A stretch of DNA of 64,000 nt, from NCBI GenBank assembly GCA_025362795.1, contig JANYFE010000057.1:1-64000 (forward strand). Reading direction: 5' to 3'. The stretch is from Rhodobacterales bacterium. Its GTDB lineage: Bacteria > Pseudomonadota > Alphaproteobacteria > Rhodobacterales > Rhodobacteraceae. Shown here in pieces: positions 1 to 64,000 of the stretch. The position numbers were made by a program, and so were the translations under genes. The notes beneath the pieces are model-generated. The model saw only the letters and a program-made list of their open reading frames with translations, made no database searches and had not been told where the DNA came from. Within the stretch, counting starts at the first letter, position 1, and each line of letters begins with the position of its first letter.

Positions 1-2
1 CC

Positions 3-377
3 GTCATCGTCTCCACGCCGCAGGACGTGGCGCTGATCGACGCCAAGCGCGGCGTCAAGATGTTCGAGAAGGTCAATGTCCCGGTGCTGGGCCTGATCGA
101 GAACATGTCCTTCTTCTGCTGCCCGAAATGCGGCGAGCGCACGGAAATCTTCGGCCATGGTGGCGCCCGCGCCGAGGCCGGCCGCATGGGCGTGGAGTTC
201 CTCGGCGAACTGCCGCTGAAGCTGTCCATCCGCGAGTTGGCCGATGCCGGCACACCGATCGTCGCCGCCCGGCCGGAAACCGAGGAAGCCGGCCACTACC
301 GCGCAATCGCTGCCCGACTGTGGGACAAGCTGAACGGCGTGGCGAACAAGGCCGGCCCGCGCATCGTCATTGAGTGA
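3..377 (+). CDS. apbC: Mrp/ApbC-type Fe-S cluster carrier ATPase, C-terminal part
   Basis: Only the last 124 codons lie in the window; the frame is open from its first complete codon at 3. Visible are the family's STPQDVALIDAKRG segment and the CPKCGE motif with its CxxC pair, preceded by IENMSFF. These are hallmarks of the C-terminal half of Mrp/NBP35 P-loop proteins, which bind a bridging 4Fe-4S cluster as dimers and pass it to apo-proteins in the cytoplasm. The Walker A motif must lie upstream, outside the window. The product ends normally at a TGA after RIVIE. The family call is firm; the client proteins cannot be inferred. Confidence 0.9.
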   Translation, partial: VIVSTPQDVALIDAKRGVKMFEKVNVPVLGLIENMSFFCCPKCGERTEIFGHGGARAEAGRMGVEFLGELPLKLSIRELADAGTPIVAARPETEEAGHYRAIAARLWDKLNGVANKAGPRIVIE

Positions 378-459
378 ACCTTGCGCGGCAGGGCGGCAAC
401 ACCCGCCCCGCCCCGGCGTTCAGCGCCCGCCGGGGCCATTGCCGCCAGGGAGGCCACCC

Positions 460-870
460 ATGTCGCCATCGCAGTTGTTCAGCAACACGGCTACCACGGT
501 GGCACATGCTTCCGGACGGCCCAGCGGCTTCCTGCTGGCGCTGGCCGTGGTGCTGGTGTGGGCCGCCACCGGCCCGATCTTCAACTATTCCGACACTTGG
601 CAGCTGGTCATCAACACCGGCACCACCGTCGTCACCTTCCTGATGGTGTTCCTGATCCAGAACACCCAGAACCGCGATACGCAGGCCATTCAGATCAAGC
701 TGGACGAGTTGATCCGTGCCACCAAGGGCGCCCATAACGCGTTGATGGATCTGGAGGAACTGGAGGAGGCGCATCTGAACAGGTTCCGCGACAAATACGC
801 AGAGCTGGCCAAATCGGCGCGGGCACGGCTGGAGCGAGGCGAGGAAGATACCGACGTGCCGGACGCGTAA
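460..870 (+). CDS. Low-affinity iron permease-family membrane protein
   Basis: This 136-residue protein starts at ATG 460 behind an AGGGAGG ribosome site at 449-455; a longer frame from 370 exists but overlaps the upstream gene and lacks a good site. Two hydrophobic segments (about residues 23-40 and 47-65) are followed by the family motif FLIQNTQNRDTQAIQIKLDE and a charged helical tail rich in Glu and Arg. This matches the low-affinity iron permease family (PF04120), short inner-membrane proteins whose transport role in bacteria is assigned mainly from fungal Fet4. The protein is a standalone gene, convergent with purK. The family is confident, iron transport itself is not. Confidence 0.75.
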   Translation: MSPSQLFSNTATTVAHASGRPSGFLLALAVVLVWAATGPIFNYSDTWQLVINTGTTVVTFLMVFLIQNTQNRDTQAIQIKLDELIRATKGAHNALMDLEELEEAHLNRFRDKYAELAKSARARLERGEEDTDVPDA

Positions 871-912
871 AGGAGCCGTCGCCCCGGCGCGGAAGGTGCC
901 ACCATGCCGGAC

Positions 913-1989
913 CTAACGTTTCAGGGGGGTGACGCGGTTGACATGGCCCATCTTGCGGCCCGGGCGGGCTTCGGTTTTGCCATAAAGATGCAGGGCGGCG
1001 TTGCGTTCGTTTGCGATGGCGGGAAGTTTGGCGACATCATCGCCGATCAGGTTTTCCATCACCACATCGCTATGGCGCGCGCCATCGCCCAAGGGCCAGC
1101 CGGTGATGGCGCGGATATGCTGTTCGAACTGGTCCACAGCGCAGCCGTTCTGGGTCCAGTGGCCGGAATTGTGGACGCGCGGGGCGATTTCGTTGGCGAT
1201 CAGGCCGTGCGGGGTGACGAACAGTTCAAGGCCCATGACGCCGACATAGTCCAGCGCATTCAGGATTTTGGCGGCCAGCAGGACGGCGTCGGTGCGCTGG
1301 GTCGCGGTCAGTTTGGCGGGCAGGGTGGTGGTGTGCAGGATGCCATCGCGGTGGACATTCTCACCAGGGTCATAGCAGGCAACCGACCCGTCCAAGCCAC
1401 GGGCGGCGATGACGGAAACCTCGTGGGTGAAGGTGATGAAACCTTCCAGCACGGCGGGGGCACCCTGGAGGGCATTGAAGGCGGCTTTGGCGTCGGCGGG
1501 CGATTTCAGCCTGGACTGGCCTTTGCCGTCATAGCCGAGACGGGTGGTTTTCAGGATGGCAGGGGTGCCGATGCGGGCGATGGCAGTGTGGAGGTCGGTG
1601 AGGGAATTGACGGCTGCATAAGGGGCGCAGGTCAGGCCCTGCGCTGTCAGGAAGTCTTTCTCCAGCAGGCGATCCTGCGAGGTGGCGAGGGCGCGGCGAC
1701 TGGGGCGGATCGGTTTCAGCGATTCCAGCAGGTCAAGTGCTGCGGTGGGGATGTTTTCGAATTCGTAGGTGATGACATCGACGCTGACGGCAAACGCGGT
1801 CAGGGCGGCAGCGTCGTCGTAGGATGCCGTTGTCAGGGCATGGGCCACATCGGCGGCGGGGGGATTGGCGGCGGGTTCGAAGATGTGGGTTTTGTAGCCG
1901 AGGCGGGCGGCGGCGATCGACAGCATGCGGCCCAGTTGACCGCCGCCGAGGATGCCGATGGTGGAACCTTGCGCCAGCATGTCAGGCAT
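913..1989 (-). CDS. purK: N5-carboxyaminoimidazole ribonucleotide synthase
   Basis: PurK converts AIR, bicarbonate and ATP to N5-CAIR in purine biosynthesis. The 358-residue protein begins with the nucleotide-binding stretch [12 protein letters not shown], followed by an ATP-grasp fold with [35 protein letters not shown] and [13 protein letters not shown], and the C-terminal [14 protein letters not shown]. The proposed ATG at 1989 overlaps the purE stop (TGA 1984-1982); a second ATG at 1980 would shorten the product by three residues. The overlap means translational coupling with purE, whose enzyme uses the PurK product. Open frame continues upstream of the ATG only as purE overlap. Confidence 0.95.
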
Positions 1990-2482
1990 CACTCGGCTCG
2001 TCGGGGATCGAGGCGCTGAGCGCGGTGCGCCACGCATCGAGACGCTGGGCCAGTGCTGCATCGTTCAGGGCAAGGATACCGGCTGCCAGCAGGCCGGCAT
2101 TGGCGGCACCGGTCGGGCCGATGGCCATCGTGGCGACCGGAAAGCCCTTGGGCATCTGGACGATGGAATACAGACTGTCGACACCCGCCAGCGCCTTGGT
2201 CTGCACTGGCACACCGATCACCGGAATGCGGGTTTTGGAGGCCATCATGCCGGGCAGATGCGCCGCGCCGCCCGCGCCCGCGATGATTACCTTGAGGCCA
2301 CGGGTGACAGCGGTTTTGCCGTAGTCCCAAAGGCGGTCCGGCGTGCGGTGGGCGGAGACGATCTTGGTTTCGTACGGCACGCCCAATTCGTCCAGCACCG
2401 TCGCCGCTTGTTTCAGCGTTGGCCAGTCGGACTGGCTGCCCATGATGATTCCGATTTCGACTGGCCCAATTTCGACTGGCAT
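1982..2482 (-). CDS. purE: N5-carboxyaminoimidazole ribonucleotide mutase
   Basis: PurE class I mutase moves the carboxyl group of N5-CAIR to C4, giving CAIR. The 166-residue length is normal. The phosphate-binding [12 protein letters not shown] at residues 11-22, [22 protein letters not shown] and the [17 protein letters not shown] region are all present. A GGGAGC ribosome site precedes ATG 2482. The N-terminus carries PVEIG twice, from a 15-base tandem duplication. First gene of a purE-purK pair with overlapping ends; a long palindromic repeat lies upstream. Confidence 0.96.
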
Positions 2483-2537
2483 GGCTGCTCCCTGACGCTA
2501 CCGCTTCATACCAAGGGGCGCGGTGGTGACAAGAGCG

Positions 2538-2592
2538 GTGCGTGAAATCACGCACCCTACGGATTGTGGGTAGGGTGCGTGGTTCCACGCAC
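2538..2592. repeat. Dispersed palindrome, GTAGGGTGCG family, copy 1
   Basis: Two 23-base arms (2538-2560 and 2570-2592) pair with two mismatches around a 9-base spacer. The inner ends of the arms read CGCACCCTAC and GTAGGGTGCG. The same ends bound the palindrome at 17710-17772, so both belong to one dispersed family. Here it sits between ydcH and purE, both on the minus strand. Confidence 0.8.
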
Positions 2593-2597
2593 TGCTT

Positions 2598-2816
2598 TCA
2601 GGCAATGATGTCCGGGATCAGCTGATCCTCGATCTTGACGATCTGATCCTTGAGCAACAGCTTTTGCTTTTTCAGCCGCCGCAAGGTCAGCGCATCGGCC
2701 CGCACGCTTTCGCCAAGGGCATGGATCGCGTCGTCGAGATCGCGGTGTTCGCGTTTCAGCACCCCAAGCCGGATGCGGAGCATTTCGTCAAAGTTCAGTT
2801 CGGGCGAGGCATTCAT
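2598..2816 (-). CDS. YdcH/DUF465 family small protein
   Basis: A 72-residue, highly charged, helical protein. The pattern LGVLKREHRDLDDAIHAL, then LTLRRLKKQKLLLKDQIVKIE, is the DUF465 (YdcH, PF04325) coiled-coil signature. Family length is 60-80 residues, so the ATG at 2816 was taken rather than more distal codons in a frame open to 3473. No strong ribosome site is visible. Function is unknown in the family. The gene is divergent from hsp20 and is separated from purE by the palindromic repeat. Confidence 0.85.
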   Translation of the reverse strand: MNASPELNFDEMLRIRLGVLKREHRDLDDAIHALGESVRADALTLRRLKKQKLLLKDQIVKIEDQLIPDIIA

Positions 2817-2922
2817 GGCGGGATCGGCATCCACTGTCTGGTTGCGGTGACGATACAGCGATTCGGCCCCGGACGGCGAAGATTCTGGGGGGAAAAGCGC
2901 CCGGTTGTGCCGATTTCCGGCA

Positions 2923-2951
2923 CTTGCACGGCGGGCCGCAGCACCCCATAT
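2923..2951 (+). promoter_or_regulatory. RpoH (sigma-32) heat-shock promoter of hsp20
   Basis: CTTGCA at 2923-2928 and CCCCATAT at 2944-2951 are separated by 15 bases, matching the established sigma-32 pattern of CTTGAA, a 13-17 base spacer and CCCCATNT. The -10 element ends 63 bases before the hsp20 start codon. The location directly upstream of a small heat-shock gene supports the assignment. Confidence 0.8.
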
Positions 2952-3014
2952 TCCAACATGGCAAGGGCGCCTTCGGGGCCTTTCGCCAATGTCGCTTGAT
3001 GAAAGGGCATAAGC

Positions 3015-3428
3015 ATGACGAAACTGACTTTCGGGTCGCATCCGTTTCTGTTGGGATTTGAACAGCTGGAACGGCTGGTCGAACGCACCGCCAAGACCGC
3101 GTCGGAAGGCTATCCGCCATTCAACATCGAGGCGTCGTCGGAAAACACCTATCGCATCACATTGGCCGTGGCGGGGTTCCGCGACGAAGATCTGGCCATC
3201 ACGGTCGAGGATCGGCAGCTTGTGGTGCGCGGGCGGCAGGCCGAGGATACCTGTGAACGTGTCTATCTGCACCGCGGTATCGCGGCGCGGGCGTTTCAGC
3301 GCAGTTTTGTGCTGGCAGATGGGGTCGAGGTGGCCGGGGCCAATCTGGAACACGGGTTGCTGCATATAGATTTGCGGCGGCAGGCCCCCGAGACGGTGGT
3401 GCAGACCATTCGCATCGGGCGGAATTAA
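3015..3428 (+). CDS. Hsp20/alpha-crystallin family small heat-shock protein
   Basis: This 137-residue ATP-independent holdase has an IbpA-like layout: a short N-terminal region ending in YPPFNIE, an alpha-crystallin domain with YRITLAVAGFRDEDL, LVVRGRQ and the YLHRGIAARAFQRSF block, then a C-terminal tail ending TIRIGRN with the I-x-I anchor. These proteins keep unfolding clients soluble for DnaK and ClpB. A sigma-32 promoter lies upstream, so heat induction is expected. The DUF1150 gene follows after 11 bases, the usual pairing in Rhodobacterales. Confidence 0.95.
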   Translation: MTKLTFGSHPFLLGFEQLERLVERTAKTASEGYPPFNIEASSENTYRITLAVAGFRDEDLAITVEDRQLVVRGRQAEDTCERVYLHRGIAARAFQRSFVLADGVEVAGANLEHGLLHIDLRRQAPETVVQTIRIGRN

Positions 3429-3439
3429 GGAGCAGGAAA

Positions 3440-3667
3440 ATGGATGTGAAATACCCCAATTTGCCCGAGGCACAGCACGCGATCGTTTACGTGCGCCCGG
3501 TTCTGGTGGCCGATCTGCCCGCTGCGCTGCAAGAGCAGGCCGAAGGTTTCGAGACGATCTATGCCGTGCATCGCCCGAACGGCGAACGGCTGGCGCTGGT
3601 GGCGGATCGCAAGCTGGCCTTTGCCCTGGCCCGGCAGCACGATATGGCCCCGGTTTCGGTGCACTGA
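3440..3667 (+). CDS. DUF1150 family protein
   Basis: A 75-residue cytoplasmic protein with no signal or membrane segment. The pattern YVRPVLVADLP, then YAVHRPNGERLALVADRKLAFALARQHDMAPVSVH, is typical of DUF1150 (PF06620), a family confined to alphaproteobacteria and commonly next to hsp20. AAGGAGCAGG gives a strong ribosome site 8 bases before ATG 3440. Co-transcription with hsp20 and heat control are likely from the 11-base gap. Molecular function is unknown; a heat-shock accessory role is only inferred. Confidence 0.88.
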   Translation: MDVKYPNLPEAQHAIVYVRPVLVADLPAALQEQAEGFETIYAVHRPNGERLALVADRKLAFALARQHDMAPVSVH

Positions 3668-3784
3668 CGGTGCCTATGGCGGCCTATGCCTTTGGGTATA
3701 GGCGCCTGCAACTATAATCCTTTAGACCTCTGGTGCAATTGCTGCACGTGCATCCATGCCGCATCTCAGCGACAGGAAACAGCG

Positions 3785-3809
3785 ACCGGCGGGGCCTTTC
3801 GCCGGTTTT
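3785..3809 (+). terminator. Possible intrinsic terminator before the b561 gene
   Basis: A 7-bp stem (ACCGGCG/CGCCGGT) with an 8-base loop runs into TTTT. It lies 118 bases after the DUF1150 stop and 24 bases before the cytochrome b561 start, so it could terminate the hsp20 operon or act as a leader element. Confidence 0.5.
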
Positions 3810-3832
3810 CTGTAAAGCATGAGGTTGGATGA

Positions 3833-4315
3833 ATGCGAGTGAAGTCGGGTTACAATGGGTTACAGATCGGCCTGCACTGGGTGACGGCGCTGCTGATCGG
3901 AGCGAATTACTTTATCAGCGATGGCATGCCAGAAGCGCTGGATGCGCGTGTTGCCGGGCAAAGCGTGGCCGGTTTGACGCCGGTGTTCCATGTCTGGGCC
4001 GGGTCGGCCTTGCTGGCGATTGTGCTGCTGCGCCTGGTGGTGCGGTTGTGGTCGGGGGCGCCGGCGGAACAGGAGCCGCTGGGCTGGATGCAGCGGTCGG
4101 CGGGTCTGGCGCACTGGGTGCTGTATGGGATGATGATTGCGGTGCCCGCGTTGGGCGTGGCGGCGTGGTTCTTTGGCGTGGCACAGGCCGCTGACCTGCA
4201 TGTGCTGGTGATGAATGCCATGATGCTGATGATCCTGGGCCATGCCGCGATGGCGATCTTTCACCACTACGTGCTGCGGGACGGGTTGTTGCGCAAAATG
4301 ATACCGCTGCGCTGA
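3833..4315 (+). CDS. cybB: Cytochrome b561 family protein
   Basis: A 160-residue inner-membrane protein with four hydrophobic segments (about 10-28, 48-68, 92-112, 122-146). Candidate haem ligands are His15 (GLHW), His53 (FHVW), the AHWVLY His near 94 and the DLHVL His near 122, arranged as in bacterial b561 proteins, which oxidise quinol and can pass electrons to superoxide. GAGGTTGG precedes ATG 3833. Short for the family (usually 175-185 residues) but complete in pattern. Single gene, convergent with the RibD-like gene. Confidence 0.85.
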   Translation: MRVKSGYNGLQIGLHWVTALLIGANYFISDGMPEALDARVAGQSVAGLTPVFHVWAGSALLAIVLLRLVVRLWSGAPAEQEPLGWMQRSAGLAHWVLYGMMIAVPALGVAAWFFGVAQAADLHVLVMNAMMLMILGHAAMAIFHHYVLRDGLLRKMIPLR

Positions 4316-4379
4316 CGGCAAAGGCCGGGGGAGCCGTACCCCATGCCACCGGATATGGAACTGGAGGACTGGGCGGGTT

Positions 4380-4946
4380 TCAGGTGCGGTCGCGGTCGAA
4401 TGTCATGACCGCGCACGCATCTTCAAACCGTTGCACGTCCGTCAGTTTCAGTTGCATCGCGTCGGGCGTCTCTTCAAACAACCGCAGGCCAGAGCCGAGG
4501 ATGATCGGGAAAACCATGACGGTATAGCGGTCGATCAGGTCGTGGCGTTTCAGAAAATTGACCAGCGTGCGGCTGCCGTGCACCAGAATTTCGCCAGCCG
4601 TTTCGTCTTTCAGCCGGGCGATGGTGCGGGCGACATCATGGGACACAATCTGGGTGTTTGACCAGTCGGCGGACTTGAGAGTGGTGGATACAACAACCTT
4701 TTTCATCGTATTCAGTTTGTCGGCGAACGGGCCTTCACGGTCCGGCCAAGCCCCGTAAAAGCTGTCGTAAGTGATGCGGCCCAGAAGGGTGACTTCGGAA
4801 GCGAGGGTTTCCTGCAGCTTCCAGCCGAACTGTTCGCGGTCGGGGAAACGGCCAACCCAGCCGGTATGCGCGTAGTCCGGTTCGCCGCCCGGTGCCTGTG
4901 ATACGCCGTCGATCGACGTGAAGGATGTGACGGTGAGACGGCCCAT
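4380..4946 (-). CDS. RibD C-terminal/dihydrofolate reductase-fold protein
   Basis: A 188-residue cytoplasmic oxidoreductase of the RibD C-terminal/DHFR-fold family (PF01872). Seen are the N-terminal LTVTSFTSIDGVSQAPGG, LLGRITYDSF, KKVVVSTTL, ILVHGSRTLVNFL and the FPIILGSGLRLF block. It lacks the deaminase domain of true RibD, so it is not a riboflavin enzyme by itself; stand-alone members usually have unknown NAD(P)H-dependent activity. AAGGAGAATCTT gives a strong ribosome site. A perfect 11-bp inverted repeat lies upstream; its core is shared with sites before a VOC gene and doxX in this window, so regulation by a common repressor is plausible. Confidence 0.88.
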   Translation of the reverse strand: MGRLTVTSFTSIDGVSQAPGGEPDYAHTGWVGRFPDREQFGWKLQETLASEVTLLGRITYDSFYGAWPDREGPFADKLNTMKKVVVSTTLKSADWSNTQIVSHDVARTIARLKDETAGEILVHGSRTLVNFLKRHDLIDRYTVMVFPIILGSGLRLFEETPDAMQLKLTDVQRFEDACAVMTFDRDRT

Positions 4947-4979
4947 AAGATTCTCCTTGACCCGGCAAGGATAGCGGGC

Positions 4980-5009
4980 ACGTCACTTAGTTCAACAGCT
5001 AAGTGACGT
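4980..5009 (-). promoter_or_regulatory. Operator-like inverted repeat upstream of the RibD-like gene
   Basis: Arms of 11 bases (4980-4990 and 4999-5009) match perfectly around an 8-base spacer. The core TTAGTTCAACAGCTAA (4987-5002) lies 40 bases before the ATG. It aligns with 27799-27814 and 49628-49643, both just before minus-strand genes of a similar small stress-type class. No local regulator gene is present. Confidence 0.65.
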
Positions 5010-5012
5010 ACC

Positions 5013-5044
5013 CAAGAAAAACGCCGCCCCGGTGCAGGGCGGCG
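5013..5044 (-). terminator. Intrinsic terminator of the sulfate-activation gene
   Basis: Read on the minus strand, an 8-bp stem CGCCGCCC/GGGCGGCG with a 7-base loop is followed by GTTTTTCTT. It begins 28 bases after the sat/cysC stop codon, a standard rho-independent layout. Confidence 0.8.
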
Positions 5045-5072
5045 CTTGGCATTTTGCAGAAATAGCGGGGTA

Positions 5073-6779
5073 TCAGGCCCTGATCAGGCCCATGCTTTCC
5101 AGTTTCAGGATCACCTGATGGGCGCAGTGGTCAACGTCCACTCCGGCGGTTTCCAGCACGATCTCTGCCTTGGTCGGGACTTCGTACGGGTCGGAAATGC
5201 CCGTGAATTCCTTGATCTTGCCTTCGCGGGCCAGTTTGTACAGCCCCTTGCGGTCGCGCTTTTCACACTCTTCCACCGAGGTGGCGACATGGGTTTCCAG
5301 AAACGCGCCATAGGCCTCGATCATCTCGCGCACAGCGCGGCGCGTGGCCGTGTAGGGCGCGATCGGGGCACAAATCGCGATGCCGCCGTTCTTGGTGATT
5401 TCCGAGGCGACATAGCCGATGCGGCGGATGTTGATGTCGCGGTGTTCCTTGGAAAAGCCCAGTTCCGACGACAGGTGTTTGCGGACGACGTCGCCATCCA
5501 GAAGCGTGACGGGGCGGCCGCCCATCTCCATCAGCTTGACCATCAGCGCGTTGGCGATGGTCGATTTGCCAGAGCCTGACAGGCCGGTGAAAAACACCGT
5601 AAAGCCTTGTTTGTCACGGGCGGGCGAAGTTTTGCGCAGCTGGGTGACGACCTCGGGGAACGAGAACCATTCCGGGATGTCGACGCCTTCGCGCAGGCGG
5701 CGGCGCAGTTCGGTGCCGGAAATGTCCAGCACGGTGCAGCCTTGGGGCACTTCATTGGCGGGGTAATAGCTGGCCTTTTCCTGCACATAGACCATGTGTT
5801 TGAAGTCGACCATCTTGATGCCCATTTCGGCCTCGTGGGTCTTGAACAGGGTCTGGGCGTCATAGGGACCGTAAAAGTCCTTGCCCGCGCTGTTCTTGCC
5901 CGGCCCCGCATGGTCACGGCCGACGATGAAGTGGGTGACGCCGTGGTTCTTGCGGATCAGGCCGTGCCACACCGCTTCGCGCGGGCCGGCCATGCGCATG
6001 GCAAGGTTCAACAGTGACATGGTGGTGGTCGATTGCGGATACTTGTCGATCACCGCCTCGTAGCAGCGCACGCGGGTGAAGTGGTCAACATCGCCCGGTT
6101 TGGTCATGCCGACGACCGGATGGATCAAGAGGTTGGCCTGCGCTTCACGTGCGGCGCGGAAGGTCAGTTCCTGATGGGCGCGGTGCAGGGGGTTGCGGGT
6201 CTGGAAGGCGACGATCTTCTCCCAGCCGACCTTGCGGAAGTAGGTGCGCAATTCGTTGGGGGTGTCGCGGCGCGACTTGAAATCGTAATGGATCGGCGCT
6301 TGCAGGCCGGCGACCGGGCCGCCCAGATAGATCGGACCGGCGATGTTGTGCAGGTAGTTGACGGCCGGGTGGGCCAGGTCATCGGCGCCAAAGACCTTGG
6401 CGGCTTCGTTGGCCTTGTTCGGCGTCCATTTATCGGTGACGGTCATCACGGCAAGGATCACACCTTCCAGATCGCGCAGGGCGATTCTGGTTCCGGCGGG
6501 CACACCGTCGGCAAACTTTTCCGACACGTCCAGCGTGATCGGCATGGGCCACAGCGCCCCATCGGCCAGCCGCATGTTTTCGACGACGCCGGTGTAATCC
6601 GCCTCTGACAAGAAACCCTTGAGCGGGGTAAAACCGCCGTTCATCAGAAGTTCAAGGTCGCAGACCTGACGGGATGTCAGATCCCATGATGGCATGGTGC
6701 CCGCCTCGATCTTCAACTTGGCGGCGGCATCGGCGGAAAGGTAAAGTTCGGGAATGGGGGCAAGTTTGGAAATCGACAT
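5073..6779 (-). CDS. Bifunctional sulfate adenylyltransferase/adenylylsulfate kinase
   Basis: A 568-residue fusion activating sulfate in two steps: ATP plus sulfate to APS, then APS plus ATP to PAPS. The N-terminal two-thirds is Sat-type ATP sulfurylase with QTRNPLHRAHQELTFRAA (HxxH-like site), LIHPVVGMTKPGDVDH, HGLIRKNHGVTHFIVGRDHAGPG. The C-terminal domain is APS kinase with P-loop GLSGSGKST at about residues 399-407, the DGDVVRKHLS motif and YTATRRAVREM. This fused form feeds cysteine synthesis and sulfotransferases; a Stf0 sulfotransferase is in the same window. The gene stands alone, with an intrinsic terminator behind it. Confidence 0.95.
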   Translation of the reverse strand: MSISKLAPIPELYLSADAAAKLKIEAGTMPSWDLTSRQVCDLELLMNGGFTPLKGFLSEADYTGVVENMRLADGALWPMPITLDVSEKFADGVPAGTRIALRDLEGVILAVMTVTDKWTPNKANEAAKVFGADDLAHPAVNYLHNIAGPIYLGGPVAGLQAPIHYDFKSRRDTPNELRTYFRKVGWEKIVAFQTRNPLHRAHQELTFRAAREAQANLLIHPVVGMTKPGDVDHFTRVRCYEAVIDKYPQSTTTMSLLNLAMRMAGPREAVWHGLIRKNHGVTHFIVGRDHAGPGKNSAGKDFYGPYDAQTLFKTHEAEMGIKMVDFKHMVYVQEKASYYPANEVPQGCTVLDISGTELRRRLREGVDIPEWFSFPEVVTQLRKTSPARDKQGFTVFFTGLSGSGKSTIANALMVKLMEMGGRPVTLLDGDVVRKHLSSELGFSKEHRDINIRRIGYVASEITKNGGIAICAPIAPYTATRRAVREMIEAYGAFLETHVATSVEECEKRDRKGLYKLAREGKIKEFTGISDPYEVPTKAEIVLETAGVDVDHCAHQVILKLESMGLIRA

Positions 6780-6986
6780 CGGACGCTCACTTTTTGGGAC
6801 AACTTGTCAGGCGGGCCAGTGCCGCCGCTTGGGCGGGTTTTGACGGGCCAAGGTGAAAAATTCAAGCGGCGTCGGGCAAAAGCTGGCGAAAAAAGGCGAA
6901 AATGCCGCAGGACTGGAAAGTAGGCAGAAGGTGTTCCGCCGAAGGGAAGACAAATGGGTTGGCGTTCGGCGATGTGCGGTGTTGCC

Positions 6987-7023
6987 AAAACAAAAGGCCC
7001 CCTGCCGCGTGGCGCAGGGGGCC
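6987..7023 (-). terminator. Strong intrinsic terminator of the VPLPA-CTERM gene
   Basis: On the minus strand a perfect 10-bp stem GGCCCCCTGC/GCAGGGGGCC with an 8-base loop is followed by TTTTGTTTT. It lies 23 bases after the stop of the gene at 7046-7642. Confidence 0.9.
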
Positions 7024-7045
7024 AATCTTTCGTCAGACCCGCAGA

Positions 7046-7642
7046 TCAGACCCGCGGGTTGCGGCGGCGACGCAGCGCCCCAAAGCCCAAGAGGCTCATG
7101 GCGCCGGCCAACAGCGGCAGGGCGGCCGGAACCGGCACGGTGGCGGCGGTCACGTTAACCGTGGCGCGGAAGGCTGCCGGGTTGCCCGCATCATAAGAGC
7201 CGGTGTTTTCGACCACGAAGGTCAAAGTATTGAGACCCTTGTTGAACGCAGCGCCCGCATCGTTATAGGCGTGCAACTGGGTGAATGCGTCATAACCGAA
7301 CAGCAGGCTGCTGATCTTGGTGCCGTTCAGATAGGCGCTGGCGAAGTTGTCGACGCCCCAGAGCCCGCTCAGGCTGGCGGTCGCGGCGTCAAAGCCGTGC
7401 AGCGAGAAGTTCACCGAGAAGGTGACCGGGCTTGCCGCCAGATCCGCGTCCCAGACCCATTCGGAACTGGCGTCATTGGCGGCATAGGCGGGGTGGGTAT
7501 AGCCAACGATGGGGCCACCGGCGCTGCTGATAAAGGTGGTGCTGCCGGCAAAGGTGCCGGTCGAAAGAACGGTCGCCGCATTTGCCACGAAGGCAAAGGT
7601 CGTCAGGGCCGCCGCAAACAGGGTCGCTTTTACAAAGCTCAT
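7046..7642 (-). CDS. VPLPA-CTERM sorting domain protein
   Basis: A 198-residue secreted protein. A Sec signal peptide spans about residues 1-22 (cleavage after VANA). The middle is a Ser/Thr/Ala-rich, beta-type region with FSVNFSLHGFD and a lectin-like AYLNGTKISSLLFGYD stretch. The C-terminus has VPVPAALPLLAGAMSL, a hydrophobic helix, then RRRR: the VPLPA-CTERM variant of PEP-CTERM signals, recognised by an exosortase (XrtA-like) that moves proteins to the cell surface during exopolysaccharide export. No exosortase is in this window. Function of the ectodomain is unknown. Flanked by its own strong terminator, so a single-gene transcript. Confidence 0.85.
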   Translation of the reverse strand: MSFVKATLFAAALTTFAFVANAATVLSTGTFAGSTTFISSAGGPIVGYTHPAYAANDASSEWVWDADLAASPVTFSVNFSLHGFDAATASLSGLWGVDNFASAYLNGTKISSLLFGYDAFTQLHAYNDAGAAFNKGLNTLTFVVENTGSYDAGNPAAFRATVNVTAATVPVPAALPLLAGAMSLLGFGALRRRRNPRV

Positions 7643-7874
7643 GATAAATCCTCATTAATCACACTCGTGGCTGCAGGGCTAACGGAGGGCCGTGCGCAAT
7701 ACAAGAGGGCCGCAGCGGCCAAGATGGAAAATCCGGAAAGTGTTGCTTGACGCAGCGTCACCAGTCCGCATGGTTTTGTAGCGGTGGGTCTGGTGTGGAA
7801 TGGCTGCGGCCCGCCGGCGGCATGCCCGCAAAACAGGACCAGATGTCTGGGGGATTGCGTCGTGCGCGCGACGG

Positions 7875-8813
7875 CTACTGCTCTGCCAGCCACTGTTCGG
7901 CATCCAGTGCGGCCATGCAGCCCATGCCGGCAGAAGTGACGGCCTGACGGTAGTGGTGGTCGGTCAGATCGCCCGCCGCAAAGACGCCGGGAATGGCGGT
8001 GCGCGTGGAGCCGGGTTCGACGACGACATAACCGCCGTTGTGCAGGGGCAGTTGGTCCTTGACCAGTTCAGAGGCGGGCGCGTGGCCGATGGCCACGAAG
8101 AAGCCGGCACAGGGCACGTCGGTTATCGCGCCGGTATCGACATTGCGGGCGCGGACGCCGGTGACGCCGAGCGGCGCTTCGGTGCCAAGAACCTCGGTCA
8201 CTTCGTGGTGCCAGAGCAGGGTGATCTTGGGGTGCTTGAACAGGCGATCCTGCATGATTTTCTCGGCGCGCAGGCTGCCGCGACGATGGATCAGGGTGAC
8301 TTTGGAGGCGAAGTTGGTCAGGAACAGCGCCTCTTCCACCGCCGTGTTGCCGCCGCCGATCACCACGATTTCCTTGCCGCGATAGAAGAATCCGTCGCAG
8401 GTGGCACAGGCGGAAACGCCAAAACCCTTGAACTTTTCCTCGGACGGCAGGCCAAGCCATTTGGCCTGCGCCCCGGTGGCGAGGATCACCGCATCGGCGG
8501 TATAGGTGGTGCCGCTGTCCGCGGTGGCAGTGAAGGGCCGCTTTTGCAGATCAAGCCCCGTGATGTAGTCGCCGATCACTTCTGCCCCCATCGCCTTGGC
8601 GTGGACCTCCATGCGGATCATCAGGTCGGGTCCTTGGACATGGGTGTCACCCGGCCAGTTTTCGACCTCTGTGGTGATGGTCAGCTGGCCACCGGGGGTC
8701 AGGCCCTGGATCAGCACCGGCTCCAGCATGGCGCGGGCGGCATAGACGGCGGCGGTATAGCCTGCCGGGCCGGAACCGATGATCATAACCTTGCTGTGCC
8801 GTGTCGCGCTCAT
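7875..8813 (-). CDS. trxB: Thioredoxin-disulfide reductase
   Basis: NADPH-dependent flavoenzyme that reduces thioredoxin. The 312-residue product has the FAD motif GSGPAGY at 13-19, the redox pair CATC at 136-139, NADPH-binding GGGNTA at 153-158 and the terminal FAD motif [15 protein letters not shown]. Three ATG codons are tandem (8819, 8816, 8813); the last is chosen because CAGGGG sits 6 bases before it and family members begin MS/T-x-RHSKV. An in-frame extension to 8885 is not conserved in type. Divergent from an Lrp/AsnC gene, which may regulate it. Confidence 0.96.
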
Positions 8814-8996
8814 CATCATCCCCTGGGCTGTGGCCGACCTGATATAGGCAAAGGCGGGGGCCGTGGAAAGCCCTTGCCGGCGCATGGCGGGAATGGCCCG
8901 GTGGTGGGGCTTGCGACAAAATCTTGCGCAGGTGTGAAATATTATTGCGCGGGCAGGGGCGACGCTTTACGAGACATACCAACAGGGGAGTAGGTG

Positions 8997-9497
8997 ATGG
9001 CTGTCGCGAAACTTGATCCGATCGACCGGCGCATTCTGGCGGAATTGCAGGACGACGGGCGGATGACCAATGTGGAGCTGGCCAGCCGGGTCGGGATTTC
9101 CGCGCCACCCTGTCTGCGGCGCGTGCGGACGCTGGAGGAGGCCGGCTATATCCGCGGCTATCATGCCGATATCAACGGCCGCGAACTGGGGTTCGAGGTG
9201 CAGGTGTTCGCGATGGTACGGCTGAATTCGCAGGCAGAAGCGGATTTGGCGACCTTTGAGGGGCGCTGCAAAGCCTGGCCGCTGGTGCGCGAGTGTCACA
9301 TGCTGAATGGCGAGATTGATTTCATCCTGAAATGCGTGGCGCCCGACCTGTCGAGTTTTCAGAACTTTCTGACCGAGCAATTGCTGCGGGCCGACAATGT
9401 GGCGAATGTGAAAACATCGCTGGTGATCCGGGTCGCAAAAGACGCGCCGGGGTTGCCTTTTGAAGTATTGGAAGCCCGACTGACGCGCCACAGCTGA
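8997..9497 (+). CDS. Lrp/AsnC family transcriptional regulator
   Basis: A 166-residue regulator. The N-terminal helix-turn-helix is seen in LDPIDRRILAELQDDGRMTNVELASRVGISAPPCLRRVRTLEEAGYIRGY, followed by a RAM/AsnC ligand-binding domain with VFAMVRL, LVRECHMLNGEIDFILKCVA and FLTEQLL. Such proteins form octamers and respond to amino acids. Starts at ATG 8997 behind GGGGAGTAGG; a GTG one codon earlier is possible. It is divergent from trxB across a 183-base shared promoter region and convergent with the aruI-like gene. Target amino acid is not evident. Confidence 0.92.
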   Translation: MAVAKLDPIDRRILAELQDDGRMTNVELASRVGISAPPCLRRVRTLEEAGYIRGYHADINGRELGFEVQVFAMVRLNSQAEADLATFEGRCKAWPLVRECHMLNGEIDFILKCVAPDLSSFQNFLTEQLLRADNVANVKTSLVIRVAKDAPGLPFEVLEARLTRHS

Positions 9498-9500
9498 CCC

Positions 9501-9599
9501 GATTTTTCTGCGAAAAATCGAAGGGGCGAATTTTCTGCGAAAATTCTGGGGCGGGCGTTTCGCAGGAAATCAGTGGGTTTGATTTTTCGCAGAAAAATC
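9501..9599. repeat. Cluster of GATTTTTCTGCGAAAAATC palindromes
   Basis: Copies: 9501-9519 exact; 9528-9546 variant GAATTTTCTGCGAAAATTC; 9581-9599 the exact reverse complement of the first. A partial TTTCGCAGGAAATC lies at 9558-9571. A fourth exact copy is at 29462-29480. Each can form a 7-bp stem with CTGCG loop. The cluster fills the gap between the convergent lrp and aruI-like genes, so it may serve as a bidirectional 3' end or be a dispersed repeat. Confidence 0.85.
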
Positions 9600-9620
9600 G
9601 TTGCCCGCGGAGCGCCGCTG

Positions 9621-11198
9621 TCACAGCGTAACCCGCACCTCGATCAGTCTTGGGCCGTCATTGGGTTGGGTCAGGGCCCAATGCAGCACCTCGGGGTCTT
9701 GCGGAATCGAGGTGAACGGCAGGTCACAGGCGGCGGCAAAGGGTTCCATTCGCAACGGCGAGGGATGGCAGCCGATGATTTCGGTGTTGGCGTTGCGCAT
9801 CGCATCGGCGATCTCCCGGAATGCGGCGTTGTTCCAGACCAGAAAGGTGATTGGCAGCTTTTCGTCCACGGCGGTGCGCAATTCACCGGGGCTGAATTGC
9901 AGGCCGCCGTCACCGATCAGGCAGATGACGCGGGTGCCGGGTGCTGCAAGCGCGGCGCCTACCGCAGCACCGGGGCCAAAGCCCAGTGCGCCATAGCCGG
10001 TGGCGGCGTTGAACCAGCCCCCCGGGCGGTCGTGGCTGTAATACAAGTTGCCCGCATAGACCGGCTGGGTGCTGTCGCCAACGATGATGCAGCGGGGCAA
10101 AGCGGTGCGGATCGCCTCGACCATATCCAGCTGACCCATCATGGTGGCGGACATGTCGGCCAGATCGGCACGGGCCGTTTTTGCGGTGGTATCGGCGCGG
10201 AAGGCGCCGGTGTCATTGCGCTGCGAGAGCAATGGCAGCAGCGCCGCCATCGTCGTGCCGGAATCGCCCTGCAGCGTCAGCGCGGCCTTTTGGCGGGCGA
10301 GTTGTTCGGCGGAAAGGTCGATGCGGATCATGCCGGGCAGGTCGGGGAAGCCGTCGTTGGCATACATGTCGTAGTCGGTCTGGCCGAATTCGGTGCCGAT
10401 GGCGAGGATCTGGCCCGCGGCGCGGATCAGGGCGCGGGTGGCATTCAGACTGGGCGAGGCGGGCAGGCACAAGGGATGGCGGTGCATCAGGCCACGGGCG
10501 TTGGTGGTCTGGATCACCGGGGCGTCCAGCTTTTCCGCAAGGGCCCGCAGCGCGTGATCGGCATGACGACAGCCGCCACCAGCCAGAATCACGACATTTT
10601 TCGCGGCATTGAGCCGGGCGGCGGCGGTGGCAAGCGCTGCGGCGGGTGGCAGCAAGGCTGCGGGGCGGGGGGCGGGGGCGGGCAGGGCTGCACAAGGCAG
10701 CGGCATCACATCGGTCGGAATTTCCAGATGGACCGGGCCAGGGCGACCGGTGGTCATCAGGGCGAAGGCCCAGTCCAGTGCCGGGCCAACCTCCGCAGGG
10801 TCGGTGATCTGGCGGGTCGGGCACAGGGCGCGGACCAAGGCGGCCTGATCGGGCAGTTCGTGCAGGCGGCCCAGACCTTTGCCCAGCGTATCCCGGCGGT
10901 TGACGCCAGAGATGACCAGAACCGGGATGCTGTCTTCACGGCTCTGCGCCATCGCGGTCAGGGCATTGGTCAGGCCGGGACCGGTGATGACAAAGGCCAC
11001 GCCGGGCTGGCCCGACACCCTTGCATAGCCGTCGGCCATGAACGCGCAGCCCTGTTCGTGGCGGGCGGTGACATGACGGATCGTGCTGCCCGACAGGCCG
11101 CGATAGAGTTCCACCGTATGCACGCCGGGGATGCCGAACACCACCTTTACGCCCCGCGCCGCCAGGCCTTCGACCAATCTTTCGCCAACCGTCGTCAT
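9621..11198 (-). CDS. aruI: Thiamine-diphosphate decarboxylase, AruI-like (5-guanidino-2-oxopentanoate decarboxylase)
   Basis: A 525-residue member of the acetolactate synthase superfamily. Seen are the N-terminal Pyr domain with GIPGVHTVELY and catalytic Glu48 (ARHEQGCAFMADGYAR), the central domain with FGQTDYDMY, and the C-terminal PP domain with GDGGLQFSPGELRTA for ThDP-Mg binding. The neighbouring gene encodes an AruH-like arginine transaminase, so the likely substrate is 2-ketoarginine, giving 4-guanidinobutyraldehyde and CO2. Its ATG (11198) overlaps the aruH stop by ATGA, implying translational coupling. Other 2-oxo-acid decarboxylase activities cannot be excluded. Confidence 0.8.
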   Translation of the reverse strand: MTTVGERLVEGLAARGVKVVFGIPGVHTVELYRGLSGSTIRHVTARHEQGCAFMADGYARVSGQPGVAFVITGPGLTNALTAMAQSREDSIPVLVISGVNRRDTLGKGLGRLHELPDQAALVRALCPTRQITDPAEVGPALDWAFALMTTGRPGPVHLEIPTDVMPLPCAALPAPAPRPAALLPPAAALATAAARLNAAKNVVILAGGGCRHADHALRALAEKLDAPVIQTTNARGLMHRHPLCLPASPSLNATRALIRAAGQILAIGTEFGQTDYDMYANDGFPDLPGMIRIDLSAEQLARQKAALTLQGDSGTTMAALLPLLSQRNDTGAFRADTTAKTARADLADMSATMMGQLDMVEAIRTALPRCIIVGDSTQPVYAGNLYYSHDRPGGWFNAATGYGALGFGPGAAVGAALAAPGTRVICLIGDGGLQFSPGELRTAVDEKLPITFLVWNNAAFREIADAMRNANTEIIGCHPSPLRMEPFAAACDLPFTSIPQDPEVLHWALTQPNDGPRLIEVRVTL

Positions 11199-12379
11199 GT
11201 TTTTGGGCCCATTTCTCTGGCGGTAAAGGCGGCGATGCGGCGGCATGCTTCGGCAATTTCGGCATCGGGCCGGGTCAGGCTGACCCGCAGCCAGCCGGCC
11301 AAAGCCAGCCCGAAACTTTCGCCCGGCATGACGGCCACGGCTTCCTCGGCCAGCAGTTTACGGGCGAAAGCCTCGCCCGACAGGCCGGTTGCCGAGATGT
11401 CGACGACGGTGAACATGCCCGCGCCGGGTTGGTGGACGCGCAGGTCGTTGCGGTTCAGCATGTCATGGATCATCCGGGCACGGGCGGCAAAGCGGTCGGC
11501 CATGCCACGGGCCACGGCAGAGGGCTTTGACACCGCAAGCGCCGTCATGTCGGCGATGAAGGGCTGGTTGCCGAACAGCATCGTCTCGGCGACGGGCAGC
11601 ATGCGCGAGGTGAATTCGCCCGGCCCCACGCACCAGCCCGACCGGAAACCGGGGGCCGCGTGGGATTTGGAGATGGACGAGACGACGATGGTGCGTTCGG
11701 CGAGGTCGGCTTCGTCCAGTGGCGAGGCAAAGCTGCCGCCGTCAAAGATCAGTTCCTCGTAAACCTCGTCCGACAGAATCCACAGGTCATGCTTGCGGGC
11801 CAGCTGCCCCAGCGCCTGCACCTCGTCGCGGGTCAGCACGGCGCCGGTCGGATTGTGTGGGGTGTTCAGGAACAGTACGCGGCTGCGCGGGGTGATCCGT
11901 GCGGCGACATCGGCGACCTGCATGCGAAAGCCGGTTTCGGGGCGCAGCGGCACCGCAACCATCGTGGCCCCGGTCGAGGCGATGACGCCTTCGTAGGTCG
12001 CGTACATCGGATCGCCGACCAGCACCTCGTCGCCAAGCCCCACCAGCGTCAGCAGCGCGGCGTACAGGGCGGTCTGGGTGCCGGGCAGGCAGATGATCTG
12101 ATTGGGGCCGATCGTGCGGCCGGTGCGACGGGTATAGCGGGTCGACAGCGCCGCCAGCAGGCCAGGTTCGCCCCGGCCATTGGAATAGCCGTAGCGGCCG
12201 TTTTCCATCGAATCCCGGGCGCGGGCCAGCAGTTCGGGCGGCGGCGGCACATCAGGTTCGCCGATGGTCAGCGACAGGATCTCTTGCCCCGCCGCAGCCA
12301 TGGCGCGGGCGCGGGCGTGGATTTCCCATTTGACGCCGCCAAGGCCGGCCAGTCTGTCGGTGATGTCAGCATAGTTCAT
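11195..12379 (-). CDS. aruH: PLP-dependent aminotransferase, AruH-like (arginine-pyruvate transaminase)
   Basis: A 394-residue class I/II aminotransferase. Key features are YSNGRGEPGLLAAL, the PHNPTGAVL substrate motif, SDEVYEELIFDG for PLP ring contact and the Schiff-base lysine in SSISKSHAAPGFRSGW. Its N-terminus (MNYADITDRLAG, then EIHARARAMAAAGQEILSLTIGEPD) and general layout resemble Pseudomonas AruH, which converts arginine plus pyruvate to 2-ketoarginine plus alanine. The partner aruI-like gene overlaps it by 4 bases. ATG 12379 follows the tetR stop by two bases. Substrate is inferred from context. Confidence 0.8.
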   Translation of the reverse strand: MNYADITDRLAGLGGVKWEIHARARAMAAAGQEILSLTIGEPDVPPPPELLARARDSMENGRYGYSNGRGEPGLLAALSTRYTRRTGRTIGPNQIICLPGTQTALYAALLTLVGLGDEVLVGDPMYATYEGVIASTGATMVAVPLRPETGFRMQVADVAARITPRSRVLFLNTPHNPTGAVLTRDEVQALGQLARKHDLWILSDEVYEELIFDGGSFASPLDEADLAERTIVVSSISKSHAAPGFRSGWCVGPGEFTSRMLPVAETMLFGNQPFIADMTALAVSKPSAVARGMADRFAARARMIHDMLNRNDLRVHQPGAGMFTVVDISATGLSGEAFARKLLAEEAVAVMPGESFGLALAGWLRVSLTRPDAEIAEACRRIAAFTAREMGPKT

Positions 12380-12381
12380 AA

Positions 12382-13029
12382 CTAGAATGGCCCCGTGAAC
12401 AGCATGTAGTTGGTCAGTTTCAGCCCGAGGATCGCGCCGACTGCGGTGACGCCGATTTCGACAAGTTCGCCTTTCGCAAAGGCGTCGGGAAGAGCCGAAC
12501 CTTCCAGCCACAAGCCGTCGATCACCGCGTTGCAGGCGATGGCCATCTGGCGCAGTTCTGCGGCGCTGCGGTCTTGCGGCAGCGCGGCGATCAGGCCCTG
12601 CAACTGGTCGCGAAAGCCCAGATAGGTGCTGGCATGGGTCGCCAGCATGGCCGCATCGCGTTTGGTTTCCTGCATGAACGAGGCCCAGAGGATCAGCGCA
12701 TCGCGGTCCACCACCGGCGGGCGCAGCGAGGCCGCGACAAAGGCCACCAGCCTGGCCTGCGGGTCATGCGGTGCAGCTTTCAGCACGGCAACGGATTCGT
12801 GGGTCATCCGTTCCATCACATGGCGATAGGAGGCGGCGATCAGGCTATCCTTGCTTTGGAAATAGTGGCGGATCAGGCCCGCCGTCACCCCGGCGCGTTC
12901 GGCAATCGCGCGCACTGTGGCAATCCGCGCCCCGCCTTCGGCCACCAGCGACAGGGTGGCCGCGATCAGCGCCTGACGGCGTTTGTCTTCAGCTTCGCGT
13001 CGGTAGGGGCGGCGTTCGGGGGTCAGCAT
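12382..13029 (-). CDS. TetR family regulator, BetI-like
   Basis: A 215-residue regulator. The N-terminal HTH reads IATVRAIAERAGVTAGLIRHYFQSKDSLIAASYRHV, preceded by KRRQALIAATLSLVAEGG. The C-terminal half contains AACNAVIDGLWLEGSALP, typical of the BetI-type TetR_C_6 domain, which senses small cations such as choline in BetI. It is the first gene of a tightly packed tetR-aruH-aruI operon, so it most likely represses this operon; arginine or its keto derivative is a plausible ligand by context only. The last residues (NYMLFTGPF) are unusually hydrophobic. Confidence 0.85.
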   Translation of the reverse strand: MLTPERRPYRREAEDKRRQALIAATLSLVAEGGARIATVRAIAERAGVTAGLIRHYFQSKDSLIAASYRHVMERMTHESVAVLKAAPHDPQARLVAFVAASLRPPVVDRDALILWASFMQETKRDAAMLATHASTYLGFRDQLQGLIAALPQDRSAAELRQMAIACNAVIDGLWLEGSALPDAFAKGELVEIGVTAVGAILGLKLTNYMLFTGPF

Positions 13030-13115
13030 TGCTTGTTATTCATTTGGATAATTGGACATCTAGCGGCTGAACATCGTTTCGGCAAGGGCAAGGGCCTGCC
13101 AAAAGCAACCTGGAC

Positions 13116-13712
13116 TTAGGGGAATATCTCGTCTGCGGCCACGCCCCATAACGCGTCCTTGGCGACCCAGCCCTTTTCGCCCTCGACCGAAATCCGGCAG
13201 AAGGCGGCGACGCATTGCAGCAGTTTGCCGACCACACCCAGTTCGGACTGATAGACGACATCCGATTGGGCATCGGGCTGGCTGAACGCCTGCGCCATGT
13301 CTTGCGTCACCAGAACGCTGCGCACGCCGGACAGCAGGGCAAAGTTGACCCAGCCACCCATGCCATCGGCATCCTCGACCCGGCGCCAGTGTTCATACTC
13401 GGCGGTGATTCTCAGCGGCATGCCGGCCCGGGTGAACACCCAGTCGATGCGGTGCGTCAGGCCGGGGCCGCGACGGGCATTGCCTGTGTCGCCCTTGAGA
13501 GAAACGAAGCGCGGGATCGGCAGATTGGTGACGGCACCTTTGGTCGGGTCGCGCGGCAGATCGCTGGTGTTAGGATTGGGCCCGTCAAGACCGGGGGCGG
13601 GGATGCCTTCGGTCTGCAGCTCGATCGCGGCACCGGCGTCCTGCGCGACAGCGGACTGGTCCGCAAAACCGCAGGCCAAGGCCAGAAGCACCATCCAGTT
13701 TGCCCGATTCAT
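13116..13712 (-). CDS. Secreted SH3-like domain protein
   Basis: A 198-residue exported protein with a signal peptide (about 1-23, ending AVAQ). It contains two SH3_4-type (PF06347) bacterial SH3 repeats: one with FVSLKGDTGNARRGPGLTHRIDWVF and EYEHWRRVEDADGMGGWVNFALLSG, the second with YQSELGVVGKLLQC then EKGWVAKDALWGV. Such proteins act in the periplasm, probably at peptidoglycan or as protein-interaction modules. ATG 13712 sits behind GGGAACGG; earlier in-frame codons lack a signal peptide context. Located between the tetR operon and a D-amino-acid dehydrogenase-like gene. Confidence 0.82.
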   Translation of the reverse strand: MNRANWMVLLALACGFADQSAVAQDAGAAIELQTEGIPAPGLDGPNPNTSDLPRDPTKGAVTNLPIPRFVSLKGDTGNARRGPGLTHRIDWVFTRAGMPLRITAEYEHWRRVEDADGMGGWVNFALLSGVRSVLVTQDMAQAFSQPDAQSDVVYQSELGVVGKLLQCVAAFCRISVEGEKGWVAKDALWGVAADEIFP

Positions 13713-13829
13713 GGCCGTTCCCGCCTGTTCTGCCGCCTGATGGCGGTCTTGGATATGGGGGCGTTGACTGGCCCCTTTGCGGTGTAGTTTGCCATCAATG
13801 GGCAAGCTTGGGAAGGGCTGCCAACCGGG

Positions 13830-15071
13830 TCAGAACCGCCCCGGGCGGTAGGGGGTGATGTCGCGCTGCGGGTCGCGCCCGGCGACCAGATCGGCGACGA
13901 TGCGGGCGGTGATGGGTGCGAGGGTCAGGCCGATGTGGCCGTGACCGAACGCATGGATCACATCCGGTCCGCCCTGCGAGGGGCCGATCACCGGCAGGCT
14001 GTCGGGCAGCGACGGGCGAAAGCCCATCCAGGTGCGGTCCGGGTCGGGCAGGTCGGGAAAAATTGCCCTGGCGCCCTCGATCAGACGGGCGATGCGGTGG
14101 GGGGAGGGTGGCGCGGTCAGGCCGCCCAGTTCTACCGTGCCCGCGACGCGCAGGCGGCCCTGCATCGGGCACAGGTAAAAGCCGCGTGACGTGGGGCAGG
14201 TCGGGCGGGTCAGGCGTGGCACCGCCATGTCCCATTCCGCATGGTAGCCGCGTTCGGTTTCCAAAGGGATTGTATCGCCGGCCATCCGCGCCAAATCACG
14301 GCCATGCGCACCGGTTGCAAGGATGACCTGTCTGGCATGTACCCGAATCCCCGCACCCTCCAGAATGATGCCGTCGAACTGGCGGGTCAGGCTGTCGACC
14401 TTGCCGGTCAAAAGGCCGGCATGCTGCATGGCCGCGGCCCGCAGCGCCGCCATCATGGCGCCGGGGTCGGTCAGAAACGCGGCGCCGGGGAACAGGGCCG
14501 CGCCGCCCGCAACCTGCGGCAGGCCGGGTTCAAGGCTGGCAAGGTCGTCGGGCGAGATCAGATCGACCGTCACGCCAAAACTGCGCTTGTGGGCCAGTTC
14601 TGCACCGGCGGCGCGAAACGCCCGGGCGGTTTCATAAAGATAGAGACACCCGCGCTGCTGGATCAGGTCCGCCGCCCCGATGCGGTCTGCCAGGTCGTGC
14701 CACAGCGGATTTGCCCCGTCCAACAGCGCCGCGAGCGCGGTGGCGTTGCGGATGGCGGCTTGCGGCAGCGACTGGCGGGCGAAGCGCAGAAGCCACGGCG
14801 CAAGGCCGGGCAGGGCTGAGTGCCGGATCGACAGGGGCGAGTTGCGGTTGAACAGCAGCGAGGGCAGGTGGCGCAGCACCGCAGGCGTGCCGACCGGCAT
14901 CACGGCGTAGTCGGCAATCGTTCCGGCATTGCCATAGCTGGCCCCGGACCCGGGGGGGTTGGGATCAACCAGCACGACTTCGCGGCCTTCGGCCACCAAA
15001 GCCTCGGCGATGGCCAGACCGATGACGCCCGCGCCAAGGATGGCGATTTCGGTGTTGACGTGGCGCAGCAT
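13830..15071 (-). CDS. FAD-dependent D-amino-acid dehydrogenase-like oxidoreductase
   Basis: A 413-residue DAO-superfamily flavoprotein. The N-terminal FAD motif is AILGAGVIGLAIAEALVAEGREVVLVD; PGSGASYGNAGTIADYAVMPV matches DadA-type enzymes; the C-terminus has TWMGFRPSLPDSLPVIGPS and FGHGHIGLTLAPITARIVADL. DadA-family enzymes oxidise D-amino acids to 2-oxo acids and feed the respiratory chain. ATG 15071 is preferred over 15086. Near the aruHI genes, a D-arginine dehydrogenase (DauA-like) role yielding 2-ketoarginine is possible, but substrate cannot be read from sequence. Confidence 0.85.
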   Translation of the reverse strand: MLRHVNTEIAILGAGVIGLAIAEALVAEGREVVLVDPNPPGSGASYGNAGTIADYAVMPVGTPAVLRHLPSLLFNRNSPLSIRHSALPGLAPWLLRFARQSLPQAAIRNATALAALLDGANPLWHDLADRIGAADLIQQRGCLYLYETARAFRAAGAELAHKRSFGVTVDLISPDDLASLEPGLPQVAGGAALFPGAAFLTDPGAMMAALRAAAMQHAGLLTGKVDSLTRQFDGIILEGAGIRVHARQVILATGAHGRDLARMAGDTIPLETERGYHAEWDMAVPRLTRPTCPTSRGFYLCPMQGRLRVAGTVELGGLTAPPSPHRIARLIEGARAIFPDLPDPDRTWMGFRPSLPDSLPVIGPSQGGPDVIHAFGHGHIGLTLAPITARIVADLVAGRDPQRDITPYRPGRF

Positions 15072-15103
15072 CTGTCCCGGTCCCATCGCGTTTCGGGCCT
15101 GTC

Positions 15104-15139
15104 AGCCCTCATCGCTTTTGCCGCAAAGCGATGAGGGCT
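15104..15139. repeat. 15-bp perfect inverted repeat between dadA-like and Fe-ADH genes
   Basis: Arms AGCCCTCATCGCTTT (15104-15118) and their exact complement (15125-15139) enclose TGCCGC. The stem lies 20 bases after the Fe-ADH stop on the minus strand and 33 bases before the dadA-like start. It lacks a U-tract, so it may be a rho-independent-like pause, an mRNA 3' end or a repeat element. Confidence 0.75.
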
Positions 15140-15158
15140 GGAAGGCCCGATGAGCGCC

Positions 15159-16319
15159 CTACATGCAGGTCGCAAACAAGGCGCGGGTGTTTTCGCGCGT
15201 CATCTCGCGTGGGTTGCCGCCACAGGACGGGTCTTCCAGCGCCATGTCGGTCAGCATGTCGAGATCGTCAAGCTTGACGCCCATCGCGGACAGGTTGGCG
15301 GGAATGTTCAGCATGGTCCGCAGCTTCATCACCTGATCCCGGAAACCGGCAAAGCCGCCCTGAATGCCCAGATAGGCGGCAGCGGCATCAAGGCGGCTTT
15401 CAATCTGGACCTTGTTGTAATCCAGCACCATGGGCATGACGACGGCATTGGTGGTGCCGTGATGGGTGCCGTAGACCGCGCCAATCGGGTGGCTCAGGGA
15501 ATGGATCGCGCCCAGACCCTTTTGGAACGCGGTGGCCCCCATCGCCGCGGCGCTCATCATATGGGCGCGGGCGTCGAGGTCACTCGGGTTGGCATAGACC
15601 TTGGGCAGGTTTTCGAACACCAGCCGCATGCCTTCGAGGGCGATGCCCTGGCTCATCGGGTGGTAGAAGGGCGAGCAATAGGCCTCCAGACAATGGGCCA
15701 ATGCGTCCATGCCGGTGCCTGCAGTGATGAACCTGGGCATTCCGACGGTCAGCGCGGGGTCGCAGATCGTGGTGACGGGCATCAGTTTGGGGTGGAAGAT
15801 GATCTTCTTCTTATGCGTGGTGGCATTGGTCAGAACCCCCGCACGACCAACTTCCGACCCGGTGCCGGCGGTGGTCGGCACGGCGATGATCGGGGCAATT
15901 TTCGACGCATCGGCGCGGGTCCACCAGTCGTCGACATCTTCCAGTTCCCACACCGACAGGGTTTTGGGCTGATGCGCCATCAAAGCGATCATCTTGCCAA
16001 GATCCAGCGCCGAACCGCCGCCAAAGCAGATCACGCCGTCATGGTTGCCAGCCAGATAGACCGCGATGCCGTCGGCCATGTTTTTCTCGTTGGGGTTGGG
16101 GTCAACCTCGGAAAACACTGCGCGACCCAGACCCGCAGCGGCCAGCGAGTCCAAAGCGGCGGCGGTGATCGGCAGCGAGGCGAGGGCCTTGTCGGTCACC
16201 AAGAGCGGGCGTTTTATGCCTGCGGCCTTGCAATGCTCGGGCAGTTCGGCAATGCGGCCCACGCCGAATTTGATGGCGGTCGGGTAGGACCAGTTCCGGT
16301 TCGGGACAGAATGCGTCAT
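15159..16319 (-). CDS. Iron-containing (group III) alcohol dehydrogenase
   Basis: A 386-residue Fe-ADH. Present are the NAD(P)-binding GGGSALDLGKMIAL, the PTTAGTGSEVGRAGVLT signature, and metal ligands in GMDALAHCLEAYCS and HSLSHPIGAVYGTHHGTTNAVVMP. Members oxidise a broad range of primary alcohols and amino alcohols. The start ATG follows the aldehyde dehydrogenase stop (TGACATG) by one base, so the two are co-translated. In this operon with a GS-like ligase and an amidohydrolase, it probably oxidises a hydroxyl on a gamma-glutamylated substrate. Confidence 0.92.
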   Translation of the reverse strand: MTHSVPNRNWSYPTAIKFGVGRIAELPEHCKAAGIKRPLLVTDKALASLPITAAALDSLAAAGLGRAVFSEVDPNPNEKNMADGIAVYLAGNHDGVICFGGGSALDLGKMIALMAHQPKTLSVWELEDVDDWWTRADASKIAPIIAVPTTAGTGSEVGRAGVLTNATTHKKKIIFHPKLMPVTTICDPALTVGMPRFITAGTGMDALAHCLEAYCSPFYHPMSQGIALEGMRLVFENLPKVYANPSDLDARAHMMSAAAMGATAFQKGLGAIHSLSHPIGAVYGTHHGTTNAVVMPMVLDYNKVQIESRLDAAAAYLGIQGGFAGFRDQVMKLRTMLNIPANLSAMGVKLDDLDMLTDMALEDPSCGGNPREMTRENTRALFATCM

Positions 16320-16320
16320 G

Positions 16321-17700
16321 TCACACCTTCTTCAAGTGATAGGATTTCGGGCGGGTTACGGAATGGAACCCCAGATAGGACAGCGATCCGCCGCGCCCGG
16401 TATCCTTGCAACCGGTCCAGCACAAGGCCGGGTCAAGGTAGTCGGCGCGGTTCATGAATACGGTGCCGGTTTCGATCTGTTGGCCCAAGGCGGCGGCGGT
16501 GTCGTAGTCATTGGTCCAGACCGAGGCGGTCAGGCCGTAGGGGCTGTCGTTCATCAGCCTGATCGCCTCGGCGTCATCCTTGACCTTCATGATCCCGACG
16601 ACCGGGCCAAAGGATTCTTCCATCATCACGCGCATCTTGTGGGTGACATTGGTCAGGATTTGTGGCGCGAGATAAGCACCGCCGTCATCGGCGGGGAAGT
16701 TTTTTGGGTCGATCAGCGGGGTGGCGCCCTGCGCGACGGCCTCGGAAATCTGGTCGCGGACAACCGCTGCGAAACGCTTGTTGGCCATCGGGCCGAGGGT
16801 AGAGGTCTGGTCGAACGGGTTGCCGAGCCGCAACGCATTGACCCAGGCGACCGACTTTTCCACGAAGGCATCATACAGGCTTTCATGGACATAAATCCGC
16901 TCGATCCCGCAGCAGCACTGACCGGCGTTATACATGGCACCATCCATCAGCGTGTCCACCGCGGCATCCAGATTGGCGTCGGCGCGGACGTAGCCGGGGT
17001 CTTTGCCGCCAAGCTCCAGACCCAAGGATGTGAAGGTGCCCGCCGCGGCGCGTTCCATCGCTTGCCCGCCACCGACGGAGCCGGTGAAGTTGACGAAACC
17101 GAACGAACGGGCGGCGATCAGCGCCTCGGTGGTGGCATGGTCGAGGACGACATTCTGGAACACATCGGCAGGAATACCGGCGGCGTGGAAGGCCTCTGCC
17201 AGACGCTCGCCGACCAGCATGGTTTGCGAGGCGTGTTTCAGCACCACGGAATTCCCGGCGATCAAGGCAGGCACGAGAGTGTTGATCGTGGTCAGGTAGG
17301 GGTAGTTCCACGGGGCGACGATGAACACCACGCCGACCGGTTCGCGGGCGATGTAGCGGCGGAACTTGTCGCTGGTCTCGACCATTGTGGGCGCAAGGGT
17401 TTCGGCGGCAATGTCTGACATATATTCAGTACGGGCATTGACGCCGCCAAACTCGCCGCCAAAGCGTGTCGGGCGACCCATTTGCCAGGCGATCTCGTCG
17501 ACCACCCGGTCGTTCATGGCGTTCAGGTTGGCGACGCCTTGTTTGACCAGCGCGATACGTTCGGCCAAGGGCCGCGCCGCCCACGGCTTTTGGGCGGCTT
17601 TGGCGCGGGCGACCATTGTGGTGGCGGCCTCGGGGGTCAGCGGGGTCCGTTCGGCATAGACGCTGCCGTCAACGGGGGAAATCAGTTGGATTGGTTTCAT
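16321..17700 (-). CDS. NAD(P)-dependent aldehyde dehydrogenase
   Basis: A 459-residue ALDH with the oxyanion Asn132 (VAPWNYP), general base Glu229 (LELGGKDP) and catalytic cysteine among Cys262-264 (NAGQCCCGIERI). The adjacent three Cys are unusual but include the standard position. FGPVVGI and GLTASVWTND complete the fold. GAGGAC precedes ATG 17700. Between a glutamine synthetase-like gene and Fe-ADH; expected to oxidise the aldehyde made by the latter. A role for 4-guanidinobutyraldehyde from the aruHI genes is an alternative. Confidence 0.93.
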   Translation of the reverse strand: MKPIQLISPVDGSVYAERTPLTPEAATTMVARAKAAQKPWAARPLAERIALVKQGVANLNAMNDRVVDEIAWQMGRPTRFGGEFGGVNARTEYMSDIAAETLAPTMVETSDKFRRYIAREPVGVVFIVAPWNYPYLTTINTLVPALIAGNSVVLKHASQTMLVGERLAEAFHAAGIPADVFQNVVLDHATTEALIAARSFGFVNFTGSVGGGQAMERAAAGTFTSLGLELGGKDPGYVRADANLDAAVDTLMDGAMYNAGQCCCGIERIYVHESLYDAFVEKSVAWVNALRLGNPFDQTSTLGPMANKRFAAVVRDQISEAVAQGATPLIDPKNFPADDGGAYLAPQILTNVTHKMRVMMEESFGPVVGIMKVKDDAEAIRLMNDSPYGLTASVWTNDYDTAAALGQQIETGTVFMNRADYLDPALCWTGCKDTGRGGSLSYLGFHSVTRPKSYHLKKV

Positions 17701-17709
17701 GGTGTCCTC

Positions 17710-17772
17710 GTAGGGCGCGCATTGATGGCGCACCTGGCGTTGGGGAAGGTGCGCCATGAATGCGCACCCTAC
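17710..17772. repeat. Dispersed palindrome, GTAGGGTGCG family, copy 2
   Basis: Arms of 26 bases (17710-17735 and 17747-17772) pair with two mismatches around an 11-base spacer. The outer ends read GTAGGGCGCG and CGCACCCTAC, close to the inner ends of the arms in copy 1 (2538-2592). It fills the gap between the GS-like stop and the aldehyde dehydrogenase start, within a probable operon. Confidence 0.85.
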
Positions 17773-17776
17773 AAGA

Positions 17777-19144
17777 TCAGGCCCGCTCGAGCAGACGTTG
17801 AAGTTCGAAATCCGTGACGACGCGGTCGGTTTCAGAGATTTCCCAGCGGGCGTTGTGGACGTAATGGTCGATCACATCTTCGCCGAAAGCCTTGCGCAGC
17901 ATGGCCGAACCGGTCAGCAGATCCGCCGCTTCCCGCAGGTTGTGCGGGATTTCGCGGACATTGCCTGCGGCATACATGTCGCCCTTCATCTCTGGTTCCA
18001 GCGCCATCTTCTGTTCGATCCCTTCGAGTCCGGCTGCCAGCAGTGCGGCACAGGTCAGGTAGGGGTTGATGTCGCTGCCGGGAATGCGGCATTCGACCCG
18101 GACCGCCTTGGTATGTTCGCCGCAGACCCGGAAGCCGGCGGTGCGGTTGTCCGCGCTCCACACCGCTTTGGTCGGTGCAAACATGCCGACGGTGAAGCGT
18201 TTGTAGCTGTTGACGTAGGGGGCCAGAAACACAGTGATGTCGCGGGCATAGGCAAGTTGCCCGGCCATGTAGTGCCGCATCAGGTCGGACATGCCGTGTT
18301 CGGCATCGTGGTCAAAGAAGGCGGGTTTGCCATCCTTGGTCCAAAGCGACTGGTGGACGTGGCTGGACGAGCCGGCCTTGCGGTGGTCATACTTGGCCAT
18401 GAACGTCACCGAACGGCCCTTGGTCCAGGCGATTTCCTTGATGCCATGCTTGACGATGGTGTGATTGTCGGCAGTGTCCAGGGCGTCGGAGTATTTGTAG
18501 TTCACCTCCTCTTGCCCGGCGTCGGCTTCGCCCTTGGAATTCTCGATCGGCACACCGGCGCCATACAGGCCGTTGCGGACGGCGCGCATCACCTCTTCTT
18601 CCTTGGTGGTCTGGAAGATGTGGTAATCCTCGTTATAGGCCGAAATCGGCGTCAGGCCGCGAAAGCCGCTGTCACGCAGGGATTCGTAGCTGTTCTCGAA
18701 CAGGTAGAACTCCAGCTCTGTCGCCATCATCGGCTCGAAGCCCAGGGCGCGGGCGCGGGCGACTTGCCGTTTCAGGATGGCACGCGGGGAATGCGGTACG
18801 GGTTCGTGGTTGTGATGGTCCAAAAGGTCGGCCAAAACCAGCGCGGTGCCAGGCAACCAGGGCAAGGGGCGCATCGTGTCAAGGTCGGGCTTCATCACGT
18901 AATCGCCATACCCGGTCGCCCAGTTCGAGGATTTGTAACCCTGAACCGTCGTCATCTCCATATCCACTGCCAGGAGATAGTTGCAGCAATGGGTTTCTTC
19001 ATAGCCGCCATTCACAAAGAAATGCGCCTCGAACCGTTTGCCCATCAAACGACCCTGCATGTCGATGCCGGCCACGATTACCGTGTCGATCGTGCCTTTT
19101 TCGACAGCAGCCTTCAGTTCGTCCAAATTCATGTTTCCGGCCAT
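17777..19144 (-). CDS. Glutamine synthetase family protein (gamma-glutamylamide/polyamine ligase type)
   Basis: A 455-residue GS-fold ATP-dependent ligase. The catalytic core shows MATELEFYLFE (metal-binding Glu), KYSDALDTADNHTIVKHGIKEIA, GSSSHVHQSLW (ATP/Glu site) and RVECRIPGSDINPYLTCAALL. These fit the GlnT/PuuA-like branch that joins glutamate to amines rather than the nitrogen-assimilating GlnA; the Tyr adenylylation loop of GlnA is absent. It lies in an operon with ALDH, Fe-ADH and an amidohydrolase, typical of gamma-glutamyl amine catabolism. The actual amine is not determinable. Confidence 0.88.
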   Translation of the reverse strand: MAGNMNLDELKAAVEKGTIDTVIVAGIDMQGRLMGKRFEAHFFVNGGYEETHCCNYLLAVDMEMTTVQGYKSSNWATGYGDYVMKPDLDTMRPLPWLPGTALVLADLLDHHNHEPVPHSPRAILKRQVARARALGFEPMMATELEFYLFENSYESLRDSGFRGLTPISAYNEDYHIFQTTKEEEVMRAVRNGLYGAGVPIENSKGEADAGQEEVNYKYSDALDTADNHTIVKHGIKEIAWTKGRSVTFMAKYDHRKAGSSSHVHQSLWTKDGKPAFFDHDAEHGMSDLMRHYMAGQLAYARDITVFLAPYVNSYKRFTVGMFAPTKAVWSADNRTAGFRVCGEHTKAVRVECRIPGSDINPYLTCAALLAAGLEGIEQKMALEPEMKGDMYAAGNVREIPHNLREAADLLTGSAMLRKAFGEDVIDHYVHNARWEISETDRVVTDFELQRLLERA

Positions 19145-19210
19145 ATCCGGTCTCTCCCTTGATTATACGCCCGTGTGCCGGGCCTGATCGGTGTGACGCA
19201 CGGAGCGGGG

Positions 19211-19987
19211 TCAGCTGGCTTTGGCTTGCCGCTGGATTTCGACCAGACCAATGTTCAAGACCGGGGCCAGCAGGTCGGCCATCGCATCTTCTGCCGCCGC
19301 CGTGGCGATCAGGTCGTTGCGAATTTCCAGCATCGCATTGGGCAGGCCGTAGGGTGTGGCCTGAACGCGCAGCGTGTGGGTCACATCATCTGCGGCGGAA
19401 TAGGGCGCGTTGAGTTGGGTGTTGAGTTTGGTCTGGCGGGCCGCAGCGTGGATGGCGCGGGCCAGCGTGGGGTCTGCGTCGTGGATCACGCCGAATTCGA
19501 CGGGGCGGGGCTGGCCGAAGTAGATCGGGGTGAAGGAATGGACCGTGATGATCACCGGGCGCAGGCCCAGCGCGATGCGGCGGGCGATCAGGCTGTGGAG
19601 GGCATCATGGAACGGCAGGTAGACCGCCGTGGTCCGGTGCAGGCGTTCGGTCGCAGAGATGTTCGCATTGCCGGGGATATCGTGAATTTCCGACCGCGCG
19701 GGCATTGCGCCCGGCATATCCGGGGCGCGGTTACAGTCATAGATCAGGCGGCTGAGGGTGGCATGGACCAAGGGCGCATCCAGACGTTGCGACAGACCAC
19801 GCGCCAGACCAAGCGCACCCGGATCCCAGGCGATATGGGCGCGGAACAGATCGGGAGAGAGGCCAAGGTCGCCCCATTCCGGGGGAATGTGGTGAGAGGC
19901 GTGTTCGCAGACCAGGATAATCCGCCCCAAAGCGGTTTCATTCTCGATTTTTGGTGCGAACTGCGCCAGTTTGGTCTTGTCTCGCAT
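19211..19987 (-). CDS. N-formylglutamate amidohydrolase family protein
   Basis: A 258-residue hydrolase of family PF05013. Visible motifs are ILVCEHASHHIPPEWGDLGL (metal-binding His), HIAWDPGA, SRLIYDCNRAPD, RTTAVYLPFHDALHSLI, ITVHSFTPIYFGQPRP and the C-terminal NAMLEIRNDLI. HutG-type members release glutamate from N-formylglutamate. Here no hut genes are nearby; with a gamma-glutamylamide ligase beside it, cleavage of a gamma-glutamylated acid is a reasonable inference. ATG 19987 with AGGGGA is chosen; a TTG at 20014 would add nine residues. Confidence 0.88.
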   Translation of the reverse strand: MRDKTKLAQFAPKIENETALGRIILVCEHASHHIPPEWGDLGLSPDLFRAHIAWDPGALGLARGLSQRLDAPLVHATLSRLIYDCNRAPDMPGAMPARSEIHDIPGNANISATERLHRTTAVYLPFHDALHSLIARRIALGLRPVIITVHSFTPIYFGQPRPVEFGVIHDADPTLARAIHAAARQTKLNTQLNAPYSAADDVTHTLRVQATPYGLPNAMLEIRNDLIATAAAEDAMADLLAPVLNIGLVEIQRQAKAS

Positions 19988-20113
19988 CTGCGACGCGTCC
20001 CCTGATTGTGACAACGCTCCGCCTTTGGCGGAAAACTGTCAAGAATGTTTCTGATCTATTTTTTCTGTTACAAAGTTTTCTATTTGGGCAATACCGCGCT
20101 AGACTGACGCGGG

Positions 20114-20992
20114 ATGCGAAAGAGTTTGGCAGTGATGACCCTAGATAGCCAGTTGCGAAGAGCGTTGTCAGCCTTGACGCGGGCAGAGCGACAGTTGGCG
20201 ACGCATGTCCTGTCGCACTACCCGGTGGCGGCGCTGGGATCGATCACGCAACTGGCCAAGGCGGCATTGGTGTCGACGCCGACGGTGGTGCGGCTGGCGC
20301 AAAAGCTGGGCTACAAGGGTTATCCCGATTTCCAGAACGCGCTGCGCGGCGAGGTCGAGGCGATGCTGGTCACGCCCTTGACCAAGCATGACCGGCGGGC
20401 GGGTGGGGTGCCGGATGCCCATATCCTGAACCGATTCGCCGAGGCGATGGTCGGCAATCTGCAAGCGACGCTTAACCAAATTGATCCAGCCGAATTCGAC
20501 ATGGCGGCAGCCTTGCTGGCCGACCCGGCGCGGCGGGTGTTTGCGTTGGGCGGGCGGATCACCCATGCGATGGCGGACTATTTCGCATCCCTGATGAAGG
20601 TCGTGCGGCCCGAGGTGACGCTCATGTCTGACAATGCTGCCGCCTGGCCCCCGGTGCTGCTGGATATGGCGGCGGGGGATGTGCTGCTGGTGTTCGACAT
20701 TCGCCGCTATGAAAACGCGGTGTTGCAGGTCGCCGAGATGGCGCGCGGGCAGGGGGTGGAGATCGTGCTGATCACGGACCGCTGGGTGTCGCCCGCCGCT
20801 GCCCATGCCAGCCACACCTTCTGCTGCCATATCGAGGCACCGTCGGCCTGGGACAGCAATGTGGTGTTGATGGTGCTGGTAGAGACACTGCTGGCAGCGG
20901 TGCAGGACCGGACCTGGGGTGTGACCGAGGGGCGGATGAAGCGGCTGGAGGACATGTATGCGCAGGCGCGGTTCTTTCGGAAGCACCGCTAG
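20114..20992 (+). CDS. MurR/RpiR family transcriptional regulator
   Basis: A 292-residue regulator. The N-terminal HTH_6 domain includes LTRAERQLATHVLSHYPVAALGSITQLAKAALVSTPTVVRLAQKLGYKGYPDFQNALR; the C-terminal SIS domain includes VFALGGRITHAMADYFASLM and DVLLVFDIRRYENAVLQVAEMA. SIS domains of this family usually bind phosphosugars. Divergent from the FGase-GS-ALDH-ADH operon, so it is the likely local regulator. Start ATG 20114 is uncertain; a second ATG at 20135 is possible since neither has a clear ribosome site. The divergent region has an AT-rich stretch. Confidence 0.9.
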   Translation: MRKSLAVMTLDSQLRRALSALTRAERQLATHVLSHYPVAALGSITQLAKAALVSTPTVVRLAQKLGYKGYPDFQNALRGEVEAMLVTPLTKHDRRAGGVPDAHILNRFAEAMVGNLQATLNQIDPAEFDMAAALLADPARRVFALGGRITHAMADYFASLMKVVRPEVTLMSDNAAAWPPVLLDMAAGDVLLVFDIRRYENAVLQVAEMARGQGVEIVLITDRWVSPAAAHASHTFCCHIEAPSAWDSNVVLMVLVETLLAAVQDRTWGVTEGRMKRLEDMYAQARFFRKHR

Positions 20993-21003
20993 CGAAGGCG
21001 CCA

Positions 21004-21024
21004 AGCGGGGGTTTTCGCCCCGCT
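21004..21024. terminator. Possible terminator between convergent rpiR and rimO genes
   Basis: A 7-bp stem AGCGGGG/CCCCGCT with GTTTTCG loop sits 12 bases after the rpiR stop. There is no U-tract, so support is weak. Confidence 0.35.
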
Positions 21025-21087
21025 GAAGGGCGCAGGGTCTGGCGGATTGCCCCAGTCTTGCACTGCGTTCATCATGCGCCGAACGGC

Positions 21088-22467
21088 CTAGACCAGCTTT
21101 CCCCACAGATCGTATTCGCCGGCCTCTTCGACCTCGACCTGCACGAGATCCCCGACCGAAAGCCCCTCGAATCCCGCATCCACGAACAGGTTGCCGTCAA
21201 TCTCTGGCGCATCCGCCTGGGTGCGGCAGGTCGCCCCCTGATCATCAACCTCATCTACGATCACCGGCAACAGCCGCCCGACCTTGGCCGCAAGCTTGCC
21301 TTCGGAAATGATGGCGGCCTTGGCCATGAACCGTTCAAACCGGTCTTGCTTGACCGCTTCGGGCACATGATCCGGCAAAGCGTTCGACCGCGCCCCGGCG
21401 ACGTTTTCGTATTTGAAACAGCCCACCCGGTCGAGCTGCGCCGCGTCCATCCAGTCCAGGAGCACTTGAAACTCGGCCTCGCTCTCGCCCGGGTAGCCGA
21501 CGATAAACGTGCTGCGCAGGGTGATGTCGGGGCAGACGCTCCGCCAGGCCGCGATTTCGTCCAGGGTGCGGGCCGCGGCGGCGGGGCGGGCCATGCGGCG
21601 CAGCACGCCGGGGTCGGCGTGCTGGAACGGAATGTCGAGATAGGGCAGCACCAGCCCTTCGGCCATCAGCGGGATCAGGTCGCGGACATGGGGGTAGGGG
21701 TATACGTAATGCAGCCGCACCCAGGCGCCCAGTTTCCCCATCTCGCGCGACAGGTCGGTCAGATGCGCCCGCACCTCGCCACCCTTCCAGGGGCTCAGGT
21801 CATGCTTGCGGTCCAGCCCATAGGCAGAGGTGTCCTGACTGATGACCAGCAGTTCCTTGACCCCCGCCTCGACCAGTTTTTCCGCCTCACGCAGGATGGC
21901 GTGGGCCGGACGGCTGACCAGACGGCCGCGCATGTCGGGGATGATGCAGAATTTGCACTTGTGGTTGCAGCCCTCGGAAATCTTGAGATAGCTGTAGTGG
22001 CGCGGCGTCAGGCTGACGCCCGTGGCGGGCAACAGGTCGATGAACGGGTCGGGCGAGGGTGGCACGGCGCGGTGAACGGCGTCCAGCACCGCCTCGTATT
22101 GGTGGGGGCCGGTAACGGCCAGAACCTTGGGATGCGCGCCGGTGATGTAGTCCGGTTCCGCCCCCAGACAGCCGGTCACGATCACGCGGCCATTTTCGGC
22201 CAGCGCCTCGCCAATCGCGTCCAGACTTTCCGCCTTGGCACTGTCAAGAAATCCGCAGGTGTTTACGATCACTGCATCCGCGCCTTTGTAATCAGGGCTG
22301 ATGGCGTAACCTTCGGCCCGCAGGCGGGTCAGGATGCGTTCTGAATCGACCAGCGCCTTGGGGCAGCCAAGCGAGACCATGCCGATGGTGGGCTGGCCTT
22401 GACGCCGCGTGTCGGGAATGAAGGACCGGGCAAGGTCGGGGCGGAGATTGGGCGGGTTCTGGGTCAT
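21088..22467 (-). CDS. rimO: Ribosomal protein S12 methylthiotransferase
   Basis: RimO adds a methylthio group to Asp of ribosomal protein S12. The 459-residue protein has the N-terminal MTTase cluster ligands Cys35, Cys71 and Cys100, the radical-SAM triad CNHKCKFC at 167-174, the SAM-domain [15 protein letters not shown] block and a C-terminal TRAM domain ([10 protein letters not shown] to [13 protein letters not shown]). It is distinguished from MiaB by [15 protein letters not shown] 22467 matches the usual family start; the frame stays open upstream to 22710 but that part is Arg/Pro-rich and not family-like. Confidence 0.95.
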
Positions 22468-22816
22468 GCCGGGGGTATAGCGGAAAGCGTCGCGGGGGTG
22501 AAGGTGGCGGCGTCCAGTTCCGGATGGTTTGAGGAGGCGAGTGATTTCAACAGGTTGGCTTTCAAAAATTAGCGAAGCGTTAGGAATTGGCGGGATTGGG
22601 GAGTCGCGGTCGGGGGCCGTGCGGGCCTGCGATCTACTGCGCCGCGGCTGTGGCCGATACTTCGGGCTTGGGCAAGTCCGGCTTTCAGCGCGGGACAGAG
22701 ATGCGCCCAAAAGTGGCCGATCATTGACGTGACATTGCCGGACCGCTCCCCTAGTTTGGCAGCATTACCATTTCTGCCGGGCCATCCGCCTTGGCACGAC
22801 CCAAAAGGAGCAGGGT
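22468..22816. other. Intergenic region, rimO / PPOX gene
   Basis: A 349-base divergent gap. Apart from the ribosome site AAAGGAGCAGG before 22817, no tRNA, hairpin terminator or convincing gene was seen. A TTGAC motif near 22724 may be part of a promoter for the rightward gene, but no well-spaced -10 was found. Confidence 0.5.
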
Positions 22817-23470
22817 ATGGCCAGCACGGCAGATTTGAAGCCAGAGTATCTGGTGCAGGACGTGGCAGAGTTAAGATCGCTGTTTTCTGAAACGCATCCG
22901 ATGGCCGTCGTCAAATGCCAGACTCGACTGGACAGACATGCGATGGATTTCATTTTGCGCGCCCCGTTCCTGTGTATCGGCACCCAGTCGCCCAATGGAT
23001 CGGCGGATGTCAGCCCCCGGGGGGATCCCTGCGGGTTCGTGAAGGTTCTGGATGAAAAGACCCTGTTGATCCCGGACCGGCCGGGCAACAACCGGCTGGA
23101 CACCCAAAGCAATATCCTCGCCAATCCAAGCGTCGGGTTGCTGTTCATGGTTCCCGGATTTGACGACACGCTGAGGGTGAACGGCAGGGCGCGGATCACG
23201 CGCGACCCGGAATTGCTGGCCCTGACTGCAGTGCAGGACCGGATGCCGACGGTCGCCATCGTGGTCACGGTCGATGAAGTGTTCCTGCATTGCGCCAAGG
23301 CATTTCGACGTTCAAAACTTTGGGACCCAAGCCAGCGGCAGGACCGCAGCGAAATGCCTTCCTTGCTGAAGATCATCCTTGATCAAACGTCCGGGGCTCC
23401 GGAAGACCCAGCACAGATGCAGCAGATCGATGCCGGGCTTGAGATCGACTATCAAAAGACGATGTATTAG
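22817..23470 (+). CDS. Pyridoxamine 5'-phosphate oxidase-family FMN protein (MSMEG_1061-like)
   Basis: A 217-residue cytoplasmic split-barrel flavoprotein. Motifs include DFILRAPFLCIGTQSPNGSADVSPRGDPCGFVKVLD, LIPDRPGNNRLDTQSNILANPSVGLLFMVPG and LRVNGRARITRD, typical of the large MSMEG_1061 subgroup. These bind FMN or F420-type cofactors; substrates are mostly unknown, and it should not be taken as PdxH. AAAAGGAGCAGGGT is a strong ribosome site. Convergent with the SGNH-like gene. Confidence 0.85.
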   Translation: MASTADLKPEYLVQDVAELRSLFSETHPMAVVKCQTRLDRHAMDFILRAPFLCIGTQSPNGSADVSPRGDPCGFVKVLDEKTLLIPDRPGNNRLDTQSNILANPSVGLLFMVPGFDDTLRVNGRARITRDPELLALTAVQDRMPTVAIVVTVDEVFLHCAKAFRRSKLWDPSQRQDRSEMPSLLKIILDQTSGAPEDPAQMQQIDAGLEIDYQKTMY

Positions 23471-23502
23471 GGCGCAATCCAACGGCCTTCGGCTGATCGG
23501 CG

Positions 23503-24633
23503 CTACGTAGCCGGCACGGGTTGCGGCTGAATTGCCGGGGTTTGGCTGGTGATGCGTTCCAGTTGCAGGGCGACCAGACCGCGGACGGCGGGGGCGCGGC
23601 CCCGGGCCAAGTCGGCATCTGGCAGGTCGTCTTCGGCGTCAGCCTCCAGATCGTCTTCTTCGGCCAGGGGTTGCCCGTCCGGGCCCACCACAATGTTGAT
23701 GAAGTCCAGCACATCCTTCGGGCCAAGGTCCAGATGCAGATCGGGGTCAAGAAGGGCGATGCCGAGGGTGGATTTGGTGTAGTTCAGCTTGGCATGCACA
23801 GTTGGCACGATGGCTTGCGCCGCACCAAGGCGGAACACAAGGCCACTGGGTTCGGGGCTGCGCAGGACAATCACGCCCACCACGCGCCAGCGGCCTTGAC
23901 CGGCGCTGGCATGGCCGACCGCGTCTTCGGCGGGGCGGTGGGCGGTGGCGGAGATGAGCCGGTTGGCGAAGGAAAATTCTGTGGTGTTGGTGAAGGATTG
24001 CAAGAAGCGGACCTGATGCAGACGGGTGCCACTGGGCGACGTGACAGCTTTGCCCGGAAAGACCGGCGCGGCAATTTGGCCGCCGACGGCCTTGGCCACC
24101 AATTTGAGCACCGGGCTATCGGCGTCGTAATGCACCCGGTCGGCATATTCGTGCCGCGTGACCCGGCTGGTGCCAAAGCGCTTGCAGTAAAGATCGGTGG
24201 CGACGACTGGGTGCAGGCCATACTGGGCGAGCAACCCGCGCAGGCCGGTAAGGTATGGCGTGGTCTGGCCCTGTTCGGCAAGGCTGGCGGCGGACAGGAC
24301 AAGAGGAATGAAGGATGCGCCGTGTTTGCGGGCGAACAGGATGCACAGCTCGACATAGCGCAGCGCGAAGGCGACCGTGCATCGCCCGGCCGCGATCCAG
24401 TTTTCGTCATTCAGGGCATATTCCCAGATGACGGCATCGCCCGGTGCAAGGGTCGGACCGGATTGCAGGCGGTAAAAGCCCATCGCGGAATTGGTCGCAC
24501 CGATTGACCGGTTGAGCAGGGTCAGCCGGGGCCGGTTGGCCGTCAGAAAGGACACCCAGCCCTTTTTCATCACAGAGTTCGAGCCGCCGATGATGACGGC
24601 CTTCATGTCGGCCTGAAGGCGTTTGGCGGGCAT
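23503..24633 (-). CDS. SGNH/GDSL-like hydrolase-type protein
   Basis: A 376-residue protein without a signal peptide. The N-terminus VIIGGSNSVMKKGWVSFL resembles SGNH block I with nucleophile Ser in GGSNS, and VIWEYALNDENW could hold the block III Asn. The His-containing segment HEYADRVHYDAD may supply the C-terminal base. The last 70 residues are acidic (EEDDLEADAEDDLPDADL). It lies 10 bases downstream of gcrA on the same strand, so co-transcription is likely. A hydrolase or acyltransferase of surface polysaccharide is possible; the function is unknown. Confidence 0.55.
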   Translation of the reverse strand: MPAKRLQADMKAVIIGGSNSVMKKGWVSFLTANRPRLTLLNRSIGATNSAMGFYRLQSGPTLAPGDAVIWEYALNDENWIAAGRCTVAFALRYVELCILFARKHGASFIPLVLSAASLAEQGQTTPYLTGLRGLLAQYGLHPVVATDLYCKRFGTSRVTRHEYADRVHYDADSPVLKLVAKAVGGQIAAPVFPGKAVTSPSGTRLHQVRFLQSFTNTTEFSFANRLISATAHRPAEDAVGHASAGQGRWRVVGVIVLRSPEPSGLVFRLGAAQAIVPTVHAKLNYTKSTLGIALLDPDLHLDLGPKDVLDFINIVVGPDGQPLAEEDDLEADAEDDLPDADLARGRAPAVRGLVALQLERITSQTPAIQPQPVPAT

Positions 24634-24643
24634 GGCTTGTTCC

Positions 24644-25255
24644 CTAGCGCCGCCGATCGCGCCGAGCGCTCATCGGTTGGAAAGCGACGCCGACATGGGC
24701 CTCGCAATAGGGTTTGCCGGCGACAGAGGGCAGGCCGCAGAACCAGAAATCTTCGGTGGCGGGGTCACCGATTGGCCATTTGCAGGTCCGCTCGGTCAGC
24801 TCCATCAGGGTCAGACGTTTGGCGCGCTTTTCCACCTCGCGCACGGAAGCCAGCGCTTCGGGCGAGATTTCGTTGGCAGAGGGTTGCGGCGGCAGCGGTT
24901 GGCCGGCCGGGATGATCGCCTTGCGCATCGGGATCGGGGCGATGGGGGCGGCGGCGGCGGGCGCTGCGGGGGCAGGACGTTCGACCGGGCGCGGCGCAGG
25001 TTCGGCGGCGCGCACCGGTTCCGGCGGCGGGGTTCGCACGGGTTCGGGACGCGGCGCGGCGGCAACCGGTGCCTCTTCTGCCTCGTCCTCGTCCTTGCCA
25101 CCGGGGCCCACGCGGTTCGACAGGCCCAGCCGGTGGACTTTGCCAATCACCGCATTGCGGGTGACACCGCCCAATTCCTTGGCAATCTGGCTGGCCGACT
25201 GGCCTTCGGCCCACATCTTCTTGAGCGTCTCGACGCGCTCATCGGTCCAGGACAT
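24644..25255 (-). CDS. gcrA: Cell-cycle regulator GcrA
   Basis: GcrA is a sigma-70 cofactor of alphaproteobacteria that activates promoters carrying CcrM-methylated GANTC sites. The 203-residue protein starts MSWTDERVETLKKMWAEGQSASQIAKELGGVTRNAVIGKVHRLGL, the diagnostic DNA-binding domain. A Pro/Ala/Glu-rich linker (about 50-115) is followed by the C-terminal RNA-polymerase-contact region with LMELTERTCKWPIGDP, FWFCGLPSVAGKPYCEAHVGVAFQP. Length is typical. Followed closely by the SGNH-like gene. Confidence 0.96.
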   Translation of the reverse strand: MSWTDERVETLKKMWAEGQSASQIAKELGGVTRNAVIGKVHRLGLSNRVGPGGKDEDEAEEAPVAAAPRPEPVRTPPPEPVRAAEPAPRPVERPAPAAPAAAAPIAPIPMRKAIIPAGQPLPPQPSANEISPEALASVREVEKRAKRLTLMELTERTCKWPIGDPATEDFWFCGLPSVAGKPYCEAHVGVAFQPMSARRDRRR

Positions 25256-25448
25256 CAGGGTAACTCCGGGTTTTGGCCTATTGCGGCCATTCTAGACGGG
25301 ACGGCGGTGGATACAAGGCTGGCGGGGCAAGATCAAGGGGCGGCGATTGCAAGCGGTGCCAGGGCTGCTAGGTAGGGTCGATGGGCAGATGTTGCACGAC
25401 CGCCGATCAGACCAAGCCTCGCTGGCGGCGCATGAGTAAAGGGATGGC

Positions 25449-26177
25449 ATGACAGGGTATATCTTGTGTGCCACGCCGCGCAGTGGCAGCACGCTTTTGT
25501 GCAGCCTGCTCAGATCGTCGGGTGTCGCGGGGCAACCGGAATCGTGGTTCCGCCTGCAAAACCGCGAGGACTGGGCACGGGACTGGGGTATTTTGCGCAG
25601 CGATGGCGGTTTTGACTGGGATTTTTACCTCAGGGCGGCCATTGCAGCCGGGACGGGGCGCAATGGCGTTTTCGGGTTGCGGCTGATGTGGAACACGCTT
25701 GGCGAACTGGTCACGGATCTGGGCGGGGCGGCGGCTTTGGATCAGGCGGCGCTGTTGGGGCGGACGTTGGGGCCCTTGCGGTTCATTCATCTGCGCCGGG
25801 GCGATCTGGTGGCGCAGGCGATTTCTCGCCACCGGGCGGAGGCGAGCGGAACGTGGCATCTGGACATTGAAGAGGCGGAACACCCGGTGGAAGCCTGCTA
25901 TGACTTTGCCCGGATCGACGGCTATCTGCGCGGGGCAGAGGCGGACAATGCGGCATGGCAGGTCTGGTTTGCGGCCAATCGTGTGACGCCGTTGCATTTG
26001 GCCTACGAAGATCTGGCAGCGGCACCGCAGGCCACGGCGCGGCGTGTTCTAGACCTTCTGGGCCTGAGGTTGCCGGAAGGTCGGAGCCTTCACGCGGCCA
26101 ATCGCCGGATGGCGGATGCGATCAGTGCGGACTGGGCTGCGCGTTTTCTGGCCGAAGCGGGGCTTGCCCCGGGTTGA
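25449..26177 (+). CDS. Stf0-type sulfotransferase
   Basis: A 242-residue PAPS-dependent sulfotransferase. The 5'-phosphosulfate loop is YILCATPRSGSTLLCSLL at residues 4-21; FIHLRRGDLVAQAISRHRAEASGTWH carries the 3'-phosphate-binding Arg/Ser region. It matches the Stf0 family, whose mycobacterial founder sulfates trehalose; here the acceptor is unknown (lipid or sugar). The donor PAPS can come from the Sat/CysC fusion at 5073-6779. The gene directly precedes tRNA-Gly on the same strand. Confidence 0.85.
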   Translation: MTGYILCATPRSGSTLLCSLLRSSGVAGQPESWFRLQNREDWARDWGILRSDGGFDWDFYLRAAIAAGTGRNGVFGLRLMWNTLGELVTDLGGAAALDQAALLGRTLGPLRFIHLRRGDLVAQAISRHRAEASGTWHLDIEEAEHPVEACYDFARIDGYLRGAEADNAAWQVWFAANRVTPLHLAYEDLAAAPQATARRVLDLLGLRLPEGRSLHAANRRMADAISADWAARFLAEAGLAPG

Positions 26178-26212
26178 GCCTGCGGACGCGGGGTGCTAAT
26201 AGGGGTCTGAGC

Positions 26213-26286
26213 GCGGGCGTTGTGTAATGGTAAGACCTTAGCCTTCCAAGCTAAAGACGCGGGTTCGATTCCCGCCGCCCGCTCCA
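26213..26286 (+). tRNA. tRNA-Gly (UCC anticodon)
   Basis: A full cloverleaf of 74 bases with encoded CCA. Acceptor arms GCGGGCG (26213-26219) and CGCCCGC (26276-26282) pair exactly; the anticodon stem TTAGC/GCTAA encloses CTTCCAA, giving anticodon TCC for GGA codons. The T arm GCGGGTTCGATTCCCGC is canonical. Its 3' half is repeated in degenerate form 441 bases downstream. Confidence 0.97.
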
Positions 26287-26363
26287 ACACTTAGCAGATT
26301 TAGACCTTATTTTTGGCACGGATTTGGTTCAGAATCCGTACATGCCGTTTATCCGAGGTGGCT

Positions 26364-26585
26364 ATGGATCATTGGTTGGTTACACTTGACGGCAATGGTC
26401 AGACCGGACGCGACAGCGGGGATGTATATACCAAGGATGGCGAAGTGATCGGGACATGGTCATCTGATGCTGAAGGCCATTGCAGCTTTACTCCGTACGG
26501 GGAGACTGAGCCGGTAATCTCGGAGCCATTTCTTGGTCTGTTCTGCAAGGAAGTGGCGGACTGGCACAAAGTTAAGGAAGCCTGA
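26364..26585 (+). CDS. Small protein of unknown function inside the tRNA-flanked segment
   Basis: A 73-residue acidic protein (MDHWLVTLDGNGQTGRDSGD..., ending HKVKEA), with GAGGTGG 4-10 bases before ATG 26364. No signal peptide, TM or family motif is recognised; the pattern suggests a small beta-rich cytoplasmic fold. It is the only plausible gene between tRNA-Gly and the degenerate tRNA copy, and the local base composition is less GC-rich than flanks, which fits acquired DNA. Expression support is limited to the ribosome site. Confidence 0.55.
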   Translation: MDHWLVTLDGNGQTGRDSGDVYTKDGEVIGTWSSDAEGHCSFTPYGETEPVISEPFLGLFCKEVADWHKVKEA

Positions 26586-26680
26586 ACGCAAAAAATAGTA
26601 TCCGCTCGTCTAGGCAGAGCAATTTTCACACTCCTCAAACGGCTTTCGGTGGGGATTACCGTATGAGGGACGCGACTTTA

Positions 26681-26731
26681 AGCCTTCCAAGCTAAAGACA
26701 AGGGTTCAATTCCGGCCGCCCGCTCCAACAC
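26681..26731 (+). repeat. Degenerate copy of the tRNA-Gly 3' half (att-like direct repeat)
   Basis: Bases 26681-26731 match 26240-26290, the 3' part of tRNA-Gly plus flank, at 47 of 51 positions. The acceptor 5' strand and D arm are missing, so it cannot be a functional tRNA. A partial 3' tRNA duplication is the footprint expected from tRNA-targeted integration, here reduced to about 440 bases without an integrase. Confidence 0.85.
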
Positions 26732-26806
26732 ATCCGTCATAGCGCCATTGACTTCGGCCCATGCAACTAAATATCTCTTGGTGCAAGCTGATCAGGGACG
26801 AACGAG

Positions 26807-27283
26807 ATGTCTGTCGATTTGGGAACAGTCTCGGCCATCGCGACCGTGGTCGGCGTCGCTGGCGGTCTGGTGTCGGTGATAACCTTGGCCTTTGAAATTC
26901 GGCGCAATGCGCGGGCCACCGAAGGTGCGACGGTTCAGGCGCTGATGTCCTTCGAAGTGCAGGTCCAAGTGGAAACCCTCAACAACGCGGGTCTCTACAG
27001 TCGCGGGTTCAAATCCACGGCGGACATGACTGAAGAAGAAAAACTCCAGTTCGATGTGCTTGTCGGGATCAAGATTACTTATTGTTATAGCGGGTTCACT
27101 CAGCACCAAAAGAGGCTGATTGATGATGAAGTTTGGGAGGCATATCGCGCATCAATGCGATCGTGGGTCGTCAACCCAAATTTCCGGGCAAGCTTGCAGG
27201 ACCAGATCGCCACGTTTCCGAAGGGATTTCAGAAGGTGGTCCAAGAGATTCTGGCGTCGACTCCAATCTTGCCGGCAGCCTGA
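26807..27283 (+). CDS. Membrane-anchored protein of unknown function
   Basis: A 158-residue protein with one N-terminal hydrophobic segment (about 6-28) and the pattern LAFEIRRNARATEGATVQALMSFEVQVQVE, seen in small hypothetical membrane proteins of proteobacteria. The rest is a soluble helical domain with WEAYRASMRSWVVNPNF. The exact family name is not recognised. It follows the att-like repeat, so it may belong to the same accessory patch. Start ATG 26807 has a GGACGAACGAG leader that could serve as ribosome site. Confidence 0.65.
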   Translation: MSVDLGTVSAIATVVGVAGGLVSVITLAFEIRRNARATEGATVQALMSFEVQVQVETLNNAGLYSRGFKSTADMTEEEKLQFDVLVGIKITYCYSGFTQHQKRLIDDEVWEAYRASMRSWVVNPNFRASLQDQIATFPKGFQKVVQEILASTPILPAA

Positions 27284-27372
27284 TCGTGCCAACTGAGGCA
27301 GGCCAAAGTAATTTGAACAGCGGCCAGCGGAAGATCGGAGCGACACAGTTCTTGTTCAGTCCCGCTGGGGCT

Positions 27373-27777
27373 TTAGCCCTGCACCGCCGCCGGGTCCATC
27401 CACATCGGTTCGAACACATTGCCATCGGGGTCGTGGAAGGTGCGGTTGTACATGAAACCCATGTCCTGCGCTAGTTTCGGTTCGCTGCCGCCTGCCTTCA
27501 GCGCGGCTTCGGTGATCTTGTCGACGGCGGCGCGGCTGTCTTGGGACAGCGCAATCATCATTGCGGTGGTCTTGGCGGGGTCGCCCAACGGTTTGGTCGC
27601 GAAGCTCGCAAATTTCTCGTGGTTCAGGATCATAAGATAGATCGCTTCGGATATCACGATGCAGGCGGCGGTCGGGTCGGAAAACTGCTCGTTTACGGTG
27701 TAGCCGATCGCCTCGTAGAACTTGCGCGAGCGGGCAACGTCGGTGACAGGGATGTTGACGAAGATCATCTGGGGCAT
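27373..27777 (-). CDS. VOC family (glyoxalase/bleomycin-resistance-like) protein
   Basis: A 134-residue single-chain VOC protein. The start MPQMIFVNIPVTDVARSRKFYEAIGYTVNEQFSD and the end MYNRTFHDPDGNVFEPMWMDP are typical of the PhnB-like/lactoylglutathione lyase-like clade that forms dimers around a metal. The catalytic role is unknown. It is a single gene with an operator-like site 21 bases upstream that resembles those of the RibD-like gene and doxX. Confidence 0.88.
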   Translation of the reverse strand: MPQMIFVNIPVTDVARSRKFYEAIGYTVNEQFSDPTAACIVISEAIYLMILNHEKFASFATKPLGDPAKTTAMMIALSQDSRAAVDKITEAALKAGGSEPKLAQDMGFMYNRTFHDPDGNVFEPMWMDPAAVQG

Positions 27778-27798
27778 GGCGGAATCCTGTTTTAACAG

Positions 27799-27814
27799 TT
27801 AGCTTATTCAGTAA
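27799..27814 (-). promoter_or_regulatory. Operator-like site upstream of the VOC gene
   Basis: On the minus strand the 16-mer is TTACTGAATAAGCTAA. It aligns with TTAGTTCAACAGCTAA (4987-5002) and TTAGTCAATCAGCTAG (minus, 49643-49628), giving TTASTNNANNAGCTAR. Confidence 0.6.
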
Positions 27815-27857
27815 GTGTTAGGGTTTTCCCGCGTGGTTCGCAAGGGGGAACCGGGCA

Positions 27858-28646
27858 CTATAGCAGGCCGCCCAGCACCTGTGCGCCGCCCATGTAGAAC
27901 GCGCCGGCGGTCAGGGCATAGGCGGCAAGGGCCAGCAAGGCGCGACGTCTGGACATCGGGCGCTGAATTTCCAGCACCTTTTCGGACTGCATCAGGCCGC
28001 CCCAGGAAATCAGGATGAAAAACAGGATGATGTAGGAATGGGTCAGGAAGGCCAGCGCTGCGCCGATGACGACCATGGCGATGGACACCTGCCTTGTGGT
28101 ACCGGGCAGAAAGGTCTGCGCCAGGATCTGGACGATGCGGCCGCCGTCCAGCGGCCAGAACGGCAACAGGTTGAAGAAGTTGAAAAACCCAAGAATCAGG
28201 CCGAGGATGCCCAGAAACTCTGCCGCCGGATACCAGGTGCTGTAAAGCAGGTCGGACAGCGCGTAGCACAGTGCCATCGGCGCAAGGCAGATCGCCGGGC
28301 CCATCAGGGCGATGAAAAAGGCGCTCTGCTGATCAGCGGGGACGCGGTTGGAGATCGCCACGCCGCCCATGATCGGGATCAGGCGAAAGCGGGCGTCGTC
28401 ATGGCCGCAGACCCGGTAGGCCGCGACATGGCCGTATTCGTGGATGACCACCGACAACACCAAGGCCAGCCCGTATTGCCAGCCGTAATAATAGATCGCC
28501 ACGATGATCGCGAGTACGCCGAGGCCTACGGCATTGGTGTCAAAGCCGATGATCTTCAGCCCGCGCCCGCCTGCGACCGCGAAACCGCCACGCAGGATCG
28601 CCCAGGTGCCAAGCGTCAGACAAAGGGCTACCAGCAGGGCGAGCAC
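27858..28646 (-). CDS. Site-2 protease family (M50) membrane metalloprotease
   Basis: A 262-residue polytopic protein with about six hydrophobic segments. The zinc-binding HEYGH motif (residues 69-73) lies in a membrane helix and the second site NLLPFWPLDGGRI supplies the Asp ligand, as in M50 intramembrane proteases and their relatives. No PDZ or CBS domain is present, so this is the short form. GTG 28646 is the apparent start, 6 bases after fabI's stop, suggesting co-transcription with fabI. Its substrate is unknown. Confidence 0.87.
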   Translation of the reverse strand: MLALLVALCLTLGTWAILRGGFAVAGGRGLKIIGFDTNAVGLGVLAIIVAIYYYGWQYGLALVLSVVIHEYGHVAAYRVCGHDDARFRLIPIMGGVAISNRVPADQQSAFFIALMGPAICLAPMALCYALSDLLYSTWYPAAEFLGILGLILGFFNFFNLLPFWPLDGGRIVQILAQTFLPGTTRQVSIAMVVIGAALAFLTHSYIILFFILISWGGLMQSEKVLEIQRPMSRRRALLALAAYALTAGAFYMGGAQVLGGLL

Positions 28647-28652
28647 GACGCT

Positions 28653-29441
28653 TTACAGCCCGTCCTGCTGCGGCATACCCAGAACGTGATAGCCGCCGTC
28701 GACGCGGATGATTTCGCCCGTTGTGCAGGCTCCGGCATCGGAGGCGAGGTAGACGGCGGTGCCGCCAATCGCCTCCAGCGTGGCATTGGCGCGCATCGGC
28801 GCGTTGGCCTCGGTATGGCGGAACGTGGCACGCGCTCCGCCGATGGCCGCCCCGGCCAGCGTCTTCATCGGGCCGGGCGAGATGGCGTTGACGCGGATGC
28901 CTTGCGGGCCAAGGTCATTGGCGAGGTAGCGGGTGGCGGATTCAAGCGCGGCTTTGGCGACGCCCATCACGTTGTAATTCGGCGTGACGCGGTTGGAACC
29001 TTGAAAGGTCAGGGTGATCAGCGTGCCGCCGGCGGGCATGATTTCCGCGGCGCGGCGTGACACGTCGATAAAGCTGAAACAGCTGATTGCCAGGGAGTTT
29101 GCGAAGTTAGCCCGTGACGTGTTGATGAAACGCCCGGTCAACTCGTTCTTGTCGGAAAAGGCGATGGCGTGGACAAGGAAATCCATCGTGCCCCAGCGGT
29201 CTTTCAGTTTGGCAAAGCAGGCGTCGAGGCTGTCGTCGTTGGTAACATCGACATCGACCATGAAATCCGACCCGACGCTGGCAGCCAGCGGTTCGACGCG
29301 CTTGCCGAACGCGTCGCCCTGATACGAGAACGCCAGTTCGGCACCCTCGGCCGCCAGCGCTTTGGCAATCCCCCAGGCGATGGAGCGTTCGTTGGCCACG
29401 CCCATGATCAGGCCGCGTTTGCCTTGCATTAAACTGCTCAT
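28653..29441 (-). CDS. fabI: Enoyl-ACP reductase (NADH), FabI2-like
   Basis: Final reduction of each fatty-acid elongation cycle. The 262-residue SDR protein has LIMGVANERSIAWGIAKALA for NADH, and catalytic Tyr156 and Lys163 (YNVMGVAK) at the E. coli numbering. Residue 146, Tyr in E. coli FabI, is Phe here (TLTFQGS), as in InhA. It follows fabB, and fabA precedes both; with irr nearby this is the fabA-fabB-fabI unsaturated fatty acid cluster. A second FabI elsewhere in the genome is likely. AAGGAAAG precedes the ATG. Confidence 0.93.
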   Translation of the reverse strand: MSSLMQGKRGLIMGVANERSIAWGIAKALAAEGAELAFSYQGDAFGKRVEPLAASVGSDFMVDVDVTNDDSLDACFAKLKDRWGTMDFLVHAIAFSDKNELTGRFINTSRANFANSLAISCFSFIDVSRRAAEIMPAGGTLITLTFQGSNRVTPNYNVMGVAKAALESATRYLANDLGPQGIRVNAISPGPMKTLAGAAIGGARATFRHTEANAPMRANATLEAIGGTAVYLASDAGACTTGEIIRVDGGYHVLGMPQQDGL

Positions 29442-29461
29442 GCGGCTTTCCTTCTGAATTT

Positions 29462-29480
29462 GATTTTTCGCAGAAAAATC
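29462..29480. repeat. GATTTTTCTGCGAAAAATC palindrome, dispersed copy
   Basis: Exact copy of 9581-9599 and reverse complement of 9501-9519. It lies between the fabB stop and the fabI ribosome site. As in the 9.5 kb cluster, GGGCGTTTC follows the palindrome. Confidence 0.85.
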
Positions 29481-29487
29481 GGGCGTT

Positions 29488-30717
29488 TCAGCTTTGATAC
29501 TTGCTCATCACCAGTGTCGCATTGGTGCCGCCAAAGCCAAAGGAGTTGGACAGGACCGAGTCCAGATCGACGCCTTCGCGCAGGGTGGTGACGATTTCGG
29601 CCGCATCCAGCGCGGGGTCGAGCGTGGTCACATTGGCGGAGGCCGCGATGAAGCGACCGTTCAGCATCAACAGCGAATAGATCGCCTCATGCACGCCGGT
29701 GGCCCCGAGCGAATGGCCGGTCAGCGATTTGGTAGAGGCGATGGGCGGCGTGGCACCACGGCCATAGATGCGGCGGATCGCCTCCACCTCGGTCACGTCG
29801 CCCACCACGGTCGAGGTGCCATGGGCGTTGATGTAATCGACATGGCGACCCTGCGGCAGCGTGGACAGGGCCAGCCGCATCGCGCGTTCGCCACCTTCAC
29901 CCGAGGGGGCGACCATGTCATAGCCATCAGAGGTGGCACCGTAGCCGGTGACTTCGGCATAGATCTTGGCACCCCGGGCAAGGGCGTGGGTGAGTTCTTC
30001 CAGAACCACCACGCCGCCACCGCCTGCGATGACGAAACCGTCGCGGGTGGCGTCATAGGTGCGGGAGGCGGTTGCTGGCGTGTCGTTATACTTGCTGCTC
30101 ATCGCCCCCATCGCGTCGAACAGGCAGGACAGGGTCCAGTCCAGTTCCTCGCCGCCGCCCGCGAACACGATGTCCTGTTTGCCCATCTGGATCAGCTCTG
30201 TGCCATTGCCGATGCAATGCGCGCTGGTCGAACAGGCGGAGGTGATGGAATAATTCACGCCCTTGATCTTGAACGGCGTGGCGAGGCAGGCGGAATTGGT
30301 CGATGACATGCAGCGCGTCACCATGAACGGCCCCATCTTCTTGGGCGCGCCCTTGTTGATGACCGCATCAAAGGCCGCGAAGAAATTCGACGTGCTGGGA
30401 CCACCCGACCCCATGATCAGGCCGGAGCGTTCGTTGGACACGTCCTCGGGCGACAGGCCGCTGTCAGCGATGGCCTGTTTCATGGCGAGGAAGTTGTAGG
30501 CAGCCCCCGGCCCCATGAACCGCAGGTCGCGTTTGTCGATATGGTCTTCCAGCACGATTTGCGGCTGACCTTTGACCTGTGACCGGAAGCCGTGTTCGGC
30601 ATAGTCGGGGGCAAAGACGATGCCGGATTTACCGGCGCGCAGGGAAGCCTCCACTTCCGCCGTGGAATTGCCGATAGGCGAGATGATGCCGAGGCCGGTG
30701 ATGACGACGCGACGCAT
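29488..30717 (-). CDS. fabB: Beta-ketoacyl-ACP synthase I
   Basis: Condensing enzyme for unsaturated and saturated fatty acid elongation. The 409-residue product has nucleophile Cys162 ([14 protein letters not shown]), [13 protein letters not shown] with catalytic His, and [16 protein letters not shown] with the second His. The adjacent dehydratase/isomerase FabA makes the cis-3-decenoyl-ACP that FabB elongates. Same strand and spacing point to a fabA-fabB-fabI operon. The C-terminal [13 protein letters not shown] is typical. Confidence 0.95.
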
Positions 30718-30737
30718 GGGTTTATCCTTTTCGGGGG

Positions 30738-31247
30738 TCAGCTTGCGGACAGGGCGACCTTCATATCGGTGACAAGATAGATGACCTCGCCATCCGCCTC
30801 GACCCGGCCATTCGCGACACCCATGGTCAGGCGGCGGGTTTCGATGGCCTTGGTGAAATCGACGAAATAGCGCAGCATCTTGCGGTCGGGGCGGACCATG
30901 CCAGTGAGTTTGACCTCACCCACGCCAAGCGCATAGCCCCGGCCCTGCCAGCCGCGCCAGCCAAGGTTGAACCCGGTCAGCTGCCATAGCCCGTCAAGGC
31001 CAAGACAGCCCGGCATGATCGGGTTGCCGGGAAAGTGGCAGTCAAAGAACCACAGGTCCGGCGTGATGTCGAATTCGGCGACGATATGGCCCTTGCCATG
31101 CAGGCCGCCATCGCCCGAAACCTCGGTGATCCGGTCCATCATCAGCATGGGCGGGGCGGGCAGTTGGGCATTGCCGGGGCCAAACAATTCGCCCCGGGCA
31201 CAGGCCAGAAGCGCCTCTTTGTCGAAACTGGTCGGAAAGGCGCTCAT
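30738..31247 (-). CDS. fabA: 3-hydroxydecanoyl-ACP dehydratase/isomerase
   Basis: FabA dehydrates 3-hydroxydecanoyl-ACP and isomerises trans-2 to cis-3, the branch point to unsaturated fatty acids. The 169-residue protein has catalytic His71 ([14 protein letters not shown]) and Asp85 (GLDGLWQL), and [18 protein letters not shown] near the start. ATG 31247 is chosen because [14 protein letters not shown] is the normal N-terminus. First gene of fabA-fabB-fabI, divergent from nhaA. Confidence 0.95.
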
Positions 31248-31404
31248 CCGGCATTGTCCCCCATGCTGTTTCAACCCGTGTAACATCCCGTGAGAAGTGG
31301 TGGCAAGGGTGGCTGGTCACAAGGGGTGGGATGAACGGCGGGCGGGATAGCGCTGTTGCAAGTGTCGCCCCGGCTGGCCAGTATTGCCGAAAAGCGAGGG
31401 TGCG

Positions 31405-32556
<1,152 letters not shown>

Positions 32557-32622
32557 GCGCACTGTTCAGAAGCCTGCAAGGACGCTATAACGCCTTAGCC
32601 TTTCGACAGACAAAGGGACGGG

Positions 32623-33042
32623 ATGGACGCGGTGCAGCAGCAGGATCGGGTGACGGCATGGTTGGCACGCGGCGGTTTGCGCCCGACGCGGCAACGGCTG
32701 ACCCTGGCGACCCTGCTGGTCGGGGATGGCGAGAACCGCCATGTCACGGCGGAAAGCCTGTATGCCCTGACCACCGGCGCGGGCGACAGGGTCAGCCTGG
32801 CCACCGTCTACAACACGTTGCGGGCGTTTTGCACGGCGGGGCTGATCAACGAGGTCGTGGTCGACGGGGCGCGCAGCTATTTTGACACGCGGGTCGATGA
32901 TCATCCGCATTTCTACTGGGAAGACAGCCACACCCTGACCGACGCGCCAGCCGACGAGGTGCGCATCACCGGCCTGCCGGATGCACCTGCGGGGATGCAG
33001 GTGGCCCGTGTCGATGTCGTGATCCGGCTGAAGCGGGCCTGA
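32623..33042 (+). CDS. irr: Iron response regulator Irr (Fur superfamily)
   Basis: A 139-residue Fur-type repressor/activator. The winged helix shows GLRPTRQRLTLATLL and VSLATVYNTLRAFCTAGLINEV. The metal/haem region reads SYFDTRVDDHPHFYWEDSHTLTDAPADEVRI, typical of Irr, not Fur or Zur. Irr accumulates when haem is short and controls iron genes. The His-rich motif is HPH rather than the HHH of Bradyrhizobium Irr, and no Cys-Pro haem motif is seen. Its linkage to fabA-fabB-fabI is seen in other alphaproteobacteria. A strong terminator follows. Confidence 0.92.
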   Translation: MDAVQQQDRVTAWLARGGLRPTRQRLTLATLLVGDGENRHVTAESLYALTTGAGDRVSLATVYNTLRAFCTAGLINEVVVDGARSYFDTRVDDHPHFYWEDSHTLTDAPADEVRITGLPDAPAGMQVARVDVVIRLKRA

Positions 33043-33060
33043 CCCTTTCCCACAGAAAAC

Positions 33061-33088
33061 AAAGGCCGGATCAGCGACCCGGCCTTTT
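33061..33088 (+). terminator. Intrinsic terminator of irr
   Basis: An 8-bp perfect stem AAGGCCGG/CCGGCCTT with 9-base loop ends in TTTTT. It begins 18 bases after the irr stop. Confidence 0.9.
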
Positions 33089-33133
33089 TCACTCGTTACC
33101 GGTACAGACTGCACTCGTTACATACGGGCAGGG

Positions 33134-33174
33134 AACAAACCCGGACGGCACCTTTGGGAGCCGTGCCGCCCGGG
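33134..33174 (-). terminator. Intrinsic terminator of the fasciclin gene
   Basis: On the minus strand a 12-bp stem (CCCGGGCGGCAC with GTGCCGTCCGGG, one wobble) is followed by TTTGTT. It starts 10 bases after the stop codon of the fasciclin-domain gene. Confidence 0.8.
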
Positions 33175-33184
33175 CTGCTTCAGA

Positions 33185-33748
33185 TCATTTCGGCACAAGG
33201 ACCGCGTCGACGACCTGAATGACGCCATTGGACTGGTTCACATCCGAAATCGTGACCTTCGAGGCGTGGCCGGATTCGTCGATGATATACAGGTTACGGC
33301 CCTTGACCTGTGCGGACAGCGCATCGCCCGACAGCGTGATCATGTTGTAGAACCCGGTCGGCGAGGCTTTGGCTTTTGCCATGATCTCGGCGGTGGACAG
33401 GCTGCCCGCGACGACGTGGGCGGTCAGCACCTTGGTCAGCATCGCCTTGTTTTCGGGCTTGAGCAGCGTGTCGACGGTGCCGGCGGGCAGGGCGGCAAAG
33501 GCTTCGTTGGTCGGTGCGAACACGGTGAACGGGCCGGGGCCAGACAAGGCGTCAACCAGACCGGCAGCTTTCACGGCGGCAACCAGCGTGGTGTGGTCGG
33601 CGGAGTTCACGGCATTTTCAATGATGTTCTTGGTGTCGTACATCGCAGCGCCACCGACCATCGGGTCGGTTGCAGCGAACAGCGGTGCGGCGAACAGGTT
33701 CAGGGCAACTACGCCCGCAGCGGCGAAAACGAAGGTGACAGGCTTCAT
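33185..33748 (-). CDS. Fasciclin (FAS1) domain secreted protein
   Basis: A 187-residue exported protein: signal peptide about 1-26 (FAAPLFAA) and one FAS1 domain with IIENAVNSADHTTLVAAVKAAGLVDALSGPGPFTVFAPTNEAFAALPAGTVDTLL (H1 box) and LTAHVVAGSLS, then DGVIQVVDAVLVPK-like H2 end. FAS1 proteins are periplasmic or surface adhesion modules. GGAGAGC is the ribosome site. Single gene with its own terminator. Confidence 0.93.
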   Translation of the reverse strand: MKPVTFVFAAAGVVALNLFAAPLFAATDPMVGGAAMYDTKNIIENAVNSADHTTLVAAVKAAGLVDALSGPGPFTVFAPTNEAFAALPAGTVDTLLKPENKAMLTKVLTAHVVAGSLSTAEIMAKAKASPTGFYNMITLSGDALSAQVKGRNLYIIDESGHASKVTISDVNQSNGVIQVVDAVLVPK

Positions 33749-33862
33749 GGTGCTCTCCAGAATTTATTGACGCGGATCATCCGGTCTGTGCTGGAAGAAC
33801 GGCGGCGGGGTGCGGTAAGTTTCAGAGCGCCGCGAAAATGTTTTGAGGCCGGGCAGAAGTGG

Positions 33863-34732
33863 TTAGAACCACTGACCGGGTTCCATCAGTCCCAGGTCCA
33901 TTAGCTGCTGGCTGTGCCATTCGAACGCAGTCGAATTGTGCCAGCCGAAGTTCTGGATGTCGAACATCGAGCCTGCGTTGGTGCGCAGCGCCTTGGCGGT
34001 GCGGAAGCTGACAATGGCCGTGGTCAGGTTGTGGTGCCACGGGCAGGCGTAGGTATTGTATTCCTCGTCGGAAAAGGTGAAATCGGGACGCAGGATCAGG
34101 CCGGGCTTGGCGCGGAATAGGGCGATGCGGTCGATCTTGCGGCGCGGTGCCGGGATATGTTCCTCGAACCGCCAGCGCAGGCCGCCAAAGAAATCCAGCT
34201 GACGTTCCTTGGGGTGGTTGTGGTTGGCCGCATCGGCGCGACCCAGGGCGTAATAGCCGGACCGGTCCAGATAGGCCTGTTCCAGCGAGACAGCATTGGG
34301 GAAAAGGTTCAGATCCCGGGCATACAGGTCGATGACATAGGACAGCATCGCATCGCGGTGTTCTTCGCCGTGAAACGTCACCATCTCTCGGATGTTGCGG
34401 GTCTCGCAGAACGGATAGAACAGGTATTCGGCGTTGAAGCAGTAATACAGCCACAGGCCAGGTGCCGCCTCGATCAGGCGGTTGACCGCCGTTACGATGG
34501 CGGAATCCTCATGCACGTTATAGCGGATGCGGTGAACCTGATCCTCCAGTTGCGCGGGCAGGGTGATGCCGTCATCGGCCAGCAGCAGCGTATGGGTGAA
34601 GCCTGCCGCGATGTTGTGGCGCAGGGTCGTATCCACTTCGATATCATCTTCGGCCATGACGATGGCAACCGGCCCCTTGGCCAGCACAGCCTTGCCGTCT
34701 TTCAGAAACTGATCGAGCGAGGGGTATTTCAT
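33863..34732 (-). CDS. Putative glycosyltransferase (GT-A-like), substrate unknown
   Basis: A 289-residue cytoplasmic protein. [17 protein letters not shown] near residues 23-39 has a DDxxVD pattern that could be the nucleotide-sugar/metal site of a GT2-type fold, and [41 protein letters not shown] is strongly conserved-looking. No TM or signal. Rhodobacterales carry this gene beside miaB, with a glycosyltransferase annotation, but the catalytic residues are not certain. ATG 34732 chosen over a long upstream extension that overlaps the miaB promoter. Confidence 0.5.
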
Positions 34733-34875
34733 CGAAAATCCGCAATTGTCCTGCCGTTGTGACAGATTCGGATAAACCAAACGCTGATGCAAGCCATGGT
34801 TTGCCCCGGGGCCGACTGCCTGCGTTGCAGCGCGGGCGGGTTTGGCATAAAGGTCCGGCAAAAGACAGGTGCCGC

Positions 34876-36177
34876 ATGACCGACGCGAAGAAGCTATTCA
34901 TCAAGACTTATGGCTGTCAGATGAATGTCTATGACAGCGAACGCATGGTCGAGGCGCTGGCGGGCGAAGGCTATGTCACGACTGATGTGGTCGAAGAGGC
35001 CGACATGGTCTTGTTGAACACCTGCCATATCCGCGAGAAGGCTTCGGAAAAACTTTATTCCGATCTGGGGCGGCTCAGGCCATTAAAGACTGCCAAGCCG
35101 GGGTTGAAGATTGGCGTGGCGGGGTGTGTGGCACAGGCCGAGGGGGCCGAGATACAGCGCCGGATGCCCTTGGTCGATCTGGTGGTCGGGCCGCAAAGCT
35201 ATCACCGCCTGCCCGCGATGCTGCGGGGCGATGCGCCTGCGGTTGAGACGGATTTCCCGGCAGAGGACAAGTTCGACCTGTTGCCGGAACGCCGGGGCAC
35301 GGCGCGGCCTGCGGCCTTTCTGACGGTGCAGGAAGGTTGTGACAAATTCTGCGCCTTTTGCGTGGTGCCCTATACGCGCGGGTCCGAAGTGTCGCGTCCG
35401 GTGGACCGCATCCTGACCGAGGCGCGCCTGCTGGTGGCCAAAGGGGTGCGCGAGATCACCTTGCTGGGTCAGAACGTCAATGCCTATCACGCGGATGGCT
35501 GGGGTCTGGCGCGGCTATTGCGGGCGCTGGCGCAGGTCGAGGGGCTGGAGCGGTTGCGCTATACCACCAGCCATCCGAACGATATGGAAGATGACCTGAT
35601 CGCGGCCCATGGCGACGAGCCCAAACTGATGCCCTATCTGCATCTGCCGGTGCAATCGGGGTCCGACCGCATCTTGAAAGCGATGAACCGCAAGCACACC
35701 GCAGAGGCCTATCTGCGCATAGTGGACCGGATTCGGACGGTGCGGCCCGACATCCTGCTGAGTTCCGATTTCATCGTGGGCTTTCCGGGCGAGACGGATG
35801 CCGATTTCGAGGCCACATTGGCGCTGATCCGCGCGGTCGGTTACGGCATGGCCTATACGTTCAAATACTCTGCCCGGCCCGGCACGCCTGCGGCGGAAAA
35901 GCCTGAAATACCACCAGAAATTGCAGATTCGCGTTTGCACATGTTGCAGGGGTTGATCACGACGCAGCAACGCGCGGCGCAAGACGCGATGGTCGGGCGC
36001 GAAGTGTCGGTTCTGTATGAAAAACCGGGGCGGATGCCGGGGCAGATGATGGGCAAGTCCGACCATCTGCATGCGGTGCATGTGGGTGATTCTGCGGGCA
36101 GGGTTGGCGAGATCGTGCGGGTGCGGATATCGGCTTCGTCGTCCAACTCCTTGGCAGGGGTCAGGATTTCAGAATAG
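34876..36177 (+). CDS. miaB: tRNA-2-methylthio-N6-dimethylallyladenosine synthase
   Basis: Radical-SAM methylthiotransferase acting on A37 of tRNAs. The 433-residue protein has N-terminal cluster ligands Cys14, Cys50 and Cys84 ([25 protein letters not shown]), radical-SAM CDKFCAFC at 155-162, and a C-terminal TRAM domain ([31 protein letters not shown]). ATG 34876 is the conventional start. In alphaproteobacteria miaB commonly precedes phoH and ybeY; here an ompA-like pair lies between miaB and phoH. Confidence 0.96.
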
Positions 36178-36359
36178 GCAATTGTGGCAAGTTGTTTCCG
36201 CCGTCGCGTCAATCCGAACCGCGCGGCTGCTTTGGTTCACATCCATGAACAACAAACCTTTGAAAACAATTGATTATTCCAGATTTTTCTTTACTTCGTG
36301 ACCGCTTGGCGGCATTCCTGTGTCGAAGTTGTGGCACCACGAAAGGGGAGGCTTTGGCT

Positions 36360-36932
36360 GTGAAACTTGATTCCAAAGCTGTGCGGATGGCGACCGGGAT
36401 GACTATCCTGGCCGCAGGCCTGTTCGCGGCGTCGCTGGCGATGGCGCAGACGGCCGCGCCGCAGATTGCCGGCAAGATCGAATGGGGCGTCTGGGTCGAT
36501 GACGACGGTTGCATGCATTACTGGGCCGATGGCGGCACGGAAGGCTACATGGTCGACAAGGTCCACCCCGAAACCGGCAAACCGGTCTGTCTGAAACGCA
36601 ACACCTGTCTGGTCCAGAATACCGATCAGCTGTTTGCCACCGACAGTGCCCAGTTGACCGCCGAAGGCCGCCGCCGGCTGGGCGATTTCTTCAGCAAGGC
36701 CGGCGCTTTTGCCTATGCGATTTACGGCCACACCGACAGCCGTGCCTCGGATGAATACAACATGGCGCTGTCAGATCGCCGGGCAAAAGCCGTGGGCGAT
36801 GTGGCGCGGTCGACCGGCGCGGTTGTGGAACGCCAGATCGGCTTTGGCGAGCGGCAACCGGCTGCCACGAATGCCACGGCGGCGGGGATGCAGCAGAACC
36901 GTCGCGTCGAAGTCGTTTGCTACAGGTGGTGA
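36360..36932 (+). CDS. OmpA C-terminal domain protein with N-terminal DGC domain
   Basis: A 190-residue exported protein. A signal peptide (about 1-29, ending LAMAQ) is followed by a small domain WVDDDGCMHYWADGGTEGY...ETGKPVC, then an OmpA-like peptidoglycan-binding domain with LFATDSAQLTAEGRRRLGDF and YGHTDSRASDEYNMALSDRRAKAV. GTG 36360 is taken as start because GGGGAGG is 8 bases upstream and it gives an ideal signal peptide. Its small N-terminal domain recurs in the next gene's lipoprotein. Confidence 0.88.
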   Translation: MKLDSKAVRMATGMTILAAGLFAASLAMAQTAAPQIAGKIEWGVWVDDDGCMHYWADGGTEGYMVDKVHPETGKPVCLKRNTCLVQNTDQLFATDSAQLTAEGRRRLGDFFSKAGAFAYAIYGHTDSRASDEYNMALSDRRAKAVGDVARSTGAVVERQIGFGERQPAATNATAAGMQQNRRVEVVCYRW

Positions 36933-36936
36933 TGAA

Positions 36937-37290
36937 ATGAGCAAGTGGCCAACCATTCCTCAGGCAATTGCAGCGTGTCTTGCGCTGGCAGGCTGTGACG
37001 GCCTTGTGCCCTATCAGCAGAGCCCGGACACCGTGATCGCGTCCAATCATGACACCGGGCATGACTCGGGTACGCTGGCGGACGGCGGCGCGGCCATCGC
37101 CTATGACCCGGACGGCTGTCAGGTCTGGATCATGGATGACGGGCTGGAAGGCTATTCCGGCCGCCGCTATGACCCGAAATCGGGTCTGCCGATCTGCGAC
37201 AAGCAATATCCGCCAGGCACGGTTCTGGGCAATTACCAGACCCAGACGGCAGGCGTTTCTGATTGGGTGCCTGCGCATTCTAGCAAGTGA
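36937..37290 (+). CDS. Lipoprotein with the same DGC domain as the upstream OmpA-like protein
   Basis: A 117-residue lipoprotein: signal with lipobox LALAGC (Cys20), then a linker and the domain YDPDGCQVWIMDDGLEGY...KSGLPIC. This aligns with the domain of the preceding OmpA-like protein, including both Cys that could form a disulfide. It starts 4 bases after that gene, so the pair is co-expressed. It may be a membrane-tethered partner of the peptidoglycan-binding protein; function unknown. Confidence 0.75.
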   Translation: MSKWPTIPQAIAACLALAGCDGLVPYQQSPDTVIASNHDTGHDSGTLADGGAAIAYDPDGCQVWIMDDGLEGYSGRRYDPKSGLPICDKQYPPGTVLGNYQTQTAGVSDWVPAHSSK

Positions 37291-37317
37291 TTTAGTGCCA
37301 AGTTCCTTTGAGATGAC

Positions 37318-37348
37318 AATGGACCGCAGCGAAACGCTGCGGTCCATT
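37318..37348 (+). terminator. 14-bp hairpin after the OmpA-like/lipoprotein pair
   Basis: A perfect 14-bp stem (37318-37331 with 37335-37348) and a three-base AAA loop begin 27 bases after the lipoprotein stop. There is no U-tract, so it is a hairpin-type 3' end or pause rather than a classic intrinsic terminator. Confidence 0.55.
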
Positions 37349-37511
37349 GCGTTCAGAATGCCACTTTTGTCATCGAAACGACATGACGTCGCGCAAGAGT
37401 GAAATCGTGATCAATTCCGCGCTTGCCAGACGCCCGGATGCGGCCCACAATTTGCGTATCGACTGGACTTTTCGACTGCATCTTGACCTCTGCACTCAAA
37501 AGGAGACCCCA

Positions 37512-38528
37512 TTGGGTATCAGTGCGCTGACCGCTCCGACCCGTCCCGAAGACGTTGTGGAAACCACGCTCGAATTTCCCGACAATCGGTTGTTGATTGA
37601 CCTGTGCGGCGAGTTCGACCGCAATCTGGCGCAATTGGAGCATCAGTTGGGGGTCCATGTGCTGCGCCGGGGCAACCGGCTGGCGGTGATCGGTGACAAG
37701 TCGGCGCGCGAACAGGCGGCGGCGGTCTTGCGCGGCATGTATGCACGGCTGGAGGCTGGACGTGGCGTGTCGGCAGGCGATATTGACGGGGCGATCCGGT
37801 TGGGGCGGCCAATGGCAAGTGATGCGACGCGGACCGAGGGCGAGCAGATCGAGATGTTTCACAGCGGCAGCCAGCTGCGCACCCGCAAGCGCGGCGTGGA
37901 GCCTCGCACTGAGGCGCAAAAGGCCTATGTGGCGAACCTGTTTGCCAATGAACTGGGCTTTGGCATCGGGCCCGCAGGGACCGGCAAGACCTATCTGGCG
38001 GTGGCGGTGGGCGTGACCATGTTCATCTCTGGCGCCGTCGAAAAGATCATCCTGTCGCGCCCGGCAGTGGAGGCGGGTGAACGGCTGGGCTTTCTGCCCG
38101 GTGACATGAAGGAAAAAGTCGATCCCTACATGCAGCCCTTGTACGACGCGCTGAACGACTTTCTGCCCGCCAAACAGGTGCAAAAGCTGCTGGAGGAAAA
38201 GCGGATCGAAATCGCGCCGCTGGCTTTCATGCGCGGACGCACGCTGTCGAACGCCTTTGTCGTGCTGGACGAGGCGCAGAACGCCACGCCCATGCAGATG
38301 AAGATGTTCCTGACCCGTCTGGGCGAGGGCAGCCGCATGGTGATCACCGGCGACCGCACCCAGGTTGACCTGCCGCGCGGCACCGCATCGGGGCTGGCAG
38401 AGGCAGAGCGCATCCTGAAGGGCGTCAAGGGCGCGTCGTTCAACTATTTCACCTCGAAAGATGTGGTGCGGCATCCGCTGGTTGGCCGGATCATCGAGGC
38501 GTACGAGGCCGACGAAGCACAGGTTTGA
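37512..38528 (+). CDS. PhoH family ATPase
   Basis: A 338-residue cytoplasmic P-loop protein. Walker A is GPAGTGKT (residues 153-160), Walker B VVLDEAQNATPMQMKMF, and TGDRTQVDLPRGTASGL is the PhoH signature. An N-terminal KH-like part (EFPDNRLLIDLCGEFDRNLAQLE) is typical. Start TTG 37512 is inferred from the AAGGAG at 37499-37504 and the family N-terminus. PhoH proteins bind RNA and are linked to ybeY in rRNA quality control. ybeY is normally next to it, but here lies 10.6 kb away on the other strand. Confidence 0.9.
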   Translation: MGISALTAPTRPEDVVETTLEFPDNRLLIDLCGEFDRNLAQLEHQLGVHVLRRGNRLAVIGDKSAREQAAAVLRGMYARLEAGRGVSAGDIDGAIRLGRPMASDATRTEGEQIEMFHSGSQLRTRKRGVEPRTEAQKAYVANLFANELGFGIGPAGTGKTYLAVAVGVTMFISGAVEKIILSRPAVEAGERLGFLPGDMKEKVDPYMQPLYDALNDFLPAKQVQKLLEEKRIEIAPLAFMRGRTLSNAFVVLDEAQNATPMQMKMFLTRLGEGSRMVITGDRTQVDLPRGTASGLAEAERILKGVKGASFNYFTSKDVVRHPLVGRIIEAYEADEAQV

Positions 38529-38561
38529 CGGTGTGGGGCGGGGTGACCCCCGCCCGACGCC

Positions 38562-39152
38562 TCACTCCGCGTGGCGTATCTCTGTGCCCAGCACTTTCAG
38601 GCAATCGCGGATAAAGGCGGCAAGTGCGGTCCAGCCTTTGGCGGAAACCATGGTGCCGTCAATATAAGATTCGGTGGGCGACAGGTCGATATAGGTGCCA
38701 CCGGCCAGCGTCACCTCCGGCTCGCAGGCCCCCAATGCCGCGACCTTCTTGCCGCGCACCACACCATCCACCGCCACCAGAATCTGTACGCCGTGGCAGA
38801 TCGTGAAGATCGGCTTTTTCGCCTCGTGGAAATGCCGCACCATCGCCTGCACCCGCTTGTCGGTGCGGATGTACTCTGGCCCGCGCCCGCCTGCGCAATA
38901 GACGGCGTGATAGGTGTCAAGTTTCACATCGGCAAAGGTCTTGTTGATCGTGAAGTTGTGGCCCGCTTTTTCGGTATAGGTCTGGTGGCCTTCGAAATCA
39001 TGCAAGCTGGTGGCAATGGTGTCGCCAGCATTTTTGTCGGGGCAGACGACGTGAACGGTGTGGCCCACCGCCTCCATCGCCTGCTGATAGACGAAGATTT
39101 CATATTCTTCGGTAAATTCACCCACCAGCATCAAGATTCGTTTGCCCGGCAC
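38562..39152 (-). CDS. DJ-1/PfpI family protein
   Basis: A 196-residue glutamine-amidotransferase-fold protein. The nucleophile-elbow Cys is in TICHGVQIL and the acid/His context in AVYCAGGRGPEYI. EFTEEYEIFVYQQAMEAVGH at the N-terminus is typical of the PfpI branch with deglycase/protease-like activities. GTG 39152 follows GGGAGGG. A perfect FadR/GntR-type palindrome lies 24 bases upstream and two direct 9-mers follow, suggesting a dedicated repressor. It is not part of a larger operon. Confidence 0.88.
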   Translation of the reverse strand: MPGKRILMLVGEFTEEYEIFVYQQAMEAVGHTVHVVCPDKNAGDTIATSLHDFEGHQTYTEKAGHNFTINKTFADVKLDTYHAVYCAGGRGPEYIRTDKRVQAMVRHFHEAKKPIFTICHGVQILVAVDGVVRGKKVAALGACEPEVTLAGGTYIDLSPTESYIDGTMVSAKGWTALAAFIRDCLKVLGTEIRHAE

Positions 39153-39175
39153 TTTATCCCTCCCAAGGAAATAAG

Positions 39176-39225
39176 TCTGGTAGGACCAGATTGGTCGCGC
39201 CGCAATCTAGACCAGATAGACCAGA
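39176..39225 (-). promoter_or_regulatory. FadR/GntR-type operator region upstream of pfpI-like gene
   Basis: TCTGGT-AGG-ACCAGA at 39176-39190 is a perfect palindrome containing TGGTNNNACCA, the known half-site pattern of the FadR subfamily of GntR regulators. Farther upstream TAGACCAGA occurs twice in tandem (39208-39216 and 39217-39225). The cluster occupies the promoter of the GTG-started gene at 39152. Confidence 0.65.
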
Positions 39226-39243
39226 GGGAACGCAAGGGCCTTC

Positions 39244-40032
39244 TTACGGCATCAGCTGCCCGCCGTTCACTTCGATCACCTGACCGATGATATAGCCCGA
39301 CAGGCCTTGGCTGGCGAGAAACAGAAAGGCCCCGACGCAATCCTCTGACTGCCCGGCGCGACCCTGCGGCACGGTGGCAATCATGCCCTTCATCTGCGCC
39401 TCGGTCGAATAGCGTTCGTGAAACGCGGTGTCGATCACGCCGGGGGATACCGCGTTGACGCGGATGCCGAAGGGGATCAGTTCCTTGGCCATGCCGCGCG
39501 TGACGTTGGAAACAAAGCTCTTGCTGGATCCATACAGACCGGCCCCGCCCCCCGCGCCATTGCGGGCGGCTATCGAGGTGGTGTTGATGATGAACCCGGT
39601 GCCGGTCTCTGCTGCAGCGGCCTTGAGGTGCGGGATCGCGGCCCCCGAGGCGACCACGACGGAACGGGCGTTCAGGTCCATGATTTCGTCGTAGTCCTGT
39701 TCGGTCGCCAGTTCGTAGGCCACCCGCCGCACCATGCCGCCCGCGTTGTTGATCAGCCCGTCCAGCCGACCGAATGCCGCCAGTGCCTGATCCACCGCCG
39801 AGCGCGCCCCGGCGCCGGTGGACACATCGGCCTGGATCAGCCGGACCTGGCCCTGCGCGGCTTCAATCTGACCTGCCAGCGTTTCGGCAGCGTCGCGGCT
39901 GGCGTTGTAATGCAGACCGACCCGGGCACCCTGTGCCGCAAAGGCCCGGGCGGTGGCCGCGCCGATGCCGGTCGAGGCCCCGGTGATCAACACCACCTTG
40001 CCGGCAAGATCCGCTATTTTCACGTCCATCAT
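39244..40032 (-). CDS. SDR-family oxidoreductase
   Basis: A 262-residue short-chain dehydrogenase. The NAD(P) motif LITGASTGIGAATA, NNAG (LINNAGGMVRR), and the Ser-Tyr-Lys group NTTSIAARN...LYGSSKSFV with YxxxK are present, followed by GIRVNAVSPGVIDT. It resembles 3-oxoacyl-ACP reductase-like classical SDRs; the substrate is unknown. ATG 40032 with AGGGGGCG is preferred, with a second ATG at 40029. Adjacent to cmk, but on its own promoter region. Confidence 0.88.
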   Translation of the reverse strand: MMDVKIADLAGKVVLITGASTGIGAATARAFAAQGARVGLHYNASRDAAETLAGQIEAAQGQVRLIQADVSTGAGARSAVDQALAAFGRLDGLINNAGGMVRRVAYELATEQDYDEIMDLNARSVVVASGAAIPHLKAAAAETGTGFIINTTSIAARNGAGGGAGLYGSSKSFVSNVTRGMAKELIPFGIRVNAVSPGVIDTAFHERYSTEAQMKGMIATVPQGRAGQSEDCVGAFLFLASQGLSGYIIGQVIEVNGGQLMP

Positions 40033-40093
40033 GGCATCGCCCCCTGTTTGCGCCGCCATCAAAGCCGATTGTCGCACAAACGCCAGCGGGTTT

Positions 40094-40678
40094 TTAACCC
40101 AATCTGACGCGAACGGCCCGGGTGGCGGCGTCCAGCGCATCGGCCACACTCATCGCCGAAGTGTCCAGCACCAGCGCATCTGCCGCGGCCTTCAGGGGGG
40201 CAGTCGCGCGTCCCATGTCACGCTTGTCACGTTCCACCACGTCGGCCAGCACCTGCGCCTCGTCGCCCCCCAGTTCCAGCCAGCGGCGATGGGCGCGGAC
40301 CTGCGGGCTGGCGGTGACATACAGTTTCACCTCGGCTTCGGGGCAAATTGCGGTGCCAATGTCGCGGCCATCGACCACCGCGCCGCCGGGCTGGCGGGCA
40401 AAGCGGCGCTGAAACGCGACCAAAGCGGCGCGGACCTCGGGGATCGTGGCGACGCGGCTGGCGGCTTGCCCCGCTGCCAGCGTGCGCAGGTCGGGGCGGG
40501 TAAGGTCAGCCTCGGTCAGGCTCTGGGCGGCGACGATGGGATCACCGCCCTTGGCCGCCACCGCGCGGTAGAGCAGCCCGGAATCCAGATGGGCAAAACC
40601 AAACTCCGCCGCCAAGGCCCGCGCAATGGTGCCCTTGCCTGCGGCAGCCGGGCCGTCGATGGCGATCGTGAAGATCAT
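40094..40678 (-). CDS. cmk: Cytidylate kinase
   Basis: Phosphorylates CMP and dCMP. The 194-residue protein starts [19 protein letters not shown] (P-loop), with [29 protein letters not shown] and [20 protein letters not shown]. Slightly short versus 220 residues in E. coli, as usual in this order. It follows aroA by 9 bases. The classical downstream rpsA-ihfB pair is in the same window but inverted relative to this, supporting an inversion. Confidence 0.94.
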
Positions 40679-40687
40679 CCCCGGACC

Positions 40688-42040
40688 TTAATGATTATCG
40701 CGGCTGAGGCTGGCCCCCAGCCCTTTCATCAACCCCTCGAAAATCGGGAAAGAGGTGACGATGGGCGAGGCGTCGTCAATCGACACCGGCTTTTTCGCCG
40801 CCATCCCCAAGACCAGAAACGACATGGCGATGCGGTGGTCCAGATGCACGGCGCAGGTCGCCCCCCCCGGCACCTGACCCGCACCCATACCATGCACGAT
40901 CAGCGTATCCTCGTCTTCCTCGATCCGCACCCCGCAAGCCTCCAGCCCGCGCGCCATCGCGTCGATACGGTCGCTTTCCTTGACCCGCAATTCCTTGACG
41001 CCGCGCATTACGGTGCGACCCGTGGCACAGGCGGCCACGACCGACAGGATCGGATATTCGTCGATCATCGACGGCGCACGCTCTGGCGGCACCTCGATGC
41101 CCTGCATGTTGCCACTGAACCGCACCCGCAGATCCGCGACCGGTTCGCCGCCTTCGGTGCGCGGGTTCTGGAATTCGATATCCGCGCCCATTTCGACCAG
41201 TGTCAGATAAAGCCCATTCCGCGTCAGATTCTGGCTGACGCCAGGCACGAAAACATCGGAATTCTCTACAATCAGCGCGGCACAAACCGGGAAGGCGGCC
41301 GAAGACGGGTCGCGCGGCACCGCCACATTCTGCGGTCGCAACTCGGGCTGCCCGGTCAGGGTGATGACATTACCCGCGCTGGTTTTCTCGACCGTCAACG
41401 CCGCGCCAAACCCCAGCAGCATCCGCTCCGAATGGTCGCGCGTCGGTTCGCGTTCAATCACCACGGTCTGCCCCGGCGCATTCAGCCCGGCCAGCAGCAC
41501 GGCGGATTTGACCTGTGCCGAGGCCACCGGCAAGGCATAGCGCACCGGCACCGGGTTGGCGGCCCCCACCACGGTCATCGGCAGACGGCCACCTTGGCGG
41601 CCAAAAGCCATCGTGCCGAACAGGCTCAGCGGTTCCGTCACCCGCCCCATCGGGCGCTTGCGCAAACTGGCATCGCCGGTAAAGGTCGCGGTCATCGGCG
41701 TGGTTGCCATCGTGCCCATGATCAGCCGCACGCCGGTGCCGGAATTGCCGCAGTCGATCACATCCGCAGGCTCGGTGAAGCCACCGACGCCCACACCATT
41801 CACCGACCAGGACCCCGCGCCGTGCTGTGTCACCACCGCGCCAAACGCCTGCATCGCACGCGCGGTGTCCAGCACGTCCTGCCCTTCCAGCAACCCGGTG
41901 ATCCGGGTCTCGCCCACAGCCATCGCCCCAAAGATCAGCGCCCGGTGCGAAATGCTTTTGTCGCCCGGTACTTCGGCGCGACCGGTCAAAGCGCCGGCTT
42001 TGCGGGCGGTCATCGGTTGGGCGATTTCATGGGCGGACAT
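40688..42040 (-). CDS. aroA: 3-phosphoshikimate 1-carboxyvinyltransferase (EPSP synthase), class II-like
   Basis: Joins shikimate-3-phosphate and PEP in the aromatic pathway. The 450-residue protein carries [13 protein letters not shown] (catalytic Lys28), [24 protein letters not shown] and [12 protein letters not shown], and in layout resembles the CP4 class II enzymes. At the position of CP4's Ala100 it has Gly101 (GNSGTG), the ancestral, normally inhibitor-sensitive state. AGGAG precedes the ATG. Operon partner of cmk. Confidence 0.95.
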
Positions 42041-42091
42041 GGGGCAACTCCTGCTGTGCGGATGCCTGATAGCGCAAGGCAGGTGCCGGGT

Positions 42092-42733
42092 CTACAGCAC
42101 TCGCGGCATCAGGATCGGGGCGTGCCGCCGGGCTATGATCCATTCCGCCAAGGCAAAATTGAGTGCCCAGCCAAGGCCCATCAGCACCGCGCGGGTGGCG
42201 GTGTCGGGTTCGCCCAAGGTCAGGAAATACGGCACGTTGGTCAGAACCTGCGTCCCGGCGCCCATGCCGATGGCATAGCCGCGCAGCATCCAGTCCTGAT
42301 GCGTGGATATGTCGCGCTGCCGGATGGCGGCCCAGCCGCGGCACAGCGCAAAAACCATCCAGCCCCCGACCACAAGGCGGGTCAGATACAGCGCTGTGCC
42401 ATCCGTGGCAGGCAACACGTAAAATTGCGCCATCCACAACCCGGTCAGCGCCGCCACCAGCCCGGCAGGCACAATCACCCGCCCGGCACGGCAGTGCCAG
42501 CGCGGGAAACGGTGGCGCAGTCCGGGCGCGAATTGCTATGCCCCCAGCAGGCTGAACAGGGTGACCGCGATGATATGCAGCACACCGGGCAACGGACTGC
42601 CAAAGAACCGGGCATTCTCGGCGGTGACACCCCCGCTGGCCAGCTGTGCCAAACGCACCGAACCCGCCAGGATCGGCACGACACTCAGCAACAGCAACCC
42701 TGCCGGAATGCCCCAATCTTTCGCCTTGCCCAT
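42092..42733 (-). pseudogene. DUF2306 membrane protein gene interrupted by an in-frame amber codon
   Basis: The two halves together form one DUF2306 protein of about 213 residues with several TM helices: residues 1-65 (MGKAKDWGIPAGLLLLSVVP... to SLLGA) and, after TAG at 42538-42536, a continuing frame QFAPGLRHRFPRW through VLTNVPYF and LAEWII to PRVL. No frameshift is needed. GGGAGGTGGATC before ATG 42733 is a strong ribosome site. The stop falls where the family has a coding residue in LGA-x-QF. Either a point nonsense mutation, a sequencing error, or readthrough. The downstream half could restart at an ATT/GTG only weakly. Confidence 0.75.
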
Positions 42734-42808
42734 GATCCACCTCCCGAACGCCCCCCGGGGTGTAAGCCCATCCCGCACCCTGTCAATCTTTCGATTTCAC
42801 CTGTCCGA

Positions 42809-42827
42809 AAATATCCCCGCCGGAGGC
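42809..42827 (-). repeat. GCCTCCGGCGGGGATATTT motif, copy 1
   Basis: On the minus strand the 19-mer GCCTCCGGCGGGGATATTT ends trmB's 3' flank, 78 bases past its stop. The same 19-mer, in sense orientation, follows the GNAT gene stop at 54659-54677. A short CCGCCGG core can pair. It behaves like a 3'-end motif of Rhodobacterales genes. Confidence 0.75.
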
Positions 42828-42904
42828 ACCTGCCGAGCCGGTTGGCCGCAGGCCAGAGGCGAGAAAAAACCAACGCGCGCCAGCGCTCTGCCGGATCAGG
42901 CCGG

Positions 42905-43591
42905 TCAGCCCGCGCGACGCCAGGTCAGGTAGTGCGGCACCCGCCCCTCGCGCAGGGCCTTTTGTTCATAGCGGGTGGGCAACCAGTCGCCCCACGGCGT
43001 GCCGCCCTGCGCCACCAGATCAAACCCGGCCTGCGGCACCTCGTCCAGCGCCTGTCGCACGTAATCGGGAATGTCAGTTGCGATGCGAAATTCCGCACCG
43101 GGGGCCATGATGCGGGCAAGGCCGGTCAAATAGCCTTGCGTCACAAAGCGGCGGCGGTGGTGGCGCGATTTGGGCCAGGGGTCCGGATAGTTGAGGAACG
43201 CCTTTTGCAAGATGCCCGCAGGCAGCACTTCGAACAGATCGCGCACGTCGCCGGGGTGGATTTTCAGGTTGGTCACCGCCTCGGCGCGGATCTTGCCCAA
43301 AAGCATGGCGATGCCGTTGACGAAGGGCTCGCAGCCGATCAGGCCGATGTCGGGATAGCGCGCCGCCATATGCACCAGATGCTCGCCACCGCCAAAGCCG
43401 ACCTCCAGCCACAGCGGATTTCCGGCGAAATGCGACAGGTCAACTGTCCGACGTTCAGGGTTTTCGTCACGGGACACACCTTGCAGGGTCAAGGCGTCAA
43501 GGTCTTCGGCCAGATAGGTTTTCTGGCTCGTCCGCAGGGTTTTGCCCCGGATGCGGCCATAGAAATTCCGCCGTTCGACAGGAGCGTCCAT
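42905..43591 (-). CDS. trmB: tRNA (guanine-N7-)-methyltransferase
   Basis: Methylates G46 of tRNAs with SAM. The 228-residue protein has WLEVGFGGGEHLVHMAARYP (SAM motif I), IGCEPFVNGIAMLL, NYPDPWPKSRHHRRRFV (the DPWxKxRHxKRR catalytic signature) and the C-terminal WGDWLPTRYEQKA. Its ATG directly follows the queF TGA (43594-43592), so the two genes are coupled. Adjacent to the metK group, as in other Rhodobacterales. Confidence 0.95.
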   Translation of the reverse strand: MDAPVERRNFYGRIRGKTLRTSQKTYLAEDLDALTLQGVSRDENPERRTVDLSHFAGNPLWLEVGFGGGEHLVHMAARYPDIGLIGCEPFVNGIAMLLGKIRAEAVTNLKIHPGDVRDLFEVLPAGILQKAFLNYPDPWPKSRHHRRRFVTQGYLTGLARIMAPGAEFRIATDIPDYVRQALDEVPQAGFDLVAQGGTPWGDWLPTRYEQKALREGRVPHYLTWRRAG

Positions 43592-44062
43592 TCAGCCGCG
43601 CCCCCGATAGGGCGCAACCCCCTGATCGGGCAGCCACACGCCCGCGGGTGGTGCAGCGGTCTGCCAGAACACGTCAATCGGAATGCCACCGCGCGGATAC
43701 CAATAGGCCCCGATCCGCAGCCATTCCGGGTCCAAAAGGGCCACGATCCGCTTGCCGATGTCCAGCGTGCAATCCTCGTGAAAGGCACCGTGGTTGCGGA
43801 ACGCATGCAAATACAACTTCAGCGACTTGGATTCGACCAGCCAGTCGCGCGGGATGTAGTCGATCACGATATGCGCGAAATCGGGCTGGCCGGTCATCGG
43901 ACAGATCGAGGTGAATTCCGGCGCGGTAAAGCGCACCACAAACAGCGTGCCCGAATGGCCCGCAGGCACCCGCTCCAGCACCGCCTGATCGGGACTGGCG
44001 GGCAGGGCGGTGGCCGTGCCCAGTTGGGTCAGGCCGGAGACGTCGGTTTGGGTCATGGTCAC
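43592..44062 (-). CDS. queF: 7-cyano-7-deazaguanine reductase (QueF)
   Basis: NADPH-dependent reduction of preQ0 to preQ1 in queuosine synthesis. The 156-residue product has the [18 protein letters not shown] site with nucleophilic Cys, and the [23 protein letters not shown] block typical of type I QueF. Starts at ATG 44062 or 44056. It shares a frame edge with trmB, so queF-trmB form one transcript. Both act on tRNA. Confidence 0.94.
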
Positions 44063-44169
44063 ACCGCAGATTGTTTGGCCCGCCTTAGGCCAGAACAGGG
44101 GTTAGGGTCAATTGCGCTTGACCGATCCGCCCTGTGGCCTAAATCGTGGGAAATCGGCAGGGGGCAAAT

Positions 44170-44910
44170 TTGGATCAAAACATCGACTATGGGCAGGATG
44201 CCCCCGGCCTGATGCGGGGATTTCTGGGCGGTGGGGTGGCTGCGATTGGTGGGGCGGCGTTTGCGGTTTGGGCCGGATGGGTCTGGGCTGCCCTGCCCTT
44301 GGCGCTGGTGGGTTTGTATCTTTTGGGCATGGCCGCGCTGATGATCACCGAAAGCCGCACCGCCAAAGTGCGCGACCGCGATGCCATTTTGGGCCGTCTG
44401 GCATGGCGTGGCGATGAACGGGTGCTCGACGTGGGCTGTGGGCGCGGGCTGATGTTGATCGGCGCGGCCCTGCGGGTGCCGCAGGGTCATGCCACGGGCG
44501 TTGACCTGTGGCGGGCAGAGGATCAGGCGCACAACTCTGCCGCAGCCACCCTCGCCAACGCGGCTCTTGGGGGTGTTGCGGACCGCGTCACCGTCCAAAC
44601 CGCAGACATGCGCACCTTGCCATTTGCCGATGCGTCTTTTGACCTGGTCCTGTCGGCCTGGGCCGTTCACAATGTGCCGGATACCGCCGGGCGTCATCAG
44701 GCCCTGGCGCAGATGTGGCGCGTCTTGAAACCCGGTGGCACGCTGGCCATCACCGACATCGAGGGTCGCGCCGATTATCCCAAGGCCCTGACCGCCCTTG
44801 GCGCACCGGCGGTCCGCGTGGTGATCCTGCATCCGGTCAAGGACAAGATCACCACCGCGCTGTCGTTTGGGTCTTTTGCGCCGTTCACCGTGCTGGCGGT
44901 CAAGGCCTGA
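44170..44910 (+). CDS. Class I SAM-dependent methyltransferase with N-terminal TM segments
   Basis: A 246-residue protein: two N-terminal hydrophobic segments (about 15-55), then a methyltransferase domain with VLDVGCGRGLMLIGAAL (motif I), VQTADMRTLPFADASFDLVLSAWAVHNV and RVLKPGGTLAITDI. Membrane-bound methyltransferases of this sort often act on lipids or quinones, but no substrate is evident. TTG 44170 is taken for AGGGGG; a GTG at 44146 would add eight residues. It is the only plus-strand gene in this block, divergent from queF and convergent with metK. Confidence 0.82.
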   Translation: MDQNIDYGQDAPGLMRGFLGGGVAAIGGAAFAVWAGWVWAALPLALVGLYLLGMAALMITESRTAKVRDRDAILGRLAWRGDERVLDVGCGRGLMLIGAALRVPQGHATGVDLWRAEDQAHNSAAATLANAALGGVADRVTVQTADMRTLPFADASFDLVLSAWAVHNVPDTAGRHQALAQMWRVLKPGGTLAITDIEGRADYPKALTALGAPAVRVVILHPVKDKITTALSFGSFAPFTVLAVKA

Positions 44911-44928
44911 ACCTGGCCCGCCTGTGGT

Positions 44929-46095
44929 TCAGACGGCTTTCTTCAGCGCCGCGACAAGATCTGTCGCCTCCCAGCTGAACCCGCCGTCTGCTTCCGGTGC
45001 ACGGCCAAAATGGCCATAGGCGCTGGTGCGGGCGTAGATCGGTTTGTTCAGGCCCAGATGGGTGCGGATGCCGCGCGGGGTCAGGTCCATCGACCGTGTG
45101 ACGGCACGTTCGATGATTTCATCGGGGACAGCGCCGGTGCCGTGGGTATCGATGTAGATCGACTGCGGTTCGGCCACGCCGATGGCATAGCTGACTTGCA
45201 GGGTGCAGCGGTCGGCCAGACCGGCTGCCACCACGTTCTTGGCCAGATAGCGCGCGGCATAGGCGGCGGAACGGTCGACCTTGGTCGGGTCTTTGCCGCT
45301 GAACGCGCCGCCGCCGTGGGGGGCTGCCCCGCCGTAAGTGTCCACGATGATCTTGCGGCCGGTCAGGCCCGCATCGCCATCCGGCCCGCCGATCACGAAA
45401 GTTCCGGTTGGGTTGACGTGCCAGACCGTCGCATCGCTGATCCAGCCAGAGGGCAGGATTTCGCGGATATAGGGTTCCACGATGGTGCGCACATCCGCTG
45501 AAGTCTGGCTTTCAGAGCCATGCTGGTGCGACAGCACGATCGACATGACCTCGACCGGTTTGCCACCTTCATAGCGCAGGGTCAGCTGCGATTTGGCGTC
45601 GGGTCGCAGGCTGGGCTCCTGGCCCGATTTGCGCACCTCGGCCAGACGGCGCAGGATGGCATGGGCGTATTGAATGGGGGCCGGCATCAGTTCCGGCGTC
45701 TCGCGGCAGGCGTAACCGAACATGATGCCCTGATCGCCGGCGCCGTCGCGGTCAACACCCTGCGCGATATGGGCCGATTGGCCGTGCAGGTAGTTCTGCA
45801 CTTGCAGGGTGTTCCAGTGGAACTCGTCCTGCTCGTACCCGATGTCCCGCACGCAATCGCGCACAATGCCGTCAATCCGGGCCATCATCGCATCGGTCGC
45901 AGCTTTGGAGGACAGTCCGACCTCGCCACCGACCACGACACGGCCCGTGGTGGCAAACGTCTCGCAGGCCACGCGGGCGTTGGGTTCCTCGGTCAGGAAG
46001 GCATCCAGCACGGCGTCCGACACACGGTCGCACAGTTTATCGGGATGGCCTTCGGACACCGATTCAGAGGTGAAGACATAGGATTTGCGGGTCAT
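44929..46095 (-). CDS. metK: S-adenosylmethionine synthetase
   Basis: Makes SAM from methionine and ATP. The 388-residue enzyme has [15 protein letters not shown] (ATP site), [40 protein letters not shown] and [22 protein letters not shown] 46095 is the usual start. A SAM/SAH riboswitch sits in the leader, so the gene is expected to be repressed by its product. Between lnt and a methyltransferase gene. Confidence 0.97.
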
Positions 46096-46103
46096 GTGGG
46101 ACG

Positions 46104-46148
46104 TGCTCCGTTGGGTTATCGCCGTCACGCCAGGAAGCCGTTGTGACA
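46104..46148 (-). ncRNA. SAM/SAH riboswitch of metK
   Basis: On the minus strand GUCACAACGGCUUCCUGGCGUGAC forms a 5-bp stem GUCAC/GUGAC around the conserved ACGGCUUCCUGGC loop, followed by GGAGCA nine bases before metK's ATG. These match the conserved core of the SAM/SAH class, known from Rhodobacterales metK leaders, where ligand binding pairs the loop with GGAG and hides the ribosome site. The match is to the recalled consensus; a covariance search was not run. Confidence 0.88.
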
Positions 46149-46183
46149 GTTGGCAAGCGGGGTAGTCCCAAACGGGGTAAGGG

Positions 46184-47665
46184 TCAAGCGGTGGGGCCGC
46201 GCGGCCTGCGCATCGCAAGGCCTGCGCAACCTGCCAGCAACAGCAGCACGGGGATCTCGCCAAACCGGGCATAGGGCGTGGCGGGCAGCGGGCCGGGCAG
46301 GACGGCATCGACAAAGCCGTCAGTGCCAAACGGCAGCGCGGCGGTGATGCGGCCCCGGGCGTCGATCATCTGGGTAACACCGGTGTTGGCGACACGGGCC
46401 AGCGGCAGGCCCTGCTCTACTGCCCGCAGCCTGGCTTGGGCGGCATGCTGGAACGGGCCGCTGAGGGTGCCGAACCAGGCGTCATTGGTGATCTGCAACA
46501 GCCAGCCGGGGCGGCGCGCAGTGCGCAGGTCTTGTGGAAAGACCGCCTCGTAACAGATCAGCGGCAGGACATGGCCCAGTCTGCCAAGGTCCAGCACGGC
46601 AGGCCCCGGCCCGGCGGAATAGGCATTGCCGGTCCGTGCGGCAAAGGCTTCCAGTCCGAACCAGTCATAGGCGAGATCGCCCAGCGGGATGTATTCGCCA
46701 AATGGCACGAGGTGGTGTTTGTCATAGCTGGCAAGAGTGGTGCCATCCGGGCCAAAGACCTGCATCGTGTTCCAGCCGCGCGTGCCCTCGACCCGTTGCA
46801 GGCCAACTGCCACCGGCGCACCGTGGCCCGCAGCCCCGATCATTGCAGGCAGTTCAGGGTTGTCGGCCACCAGATAGGGCAGCGCGGTTTCCGGCCAGAT
46901 CACCAGATCGACCTTTCCAGGGGCAGAGGTTGCGGCCATCAGCCGGTCAAAGTAGACCTGCGCATGGCCGGGATCCCATTTGGCATCTTGCGGTGCATTG
47001 GGTTGCACCAGCCGCAGGGTCAATCCCGTGGCGGTCGGCGCGGGTTGTGAAAGTTGCCACAGGCCAAAGCTCCACATCGCGGCCAGGGTCATGAGCGCTG
47101 CGCCAACCGCCGCGGGGCGCAAGCTGGCGGCAAGACCCGCGATGCACAGCGTCAGCAGGGTCAGCCCGCTGGGCCCGATCAGCGCAGCGACCTGCGCCGG
47201 TGGCGTGTCGATCCAGATATGTCCGATGAGTGCCCAGGGGAATCCGGTCAGCACATAGCCGCGCAACAGTTCCGCCGCCGCCAATGCCGCGACCAGCCCG
47301 ACCACAGGCCGCCGCGCCCGCATCCCCGCCCCACAGGCTGCCGCCCAGAACAGCGCCAGACCGAAGGCGATAAGCACCAGCGCGAACGGGGCCATCCAGC
47401 CGTCGCGGGCGGCGTCAACCAGAAACGGCGAGACGATCCAGTTCAGCGCCAGCCCGAAATAGCCTGCCCCCGCGAACCAACCCAGCCACATCGCGCGGCG
47501 GGTCGGGCCTTTGGCAATAAAGTGCAGCAGCGCGGCAAGGGCGGGCAGGGTCAGGAACCACAAGCCCAAAGGGGCCTGTCCGGTGGCCATGACCGCACCA
47601 AGTACCAAGACGATCGACACCGGTCGCCAGCCGGGAAAGCCGGTTTCCCGGAATGGGCGCCGCAT
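46184..47665 (-). CDS. lnt: Apolipoprotein N-acyltransferase
   Basis: Adds the third acyl chain to lipoproteins at the inner membrane. The 493-residue protein has about eight TM segments, then a nitrilase-type periplasmic domain with catalytic Glu259 (WPETALPY), Lys316 ([15 protein letters not shown]) and Cys371 (LICYEAVFP). [10 protein letters not shown] and [13 protein letters not shown] complete it. Together with corC and ybeY upstream it is the standard ybeY-corC-lnt operon. Its start is 4 bases after the corC stop. Confidence 0.96.
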
Positions 47666-47668
47666 GCG

Positions 47669-48583
47669 TCAGGCCGCCCCTTTGGCTTCGGCAGCGACGG
47701 CTCCTGGCAGGCGCACCCGCACCCGCTTGATCCGGCGCGGATCGGCGTCGACCACTTCGAATTCCACGCCAGACTCGTGCGGCACAATCTCGCCCCGCGC
47801 CGGCATCCGCCCGGTGCGCAGCATCACCAGACCGCCCAGCGTGTCGATATCCTGATCGTCTGCCGTGGTGCGCAGGGTCACACCCAGCGCGGTTTCAAAC
47901 TCGTCCAGGGGCGCGGTGGCCTGCACCAGAAAGACGCCTTCGGCTTCCTCCTTCCACAGGTTGCCCTCGTCTTCGTCATGCTCGTCCTCGATTTCGCCGA
48001 TGACGGTTTCGATCAGGTCTTCGATGGTGACAAGCCCGTCGACCCCGCCATATTCGTCGATGACCAGCGCCATATGGACCCGTTCGCGCTGCATCTTTTG
48101 CAGCAACACACCCACCGGCATCGACGGTGGTGCGTACAGAACCGGCCGCAGCATCTTGCGCATCGAAAACTTGCCGCCCGGCCCAAAGCCATATTGCAGC
48201 GCCAGATCCTTCAGCAAGATCAGCCCCTGCGGATGGTCCAGCGTGCCTTTGTAAACCGGCACCCGGCTGAAACCATGTTCGCGGAACACCTCGACCAGGG
48301 CATCCTTGCCAATGTCCAGCGGTACCGCGACAATCTCGACCTTCGGGATCGCCACGTCATCGACGCGCAACCGGCGCAGGTTGCCCATGCCATGCGTGGC
48401 CGTGGTTTGCACCGCCTGCGGGGCGGGATTGGCGGTGTCGGGTTTGGCCGGGGCTGGATCGGCAGGGGAAATTGCGTTCATCAGCCGGCCGAAAAAGCCG
48501 CGATTTGCGGGTTCGGCGGGGTCGTCTGCGGTCGCGGTCCGCGCAGATTGCGCGGTCTCGGACCCATTACTGCTACTGCCCAT
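47669..48583 (-). CDS. CorC/HlyC family CBS-domain protein
   Basis: A 304-residue soluble protein with a pair of CBS domains (VDDVAIPKVEIVAVP to ILLKDLALQY, and VLYAPPSMPVGVLLQKMQ to LVTIEDLIETVIGEI) and a C-terminal CorC_HlyC domain (FLVQATAPLDEFETALG to GRMPARGEIVPHESGVEFEVV). There is no membrane DUF21 domain, as in E. coli CorC, where it supports Mg/Co handling. The first 60 residues are low complexity. Operon with ybeY and lnt. Confidence 0.92.
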   Translation of the reverse strand: MGSSSNGSETAQSARTATADDPAEPANRGFFGRLMNAISPADPAPAKPDTANPAPQAVQTTATHGMGNLRRLRVDDVAIPKVEIVAVPLDIGKDALVEVFREHGFSRVPVYKGTLDHPQGLILLKDLALQYGFGPGGKFSMRKMLRPVLYAPPSMPVGVLLQKMQRERVHMALVIDEYGGVDGLVTIEDLIETVIGEIEDEHDEDEGNLWKEEAEGVFLVQATAPLDEFETALGVTLRTTADDQDIDTLGGLVMLRTGRMPARGEIVPHESGVEFEVVDADPRRIKRVRVRLPGAVAAEAKGAA

Positions 48584-48624
48584 CGGTCCTTTGTCCAGAA
48601 ATGACCCCCTCGAGGGAGCCGCGC

Positions 48625-49128
48625 CTAATATGGGTCAGAAAGCCCGAGAGTTGCAAGTATCCGCACCTCAGTCGCCTCCATGACCGCTGCATCGCCATCA
48701 CGGATGTGATCATAACCCAGGCAATGTAACAGTCCGTGGATGATTAAATGGGCGACATGGTCAGCCATCGGCTTGCCCGCCTCGGTCGCCTCGCGCTGGC
48801 AGGTGTCATAGGCGATAGCGATATCGCCCAGGGATTCGGGGTTGTCTGGGCTGGCAGGGGTGGGACAATCGGGTTGCCCGCCATCCTCCTCCGCAGCCAG
48901 TTCCTCAGTGGGCCAGCTCAGCACATTGGTCGGTGTCGGCTTGCCCCGGAACTCGGCATTGAGCGTGGCGATGCGGGCATCGTCGCAGGCCATCAGGACG
49001 ACGGTGAAGCCGGCTTTCGGCAGGTGGAGTTCAGTGAGGGTGGCTTGCACGGTGCGCAAGGCCAGCGGCTCCAGCCCGAATGCCTGCCAGCGGGGGTCTT
49101 CAATGACGCAATCGACTAGGGGTTCCAT
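48625..49128 (-). CDS. ybeY: Endoribonuclease YbeY
   Basis: A 167-residue zinc-dependent RNase used in 16S rRNA 3' maturation and ribosome quality control. The metal site HGLLHCLGYDHIRDGDA fits the HxxxHxxGxxH pattern; GDIAIAYDTCQREA and RGKPTPTNVLSWP are conserved. ATG 49128 follows GAGCAGG; the frame is open upstream to 49146. It heads ybeY-corC-lnt, whose usual neighbour phoH is separated here. Confidence 0.93.
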   Translation of the reverse strand: MEPLVDCVIEDPRWQAFGLEPLALRTVQATLTELHLPKAGFTVVLMACDDARIATLNAEFRGKPTPTNVLSWPTEELAAEEDGGQPDCPTPASPDNPESLGDIAIAYDTCQREATEAGKPMADHVAHLIIHGLLHCLGYDHIRDGDAAVMEATEVRILATLGLSDPY

Positions 49129-49222
49129 ATGCCTGCTCTGACCCAACGCTCCTCATTCCCTTACGGTCATTCCTCGTGCCGCGCCAGCGAGGAGCGCCCG
49201 CAAGGAAGCGATGAGCGGCTGG

Positions 49223-49609
49223 CTATCTCGCGTACGGAAACACCGCCCGGATGCGCGGGTCGCGGCACCAGAGGGCTGTCCACATGAAGGTGCCCAGATA
49301 GACCGTGAACAGGGTGTGGCTGTAAAGCCCTGCGTGTGCGTGCAGATTGGTGGCCAATGCCCCGCCCAACAGCCCCATCATCAGCACGGCGCCCAGCAGG
49401 GCGGTTGACGGGTAAAGGAACAGCAGGGTAAAGCCCACCTCCATGCAGCCGATCAGGATCAGCGGTGCGTCGGGCCAGCCCAATGCGGTCATCGTGTCCT
49501 GCGCCACTGCCATGCCCGCCAGTTTCGGCAATGCAGACGCCCCGAACATGAACAGCGCAAACAGGGCCGACATCACCCAGCCGCTACGCCTGAGAGTGGT
49601 TTCAGACAT
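49223..49609 (-). CDS. DoxX family membrane protein
   Basis: A 128-residue inner-membrane protein with four hydrophobic segments (about 8-28, 45-66, 70-92, 100-120) and the DoxX-like core MTALGWPDAPLILIGCMEVGFTLLFLYPSTALLGAVLMMGLLGGALATNLHAHAG. DoxX proteins are linked to quinone-dependent redox; many members have no known substrate. ATG 49609 is chosen behind GGGAGA; the upstream TTG is less suitable. Its upstream operator-like site matches two others in this window. Confidence 0.85.
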   Translation of the reverse strand: MSETTLRRSGWVMSALFALFMFGASALPKLAGMAVAQDTMTALGWPDAPLILIGCMEVGFTLLFLYPSTALLGAVLMMGLLGGALATNLHAHAGLYSHTLFTVYLGTFMWTALWCRDPRIRAVFPYAR

Positions 49610-49627
49610 GAACAATTCTCCCGATGG

Positions 49628-49643
49628 CTAGCTGATTGACTAA
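49628..49643 (-). promoter_or_regulatory. Operator-like site upstream of doxX
   Basis: TTAGTCAATCAGCTAG on the minus strand, 18 bases before ATG 49609, shares TTASTNNANNAGCTAR with the sites at 4987-5002 and 27799-27814. Confidence 0.6.
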
Positions 49644-49753
49644 CAGTTCAGGTGGTTTGTCAAGCCGCTCGCAGCAGGCTGGAGTGCGATCTGGCCGGAA
49701 CCTAATCCCGTCATGCAGCGTTGCAATGCCGATGGTTGATGTGGGGCAAACCG

Positions 49754-50794
49754 ATGAAATCCGGTCCGGAAAAACAAGATGCCTCACATCAAGGCAGATG
49801 GGCACGACTGCTGGCACGCACAACCGAGATCCGGTCTGACTTAGGGGCCATGTCAGATGATCTCAACCGCCGCGTTGGCGCATTGTCACGTGCAAGAATT
49901 GCAGGAAGATTGCCAAGATTTGACATTCCGGGCCTTCTGTTCACCGGCAAACGTGTCTGGCAAGAGATTGCCACAGACCGGGTATTGAGTGTCGCCGGTG
50001 GACTGACATTTTTTGCCCTGCTGGCGCTGTTCCCCGCGATCACGGCCATCGTGTCGATTTTTGGCCTTTTCGCCGACCCGGCAGAGGTCGGCTCATATCT
50101 TGCCGGATTTACGTCCGTCCTGCCGAACGATTCGGCAACGCTGCTGGTGGATCAGGCAAGGATGATTTCTGCGGAAAATCCTGCCAATCTGTCGCTGGCA
50201 GCGGTCGCGGGTCTTGTTTTTGCACTGTGGTCGGCGAACGGCGGGACCAAGGCGCTGATCGAGGCGCTGAATGTGGCCTATGGCGTGCCAGAGACGCGCG
50301 GGTTCGTGCGGCTTCACCTGATTTCGCTCGGCTCAACGGTGTGTGGGATATTGACAGCGCTGGTGCTGATTGTCGCCGTGGCGATCCTGCCTGCCGCGCT
50401 CAATTTTGTCTGGCTCGGGGGGATCGCGGGGCCAGTGTTGCTGATCTCGCGTTGGCCTGCGATTTTTCTGGTGATGCTGGGGCTGCTCGCTGTGATTTAT
50501 CGCTGGGGATCAAACCGGCGTGATGCGGCGTGGCGCTGGATCACGCCGGGTGCCGTGTTGGCATCAAGCGGTCTGATCGTATTTTCACTGCTGTTCAGCT
50601 GGTACGCCAGCAACATCAGCGATTTGAACCGTACCTACGGCTCTCTTGGTGCTGTCGTCGCACTGATGATCTGGATGTGGATGTCCGCCACGGTCATCCT
50701 TGTCGGGGCTGAACTTAACGCAGAGTTGGACCGACAGACCTTGAATGCCGAAAAGAAGGGGCCGGTCGCAGCCCCGCCCGACGGGATGCGCTAG
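49754..50794 (+). CDS. YihY/BrkB family membrane protein
   Basis: A 346-residue polytopic inner-membrane protein. It shows the family pattern LSVAGGLTFFALLALFPAITAIVSIFGLFADP, WSANGGTKALIEALNVAYGV (conserved Asn) and YGSLGAVVALMIWMWMSATVILVGAELNAELDRQ. Six TM segments are predicted by eye. The YihY family is no longer regarded as tRNase; function is unclear. The start is uncertain: ATG 49754 (GGGGC upstream) or ATG 49850 (AGGGG upstream). Confidence 0.86.
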   Translation: MKSGPEKQDASHQGRWARLLARTTEIRSDLGAMSDDLNRRVGALSRARIAGRLPRFDIPGLLFTGKRVWQEIATDRVLSVAGGLTFFALLALFPAITAIVSIFGLFADPAEVGSYLAGFTSVLPNDSATLLVDQARMISAENPANLSLAAVAGLVFALWSANGGTKALIEALNVAYGVPETRGFVRLHLISLGSTVCGILTALVLIVAVAILPAALNFVWLGGIAGPVLLISRWPAIFLVMLGLLAVIYRWGSNRRDAAWRWITPGAVLASSGLIVFSLLFSWYASNISDLNRTYGSLGAVVALMIWMWMSATVILVGAELNAELDRQTLNAEKKGPVAAPPDGMR

Positions 50795-50941
50795 GGATTG
50801 TTTGCTGGACAGACCCCGCATCTCCGCCTATATGAGCCACGCTGTCGTTTCAGGCAGTTCCGGGATTCCGACTTGAAACCCGACAAGACCGGCGGAGCCA
50901 ACCGCAAGGCCAGTGAAAACAAGAGAAAAGGATCAGACTGC

Positions 50942-52624
50942 ATGTGCGCTAAAGCGACTATGGAAGACTTCGAAGCCCTGCTGAAGGAAAGCTTCGAAAT
51001 TGACACGCCCGCCGAGGGAACCGTTGTCAAAGGCAAGGTCATCGCCATCGAGGCGGGCCAGGCCATTATCGATGTCGGCTACAAGATGGAAGGCCGCATC
51101 GACCTCAAGGAATTTGCGAACCCCGGCGAACAGCCCGACATCAAGGTCGGCGATGAAGTCGAGGTCTATCTGGACCGCGTGGAAAATGCCCGTGGCGAAG
51201 CTCAGATCAGCCGCGAGAAAGCCCGCCGCGAAGAAGCCTGGGACCGTCTGGAAAAAGCCTATGCCACCGAAACCCGCGTCGATGGCGCGATCTTCGGTCG
51301 TGTCAAAGGCGGTTTCACGGTGGATCTGGGCGGCGCTGTGGCGTTCTTGCCCGGCTCTCAGGTTGACGTTCGCCCGGGGCGGGATGCTGGCCCGTTGATG
51401 GGCATGAAGCAGCCGTTCCAGATTCTGAAGATGGACCGTCGCCGTGGCAATATCGTGGTCTCGCGTCGTGCGATCCTTGAAGAATCGCGTGCCGAACAGC
51501 GTGCCGAGGTTATCGGCAATCTGACCGAAGGTCAGGCGATTGACGGCGTGGTCAAGAACATCACCGAATACGGTGCGTTTGTCGACCTTGGCGGCGTTGA
51601 CGGCCTGTTGCACGTCACCGACATGGCGTGGCGTCGCGTCAACCATCCGTCGGAAATCCTTGCCATTGGTGAGACTGTCAAAGTGCAGGTCATCAAGATC
51701 AACAAGGAAACCCACCGCATTTCGCTGGGCATGAAGCAGTTGCAATCCGATCCGTGGGATGCTGTTGAAAAAGACTACGCCATCGGCACCGTCCACAAGG
51801 GCCGCGTCACCAACATCACCGATTACGGCGCTTTCGTCGAATTGGAAGCGGGCGTCGAAGGTCTGGTGCACGTCTCCGAAATGTCGTGGACCAAGAAGAA
51901 CGTCCATCCCGGCAAGATCGTCTCGACCTCTCAGGAAGTCGAAGTCATGGTGCTGGAGATTGACAGCGCCAAGCGTCGCGTTTCCCTGGGCCTCAAGCAG
52001 ACCCAGCGCAACCCGTGGGAAGTCTTTGCCGAAACCCATCCGGTCGGCACCGCGATTGAAGGCGAAGTCAAGAACATCACCGAATTCGGTCTGTTCGTCG
52101 GCCTCGACAATGACATCGACGGCATGGTCCACCTGTCTGACCTGTCGTGGGATCAGCGCGGCGAAGAAGCCATCGCCAACTACCGCAAGGGCGACACGGT
52201 CAAGGCCGCCGTCACCGAAGTGGATGTCGAGAAAGAGCGGATTTCGCTGTCGGTCAAAGCCCTTGGCGATGACACGTTCACCGATGCCGTTGATGGCGTG
52301 AAGCGTGGCGGGATCATCACCGTCGAAGTGTCGGCCATCGAAGAAGGCGGCATCGAAGTGGATTACAACGGTGCCAAGTCGTTCATCCGCCGGTCTGACC
52401 TGTCGCGCGACCGGGCTGACCAGCGCCCCGAGCGTTTCGGGGTCGGTGACAAGATCGACGTCCGCGTGACCAACATCGACCCCAAGACCCGCAAACTGGG
52501 TCTGTCGATCAAGGCGCGCGAGATTGCCGAAGAGAAAGAAGCTGTCGAACAATACGGCTCCTCCGATTCGGGCGCCTCGCTTGGCGACATCCTGGGTGCA
52601 GCGCTGAAGGGCGATCGCAGCTAA
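50942..52624 (+). CDS. rpsA: 30S ribosomal protein S1
   Basis: A 560-residue mRNA-binding ribosomal protein with six S1/OB repeats spaced about every 85 residues; clear cores include GFTVDLGGAVAFLPGSQVD, VDLGGVDGLLHVTDMAW, VELEAGVEGLVHVSEMSW and VGLDNDIDGMVHLSDLSW. ATG 50942 (MCAKATMEDFEALLKESFE) fits the order's usual start; AAAGGA lies about eight bases upstream. A 147-base leader separates it from yihY. Standard rpsA-ihfB gene pair; a terminator lies between them. Confidence 0.97.
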   Translation: MCAKATMEDFEALLKESFEIDTPAEGTVVKGKVIAIEAGQAIIDVGYKMEGRIDLKEFANPGEQPDIKVGDEVEVYLDRVENARGEAQISREKARREEAWDRLEKAYATETRVDGAIFGRVKGGFTVDLGGAVAFLPGSQVDVRPGRDAGPLMGMKQPFQILKMDRRRGNIVVSRRAILEESRAEQRAEVIGNLTEGQAIDGVVKNITEYGAFVDLGGVDGLLHVTDMAWRRVNHPSEILAIGETVKVQVIKINKETHRISLGMKQLQSDPWDAVEKDYAIGTVHKGRVTNITDYGAFVELEAGVEGLVHVSEMSWTKKNVHPGKIVSTSQEVEVMVLEIDSAKRRVSLGLKQTQRNPWEVFAETHPVGTAIEGEVKNITEFGLFVGLDNDIDGMVHLSDLSWDQRGEEAIANYRKGDTVKAAVTEVDVEKERISLSVKALGDDTFTDAVDGVKRGGIITVEVSAIEEGGIEVDYNGAKSFIRRSDLSRDRADQRPERFGVGDKIDVRVTNIDPKTRKLGLSIKAREIAEEKEAVEQYGSSDSGASLGDILGAALKGDRS

Positions 52625-52643
52625 ATTGACGCTTCGTGAATGG

Positions 52644-52669
52644 AGGCCCCGTCGCAAGGCGGGGCCTTT
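52644..52669 (+). terminator. Intrinsic terminator of rpsA
   Basis: An 8-bp stem AGGCCCCG/CGGGGCCT with 8-base loop, 20 bases after the rpsA stop, is followed by a short TTT. Confidence 0.75.
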
Positions 52670-52807
52670 GGCGTTTGGGGCTGTTTTTGCAGATGAATTT
52701 CATTTGTGCAGCCCGAGATTTTGCCTATAGTCGGCAAAGACGTGAACAAGAGTGGCACCAAACGGACCGGAACAGGGACGGGGCGACCACGTGGGGGGAT
52801 ATCTCGG

Positions 52808-53089
52808 ATGATCCGTTCGGAACTGATCCAGAAGATTGCGGACGTCAATCCGCACCTGACACAGCGGCATGTGGAACGTATCGTCAATACGGTGTTCGAA
52901 GAGATCATCGCAGCGCTGGCCAAGGGCGACCGGGTCGAGTTGCGTGGCTTCGGGGCTTTTTCGGTAAAGGCGCGCGATGCCCGCACCGGGCGCAACCCGC
53001 GGACCGGCGAAGCCGTTCAGGTCGATGACAAGAAGGTGCCGTTCTTCAAGACTGGCAAACTGCTGCGGGACCGGCTGAACGGCAAGTAG
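52808..53089 (+). CDS. ihfB: Integration host factor subunit beta
   Basis: A 93-residue HU/IHF-family DNA-bending protein. [62 protein letters not shown] (beta-arm with Pro) and [15 protein letters not shown] match IhfB rather than HU. GGGGGGATATCTCGG is the ribosome site before ATG 52808. Partner of IhfA elsewhere. Follows rpsA, as in most proteobacteria. Confidence 0.95.
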
Positions 53090-53195
53090 TCACCCGAACG
53101 GCGCGTAATCCGCTGAGCGGCACACTGGCGGCTTGCAGTAAGGTGCGCCTGCCCTGATACTTGGGGCCGCATCCTTCTTGCCATAGGCGCATTCC

Positions 53196-53555
53196 ATGAC
53201 CCGAGCGTTTCGCTATCTGTTGCTGGCCTTGCTGACCATCGTGCTGTTGACGGTGGCTTTGGCCAATCGTGCCGTGATCGAGGTGCATCTGTTGCCCGAC
53301 GACCTGGCCGCCCTGCTGGGGGTCACAGCCATGGTGCAGGTGCCGATCTACCTGTTGCTGTTCGCGGGTATCGCGGTGGGTTTGCTGGTCGGGTTTGTCT
53401 GGGAATGGTTGCGCGAACACAAGCACCGCAAGGTCGCGCGGGTGCAGACCAGAGCGGTGGGCAAGCTGGAACGTGAACTGGCCACGATCAAGGACCAGAG
53501 CTCGCTGCCCGATGATGACGTGCTGGCACTGCTGGCCAGGCCCAAGGCCCGCTGA
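53196..53555 (+). CDS. LapA domain (DUF1049) membrane protein
   Basis: A 119-residue protein with two TM helices (about 5-23 and 44-70) and a cytoplasmic coiled-coil with [33 protein letters not shown], the LapA/YciS pattern. In E. coli LapA works with LapB in LPS-synthesis control. The stop is one base before the trpF GTG, so it is translated with trpF. LapA normally follows ihfB. Confidence 0.9.
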
Positions 53556-53556
53556 A

Positions 53557-54195
53557 GTGGCGGATGTCCGGGTCAAGATCTGCGGCCTGCGCACGGTGGG
53601 TGACGTGGTGGCGGTGGCGGCGGCGGGGGCGGGCTACATCGGTCTCAACTTTTTCCCCAAAAGCCCACGCTATGTGACCCTGCCCGAGGCGCGGCTGCTG
53701 GCGCTGGCCGCTCCGGTCGGGCTTGCCAAAGTGGCGTTGGTGGTGGATGGCGATGACGCGACGCTGGACGCCATAACCGAGGCGATGCCGCTGGACATGC
53801 TGCAGCTTCACGGCCACGAGACGCCCGCCCGTGTGGCCGAGGTGCGGGCGCGCTATGGCCTGCCGGTGATGAAGGTCATCGGTGTCGGGGACGCGGATGA
53901 CCTGGCCGCACTTTACGATTATTCGACGGTGGCGGATCAGATCATGATCGACGCCAAGCCGCCGAAAGACGCCGTGCTACCGGGCGGCAACGGGGTACCT
54001 TTTGACTGGCGGCTGGTGGCGCAGCGCCGCTGGCTGCGGCCGTGGATGCTGGCGGGCGGTCTGAACGCCGCCAATGTGGCAGAGGCGATCCGGCTGACCG
54101 GTGCGCGGCAGGTGGACGTGTCCTCCGGGGTGGAAATGGCGCCGGGGGTCAAGGATCCCGCGAAAATTGCGGCATTTGTGGCGGCAACGCGGTGA
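53557..54195 (+). CDS. trpF: Phosphoribosylanthranilate isomerase
   Basis: Tryptophan-pathway isomerase, a 212-residue TIM barrel with [12 protein letters not shown] at the start (catalytic Cys7-like position), [35 protein letters not shown] and the C-terminal phosphate-binding [14 protein letters not shown] and [18 protein letters not shown] 53557 gives the family N-terminus. Followed by a GNAT gene that overlaps its stop and then by trpB. Confidence 0.95.
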
Positions 54196-54632
54196 TCTTG
54201 CGCGACGCCACCCGCGCTGATGTACCTGCGATTGTGGCTTTGCTGGCGGATGATCCTTTGGGGCAGCGCCGCGAAGGCGCGGCGGAAAACGCCTATCTGA
54301 CCGCCTATGACGAGATCGCCGCCAATCCCATGTATCAGCTGATCGTGGGCGAGGTTGCGGGGCGAATTGTGGCCTGCGCCCAGTTGACCATGCTGGCCGG
54401 CCTGTCGCGCGGCGGCGCGCGGCGCGGTCTGATCGAGGCGGTGCGGGTTGCCGCTGACCTGCGATCGCAAGGCATTGGCGCGCGGCTGATGGTAGAGTGC
54501 GAGACACGGGCGCGGGCGGCAGGCTGTGACCTTCTGCAACTGACCACCGACAACAGCCGCATCCGGGCGCATGCGTTCTATGCGGGGCTGGGGTTTCAGG
54601 CCAGCCATCTGGGGATGAAGAAACCGCTTTGA
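54192..54632 (+). CDS. GNAT family N-acetyltransferase
   Basis: A 146-residue acetyl-CoA-dependent transferase. Motif A is [28 protein letters not shown] with the Q/RxxGxG/A signature, and the end is the [18 protein letters not shown] type. It starts at GTG 54192 with GTGA overlapping trpF's stop, so translationally coupled. Its acetyl acceptor is unknown. It separates trpF from trpB. Confidence 0.9.
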
Positions 54633-54658
54633 ACCGCTGGGCACCGGTTGAAAACAGG

Positions 54659-54677
54659 GCCTCCGGCGGGGATATTT
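54659..54677 (+). repeat. GCCTCCGGCGGGGATATTT motif, copy 2
   Basis: Identical over 19 bases to the copy at 42809-42827 (minus). Here it begins 27 bases after the GNAT stop, in sense orientation, ahead of the trpB promoter. Confidence 0.75.
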
Positions 54678-54764
54678 AGGGACAGATGATACCGCAAGGC
54701 AGGAAGCCCTTTCCCAGGGTCGTCAAGGCCGCTACATCGGGCAATTGCAGATCAGGAGGGCAAC

Positions 54765-55997
54765 ATGGCCAAGGACAACCCGAATTCATTCATGACCGGC
54801 CCGGACGAGCAGGGCCGCTTTGGCAAGTTCGGCGGGCGGTTCGTCAGTGAAACGCTGATGCCGCTGATCCTTGACCTGGAGGCGCGTTATGAATTCGCCA
54901 AGACCGACCCGACCTTCTGGGCCGAGATGGACGATCTGTGGAAGCACTATGTCGGACGTCCTTCGCCGCTGTATTACGCCGACCGGCTGACCAAGCATCT
55001 GGGCGGTGCCAAAATCTACATGAAGCGGGACGAACTGAACCACACTGGTGCGCACAAGATCAACAACGTGCTGGGGCAGATCATTCTGGCGCGGCGCATG
55101 GGCAAGACCCGGATCATCGCGGAAACCGGCGCAGGCCAGCATGGCGTGGCCACCGCGACTGTCTGCGCCAAGTTCGGGTTGAAATGCGTGGTCTACATGG
55201 GGGCGCATGATGTCGAACGCCAAGCCCCCAACGTGTTCCGCATGCGGCTTTTGGGGGCCGAGGTTATTCCGGTGACCTCCGGTCGTGGCACGCTGAAGGA
55301 CGCGATGAACGACGCCTTGCGCGACTGGGTAACCAATGTGCGCGACACGTTCTACTGCATCGGCACGGTCGCCGGCCCGCATCCCTATCCGGCTATGGTA
55401 CGCGATTTCCAAAGCATCATTGGCAAAGAGGTGCGCTGGCAACTGGCCGAACAGGAAGGCGAGGGGCGCCTGCCCGATACCGTTATCGCCGCGATTGGGG
55501 GCGGGTCGAACGCGATGGGCCTGTTCTATCCGTTCCTCGATGACCCATCGGTTGCGATTATCGGGGTGGAGGCCGGCGGCAAAGGCGTTGACGACCGCAT
55601 GCAGCATTGCGCCTCGCTGACCGGAGGTCGCCCGGGCGTGCTGCACGGCAACCGCACCTATCTGCTGCAAGACCCGGATGGCCAGATCCTCGAGGGCTTC
55701 TCGATCAGTGCCGGGCTGGACTATCCCGGCATCGGGCCAGAGCATTCCTGGCTGCACGACATGGGCCGCGCCCAATATGTCAGCATCACCGACGCCGAGG
55801 CGCTGGAGGCGTTTCAGCTGTCGTGCCAGCTGGAAGGCATCATCCCGGCACTGGAACCCAGTCATGCGCTGGCCCATGTGATGAAAATTGCGCCCAAATT
55901 GCCGGCCGGGCATATCATCGTGATGAATATGTGCGGGCGCGGGGACAAGGATATCTTCACCGTCGCCAAGCATCTGGGATTCAACATGAAAATCTAG
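54765..55997 (+). CDS. trpB: Tryptophan synthase beta chain
   Basis: Condenses indole and serine. The 410-residue PLP enzyme has Lys98 ([13 protein letters not shown]) as the Schiff base, [31 protein letters not shown], and PLP phosphate binding [26 protein letters not shown] is a strong ribosome site. trpA is not in the window. It has its own 100-base upstream region plus a terminator downstream. Confidence 0.97.
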
Positions 55998-56025
55998 GCG
56001 GTTGGCAAAGCCATCCTGCCAGACC

Positions 56026-56057
56026 GGCCCTGTAAACGAAGGTTTACGGGGCCTTTT
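56026..56057 (+). terminator. Intrinsic terminator of trpB
   Basis: A 12-bp stem with one G-T wobble (56026-56037 with 56042-56053), GAAG loop and TTTT; begins 29 bases after the trpB stop. Confidence 0.88.
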
Positions 56058-56189
56058 GCTGTGGCGCTTGGATCACGCAAACCTTTGGCGAATAGATGGT
56101 GTGCGGCTTCTTTCGGAACCTTGTGCAATCCCTGCCCGAATCGGCGGCAAGGCGGGGGCAGAGGCAGCAACCTATGGGAGTGAACTACT

Positions 56190-56840
56190 ATGGTACCTTG
56201 TGATCGAAACACTTTGATCTTGCGGGCAGGCCTGTCGCTGGCGGCGGCGTTGATGCTGTCGGGCGCGGCGGTTGCGGGGCAGGCCAGCGGCGCACGCGGC
56301 CCGGACGTGGCCACGGCCTTTGGCGACGGATGGGTGCTGGTCGATGAGGTGGTGGTGCAGACCACGCATGAAATCAACCCGGATGCCTCGGGCGGTGACG
56401 AAGGCATCGCTGTGGGCGAACCGGACCCGACAGGCGGATCTGGTGACGATCCGGCAACAGGCGACGGCAGCGACGGTTCTGGCGATCAGGCGACAGGTGA
56501 TGGCTCGGGCGACGGTACCGACGTGTCGGGTGACGGTTCGGACGACGGCACCGATGTGACGGGTGACGGTTCGGGCGACGTTACAGACAGCGGCGATGGC
56601 ATTGATGTCATCTACACGATGGACGGCGGGTCCAATTGTGGCGGGTGCGAATATCAAAATGCGGTTCCGGTGTTTCAGATGCAATCGGGCGGCATTGCGC
56701 ACAATGCTCCGGCACAGATCGTGGTACACAGCGATCACGAGGTCGCCCGGCAGACGGTGGCGCATGGGTCGGCAGCCTGCACGGCCCGGCATCCCGGCCT
56801 GCCGTGGATGTGCGAATGGCAAAGCGGTGCAAGCCAATAA
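56190..56840 (+). CDS. Secreted protein with Asp/Gly/Ser/Thr-rich repeat tract
   Basis: A 216-residue exported protein: signal peptide about 1-30 (LSGAAVAG), a short N-terminal segment with GWVLVDEVVVQTT, then a low-complexity block (about 67-137) of DGSGD, GDGTDV, GDGSDD units, and a C-terminal part with four Cys (NCGGCEY ... AACTARHPGLPWMC). No catalytic family is recognised. Repeats of GDG type may bind calcium. It opens the PepSY-like/HTH locus. Acidic tracts recur in two of the other proteins here. Confidence 0.7.
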   Translation: MVPCDRNTLILRAGLSLAAALMLSGAAVAGQASGARGPDVATAFGDGWVLVDEVVVQTTHEINPDASGGDEGIAVGEPDPTGGSGDDPATGDGSDGSGDQATGDGSGDGTDVSGDGSDDGTDVTGDGSGDVTDSGDGIDVIYTMDGGSNCGGCEYQNAVPVFQMQSGGIAHNAPAQIVVHSDHEVARQTVAHGSAACTARHPGLPWMCEWQSGASQ

Positions 56841-56856
56841 AGATTCGTGATAGGCT

Positions 56857-56896
56857 GTGGCACCGGCCGGCACCGGCCGGCACTGGCCGGTGCCAC
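56857..56896 (+). repeat. GC-rich tandem/inverted repeat before the first PepSY-like gene
   Basis: Three tandem 10-mers (CACCGGCCGG twice, then CACTGGCCGG) at 56861-56890 lie inside a perfect 12-bp inverted repeat (56857-56868 and 56885-56896). It starts 17 bases after the acidic protein's stop and may end that transcript or separate two transcription units. No U-tract is seen. Confidence 0.7.
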
Positions 56897-56953
56897 GTTT
56901 CCAGGACCAACCATCCCGGCGCGGGTGGGGGGCGCTGGCGAAAAGGATGCGCT

Positions 56954-57424
56954 ATGAAACATCGGTTGCTGGCAGTTGTGATACTGACAGGGCTATGCGC
57001 CCCGGCAGCGGCCCGCACCGTCGAGGAGCGGTTGATCGCGGGTCTCAAGGATCAGGGCTACGCCATCGTCGAGGATGGCTATACCTTTCTGGGTCGCCTG
57101 CGCATCGTTGCCGAAAATGACACTTATCACCGCGAGATCGTGGTCAACCCCGGAACCGGCGAGGTTCTGCGCGATTATACGGTACTGCTGAGCGACCTGT
57201 TGCCGCCGAAATCGCAACCGTCAGAGCCGCATGCCTCTGCCCCCGCCTTGGCTGCCCTGGTGCCGCCGCCAACCGGCACCGTCGCTGCCGCAGCGGCCGC
57301 CGCCGCAACCGTCGGCATGAGCATTGCGGCCATGGCAGCCGGTACCGGCCTGCAAGGCAGCGCCAGTCAGTTCGACATGCTCTTGGCCACCCCGATCCTG
57401 CCGCTAGGGCCGGTCGCTCCGTGA
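56954..57424 (+). CDS. PepSY-like exported protein, module 1
   Basis: A 156-residue protein with a signal peptide (about 1-20, CAPAAA). The PepSY-like part is ERLIAGLKDQGYAIVEDGYTFLGRLRIVAENDTYHREIVVNPGTGEVLRDY, with the typical GY...LGR...REI...P.TGE.L.D pattern. A Pro/Ala-rich tail with a hydrophobic Ala helix follows. PepSY domains are believed to modulate proteases or bind peptide-like ligands outside the membrane. The TGA overlaps the GTG of the next gene, a two-TM LuxR-HTH protein. Confidence 0.78.
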   Translation: MKHRLLAVVILTGLCAPAAARTVEERLIAGLKDQGYAIVEDGYTFLGRLRIVAENDTYHREIVVNPGTGEVLRDYTVLLSDLLPPKSQPSEPHASAPALAALVPPPTGTVAAAAAAAATVGMSIAAMAAGTGLQGSASQFDMLLATPILPLGPVAP

Positions 57425-57939
57425 CGCGGGCCGGCGCTTATCTGCTGCTCCTTCTGGTGCAGGCGGTCTGCGCGCTGTTCTTTGTCGCGGACATATTGTT
57501 GTCCGTCGTCGGCATCTACCCGGTGCCCCTAGCCTGGACCACGCGCGAGATGATGGAGGTTGGCGCACTGATCGGCCTGTTGCTGGGGCTGATCTTTGGC
57601 GGGCTGCTGGTCTGGCGCGCCTTTGGCGATCTGCGCCGGGCCGAGGCGCGGCTGGAACGGGCCAGCGCCGCCTTCATCGACCTGCTCAACGCCCGGTTCG
57701 ATGAATGGGGCCTGACCACGGCGGAACGCGATGTGGCCCTGTTCGCGATCAAAGGGCTGAGTGTGCAGGACATCGCCCGGCTGCGCGAAACCAGCGAAGG
57801 CACGGTCAAGGCGCAGACCGCCGCCATCTACCGCAAGGCCGATGTGACGGGCCGCCCCCAGCTTCTGAGCCTGTTCATCGAGGATCTGATGGGGGCCGAG
57901 CGGCGTGATTCGGCGGCACTGTCCGACAAAGTCGCCTGA
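57421..57939 (+). CDS. Two-TM protein with C-terminal LuxR-type HTH, copy 1
   Basis: A 172-residue protein: TM helices at about 6-30 and 45-67 with a short periplasmic loop, a charged coiled linker (AFGDLRRAEARLERASAAF), and a LuxR/GerE HTH LTTAERDVALFAIKGLSVQDIARLRETSEGTVKAQTAAIYRKADV. It is a membrane-anchored one-component regulator. Start GTG 57421 overlaps the PepSY gene's TGA. It aligns closely with the 174-residue protein at 59337 (shared ERDVALFAIKG and SEGTVKAQT). Direct DNA binding from the membrane is plausible but unproved. Confidence 0.82.
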   Translation: MTRAGAYLLLLLVQAVCALFFVADILLSVVGIYPVPLAWTTREMMEVGALIGLLLGLIFGGLLVWRAFGDLRRAEARLERASAAFIDLLNARFDEWGLTTAERDVALFAIKGLSVQDIARLRETSEGTVKAQTAAIYRKADVTGRPQLLSLFIEDLMGAERRDSAALSDKVA

Positions 57940-58019
57940 CATCCCCGGCAACGGCGCGGTTTTTCCAAACCGGATCAGACCTTTGACGCCGCCACACCGC
58001 CGCCTACCGTGACTTTGGT

Positions 58020-58037
58020 CCTAAACTGCGGTTTAGG
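58020..58037 (+). promoter_or_regulatory. CCTAAAC-TGCG-GTTTAGG palindrome upstream of the second PepSY-like gene
   Basis: A perfect 7-bp inverted repeat with four-base spacer, 131 bases before ATG 58168 and 81 bases after the HTH gene. It is a candidate operator for an internal promoter. Confidence 0.5.
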
Positions 58038-58167
58038 GCGGTAGAGCTGGTGGGTCGTCGGGCCCAAATAAACCGTGGGTCAATTCCACAAGGGTCCGCC
58101 GCGGGGCAGGGTGAGTGTATCGAAACCCGGCAGATGCCACCCGGCACAGCCAATAAAGGACCACACC

Positions 58168-58674
58168 ATGAAACGACTGATGCTCCTTTCGACCGCCATG
58201 ATCTTGACTGCCAGTTTTGCGATGGCCGCCGTGACCGCCAGCGACCTTGTCACCGCCTATCAGGCGCAAGGTTATACCACGATCGAGGTTGCGACCGGAC
58301 TGACTCAGATCAAGGTCGAGGCCATTCAGGGCCGCGCCAAGGTCGAGGTGATCTATGACGCCACCACCGGGGCGATCCTGTCGCAGGAAAACAGCCGCGC
58401 CAAGAAAAGCGATGCCGGGCAAGGCGTGCAACTGACCACCGTGGCGACGGACTTTCTGAACGATAACGGCAACGGCAACGGGCAGGATGGCAACGGTGAC
58501 GGCACGGGTGATGGTGCGGGCGGGAATGATGATGGCGCGGGCCATGACGCCGGAGATGACAAGGGCGGCGACAAAGGCAATGAGCACGACGGCGAACAGC
58601 ATGACGGTTCGGGCCACGGCGGCAATGGCAGCCACGATGGTGCGGGCGACGACAACTCGGGCCAGCACGATTGA
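58168..58674 (+). CDS. PepSY-like exported protein with acidic Gly/Asp tail, module 2a
   Basis: A 168-residue exported protein: signal peptide about 1-20 (SFAMAA), PepSY-like stretch DLVTAYQAQGYTTIEVATGLTQIKVEAIQGRAKVEVIYDATTGAILSQE, then from about residue 97 a tail built of DGNGDG, GDDKGGDKG and His-containing units (HDGEQHDGSGHGG). The tail's Asp/Gly/His composition suggests metal binding. AAAGGA precedes the ATG. Its family has no HTH partner directly adjacent, but another PepSY-like gene follows. Confidence 0.75.
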   Translation: MKRLMLLSTAMILTASFAMAAVTASDLVTAYQAQGYTTIEVATGLTQIKVEAIQGRAKVEVIYDATTGAILSQENSRAKKSDAGQGVQLTTVATDFLNDNGNGNGQDGNGDGTGDGAGGNDDGAGHDAGDDKGGDKGNEHDGEQHDGSGHGGNGSHDGAGDDNSGQHD

Positions 58675-58798
58675 GCCCATCTGACCAAGGGGTGCGCAGG
58701 GATCACTTTGCGCACCCCGGTCCAGGCCCGGCCTTGCCGATGGCCCTGCGATGCAAGATACTGCGACCCGCAGCACCGGGCCAATCCGGGGGGGTAAG

Positions 58799-59296
58799 AT
58801 GAAGCGCCGTCATTTTCTGGGACAGACCGCCGCAAGCCTGTTTCTGGCCGGTCTTGTCTTGACTGGTCCGGTCAGCGCCGCGACCTTCGCGGAAGGCGTG
58901 ATCGCACAGCTGACCCGTCAGGGCTTTGCCGCCATCGCGTCCGAGACGACCTGGCTTGGCCGGGTCCGCATCACGGCTGAACGCAATGGCGGCACGCGGG
59001 AGATCGTTCTGAATCCGCGCACGGGCGAAATTCTGCGTGATATCTGGACTCCGGCTGACGACACTGCGGCGCAGGTGCCGATTGTCGATGACATCGGGCC
59101 TGCCAGCAGCGGCGGCTCCGATGACGGCGGCAGTTCTGGCGGCGGCGATGATGGCGGCGGCAGCGACAGCGGCTCCGGCAATGGTGACTCAGGCAGCGGC
59201 TCTGGCAGCGGAGGGTCGGGCAGCGGAGGTTCTGGCAGCGGGTCGGACGGCCATGATGATGGCGGCGGCGACCATGGCGGCAAGGGCAAGGGTTGA
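58799..59296 (+). CDS. PepSY-like protein with Tat-like signal and Gly/Ser/Asp tail, module 2b
   Basis: A 165-residue protein starting MKRRHFLGQTAASLFLAG, whose RRHFLG resembles a Tat signal; cleavage about residue 27 (PVSA). The PepSY-like domain is GVIAQLTRQGFAAIASETTWLGRVRITAERNGGTREIVLNPRTGEILRD, closest to module 1. The tail (about 100-165) is nearly all Gly/Ser/Asp. GGGGGGGTAAG is a strong ribosome site. The HTH paralog follows after 40 bases. Confidence 0.78.
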   Translation: MKRRHFLGQTAASLFLAGLVLTGPVSAATFAEGVIAQLTRQGFAAIASETTWLGRVRITAERNGGTREIVLNPRTGEILRDIWTPADDTAAQVPIVDDIGPASSGGSDDGGSSGGGDDGGGSDSGSGNGDSGSGSGSGGSGSGGSGSGSDGHDDGGGDHGGKGKG

Positions 59297-59336
59297 TGGC
59301 CGGGCATACCCAGCCCCGGTCGGGGGCCATGCCATA

Positions 59337-59861
59337 ATGGGCAGACAGGCCATCGTCGCGGCGCTGTTTCTGGCGCAGGCCCTGTTTGCCATCATCTTCG
59401 TGTCCGACGTGTTTTCGTCGATCTTCGGCTTTGAATCCGCCCCGCTCAGCTGGGAGGCGCGCGAGCTTCTGGAAATCTTTGCGGCTGTCGGCCTTGTCAT
59501 CGGTGCGGTTCTGGGCGGCTTTGCGATGCGGCGTGCGGTGCTGGACCGCAACAAGGCGCAAGAACGCCTGCGCCGCGCGTCAGGTGCGTTTCTGGACCTG
59601 CTCGAGGAACGCTTTGCCGAATGGGGCCTGACCCCCGCCGAACGTGATGTGGCCTTGTTCGCCATCAAGGGCATGTCGACGGCAGAGATTGCCATCCTGC
59701 GCACAACATCAGAAGGCACGGTCAAGGCCCAGACCAACGCGATCTACCGCAAGGCCGGGGTGTCGGGCCGCTCGCAACTGCTCAGCCTGTTCATCGACGA
59801 CCTGATGCGCGACGACGGCAACCTGCGTCCGGCAGCGCAACCGCCGCTTGGCCTGGCCTGA
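59337..59861 (+). CDS. Two-TM protein with C-terminal LuxR-type HTH, copy 2
   Basis: A 174-residue paralog of the protein at 57421. TM helices at about 4-27 and 42-63, a helical linker (LDRNKAQERLRRASGAFLDLLEERF), and HTH LTPAERDVALFAIKGMSTAEIAILRTTSEGTVKAQTNAIYRKAGVSGRSQLLSLFIDDLM. ATG 59337 gives a start with an immediate TM helix. The pair shares about the whole HTH domain. It probably receives input from the neighbouring PepSY-like protein. Confidence 0.82.
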   Translation: MGRQAIVAALFLAQALFAIIFVSDVFSSIFGFESAPLSWEARELLEIFAAVGLVIGAVLGGFAMRRAVLDRNKAQERLRRASGAFLDLLEERFAEWGLTPAERDVALFAIKGMSTAEIAILRTTSEGTVKAQTNAIYRKAGVSGRSQLLSLFIDDLMRDDGNLRPAAQPPLGLA

Positions 59862-59955
59862 CACCAACCTATTGTGATTTATCGACAAGATTCCTGCCAC
59901 AACCGCCAGCTCCGGCGCCCGAAACCCACAGCGGCTGGCCAAAGCACCGTCCGGA

Positions 59956-60330
59956 TCAGGCTTCGCCCCGGTCGTAAAGTTGCAACACCGCCAGCGGCAC
60001 CACGTCCAGCGTGCGCCGATGCGTGCCTTTCAGGTTCACTTCCGGGGCCGCGCCCTCGTCATGCGCCTGCAAGAATCGGCTGGCGCACAGACACCAGCGG
60101 TCGCCCGGCTTCAGCCCGGCAAAGCCGAACTCGGGGCGCGGGGTCGACAGGTCATTGCCCAGATATTTCGACAACGCCAGAAACTCTGCCGTCATCACTG
60201 CACAGACCGTGTGCTGACCGCGATCCTCCGGCCCGGTATCGCAGCAGCCATTGCGATAAAACCCGGTGACAGGCTTGGCTGAACAGGGCTGCAAGACGCC
60301 CCCCAGAACATTGACCGATGCTTCTTTCAT
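59956..60330 (-). CDS. DUF2237 family protein
   Basis: A 124-residue cytoplasmic protein with the DUF2237 signature: NVLGGVLQPCSAKPVTGFYRNGCCDTGPEDRGQHTVCAVMTAEFLALSKYLGNDLSTPRPEFGFAGLKPGDRWCLCASRF. Conserved Cys (GCCDTGPED, WCLCASR) may bind a metal. Function is unknown; the family is widespread in bacteria. Convergent with the HTH gene and next to the FAD monooxygenase gene. Confidence 0.92.
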   Translation of the reverse strand: MKEASVNVLGGVLQPCSAKPVTGFYRNGCCDTGPEDRGQHTVCAVMTAEFLALSKYLGNDLSTPRPEFGFAGLKPGDRWCLCASRFLQAHDEGAAPEVNLKGTHRRTLDVVPLAVLQLYDRGEA

Positions 60331-60371
60331 CCGGCCAGTCTAGCGCAGCCGGGCCACCCGGCCAAGGGCCG

Positions 60372-61550
60372 TCACGGAAACCGGGTGCTGGCGAGCGGTG
60401 GCAGCAGATTGCCCGACACCAGCGCCGTCAGAATGCGGTTCACCGGCGGCATTCGCCCGACCGGGGCCAGCACCCAGTCGCGCAGCACTGGCAGCAGGCG
60501 GCTGTCGGACTGGTACATCGGTGTAAAGCTGGCGGACAGTGCCTGATAAAACCGCCGGTGCCAGCGCCGCATCCGGGCATAGCGCGGCAAGGCATCCGCC
60601 AGCGGGCAGGCTGCCAGCGCCAGGGTCAGGGCCATCGCATCCAGCAGCGCCATGTTCGCGCCTTGCCCCAACTGCGGGCTGGCGCGATAGGCGGCATCGC
60701 CCAGAAACACCAGCCCCGGCTGATAGACCCGTGCCAGACTGCCATGGGCATAGCGTGCCGGCGTCAGATCCGCCTTGCCACGCAACTGATCCAGAAATGG
60801 CACCATCGCAGGCCAGAACCGACCCACGTTATCGCGCCAGGCGTCGAACCTGACCTCTGGCCACGCCTCCAGCCCGGCCAGCGGCAGCGACCAGAACAGC
60901 GCGGCGCGTGGTGTGGGATCATCGGGCAACCGGCCAATCGGCAGCACGCCCGCCATCTTTTCCGCACGGAAATAGCGCTGGCTCAATTGATCCTGCGGCA
61001 GGACCGCGCCTTCGGGCCAGGGAACCGAGGCCCAGACGGCCCCAAATGGCAAGGCCCGCGCGGCCATCGGCGACAGCAGCGACCCGGTGCCAGAACCGTC
61101 GATCACCAGATCAAACGGCCCCAGCCGGTCGCCGCCGCCATCGCGCACCAGCCAGCGCACCCCGCCCTCCTGCGGGGCCGCCAGCACCGCAGCCCCGGTC
61201 GCCAGCGTGACCCCTGCGGCCATCGCCGCAGACCACAGCACATGAAACAGACTGGCCCGGTGCATCGCCAGACCGGGCGCACCGGCCCGGTAATCCACCG
61301 TCAGAATCTCGCGGCGTCCGGCTTGACCCCGCATCTGGCGGATCGGTGCCGCCAATGCCCGCGCCGCATCGTCCGCGCCAATCGCCTCCAGCACCGCCAG
61401 CCCGACCGGCTGCACCACCAGCCCTGACCCCAGCGGGCGCGGGGTCGCGAACCGCTCGGCTATCGTCACCGCATGGCCGTGCCGCGCCAGCAGCGCCGCC
61501 GCCGCCAGCCCGCCAATTCCCGCCCCGACGATGCCAATCCGCAGTGTCAT
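60372..61550 (-). CDS. FAD-dependent aromatic monooxygenase (UbiH/PHBH-like)
   Basis: A 392-residue flavoprotein monooxygenase. GIVGAGIGGLAAAALLARHGHAVTIAERF is the FAD motif; FDLVIDGSGTGS replaces the usual DG motif; GLVFLGDAAYRASPQLGQGANMALLDAMAL is the GD motif. Group A flavin monooxygenases hydroxylate phenolic or quinone substrates. No neighbouring catabolic genes indicate the substrate. Divergent from the DUF2339 gene and 40 bases upstream of the DUF2237 gene on the same strand. Confidence 0.9.
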   Translation of the reverse strand: MTLRIGIVGAGIGGLAAAALLARHGHAVTIAERFATPRPLGSGLVVQPVGLAVLEAIGADDAARALAAPIRQMRGQAGRREILTVDYRAGAPGLAMHRASLFHVLWSAAMAAGVTLATGAAVLAAPQEGGVRWLVRDGGGDRLGPFDLVIDGSGTGSLLSPMAARALPFGAVWASVPWPEGAVLPQDQLSQRYFRAEKMAGVLPIGRLPDDPTPRAALFWSLPLAGLEAWPEVRFDAWRDNVGRFWPAMVPFLDQLRGKADLTPARYAHGSLARVYQPGLVFLGDAAYRASPQLGQGANMALLDAMALTLALAACPLADALPRYARMRRWHRRFYQALSASFTPMYQSDSRLLPVLRDWVLAPVGRMPPVNRILTALVSGNLLPPLASTRFP

Positions 61551-61685
61551 CCGGCCAATTCACACGCAATCCGCGGCCAGGGCAAGGCCCGCGCAACCGT
61601 CCGGAATTCCATACTTTGACAATCCGCACCGCGCGGATAGGGTCGCCACAGCGCCCGCAGAGGCGCATCAAAGGGATCGTGGGTC

Positions 61686-64000
61686 ATGGATGAAGTCTTG
61701 CTGGGAATTCTGGCATTCTGCGTGGTGTTGGCCATTCCGGTCTGCATTATCGTCTTGCTGGTCGGCCAGTCCCGGCTGAAGGCCCGCGTCACGACGCTGG
61801 AAGCCCGCATTGCGGCCGCAGGCAGCATCCCCGCCGACGCCATCGCCACCGCCATCGCCACCACGGCGATTGCCGTTCCGCCGCCCTTGCCGTGGGACCA
61901 GCCGGTCATGGCGGGCGCGCCCGTTGTGCCCGTTGTGCCAGAACCCGGCGCCGAAGCCGCCATGGTTGCAGGTGCGGTCGAAACCCTGTCCGACACACCC
62001 CCGCCCGCCGACCAGAACCGCCCCATCGTCATCCGCCGCGACCGTGCCGCCGCCTTGGGTGGCTGGCTCACGCGCAACTGGGTCTATGTCGTCTCTGCGG
62101 CTTCGCTGGCCTTGGCGGGCGTGTTCCTTGTGCAATACGGCATCCAGAACGGCATGCTGCCGCCGTGGCTGCGCGTCGCCGCTGCTTATGGCTTTGGCGC
62201 AGCGCTGATCGGTGCCGGTGACTGGATGCGCCGCAAGCTGGGCGATGGCGAGGACAGTGACACCGCCTATCTGCCCTCGGTCTTTGCCGGCGCAGGACTT
62301 GTCAGTCTGTTTGCCGCCACCGTCGCGGCGCGACAGCTGTACGACCTGATCGGCCCCAACCTGTCCTTTGCCCTGCATGTTCTGACCGCCCTGCTGGCGA
62401 TTGGCCTCGGCTGGTTCTATGGCCCGTTGTTGATTGCCGTCGGCCTGATTGGTGCCGCCGCCGCGCCATTTCTTGTGGGCTCCGACAGTGGCGCCACGCC
62501 GCTGCTTTATGGCTATTACGGGTTGATCGCAGCACTTGGTCTTGCCGTGGATGCGGTCCGCCGCTGGGCCTGGGTGTCGGTTCTGGCGCTGGTGCTGGCC
62601 ATCGGCTGCGGCTGGGCGATGCTGCAATTCGGCGCGGGGCAGGCGGGCTGGCTGGCCTTCAATCTGGTGATTGTCGCGCTGTCGGTCGGTTTGCCTGTCC
62701 TGCGTCCGATCCCCAACCACGACGGCCCCAGCGTTCTGGTCGCGGCTTTGACCCAGGGCAAGCCGGACTGGCCCAGCTTTCCCGTGCGCCTCGTGGCTGG
62801 CACCACGATTGTCGCCACGCTGGCCTTGCTGACCTTGCAAGGGGCGACACCGATGGTCGGCCTGCTGGCCTGTGGTGCGCTGACGCTGCTCGCGCTCGGA
62901 CTCTTGATCTGGGCCGAAAAGGCCGATGGTCTGGCCGACCTCGCCCTGTTGCCCGCCCTCGCTTTGCCACTGCGGCTGATCCTAGATGCCACGCAATACT
63001 GGCCGTTGTCGCAAAGCATCCTCAGTCAGTCCATCGCCCTGCGCCCTCCCGAAACGGCCGCGCCGCAGGGCGTGACCTGGCTCGTCATCCTTGCCGCCCT
63101 GATCACTGCCGCCTTCGCGTGGCGCGCCCTGAAAGGCGGCCCGTTGTCTTTGCTGCACGGGCTGGCCGCCGTTCTGGTAGCCCCGGTCACGGTTGCGGTG
63201 CTGGAGCTGACCTGGTTCCCCGCCACCGTGATTGGTGCCTATGCCTGGGCGCTGCACCCGATGATCCTTGCCGCCGCAATGGTGGCGCTGGCCACCCGCT
63301 TTGCCCGGACCGATGGCACCGATCACCGCCGCATGGCCTATGCCACGCTGTCGGCGCTGTCGCTGATGGCGCTGTCGCTGTTCTTGCTGACCTCCGCCAC
63401 CGCCCTGACGCTGGCGCTGGCGGTGCTGGTCCTTGCCGCCGCCTGGCTCGACAGGCGCTATGACCTGCGCGAGATGGGCCTGTTCATCCAGATCGCCACC
63501 GCCGTCCTCAGCTACCGCCTGCTGGCCGACCCCGGTCTGGACTGGGCGATGCAGGCCCCGATCCTGGCCGTTCTCGCCGCGTTCCTTGGCGTCATCGGGG
63601 CCGAGGTTGCGGCCTGGCACCTGCTGCGCGATCTGGGCCGCAGCATGACCCGGGGTGTGCTGGAAAGCGCGGCACTGGCCCTTGCCGCCATTCTCGCCAA
63701 TGTCCTGCTGTCGCGCTGGCTGGTGCCGATTGCCAGCTTCTCGGGCTATTCGGCGCTGGATCTCAACTACGCCACCGCGCTCAACGCAATGCCGTGGCTG
63801 GTCCTGATGCTGACGCAGCTTTACCGCGTCAAATTTGGCGGCCCACTGAAACGCCTGCGCCAGATCATCGCGGTCCTCGCCGGGTTCCTCGCCTTTTCCG
63901 GCCTGCTCACGGCCGCGGTCTTTCTCAACCCGTTGCTCGCCGCCTACCCCGATGGCATCGGCGCGCTGGTCCAGGGCCCGGTGATCCTTGACACGCTCGC
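61686..64000 (+). CDS. DUF2339 family multi-TM membrane protein, N-terminal part
   Basis: The frame opens at ATG 61686 and runs off the window after 771 codons. Residues 5-25 form a TM helix, followed by a coiled stretch (RLKARVTTLEARIAA) and a Pro/Ala-rich linker, then NWVYVVSAASLALAGVFLVQYGIQNGML, and many further TM helices with short loops. This matches DUF2339 (PF10101), large polytopic inner-membrane proteins of unknown function. It lacks signature catalytic residues. It may relate to cell-envelope processes. Confidence 0.85.
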   Translation, partial: MDEVLLGILAFCVVLAIPVCIIVLLVGQSRLKARVTTLEARIAAAGSIPADAIATAIATTAIAVPPPLPWDQPVMAGAPVVPVVPEPGAEAAMVAGAVETLSDTPPPADQNRPIVIRRDRAAALGGWLTRNWVYVVSAASLALAGVFLVQYGIQNGMLPPWLRVAAAYGFGAALIGAGDWMRRKLGDGEDSDTAYLPSVFAGAGLVSLFAATVAARQLYDLIGPNLSFALHVLTALLAIGLGWFYGPLLIAVGLIGAAAAPFLVGSDSGATPLLYGYYGLIAALGLAVDAVRRWAWVSVLALVLAIGCGWAMLQFGAGQAGWLAFNLVIVALSVGLPVLRPIPNHDGPSVLVAALTQGKPDWPSFPVRLVAGTTIVATLALLTLQGATPMVGLLACGALTLLALGLLIWAEKADGLADLALLPALALPLRLILDATQYWPLSQSILSQSIALRPPETAAPQGVTWLVILAALITAAFAWRALKGGPLSLLHGLAAVLVAPVTVAVLELTWFPATVIGAYAWALHPMILAAAMVALATRFARTDGTDHRRMAYATLSALSLMALSLFLLTSATALTLALAVLVLAAAWLDRRYDLREMGLFIQIATAVLSYRLLADPGLDWAMQAPILAVLAAFLGVIGAEVAAWHLLRDLGRSMTRGVLESAALALAAILANVLLSRWLVPIASFSGYSALDLNYATALNAMPWLVLMLTQLYRVKFGGPLKRLRQIIAVLAGFLAFSGLLTAAVFLNPLLAAYPDGIGALVQGPVILDTL

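Follow-up and report, generated by a model that had tools for sequence, protein, structure and literature searches.

The window, i.e. the whole stretch of 64,000 nucleotides from a Rhodobacterales bacterium that was analysed, contains within positions 56190-59861 six genes, all on the + strand, that form a tandem pair of Rhodobacteraceae units. Each unit encodes three proteins: an acidic one that is exported, a small exported PepSY protein (hereafter PepSY-b), and a two-transmembrane (two-TM) HTH protein of the LuxR/GerE type. In module 1 these are gene 1 (56190..56840, + strand), specifying an acidic Gly/Asp-rich protein with a CGGC motif and C-terminal Cys residues; PepSY-1 (56954..57424, +), a protein of the PepSY-b class with an Ala/Pro-rich, non-acidic tail; and HTH-1 (57421..57939, +), with a C-terminal LuxR/GerE HTH and a GTG start that overlaps the PepSY-1 stop. 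Module 2 consists of PepSY-2a (58168..58674, +), in which a PepSY domain is followed by an Asp/Gly/His-rich tail; its partner PepSY-2b (58799..59296, +), with an RRxFL-like start and a disordered Gly/Ser/Asp tail; and HTH-2 (59337..59861, +), again two-TM with a C-terminal LuxR/GerE HTH.

The gene set and its order on one strand had been described in an original prediction made on this DNA and were found again, as was the GTGA overlap of PepSY-1 and HTH-1 (57421-57424). The module had been defined there as a PepSY/HTH pair; the pair stands, but the unit extends to a third gene, whose exported product is acidic, and is accompanied by an operator-like palindrome. With the acidic gene in first position in module 1 and PepSY-2a in that position in module 2, the repeated unit comprises three genes.

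Proteins of the module and their pairing

HTH-1 and HTH-2 matched GerE (PF00196) with 27.7 and 27.5 bits, above the Pfam gathering score of 23.5, and their fold class is LuxR/GerE (NarL-type). A Foldseek search with the HTH model retrieved LuxR/NarL-type domains such as those of StyR, GerE, VpsT, NarL and VraR; StyR, GerE, NarL and VraR had a probability of 1.00, yet E-values of only 0.01-0.16, and there was no hit at E≤0.001. PHROGs returned nothing but a weak match to a sigma factor, located in the HTH region. Two hydrophobic segments were predicted in 78/82 HTH proteins of more than 150 aa. In the predicted structure the periplasmic turn spans only about 8 residues, and TM2 and the linker form a single continuous helix, after which the soluble HTH is located.

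Several known families were considered for these regulators. A quorum-sensing LuxR receptor was rejected because the ligand domain is absent: the window HTH proteins gave no Pfam match to an autoinducer-binding domain at E≤1, and their N-terminal half consists of the two TM helices. In regulators of the ToxR/CadC type an OmpR-type winged HTH at the N-terminus is combined with a single TM helix and a periplasmic domain that is folded; they are likewise one-component regulators anchored in the inner membrane, but the architecture is the wrong one, given the C-terminal GerE HTH, the two TM segments and the 8-residue turn with almost no periplasmic part. The LIC13292 family of transcriptional regulators (NCBIfam NF047608) shows a collinear match across the C-terminal half of its 166-position model, but membership was dismissed, as the scores of 59.2 and 58.4 bits lie far under the curated cut-off of 200.

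None of the PepSY-like proteins of the window reached the cut-off of Pfam PepSY (PF03413/PF13670; best 14.7 bits vs 24), and PepSY-1 had no Pfam PepSY match whatever. Among relatives, 10/47 and 7/25 matched PepSY_2 at E≤0.01, and profile comparison linked the window PepSY family to PepSY_2 relatives that do exceed the cut-off (hhalign 97.9% and 98.1% to a 14-row alignment, A5), a score to which the signal peptide contributes. Three of the four A5 members put to Pfam scored 42.9-52.1 bits against a cut-off of 24.3, and the fourth (L099) had no match. The model of PepSY-2b shows a helix and four strands, with a domain pLDDT of about 97 and no PDB match at E≤0.001 in Foldseek.

Among the findings that the original prediction had named as speaking against it were HTH homologues that never adjoin PepSY genes, and HTH domains without DNA-binding residues. 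Instead, PepSY-b lies directly upstream of 59/63 close HTH homologues (at least 200 bits; 149 family genomes), and HMMER alignments show that the TVK recognition segment of LuxR/GerE is retained. Conversely, 91/94 PepSY matches in the 149 genomes have a family HTH no more than 3 kb away, so that the pairing recurs beyond chance. In the collected family loci a PepSY ORF immediately precedes 74/76 HTHs of at least 200 bits; among more distant HTHs (<200 bits) PepSY-b is upstream in just 12/71. PepSY-b stays beside the HTH even where gene 1 switches type. Within the module-1 PepSY clade 0/12 proteins have an acidic tail, and the acidic tail is therefore dispensable for the pairing.

The distances of cognate PepSY and HTH proteins were correlated (r=0.54 for 76 pairs; permuted maximum 0.137). 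The twelve PepSY-1-type rows form one clade; in 11 of these 12 loci the regulator belongs to the 13-row HTH-1 clade, and in the twelfth (L017) to its sister. Unlike their HTHs, the PepSY-2b rows are not united in a single clade (five group together, three others lie apart and L015 is loose). The PepSY tree was a quick tree built on few columns. The two trees are thus concordant for module 1 and only partly so for module 2. Gene order and co-inheritance of PepSY-b and HTH are observed in these data, and for module 1 the sequences clearly point to joint inheritance; such linkage and concordance can also stem from vertical inheritance without contact between the two proteins.

The predicted relatedness of the two modules was borne out: HTH-1 and HTH-2 are identical at 89/148 positions, and the PepSY domains of modules 1 and 2b at 35/69. 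The proposed duplication in place fared less evenly. The copies are in tandem and a single in-place event was not rejected (p-AU 0.656; in the one-clade test the constrained tree outscored the free tree, so that the quick search was not exhaustive), but HTH-1-type and HTH-2-type sequences fall into separate clades (13 and 9 rows); the duplication is old, and a recent one was discarded. Fuscovulum blasticum DSM 2131 (L045) is an example of a strain with just one module.

A palindrome upstream of the modules

In many loci a palindrome, GCATAAACYNNRGTTTATGC, occurs about 130-200 nt ahead of the first gene; its presence at these modules is a new finding of this analysis. In module 2 the predicted operator is TCCTAAACTGCGGTTTAGGG (58019..58038), which starts 149 nt upstream of PepSY-2a and is followed by a conserved element, TAAACCGTGGGTCAAT (58069..58084, +), recovered from an alignment of 22 upstream regions and possibly representing a further site or a promoter element. 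The candidate operator of module 1, CTGTAAACGAAGGTTTACGG (56030..56049; PWM 14.2 bits), follows trpB and occupies a similar position in other module-1 loci; it is ambiguous, as it also lies within a terminator-like hairpin with a subsequent T-run.

The strict form of the palindrome occurs 40 times in 149 genomes, as compared to 22 matches of a backwards control pattern, and 33 of these sites are at the modules (31 upstream of a family HTH and 2 at contig-edge modules). The other 7 are away from any recognisable module, and in 3 of those stretches the gene caller gave no gene. Strict sites were found in 34/86 genomes with and in 3/63 genomes without the HTH (p=6e-7). A PWM, trained on 17 sites from these same loci, yielded 65 matches of at least 14 bits in 743 kb, of which 64 precede a family HTH by no more than 2.5 kb; shuffled controls gave 0 in one shuffle and 2 in three more. 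The palindrome is nearly exclusive to the module. It was lacking at this threshold in 19/76 loci, six of which hold less than 1 kb ahead of the HTH. With about one strict palindrome per genome, the idea of a global regulator's site was dropped. The distribution suggests that the palindrome is likely the operator of the membrane HTH, which would control its own operon.

A proposed kinase-free signalling operon and its alternatives

We consider it somewhat probable that each module works as a transmembrane signalling operon that regulates itself, needs no kinase and has PepSY-b acting on the membrane-tethered HTH protein. Gene 1 would export an acidic protein, frequently one that combines a PepSY domain and an Asp-rich tail, and the acidic tails would probably sense multivalent cations or cationic stress. 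PepSY-b, exported by gene 2, would serve as a detachable periplasmic sensor or modulator. It may touch the membrane hairpin of the gene 3 product (a pair of TM helices with a very short turn in the periplasm, a long TM2 plus linker helix and a cytoplasmic LuxR-type HTH) and thereby alter, via the long helix, the pairing of two regulators; the regulator pair would bind the palindrome ahead of gene 1 and set operon expression. The contact, the signal, the dimerisation and the sign of the regulation, be it positive or negative, are what we infer here, and the promoter alignment (22 upstream regions) gave no direction of regulation. Against this reading counts that the roughly 8 exposed periplasmic residues of the modelled regulator would offer PepSY little to hold.

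The best reading by analogy is that PepSY-b and HTH may work like DbfQ/DbfS of V. cholerae, minus kinase and receiver. According to PMC12714742, DbfQ is a PepSY protein that acts on a membrane receptor, only the nearer of two PepSY genes in P. aeruginosa is predicted to make a receptor-binding protein, and positive autoregulation of the PepSY/two-component operon is suggested. In both systems the gene for a small exported PepSY protein precedes that for a membrane signalling protein, but DbfQ-DbfS-DbfR employs a histidine kinase and a response regulator where a single two-TM LuxR-HTH protein is found here. Membership of the PepSY-two-component modules was rejected, as Pfam recognised neither kinase nor receiver among the eight neighbour genes (between 52808 and 55997 on one side, between 59956 and 63998 on the other). 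A search of the literature found no description of a PepSY/two-TM LuxR-HTH module.

It is less likely, though worth weighing, that the PepSY and acidic proteins are outputs: the two-TM regulator would itself sense the membrane (lipid packing, voltage or quinone state) via its hairpin and turn on exported proteins with a role in envelope protection or metal binding. The tiny periplasmic turn fits this, as do the absence of any recurrent target of the strict palindrome other than the operon and the paralogue operons in which a cytochrome b561 gene is placed between PepSY and HTH. The PepSY proteins LanP and UipA can bind metals in their own right (PMC11845868, PMC8963506); they resemble the proteins studied here in being exported or membrane-attached and in their negatively charged metal sites, which are putative in the proteins here, but have two PepSY domains instead of one domain with a disordered tail. 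The retention of PepSY-b despite changes of gene 1, and the clear co-inheritance of PepSY and HTH in module 1, argue against mere outputs.

That the palindrome acts as an RNA hairpin (terminator or attenuator of trpB) or is bound by an unrelated factor, and does not imply autoregulation, seems improbable. TTTT follows 8/65 PWM matches, including four module-1 sites (position 56030 of the window, L012, L014 and L018), but 57/65 have no TTTT within 18 nt, the letters of the palindrome are themselves conserved with further conserved elements downstream, and the frequency of about one strict site per genome speaks against a global factor. Moreover, in nine loci the module-2 site comes after an HTH gene and not after trpB, and the palindrome therefore belongs with the module. 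Also improbable is that PepSY-b shields the regulator from an intramembrane protease, such that a signal removing it would lead to the HTH being cut from the membrane: a role in regulating peptidases was reportedly the first to be proposed for PepSY and the soluble HTH sits after TM2, but TM2 and linker are predicted as an unbroken helix, and no protease was matched by Pfam among the eight window neighbours or recognised in the neighbourhood clusters, although one could be encoded elsewhere.

Returning to the kinase-free operon, the data suggest a simple transmembrane signalling route without the usual kinase relay, and the operon appears to be controlled by its own DNA switch. If true, a single small regulator with a helix hairpin, together with a loose PepSY partner in the periplasm, would carry a signal across the inner membrane; the principle of a PepSY protein acting on a receptor, just shown for DbfQ, would extend to one-component regulators, the unannotated acidic exported proteins of Rhodobacteraceae would be given a function, and a specific DNA site would make the idea testable at once.

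Distant relatives and respiratory genes

More distant relatives of the two-TM HTH often adjoin PepSY and cytochrome b561 genes, and some paralogues have genes for cytochrome b and diheme cytochrome c nearby; 5/18 inspected paralogue loci had no PepSY. We tentatively propose a widespread alphaproteobacterial class of split one-component systems, in which a minimal two-TM LuxR-type regulator would be combined with a separate, exchangeable PepSY sensor; one branch may be tuned to cations (acidic tails) and another to respiratory redox (cytochrome b561/diheme cytochrome c), each with a dedicated operator for its own operon. The PWM palindrome (at least 13 bits) was absent from all fetched loci of the cytochrome b561 group, these and further fetched loci yielding nothing beyond the window's own sites, and a de novo motif search covering 15 of this group's upstream regions gave a top count of 5 against shuffle maxima of 4-6. 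The window module is without a cytochrome gene. In this it differs from the SHP/diheme cytochrome c/cytochrome b operons with Orf1-SK1-RR, in which, according to PMC2909971, kinase and receiver are found in place of the two-TM HTH; like some paralogue loci of the HTH family, these operons combine genes for cytochrome b and diheme cytochrome c with those for a regulator and an accessory protein in the periplasm.

Gene content and duplication of the two modules

The six genes lie on the + strand, from 56190 to 59861 of the window. Module 1 consists of gene 1, encoding an exported acidic protein (56190-56840), PepSY-1 (56954-57424) and HTH-1 (57421-57939, with a GTGA overlap with PepSY-1), and module 2 of PepSY-2a (58168-58674), PepSY-2b (58799-59296) and HTH-2 (59337-59861). 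The two HTH proteins, said originally to align throughout, share 89/148 identical residues, and the closeness claimed for the PepSY domains of PepSY-1 and PepSY-2b is borne out by 35/69 identities, PepSY-2a being farther off (17/67 to PepSY-2b). The proposed duplicated module stands as far as the copying in tandem is concerned; its repeat unit had to be redrawn to three genes, with the acidic gene as gene 1 of module 1. In 10 of 12 other module-1-type loci (L007, L008, L010, L012, L013, L014, L015, L017, L018 and L021) an exported acidic ORF occupies the gene-1 place, which gives a unit made up of an acidic exported protein, PepSY-b (the small exported PepSY protein upstream of the HTH) and the HTH protein. 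No exported acidic ORF was seen at that place in L011 and L016. Nine of the ten acidic ORFs align weakly to that of the window (24-43% identity). By reading only, a GC-rich CCGGC block, repeated and inverted, was seen between the acidic gene and PepSY-1 (56858-56897); it is possibly a hairpin that tunes relative expression.

In the HTH tree the HTH-1-type clade holds 13 rows and the HTH-2-type clade nine. The 12 PepSY-1-type rows form one clade (SH-aLRT 96), and the regulators of these loci fall in the HTH-1 clade in 11 cases and in its sister in L017. The PepSY-2b rows, compared over few columns, are scattered: five stand together (92), L012, L014 and L021 together elsewhere, and L015 loosely with these three. 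The PepSY-2b rows thus do not make one clade, and the trees are concordant for module 1 and only partly so for module 2. Cognate partners have correlated distances (r = 0.54 over 76 pairs; permuted maximum 0.137), a value that shared ancestry alone inflates. Constraining HTH-1 and HTH-2 to one clade was not rejected (p-AU 0.656) and the constrained tree even scored higher, so that a single old in-place duplication is compatible with the data. Both HTH types occur in 9/76 loci, the window counted. Among the 149 Rhodobacteraceae genomes only that of the window (3.84 Mb, 108 contigs) has the tandem pair, a second listed pair being a single HTH split into two fragments; further HTH relatives of this genome lie on contigs C53, C35, C34 and, weakly, C11. 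Locus L074 has two modules as well, with HTHs elsewhere in the tree, and in L119/L135, from one genome, two PepSY-HTH pairs are convergent, another route to two modules.

Conserved pairing, genomic home and cytochrome-linked relatives

A scan for related loci yielded 75, and with our own profile a PepSY ORF was found directly upstream of 74/76 HTHs scoring at least 200 bits, the two exceptions being L009, where the contig begins, and L052. Profile searches of the 149 family genomes gave 134 HTH matches in 86 genomes and 94 PepSY matches in 63. The PepSY neighbour of the two-TM HTH recurs across genomes: PepSY-b is immediately upstream on the same strand for 59/63 HTHs of at least 200 bits versus 12/71 weaker ones, and a family HTH was missing within 3 kb of 3/94 PepSY matches. 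The genomic setting of the core module is constant, with a homologue of the window's trpB upstream on the same strand in 54/67 loci with a called HTH gene, and a DUF2237 homologue in 37 of these 67, being the next gene downstream, on the opposite strand, in 31 of the 37. Eight window neighbours were assigned by Pfam (HU-like, LapA-like at slightly below the cut-off, PRA isomerase, acetyltransferase, PALP, DUF2237, FAD-binding and DUF2339), and no kinase, receiver or protease was among these eight; we take the upstream PALP protein to be trpB. In L012 (5001-5516) an in-frame stop breaks the HTH-1 homologue, and in L157 of genome G132 (1384-1716) the HTH gene is without most of its TM part.

An HTH was called in 18 of 20 regions surrounding weaker HTH relatives. 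A PepSY-like gene precedes it in 13 of the 18, recognised by profile in 10 and by eye in L099, L109 and L111; in 10 of the 13 a cytochrome b561-like gene lies between PepSY and HTH, confirmed by Pfam for L099, L101 and L102 and otherwise recognised by sequence. Such PepSY / cytochrome b561 / HTH operons (L099, L101, L102, L104, L106-L109, L111, L114, L121, L124 and L126, some by Pfam) at times then carry a lytic transglycosylase gene. Within 289 alphaproteobacterial genomes the HTH occurs in 16, of which 12 are outside the family; for the HTHs from outside the family, a gene was called in 13 cases, of which six have PepSY upstream and four others a cytochrome b or c gene nearby without PepSY. 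The cytochrome genes of L125 (b561) and L127 (diheme cytochrome c) were confirmed, those of L130 and L138 seen by eye; L127 and L130, with HTHs near cytochrome c genes, belong to other alphaproteobacterial families, Pfam confirming the diheme cytochrome c for L127 only. A paper on SHP operons (PMC2909971) describes cytochrome b, diheme cytochrome c and an accessory protein, in a version with a kinase.

A palindrome upstream of the modules

In 78 upstream regions, counts of spaced word pairs revealed a palindrome, GCATAAACYNNRGTTTATGC, in up to 21/78 regions where shuffles expect about 0; the predicted operator of module 2 lies at 58019-58038. A PWM built from 17 sites of the same loci gave, at ≥14 bits, 65 matches in 743,274 bp, in 57/76 loci, 64 of which have a family HTH ≤2.5 kb downstream; the odd one, in L010, precedes a PepSY gene where the contig ends. 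Shuffled controls gave 0 matches in one copy and 2 in 2.23 Mb over three more. At ≥11 bits, 69/72 matches were upstream of an HTH, in a zone of 191,770/741,754 positions. Because the PWM derives from these same loci, the scan of 149 whole genomes with the fixed pattern MTAAACYNNRGTTTAK is the stronger test. It found 40 places in 37 genomes: 31 with a family HTH ≤3 kb downstream, two next to trpB where the contig ends (a PepSY-a-like gene being visible at one of them) and seven elsewhere. Sites occur in 34/86 genomes with the HTH versus 3/63 without (p=6e-7); the backwards control pattern occurred 22 times, at places not given. In the window's genome TAAACN4GTTTA has three places (expected 0.49), two inside these modules.

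In nine loci (window, L008-L012, L014, L016 and L021) it is the HTH-1 gene, rather than trpB, that precedes the module-2 palindrome, so that the palindrome travels with the module. An alignment of 22 regions shows two recurring features downstream: a second half-site at a distance of about 21 nt, and a TAAnCC...GGCCAAT element. TTTT follows 8/65 PWM matches, including that at 56030 of the window, and these eight may be terminators. In L076 and L077, of a near paralogue group, the palindrome lies 144-145 nt before the PepSY gene. In L157 the palindrome has PepSY-a on one side and an acidic exported gene on the other.

Protein folds and a possible mechanism

Both HTH proteins exceed the Pfam GerE cut-off. 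The AlphaFold2 model (73-row alignment, mean pLDDT 87) predicts a helix (2-30), a turn (31-38), a single helix (39-96) and the GerE helices (100-162), and its top Foldseek matches are LuxR/NarL-type DNA-binding proteins (prob 1.00, E only 0.01-0.16). VraR and StyR align over the TVK segment in HMMER, where GerE is listed without alignment. Two hydrophobic segments are present in 78/82 HTH proteins, and in both window proteins the charge is positive after TM2 (+2, +5) and negative in the loop (-1, -3), a distribution that speaks for an HTH domain in the cytoplasm.

None of the window's PepSY-like proteins reaches the Pfam cut-offs. They are joined by profile similarity to the PepSY_2 proteins of paralogous operons (alignment A5): hhalign gave 97.9% for class b, 98.1% for class a (the PepSY-2a type) and 99.1% between the classes. 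Three of the four A5 members compared with Pfam score 42.9-52.1 bits, L099 having no match. PepSY-2b is predicted to have one helix and four strands (pLDDT about 97) with a disordered tail; its model matched nothing in the PDB at E≤0.001. Acidic tails (D+E ≥25%) were found in 32/38 class a proteins; for class b they occur in 35/64 proteins that lie outside the module-1 clade and in 0/12 within it, the window's own tails falling under this line (2a, 22%; 2b, 17%). A simple pattern for Tat-like RR-x-hydrophobic-hydrophobic motifs occurs in 18/79 PepSY-b N-termini (window 58799-58830 and relatives) versus 0/38 of PepSY-a.

Gene order, shared inheritance, fold class and near-exclusivity of the palindrome are shown here. 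In the best supported reading, PepSY-b serves the two-TM regulator as its sensor or modulator in the periplasm, and the regulator binds the palindrome and controls the operon that encodes it. PepSY-b would act from the periplasm, where we infer physical contact and a signal; the regulator would dimerise via its long helix and, bound to the palindrome, set expression of its own operon, with a sign that is likewise presumed. Alternatively, the PepSY and acidic proteins may be outputs and the regulator may itself sense the membrane, a reading that is less probable but is kept because the exposed turn of the regulator is tiny. For the sensor reading, the acidity of the tails makes cations or cationic stress a first guess as signal; two reviews (PMC11845868, PMC8963506) report PepSY proteins that bind Ln, Ca, U or Fe.

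The nearest analogue is DbfQ-DbfS of V. cholerae, in which, according to the source, the small periplasmic PepSY protein DbfQ controls the histidine kinase DbfS, and PepSY/two-component neighbourhoods are enriched more than 60-fold (PMC12714742). PepSY action on a membrane receptor is thus already known from that source; the literature searched, which took in few subscription journals, contained no description of PepSY paired with a two-TM LuxR regulator. Compared with DbfQ-DbfS as described there, the window modules put one protein where a kinase and a receiver stand.
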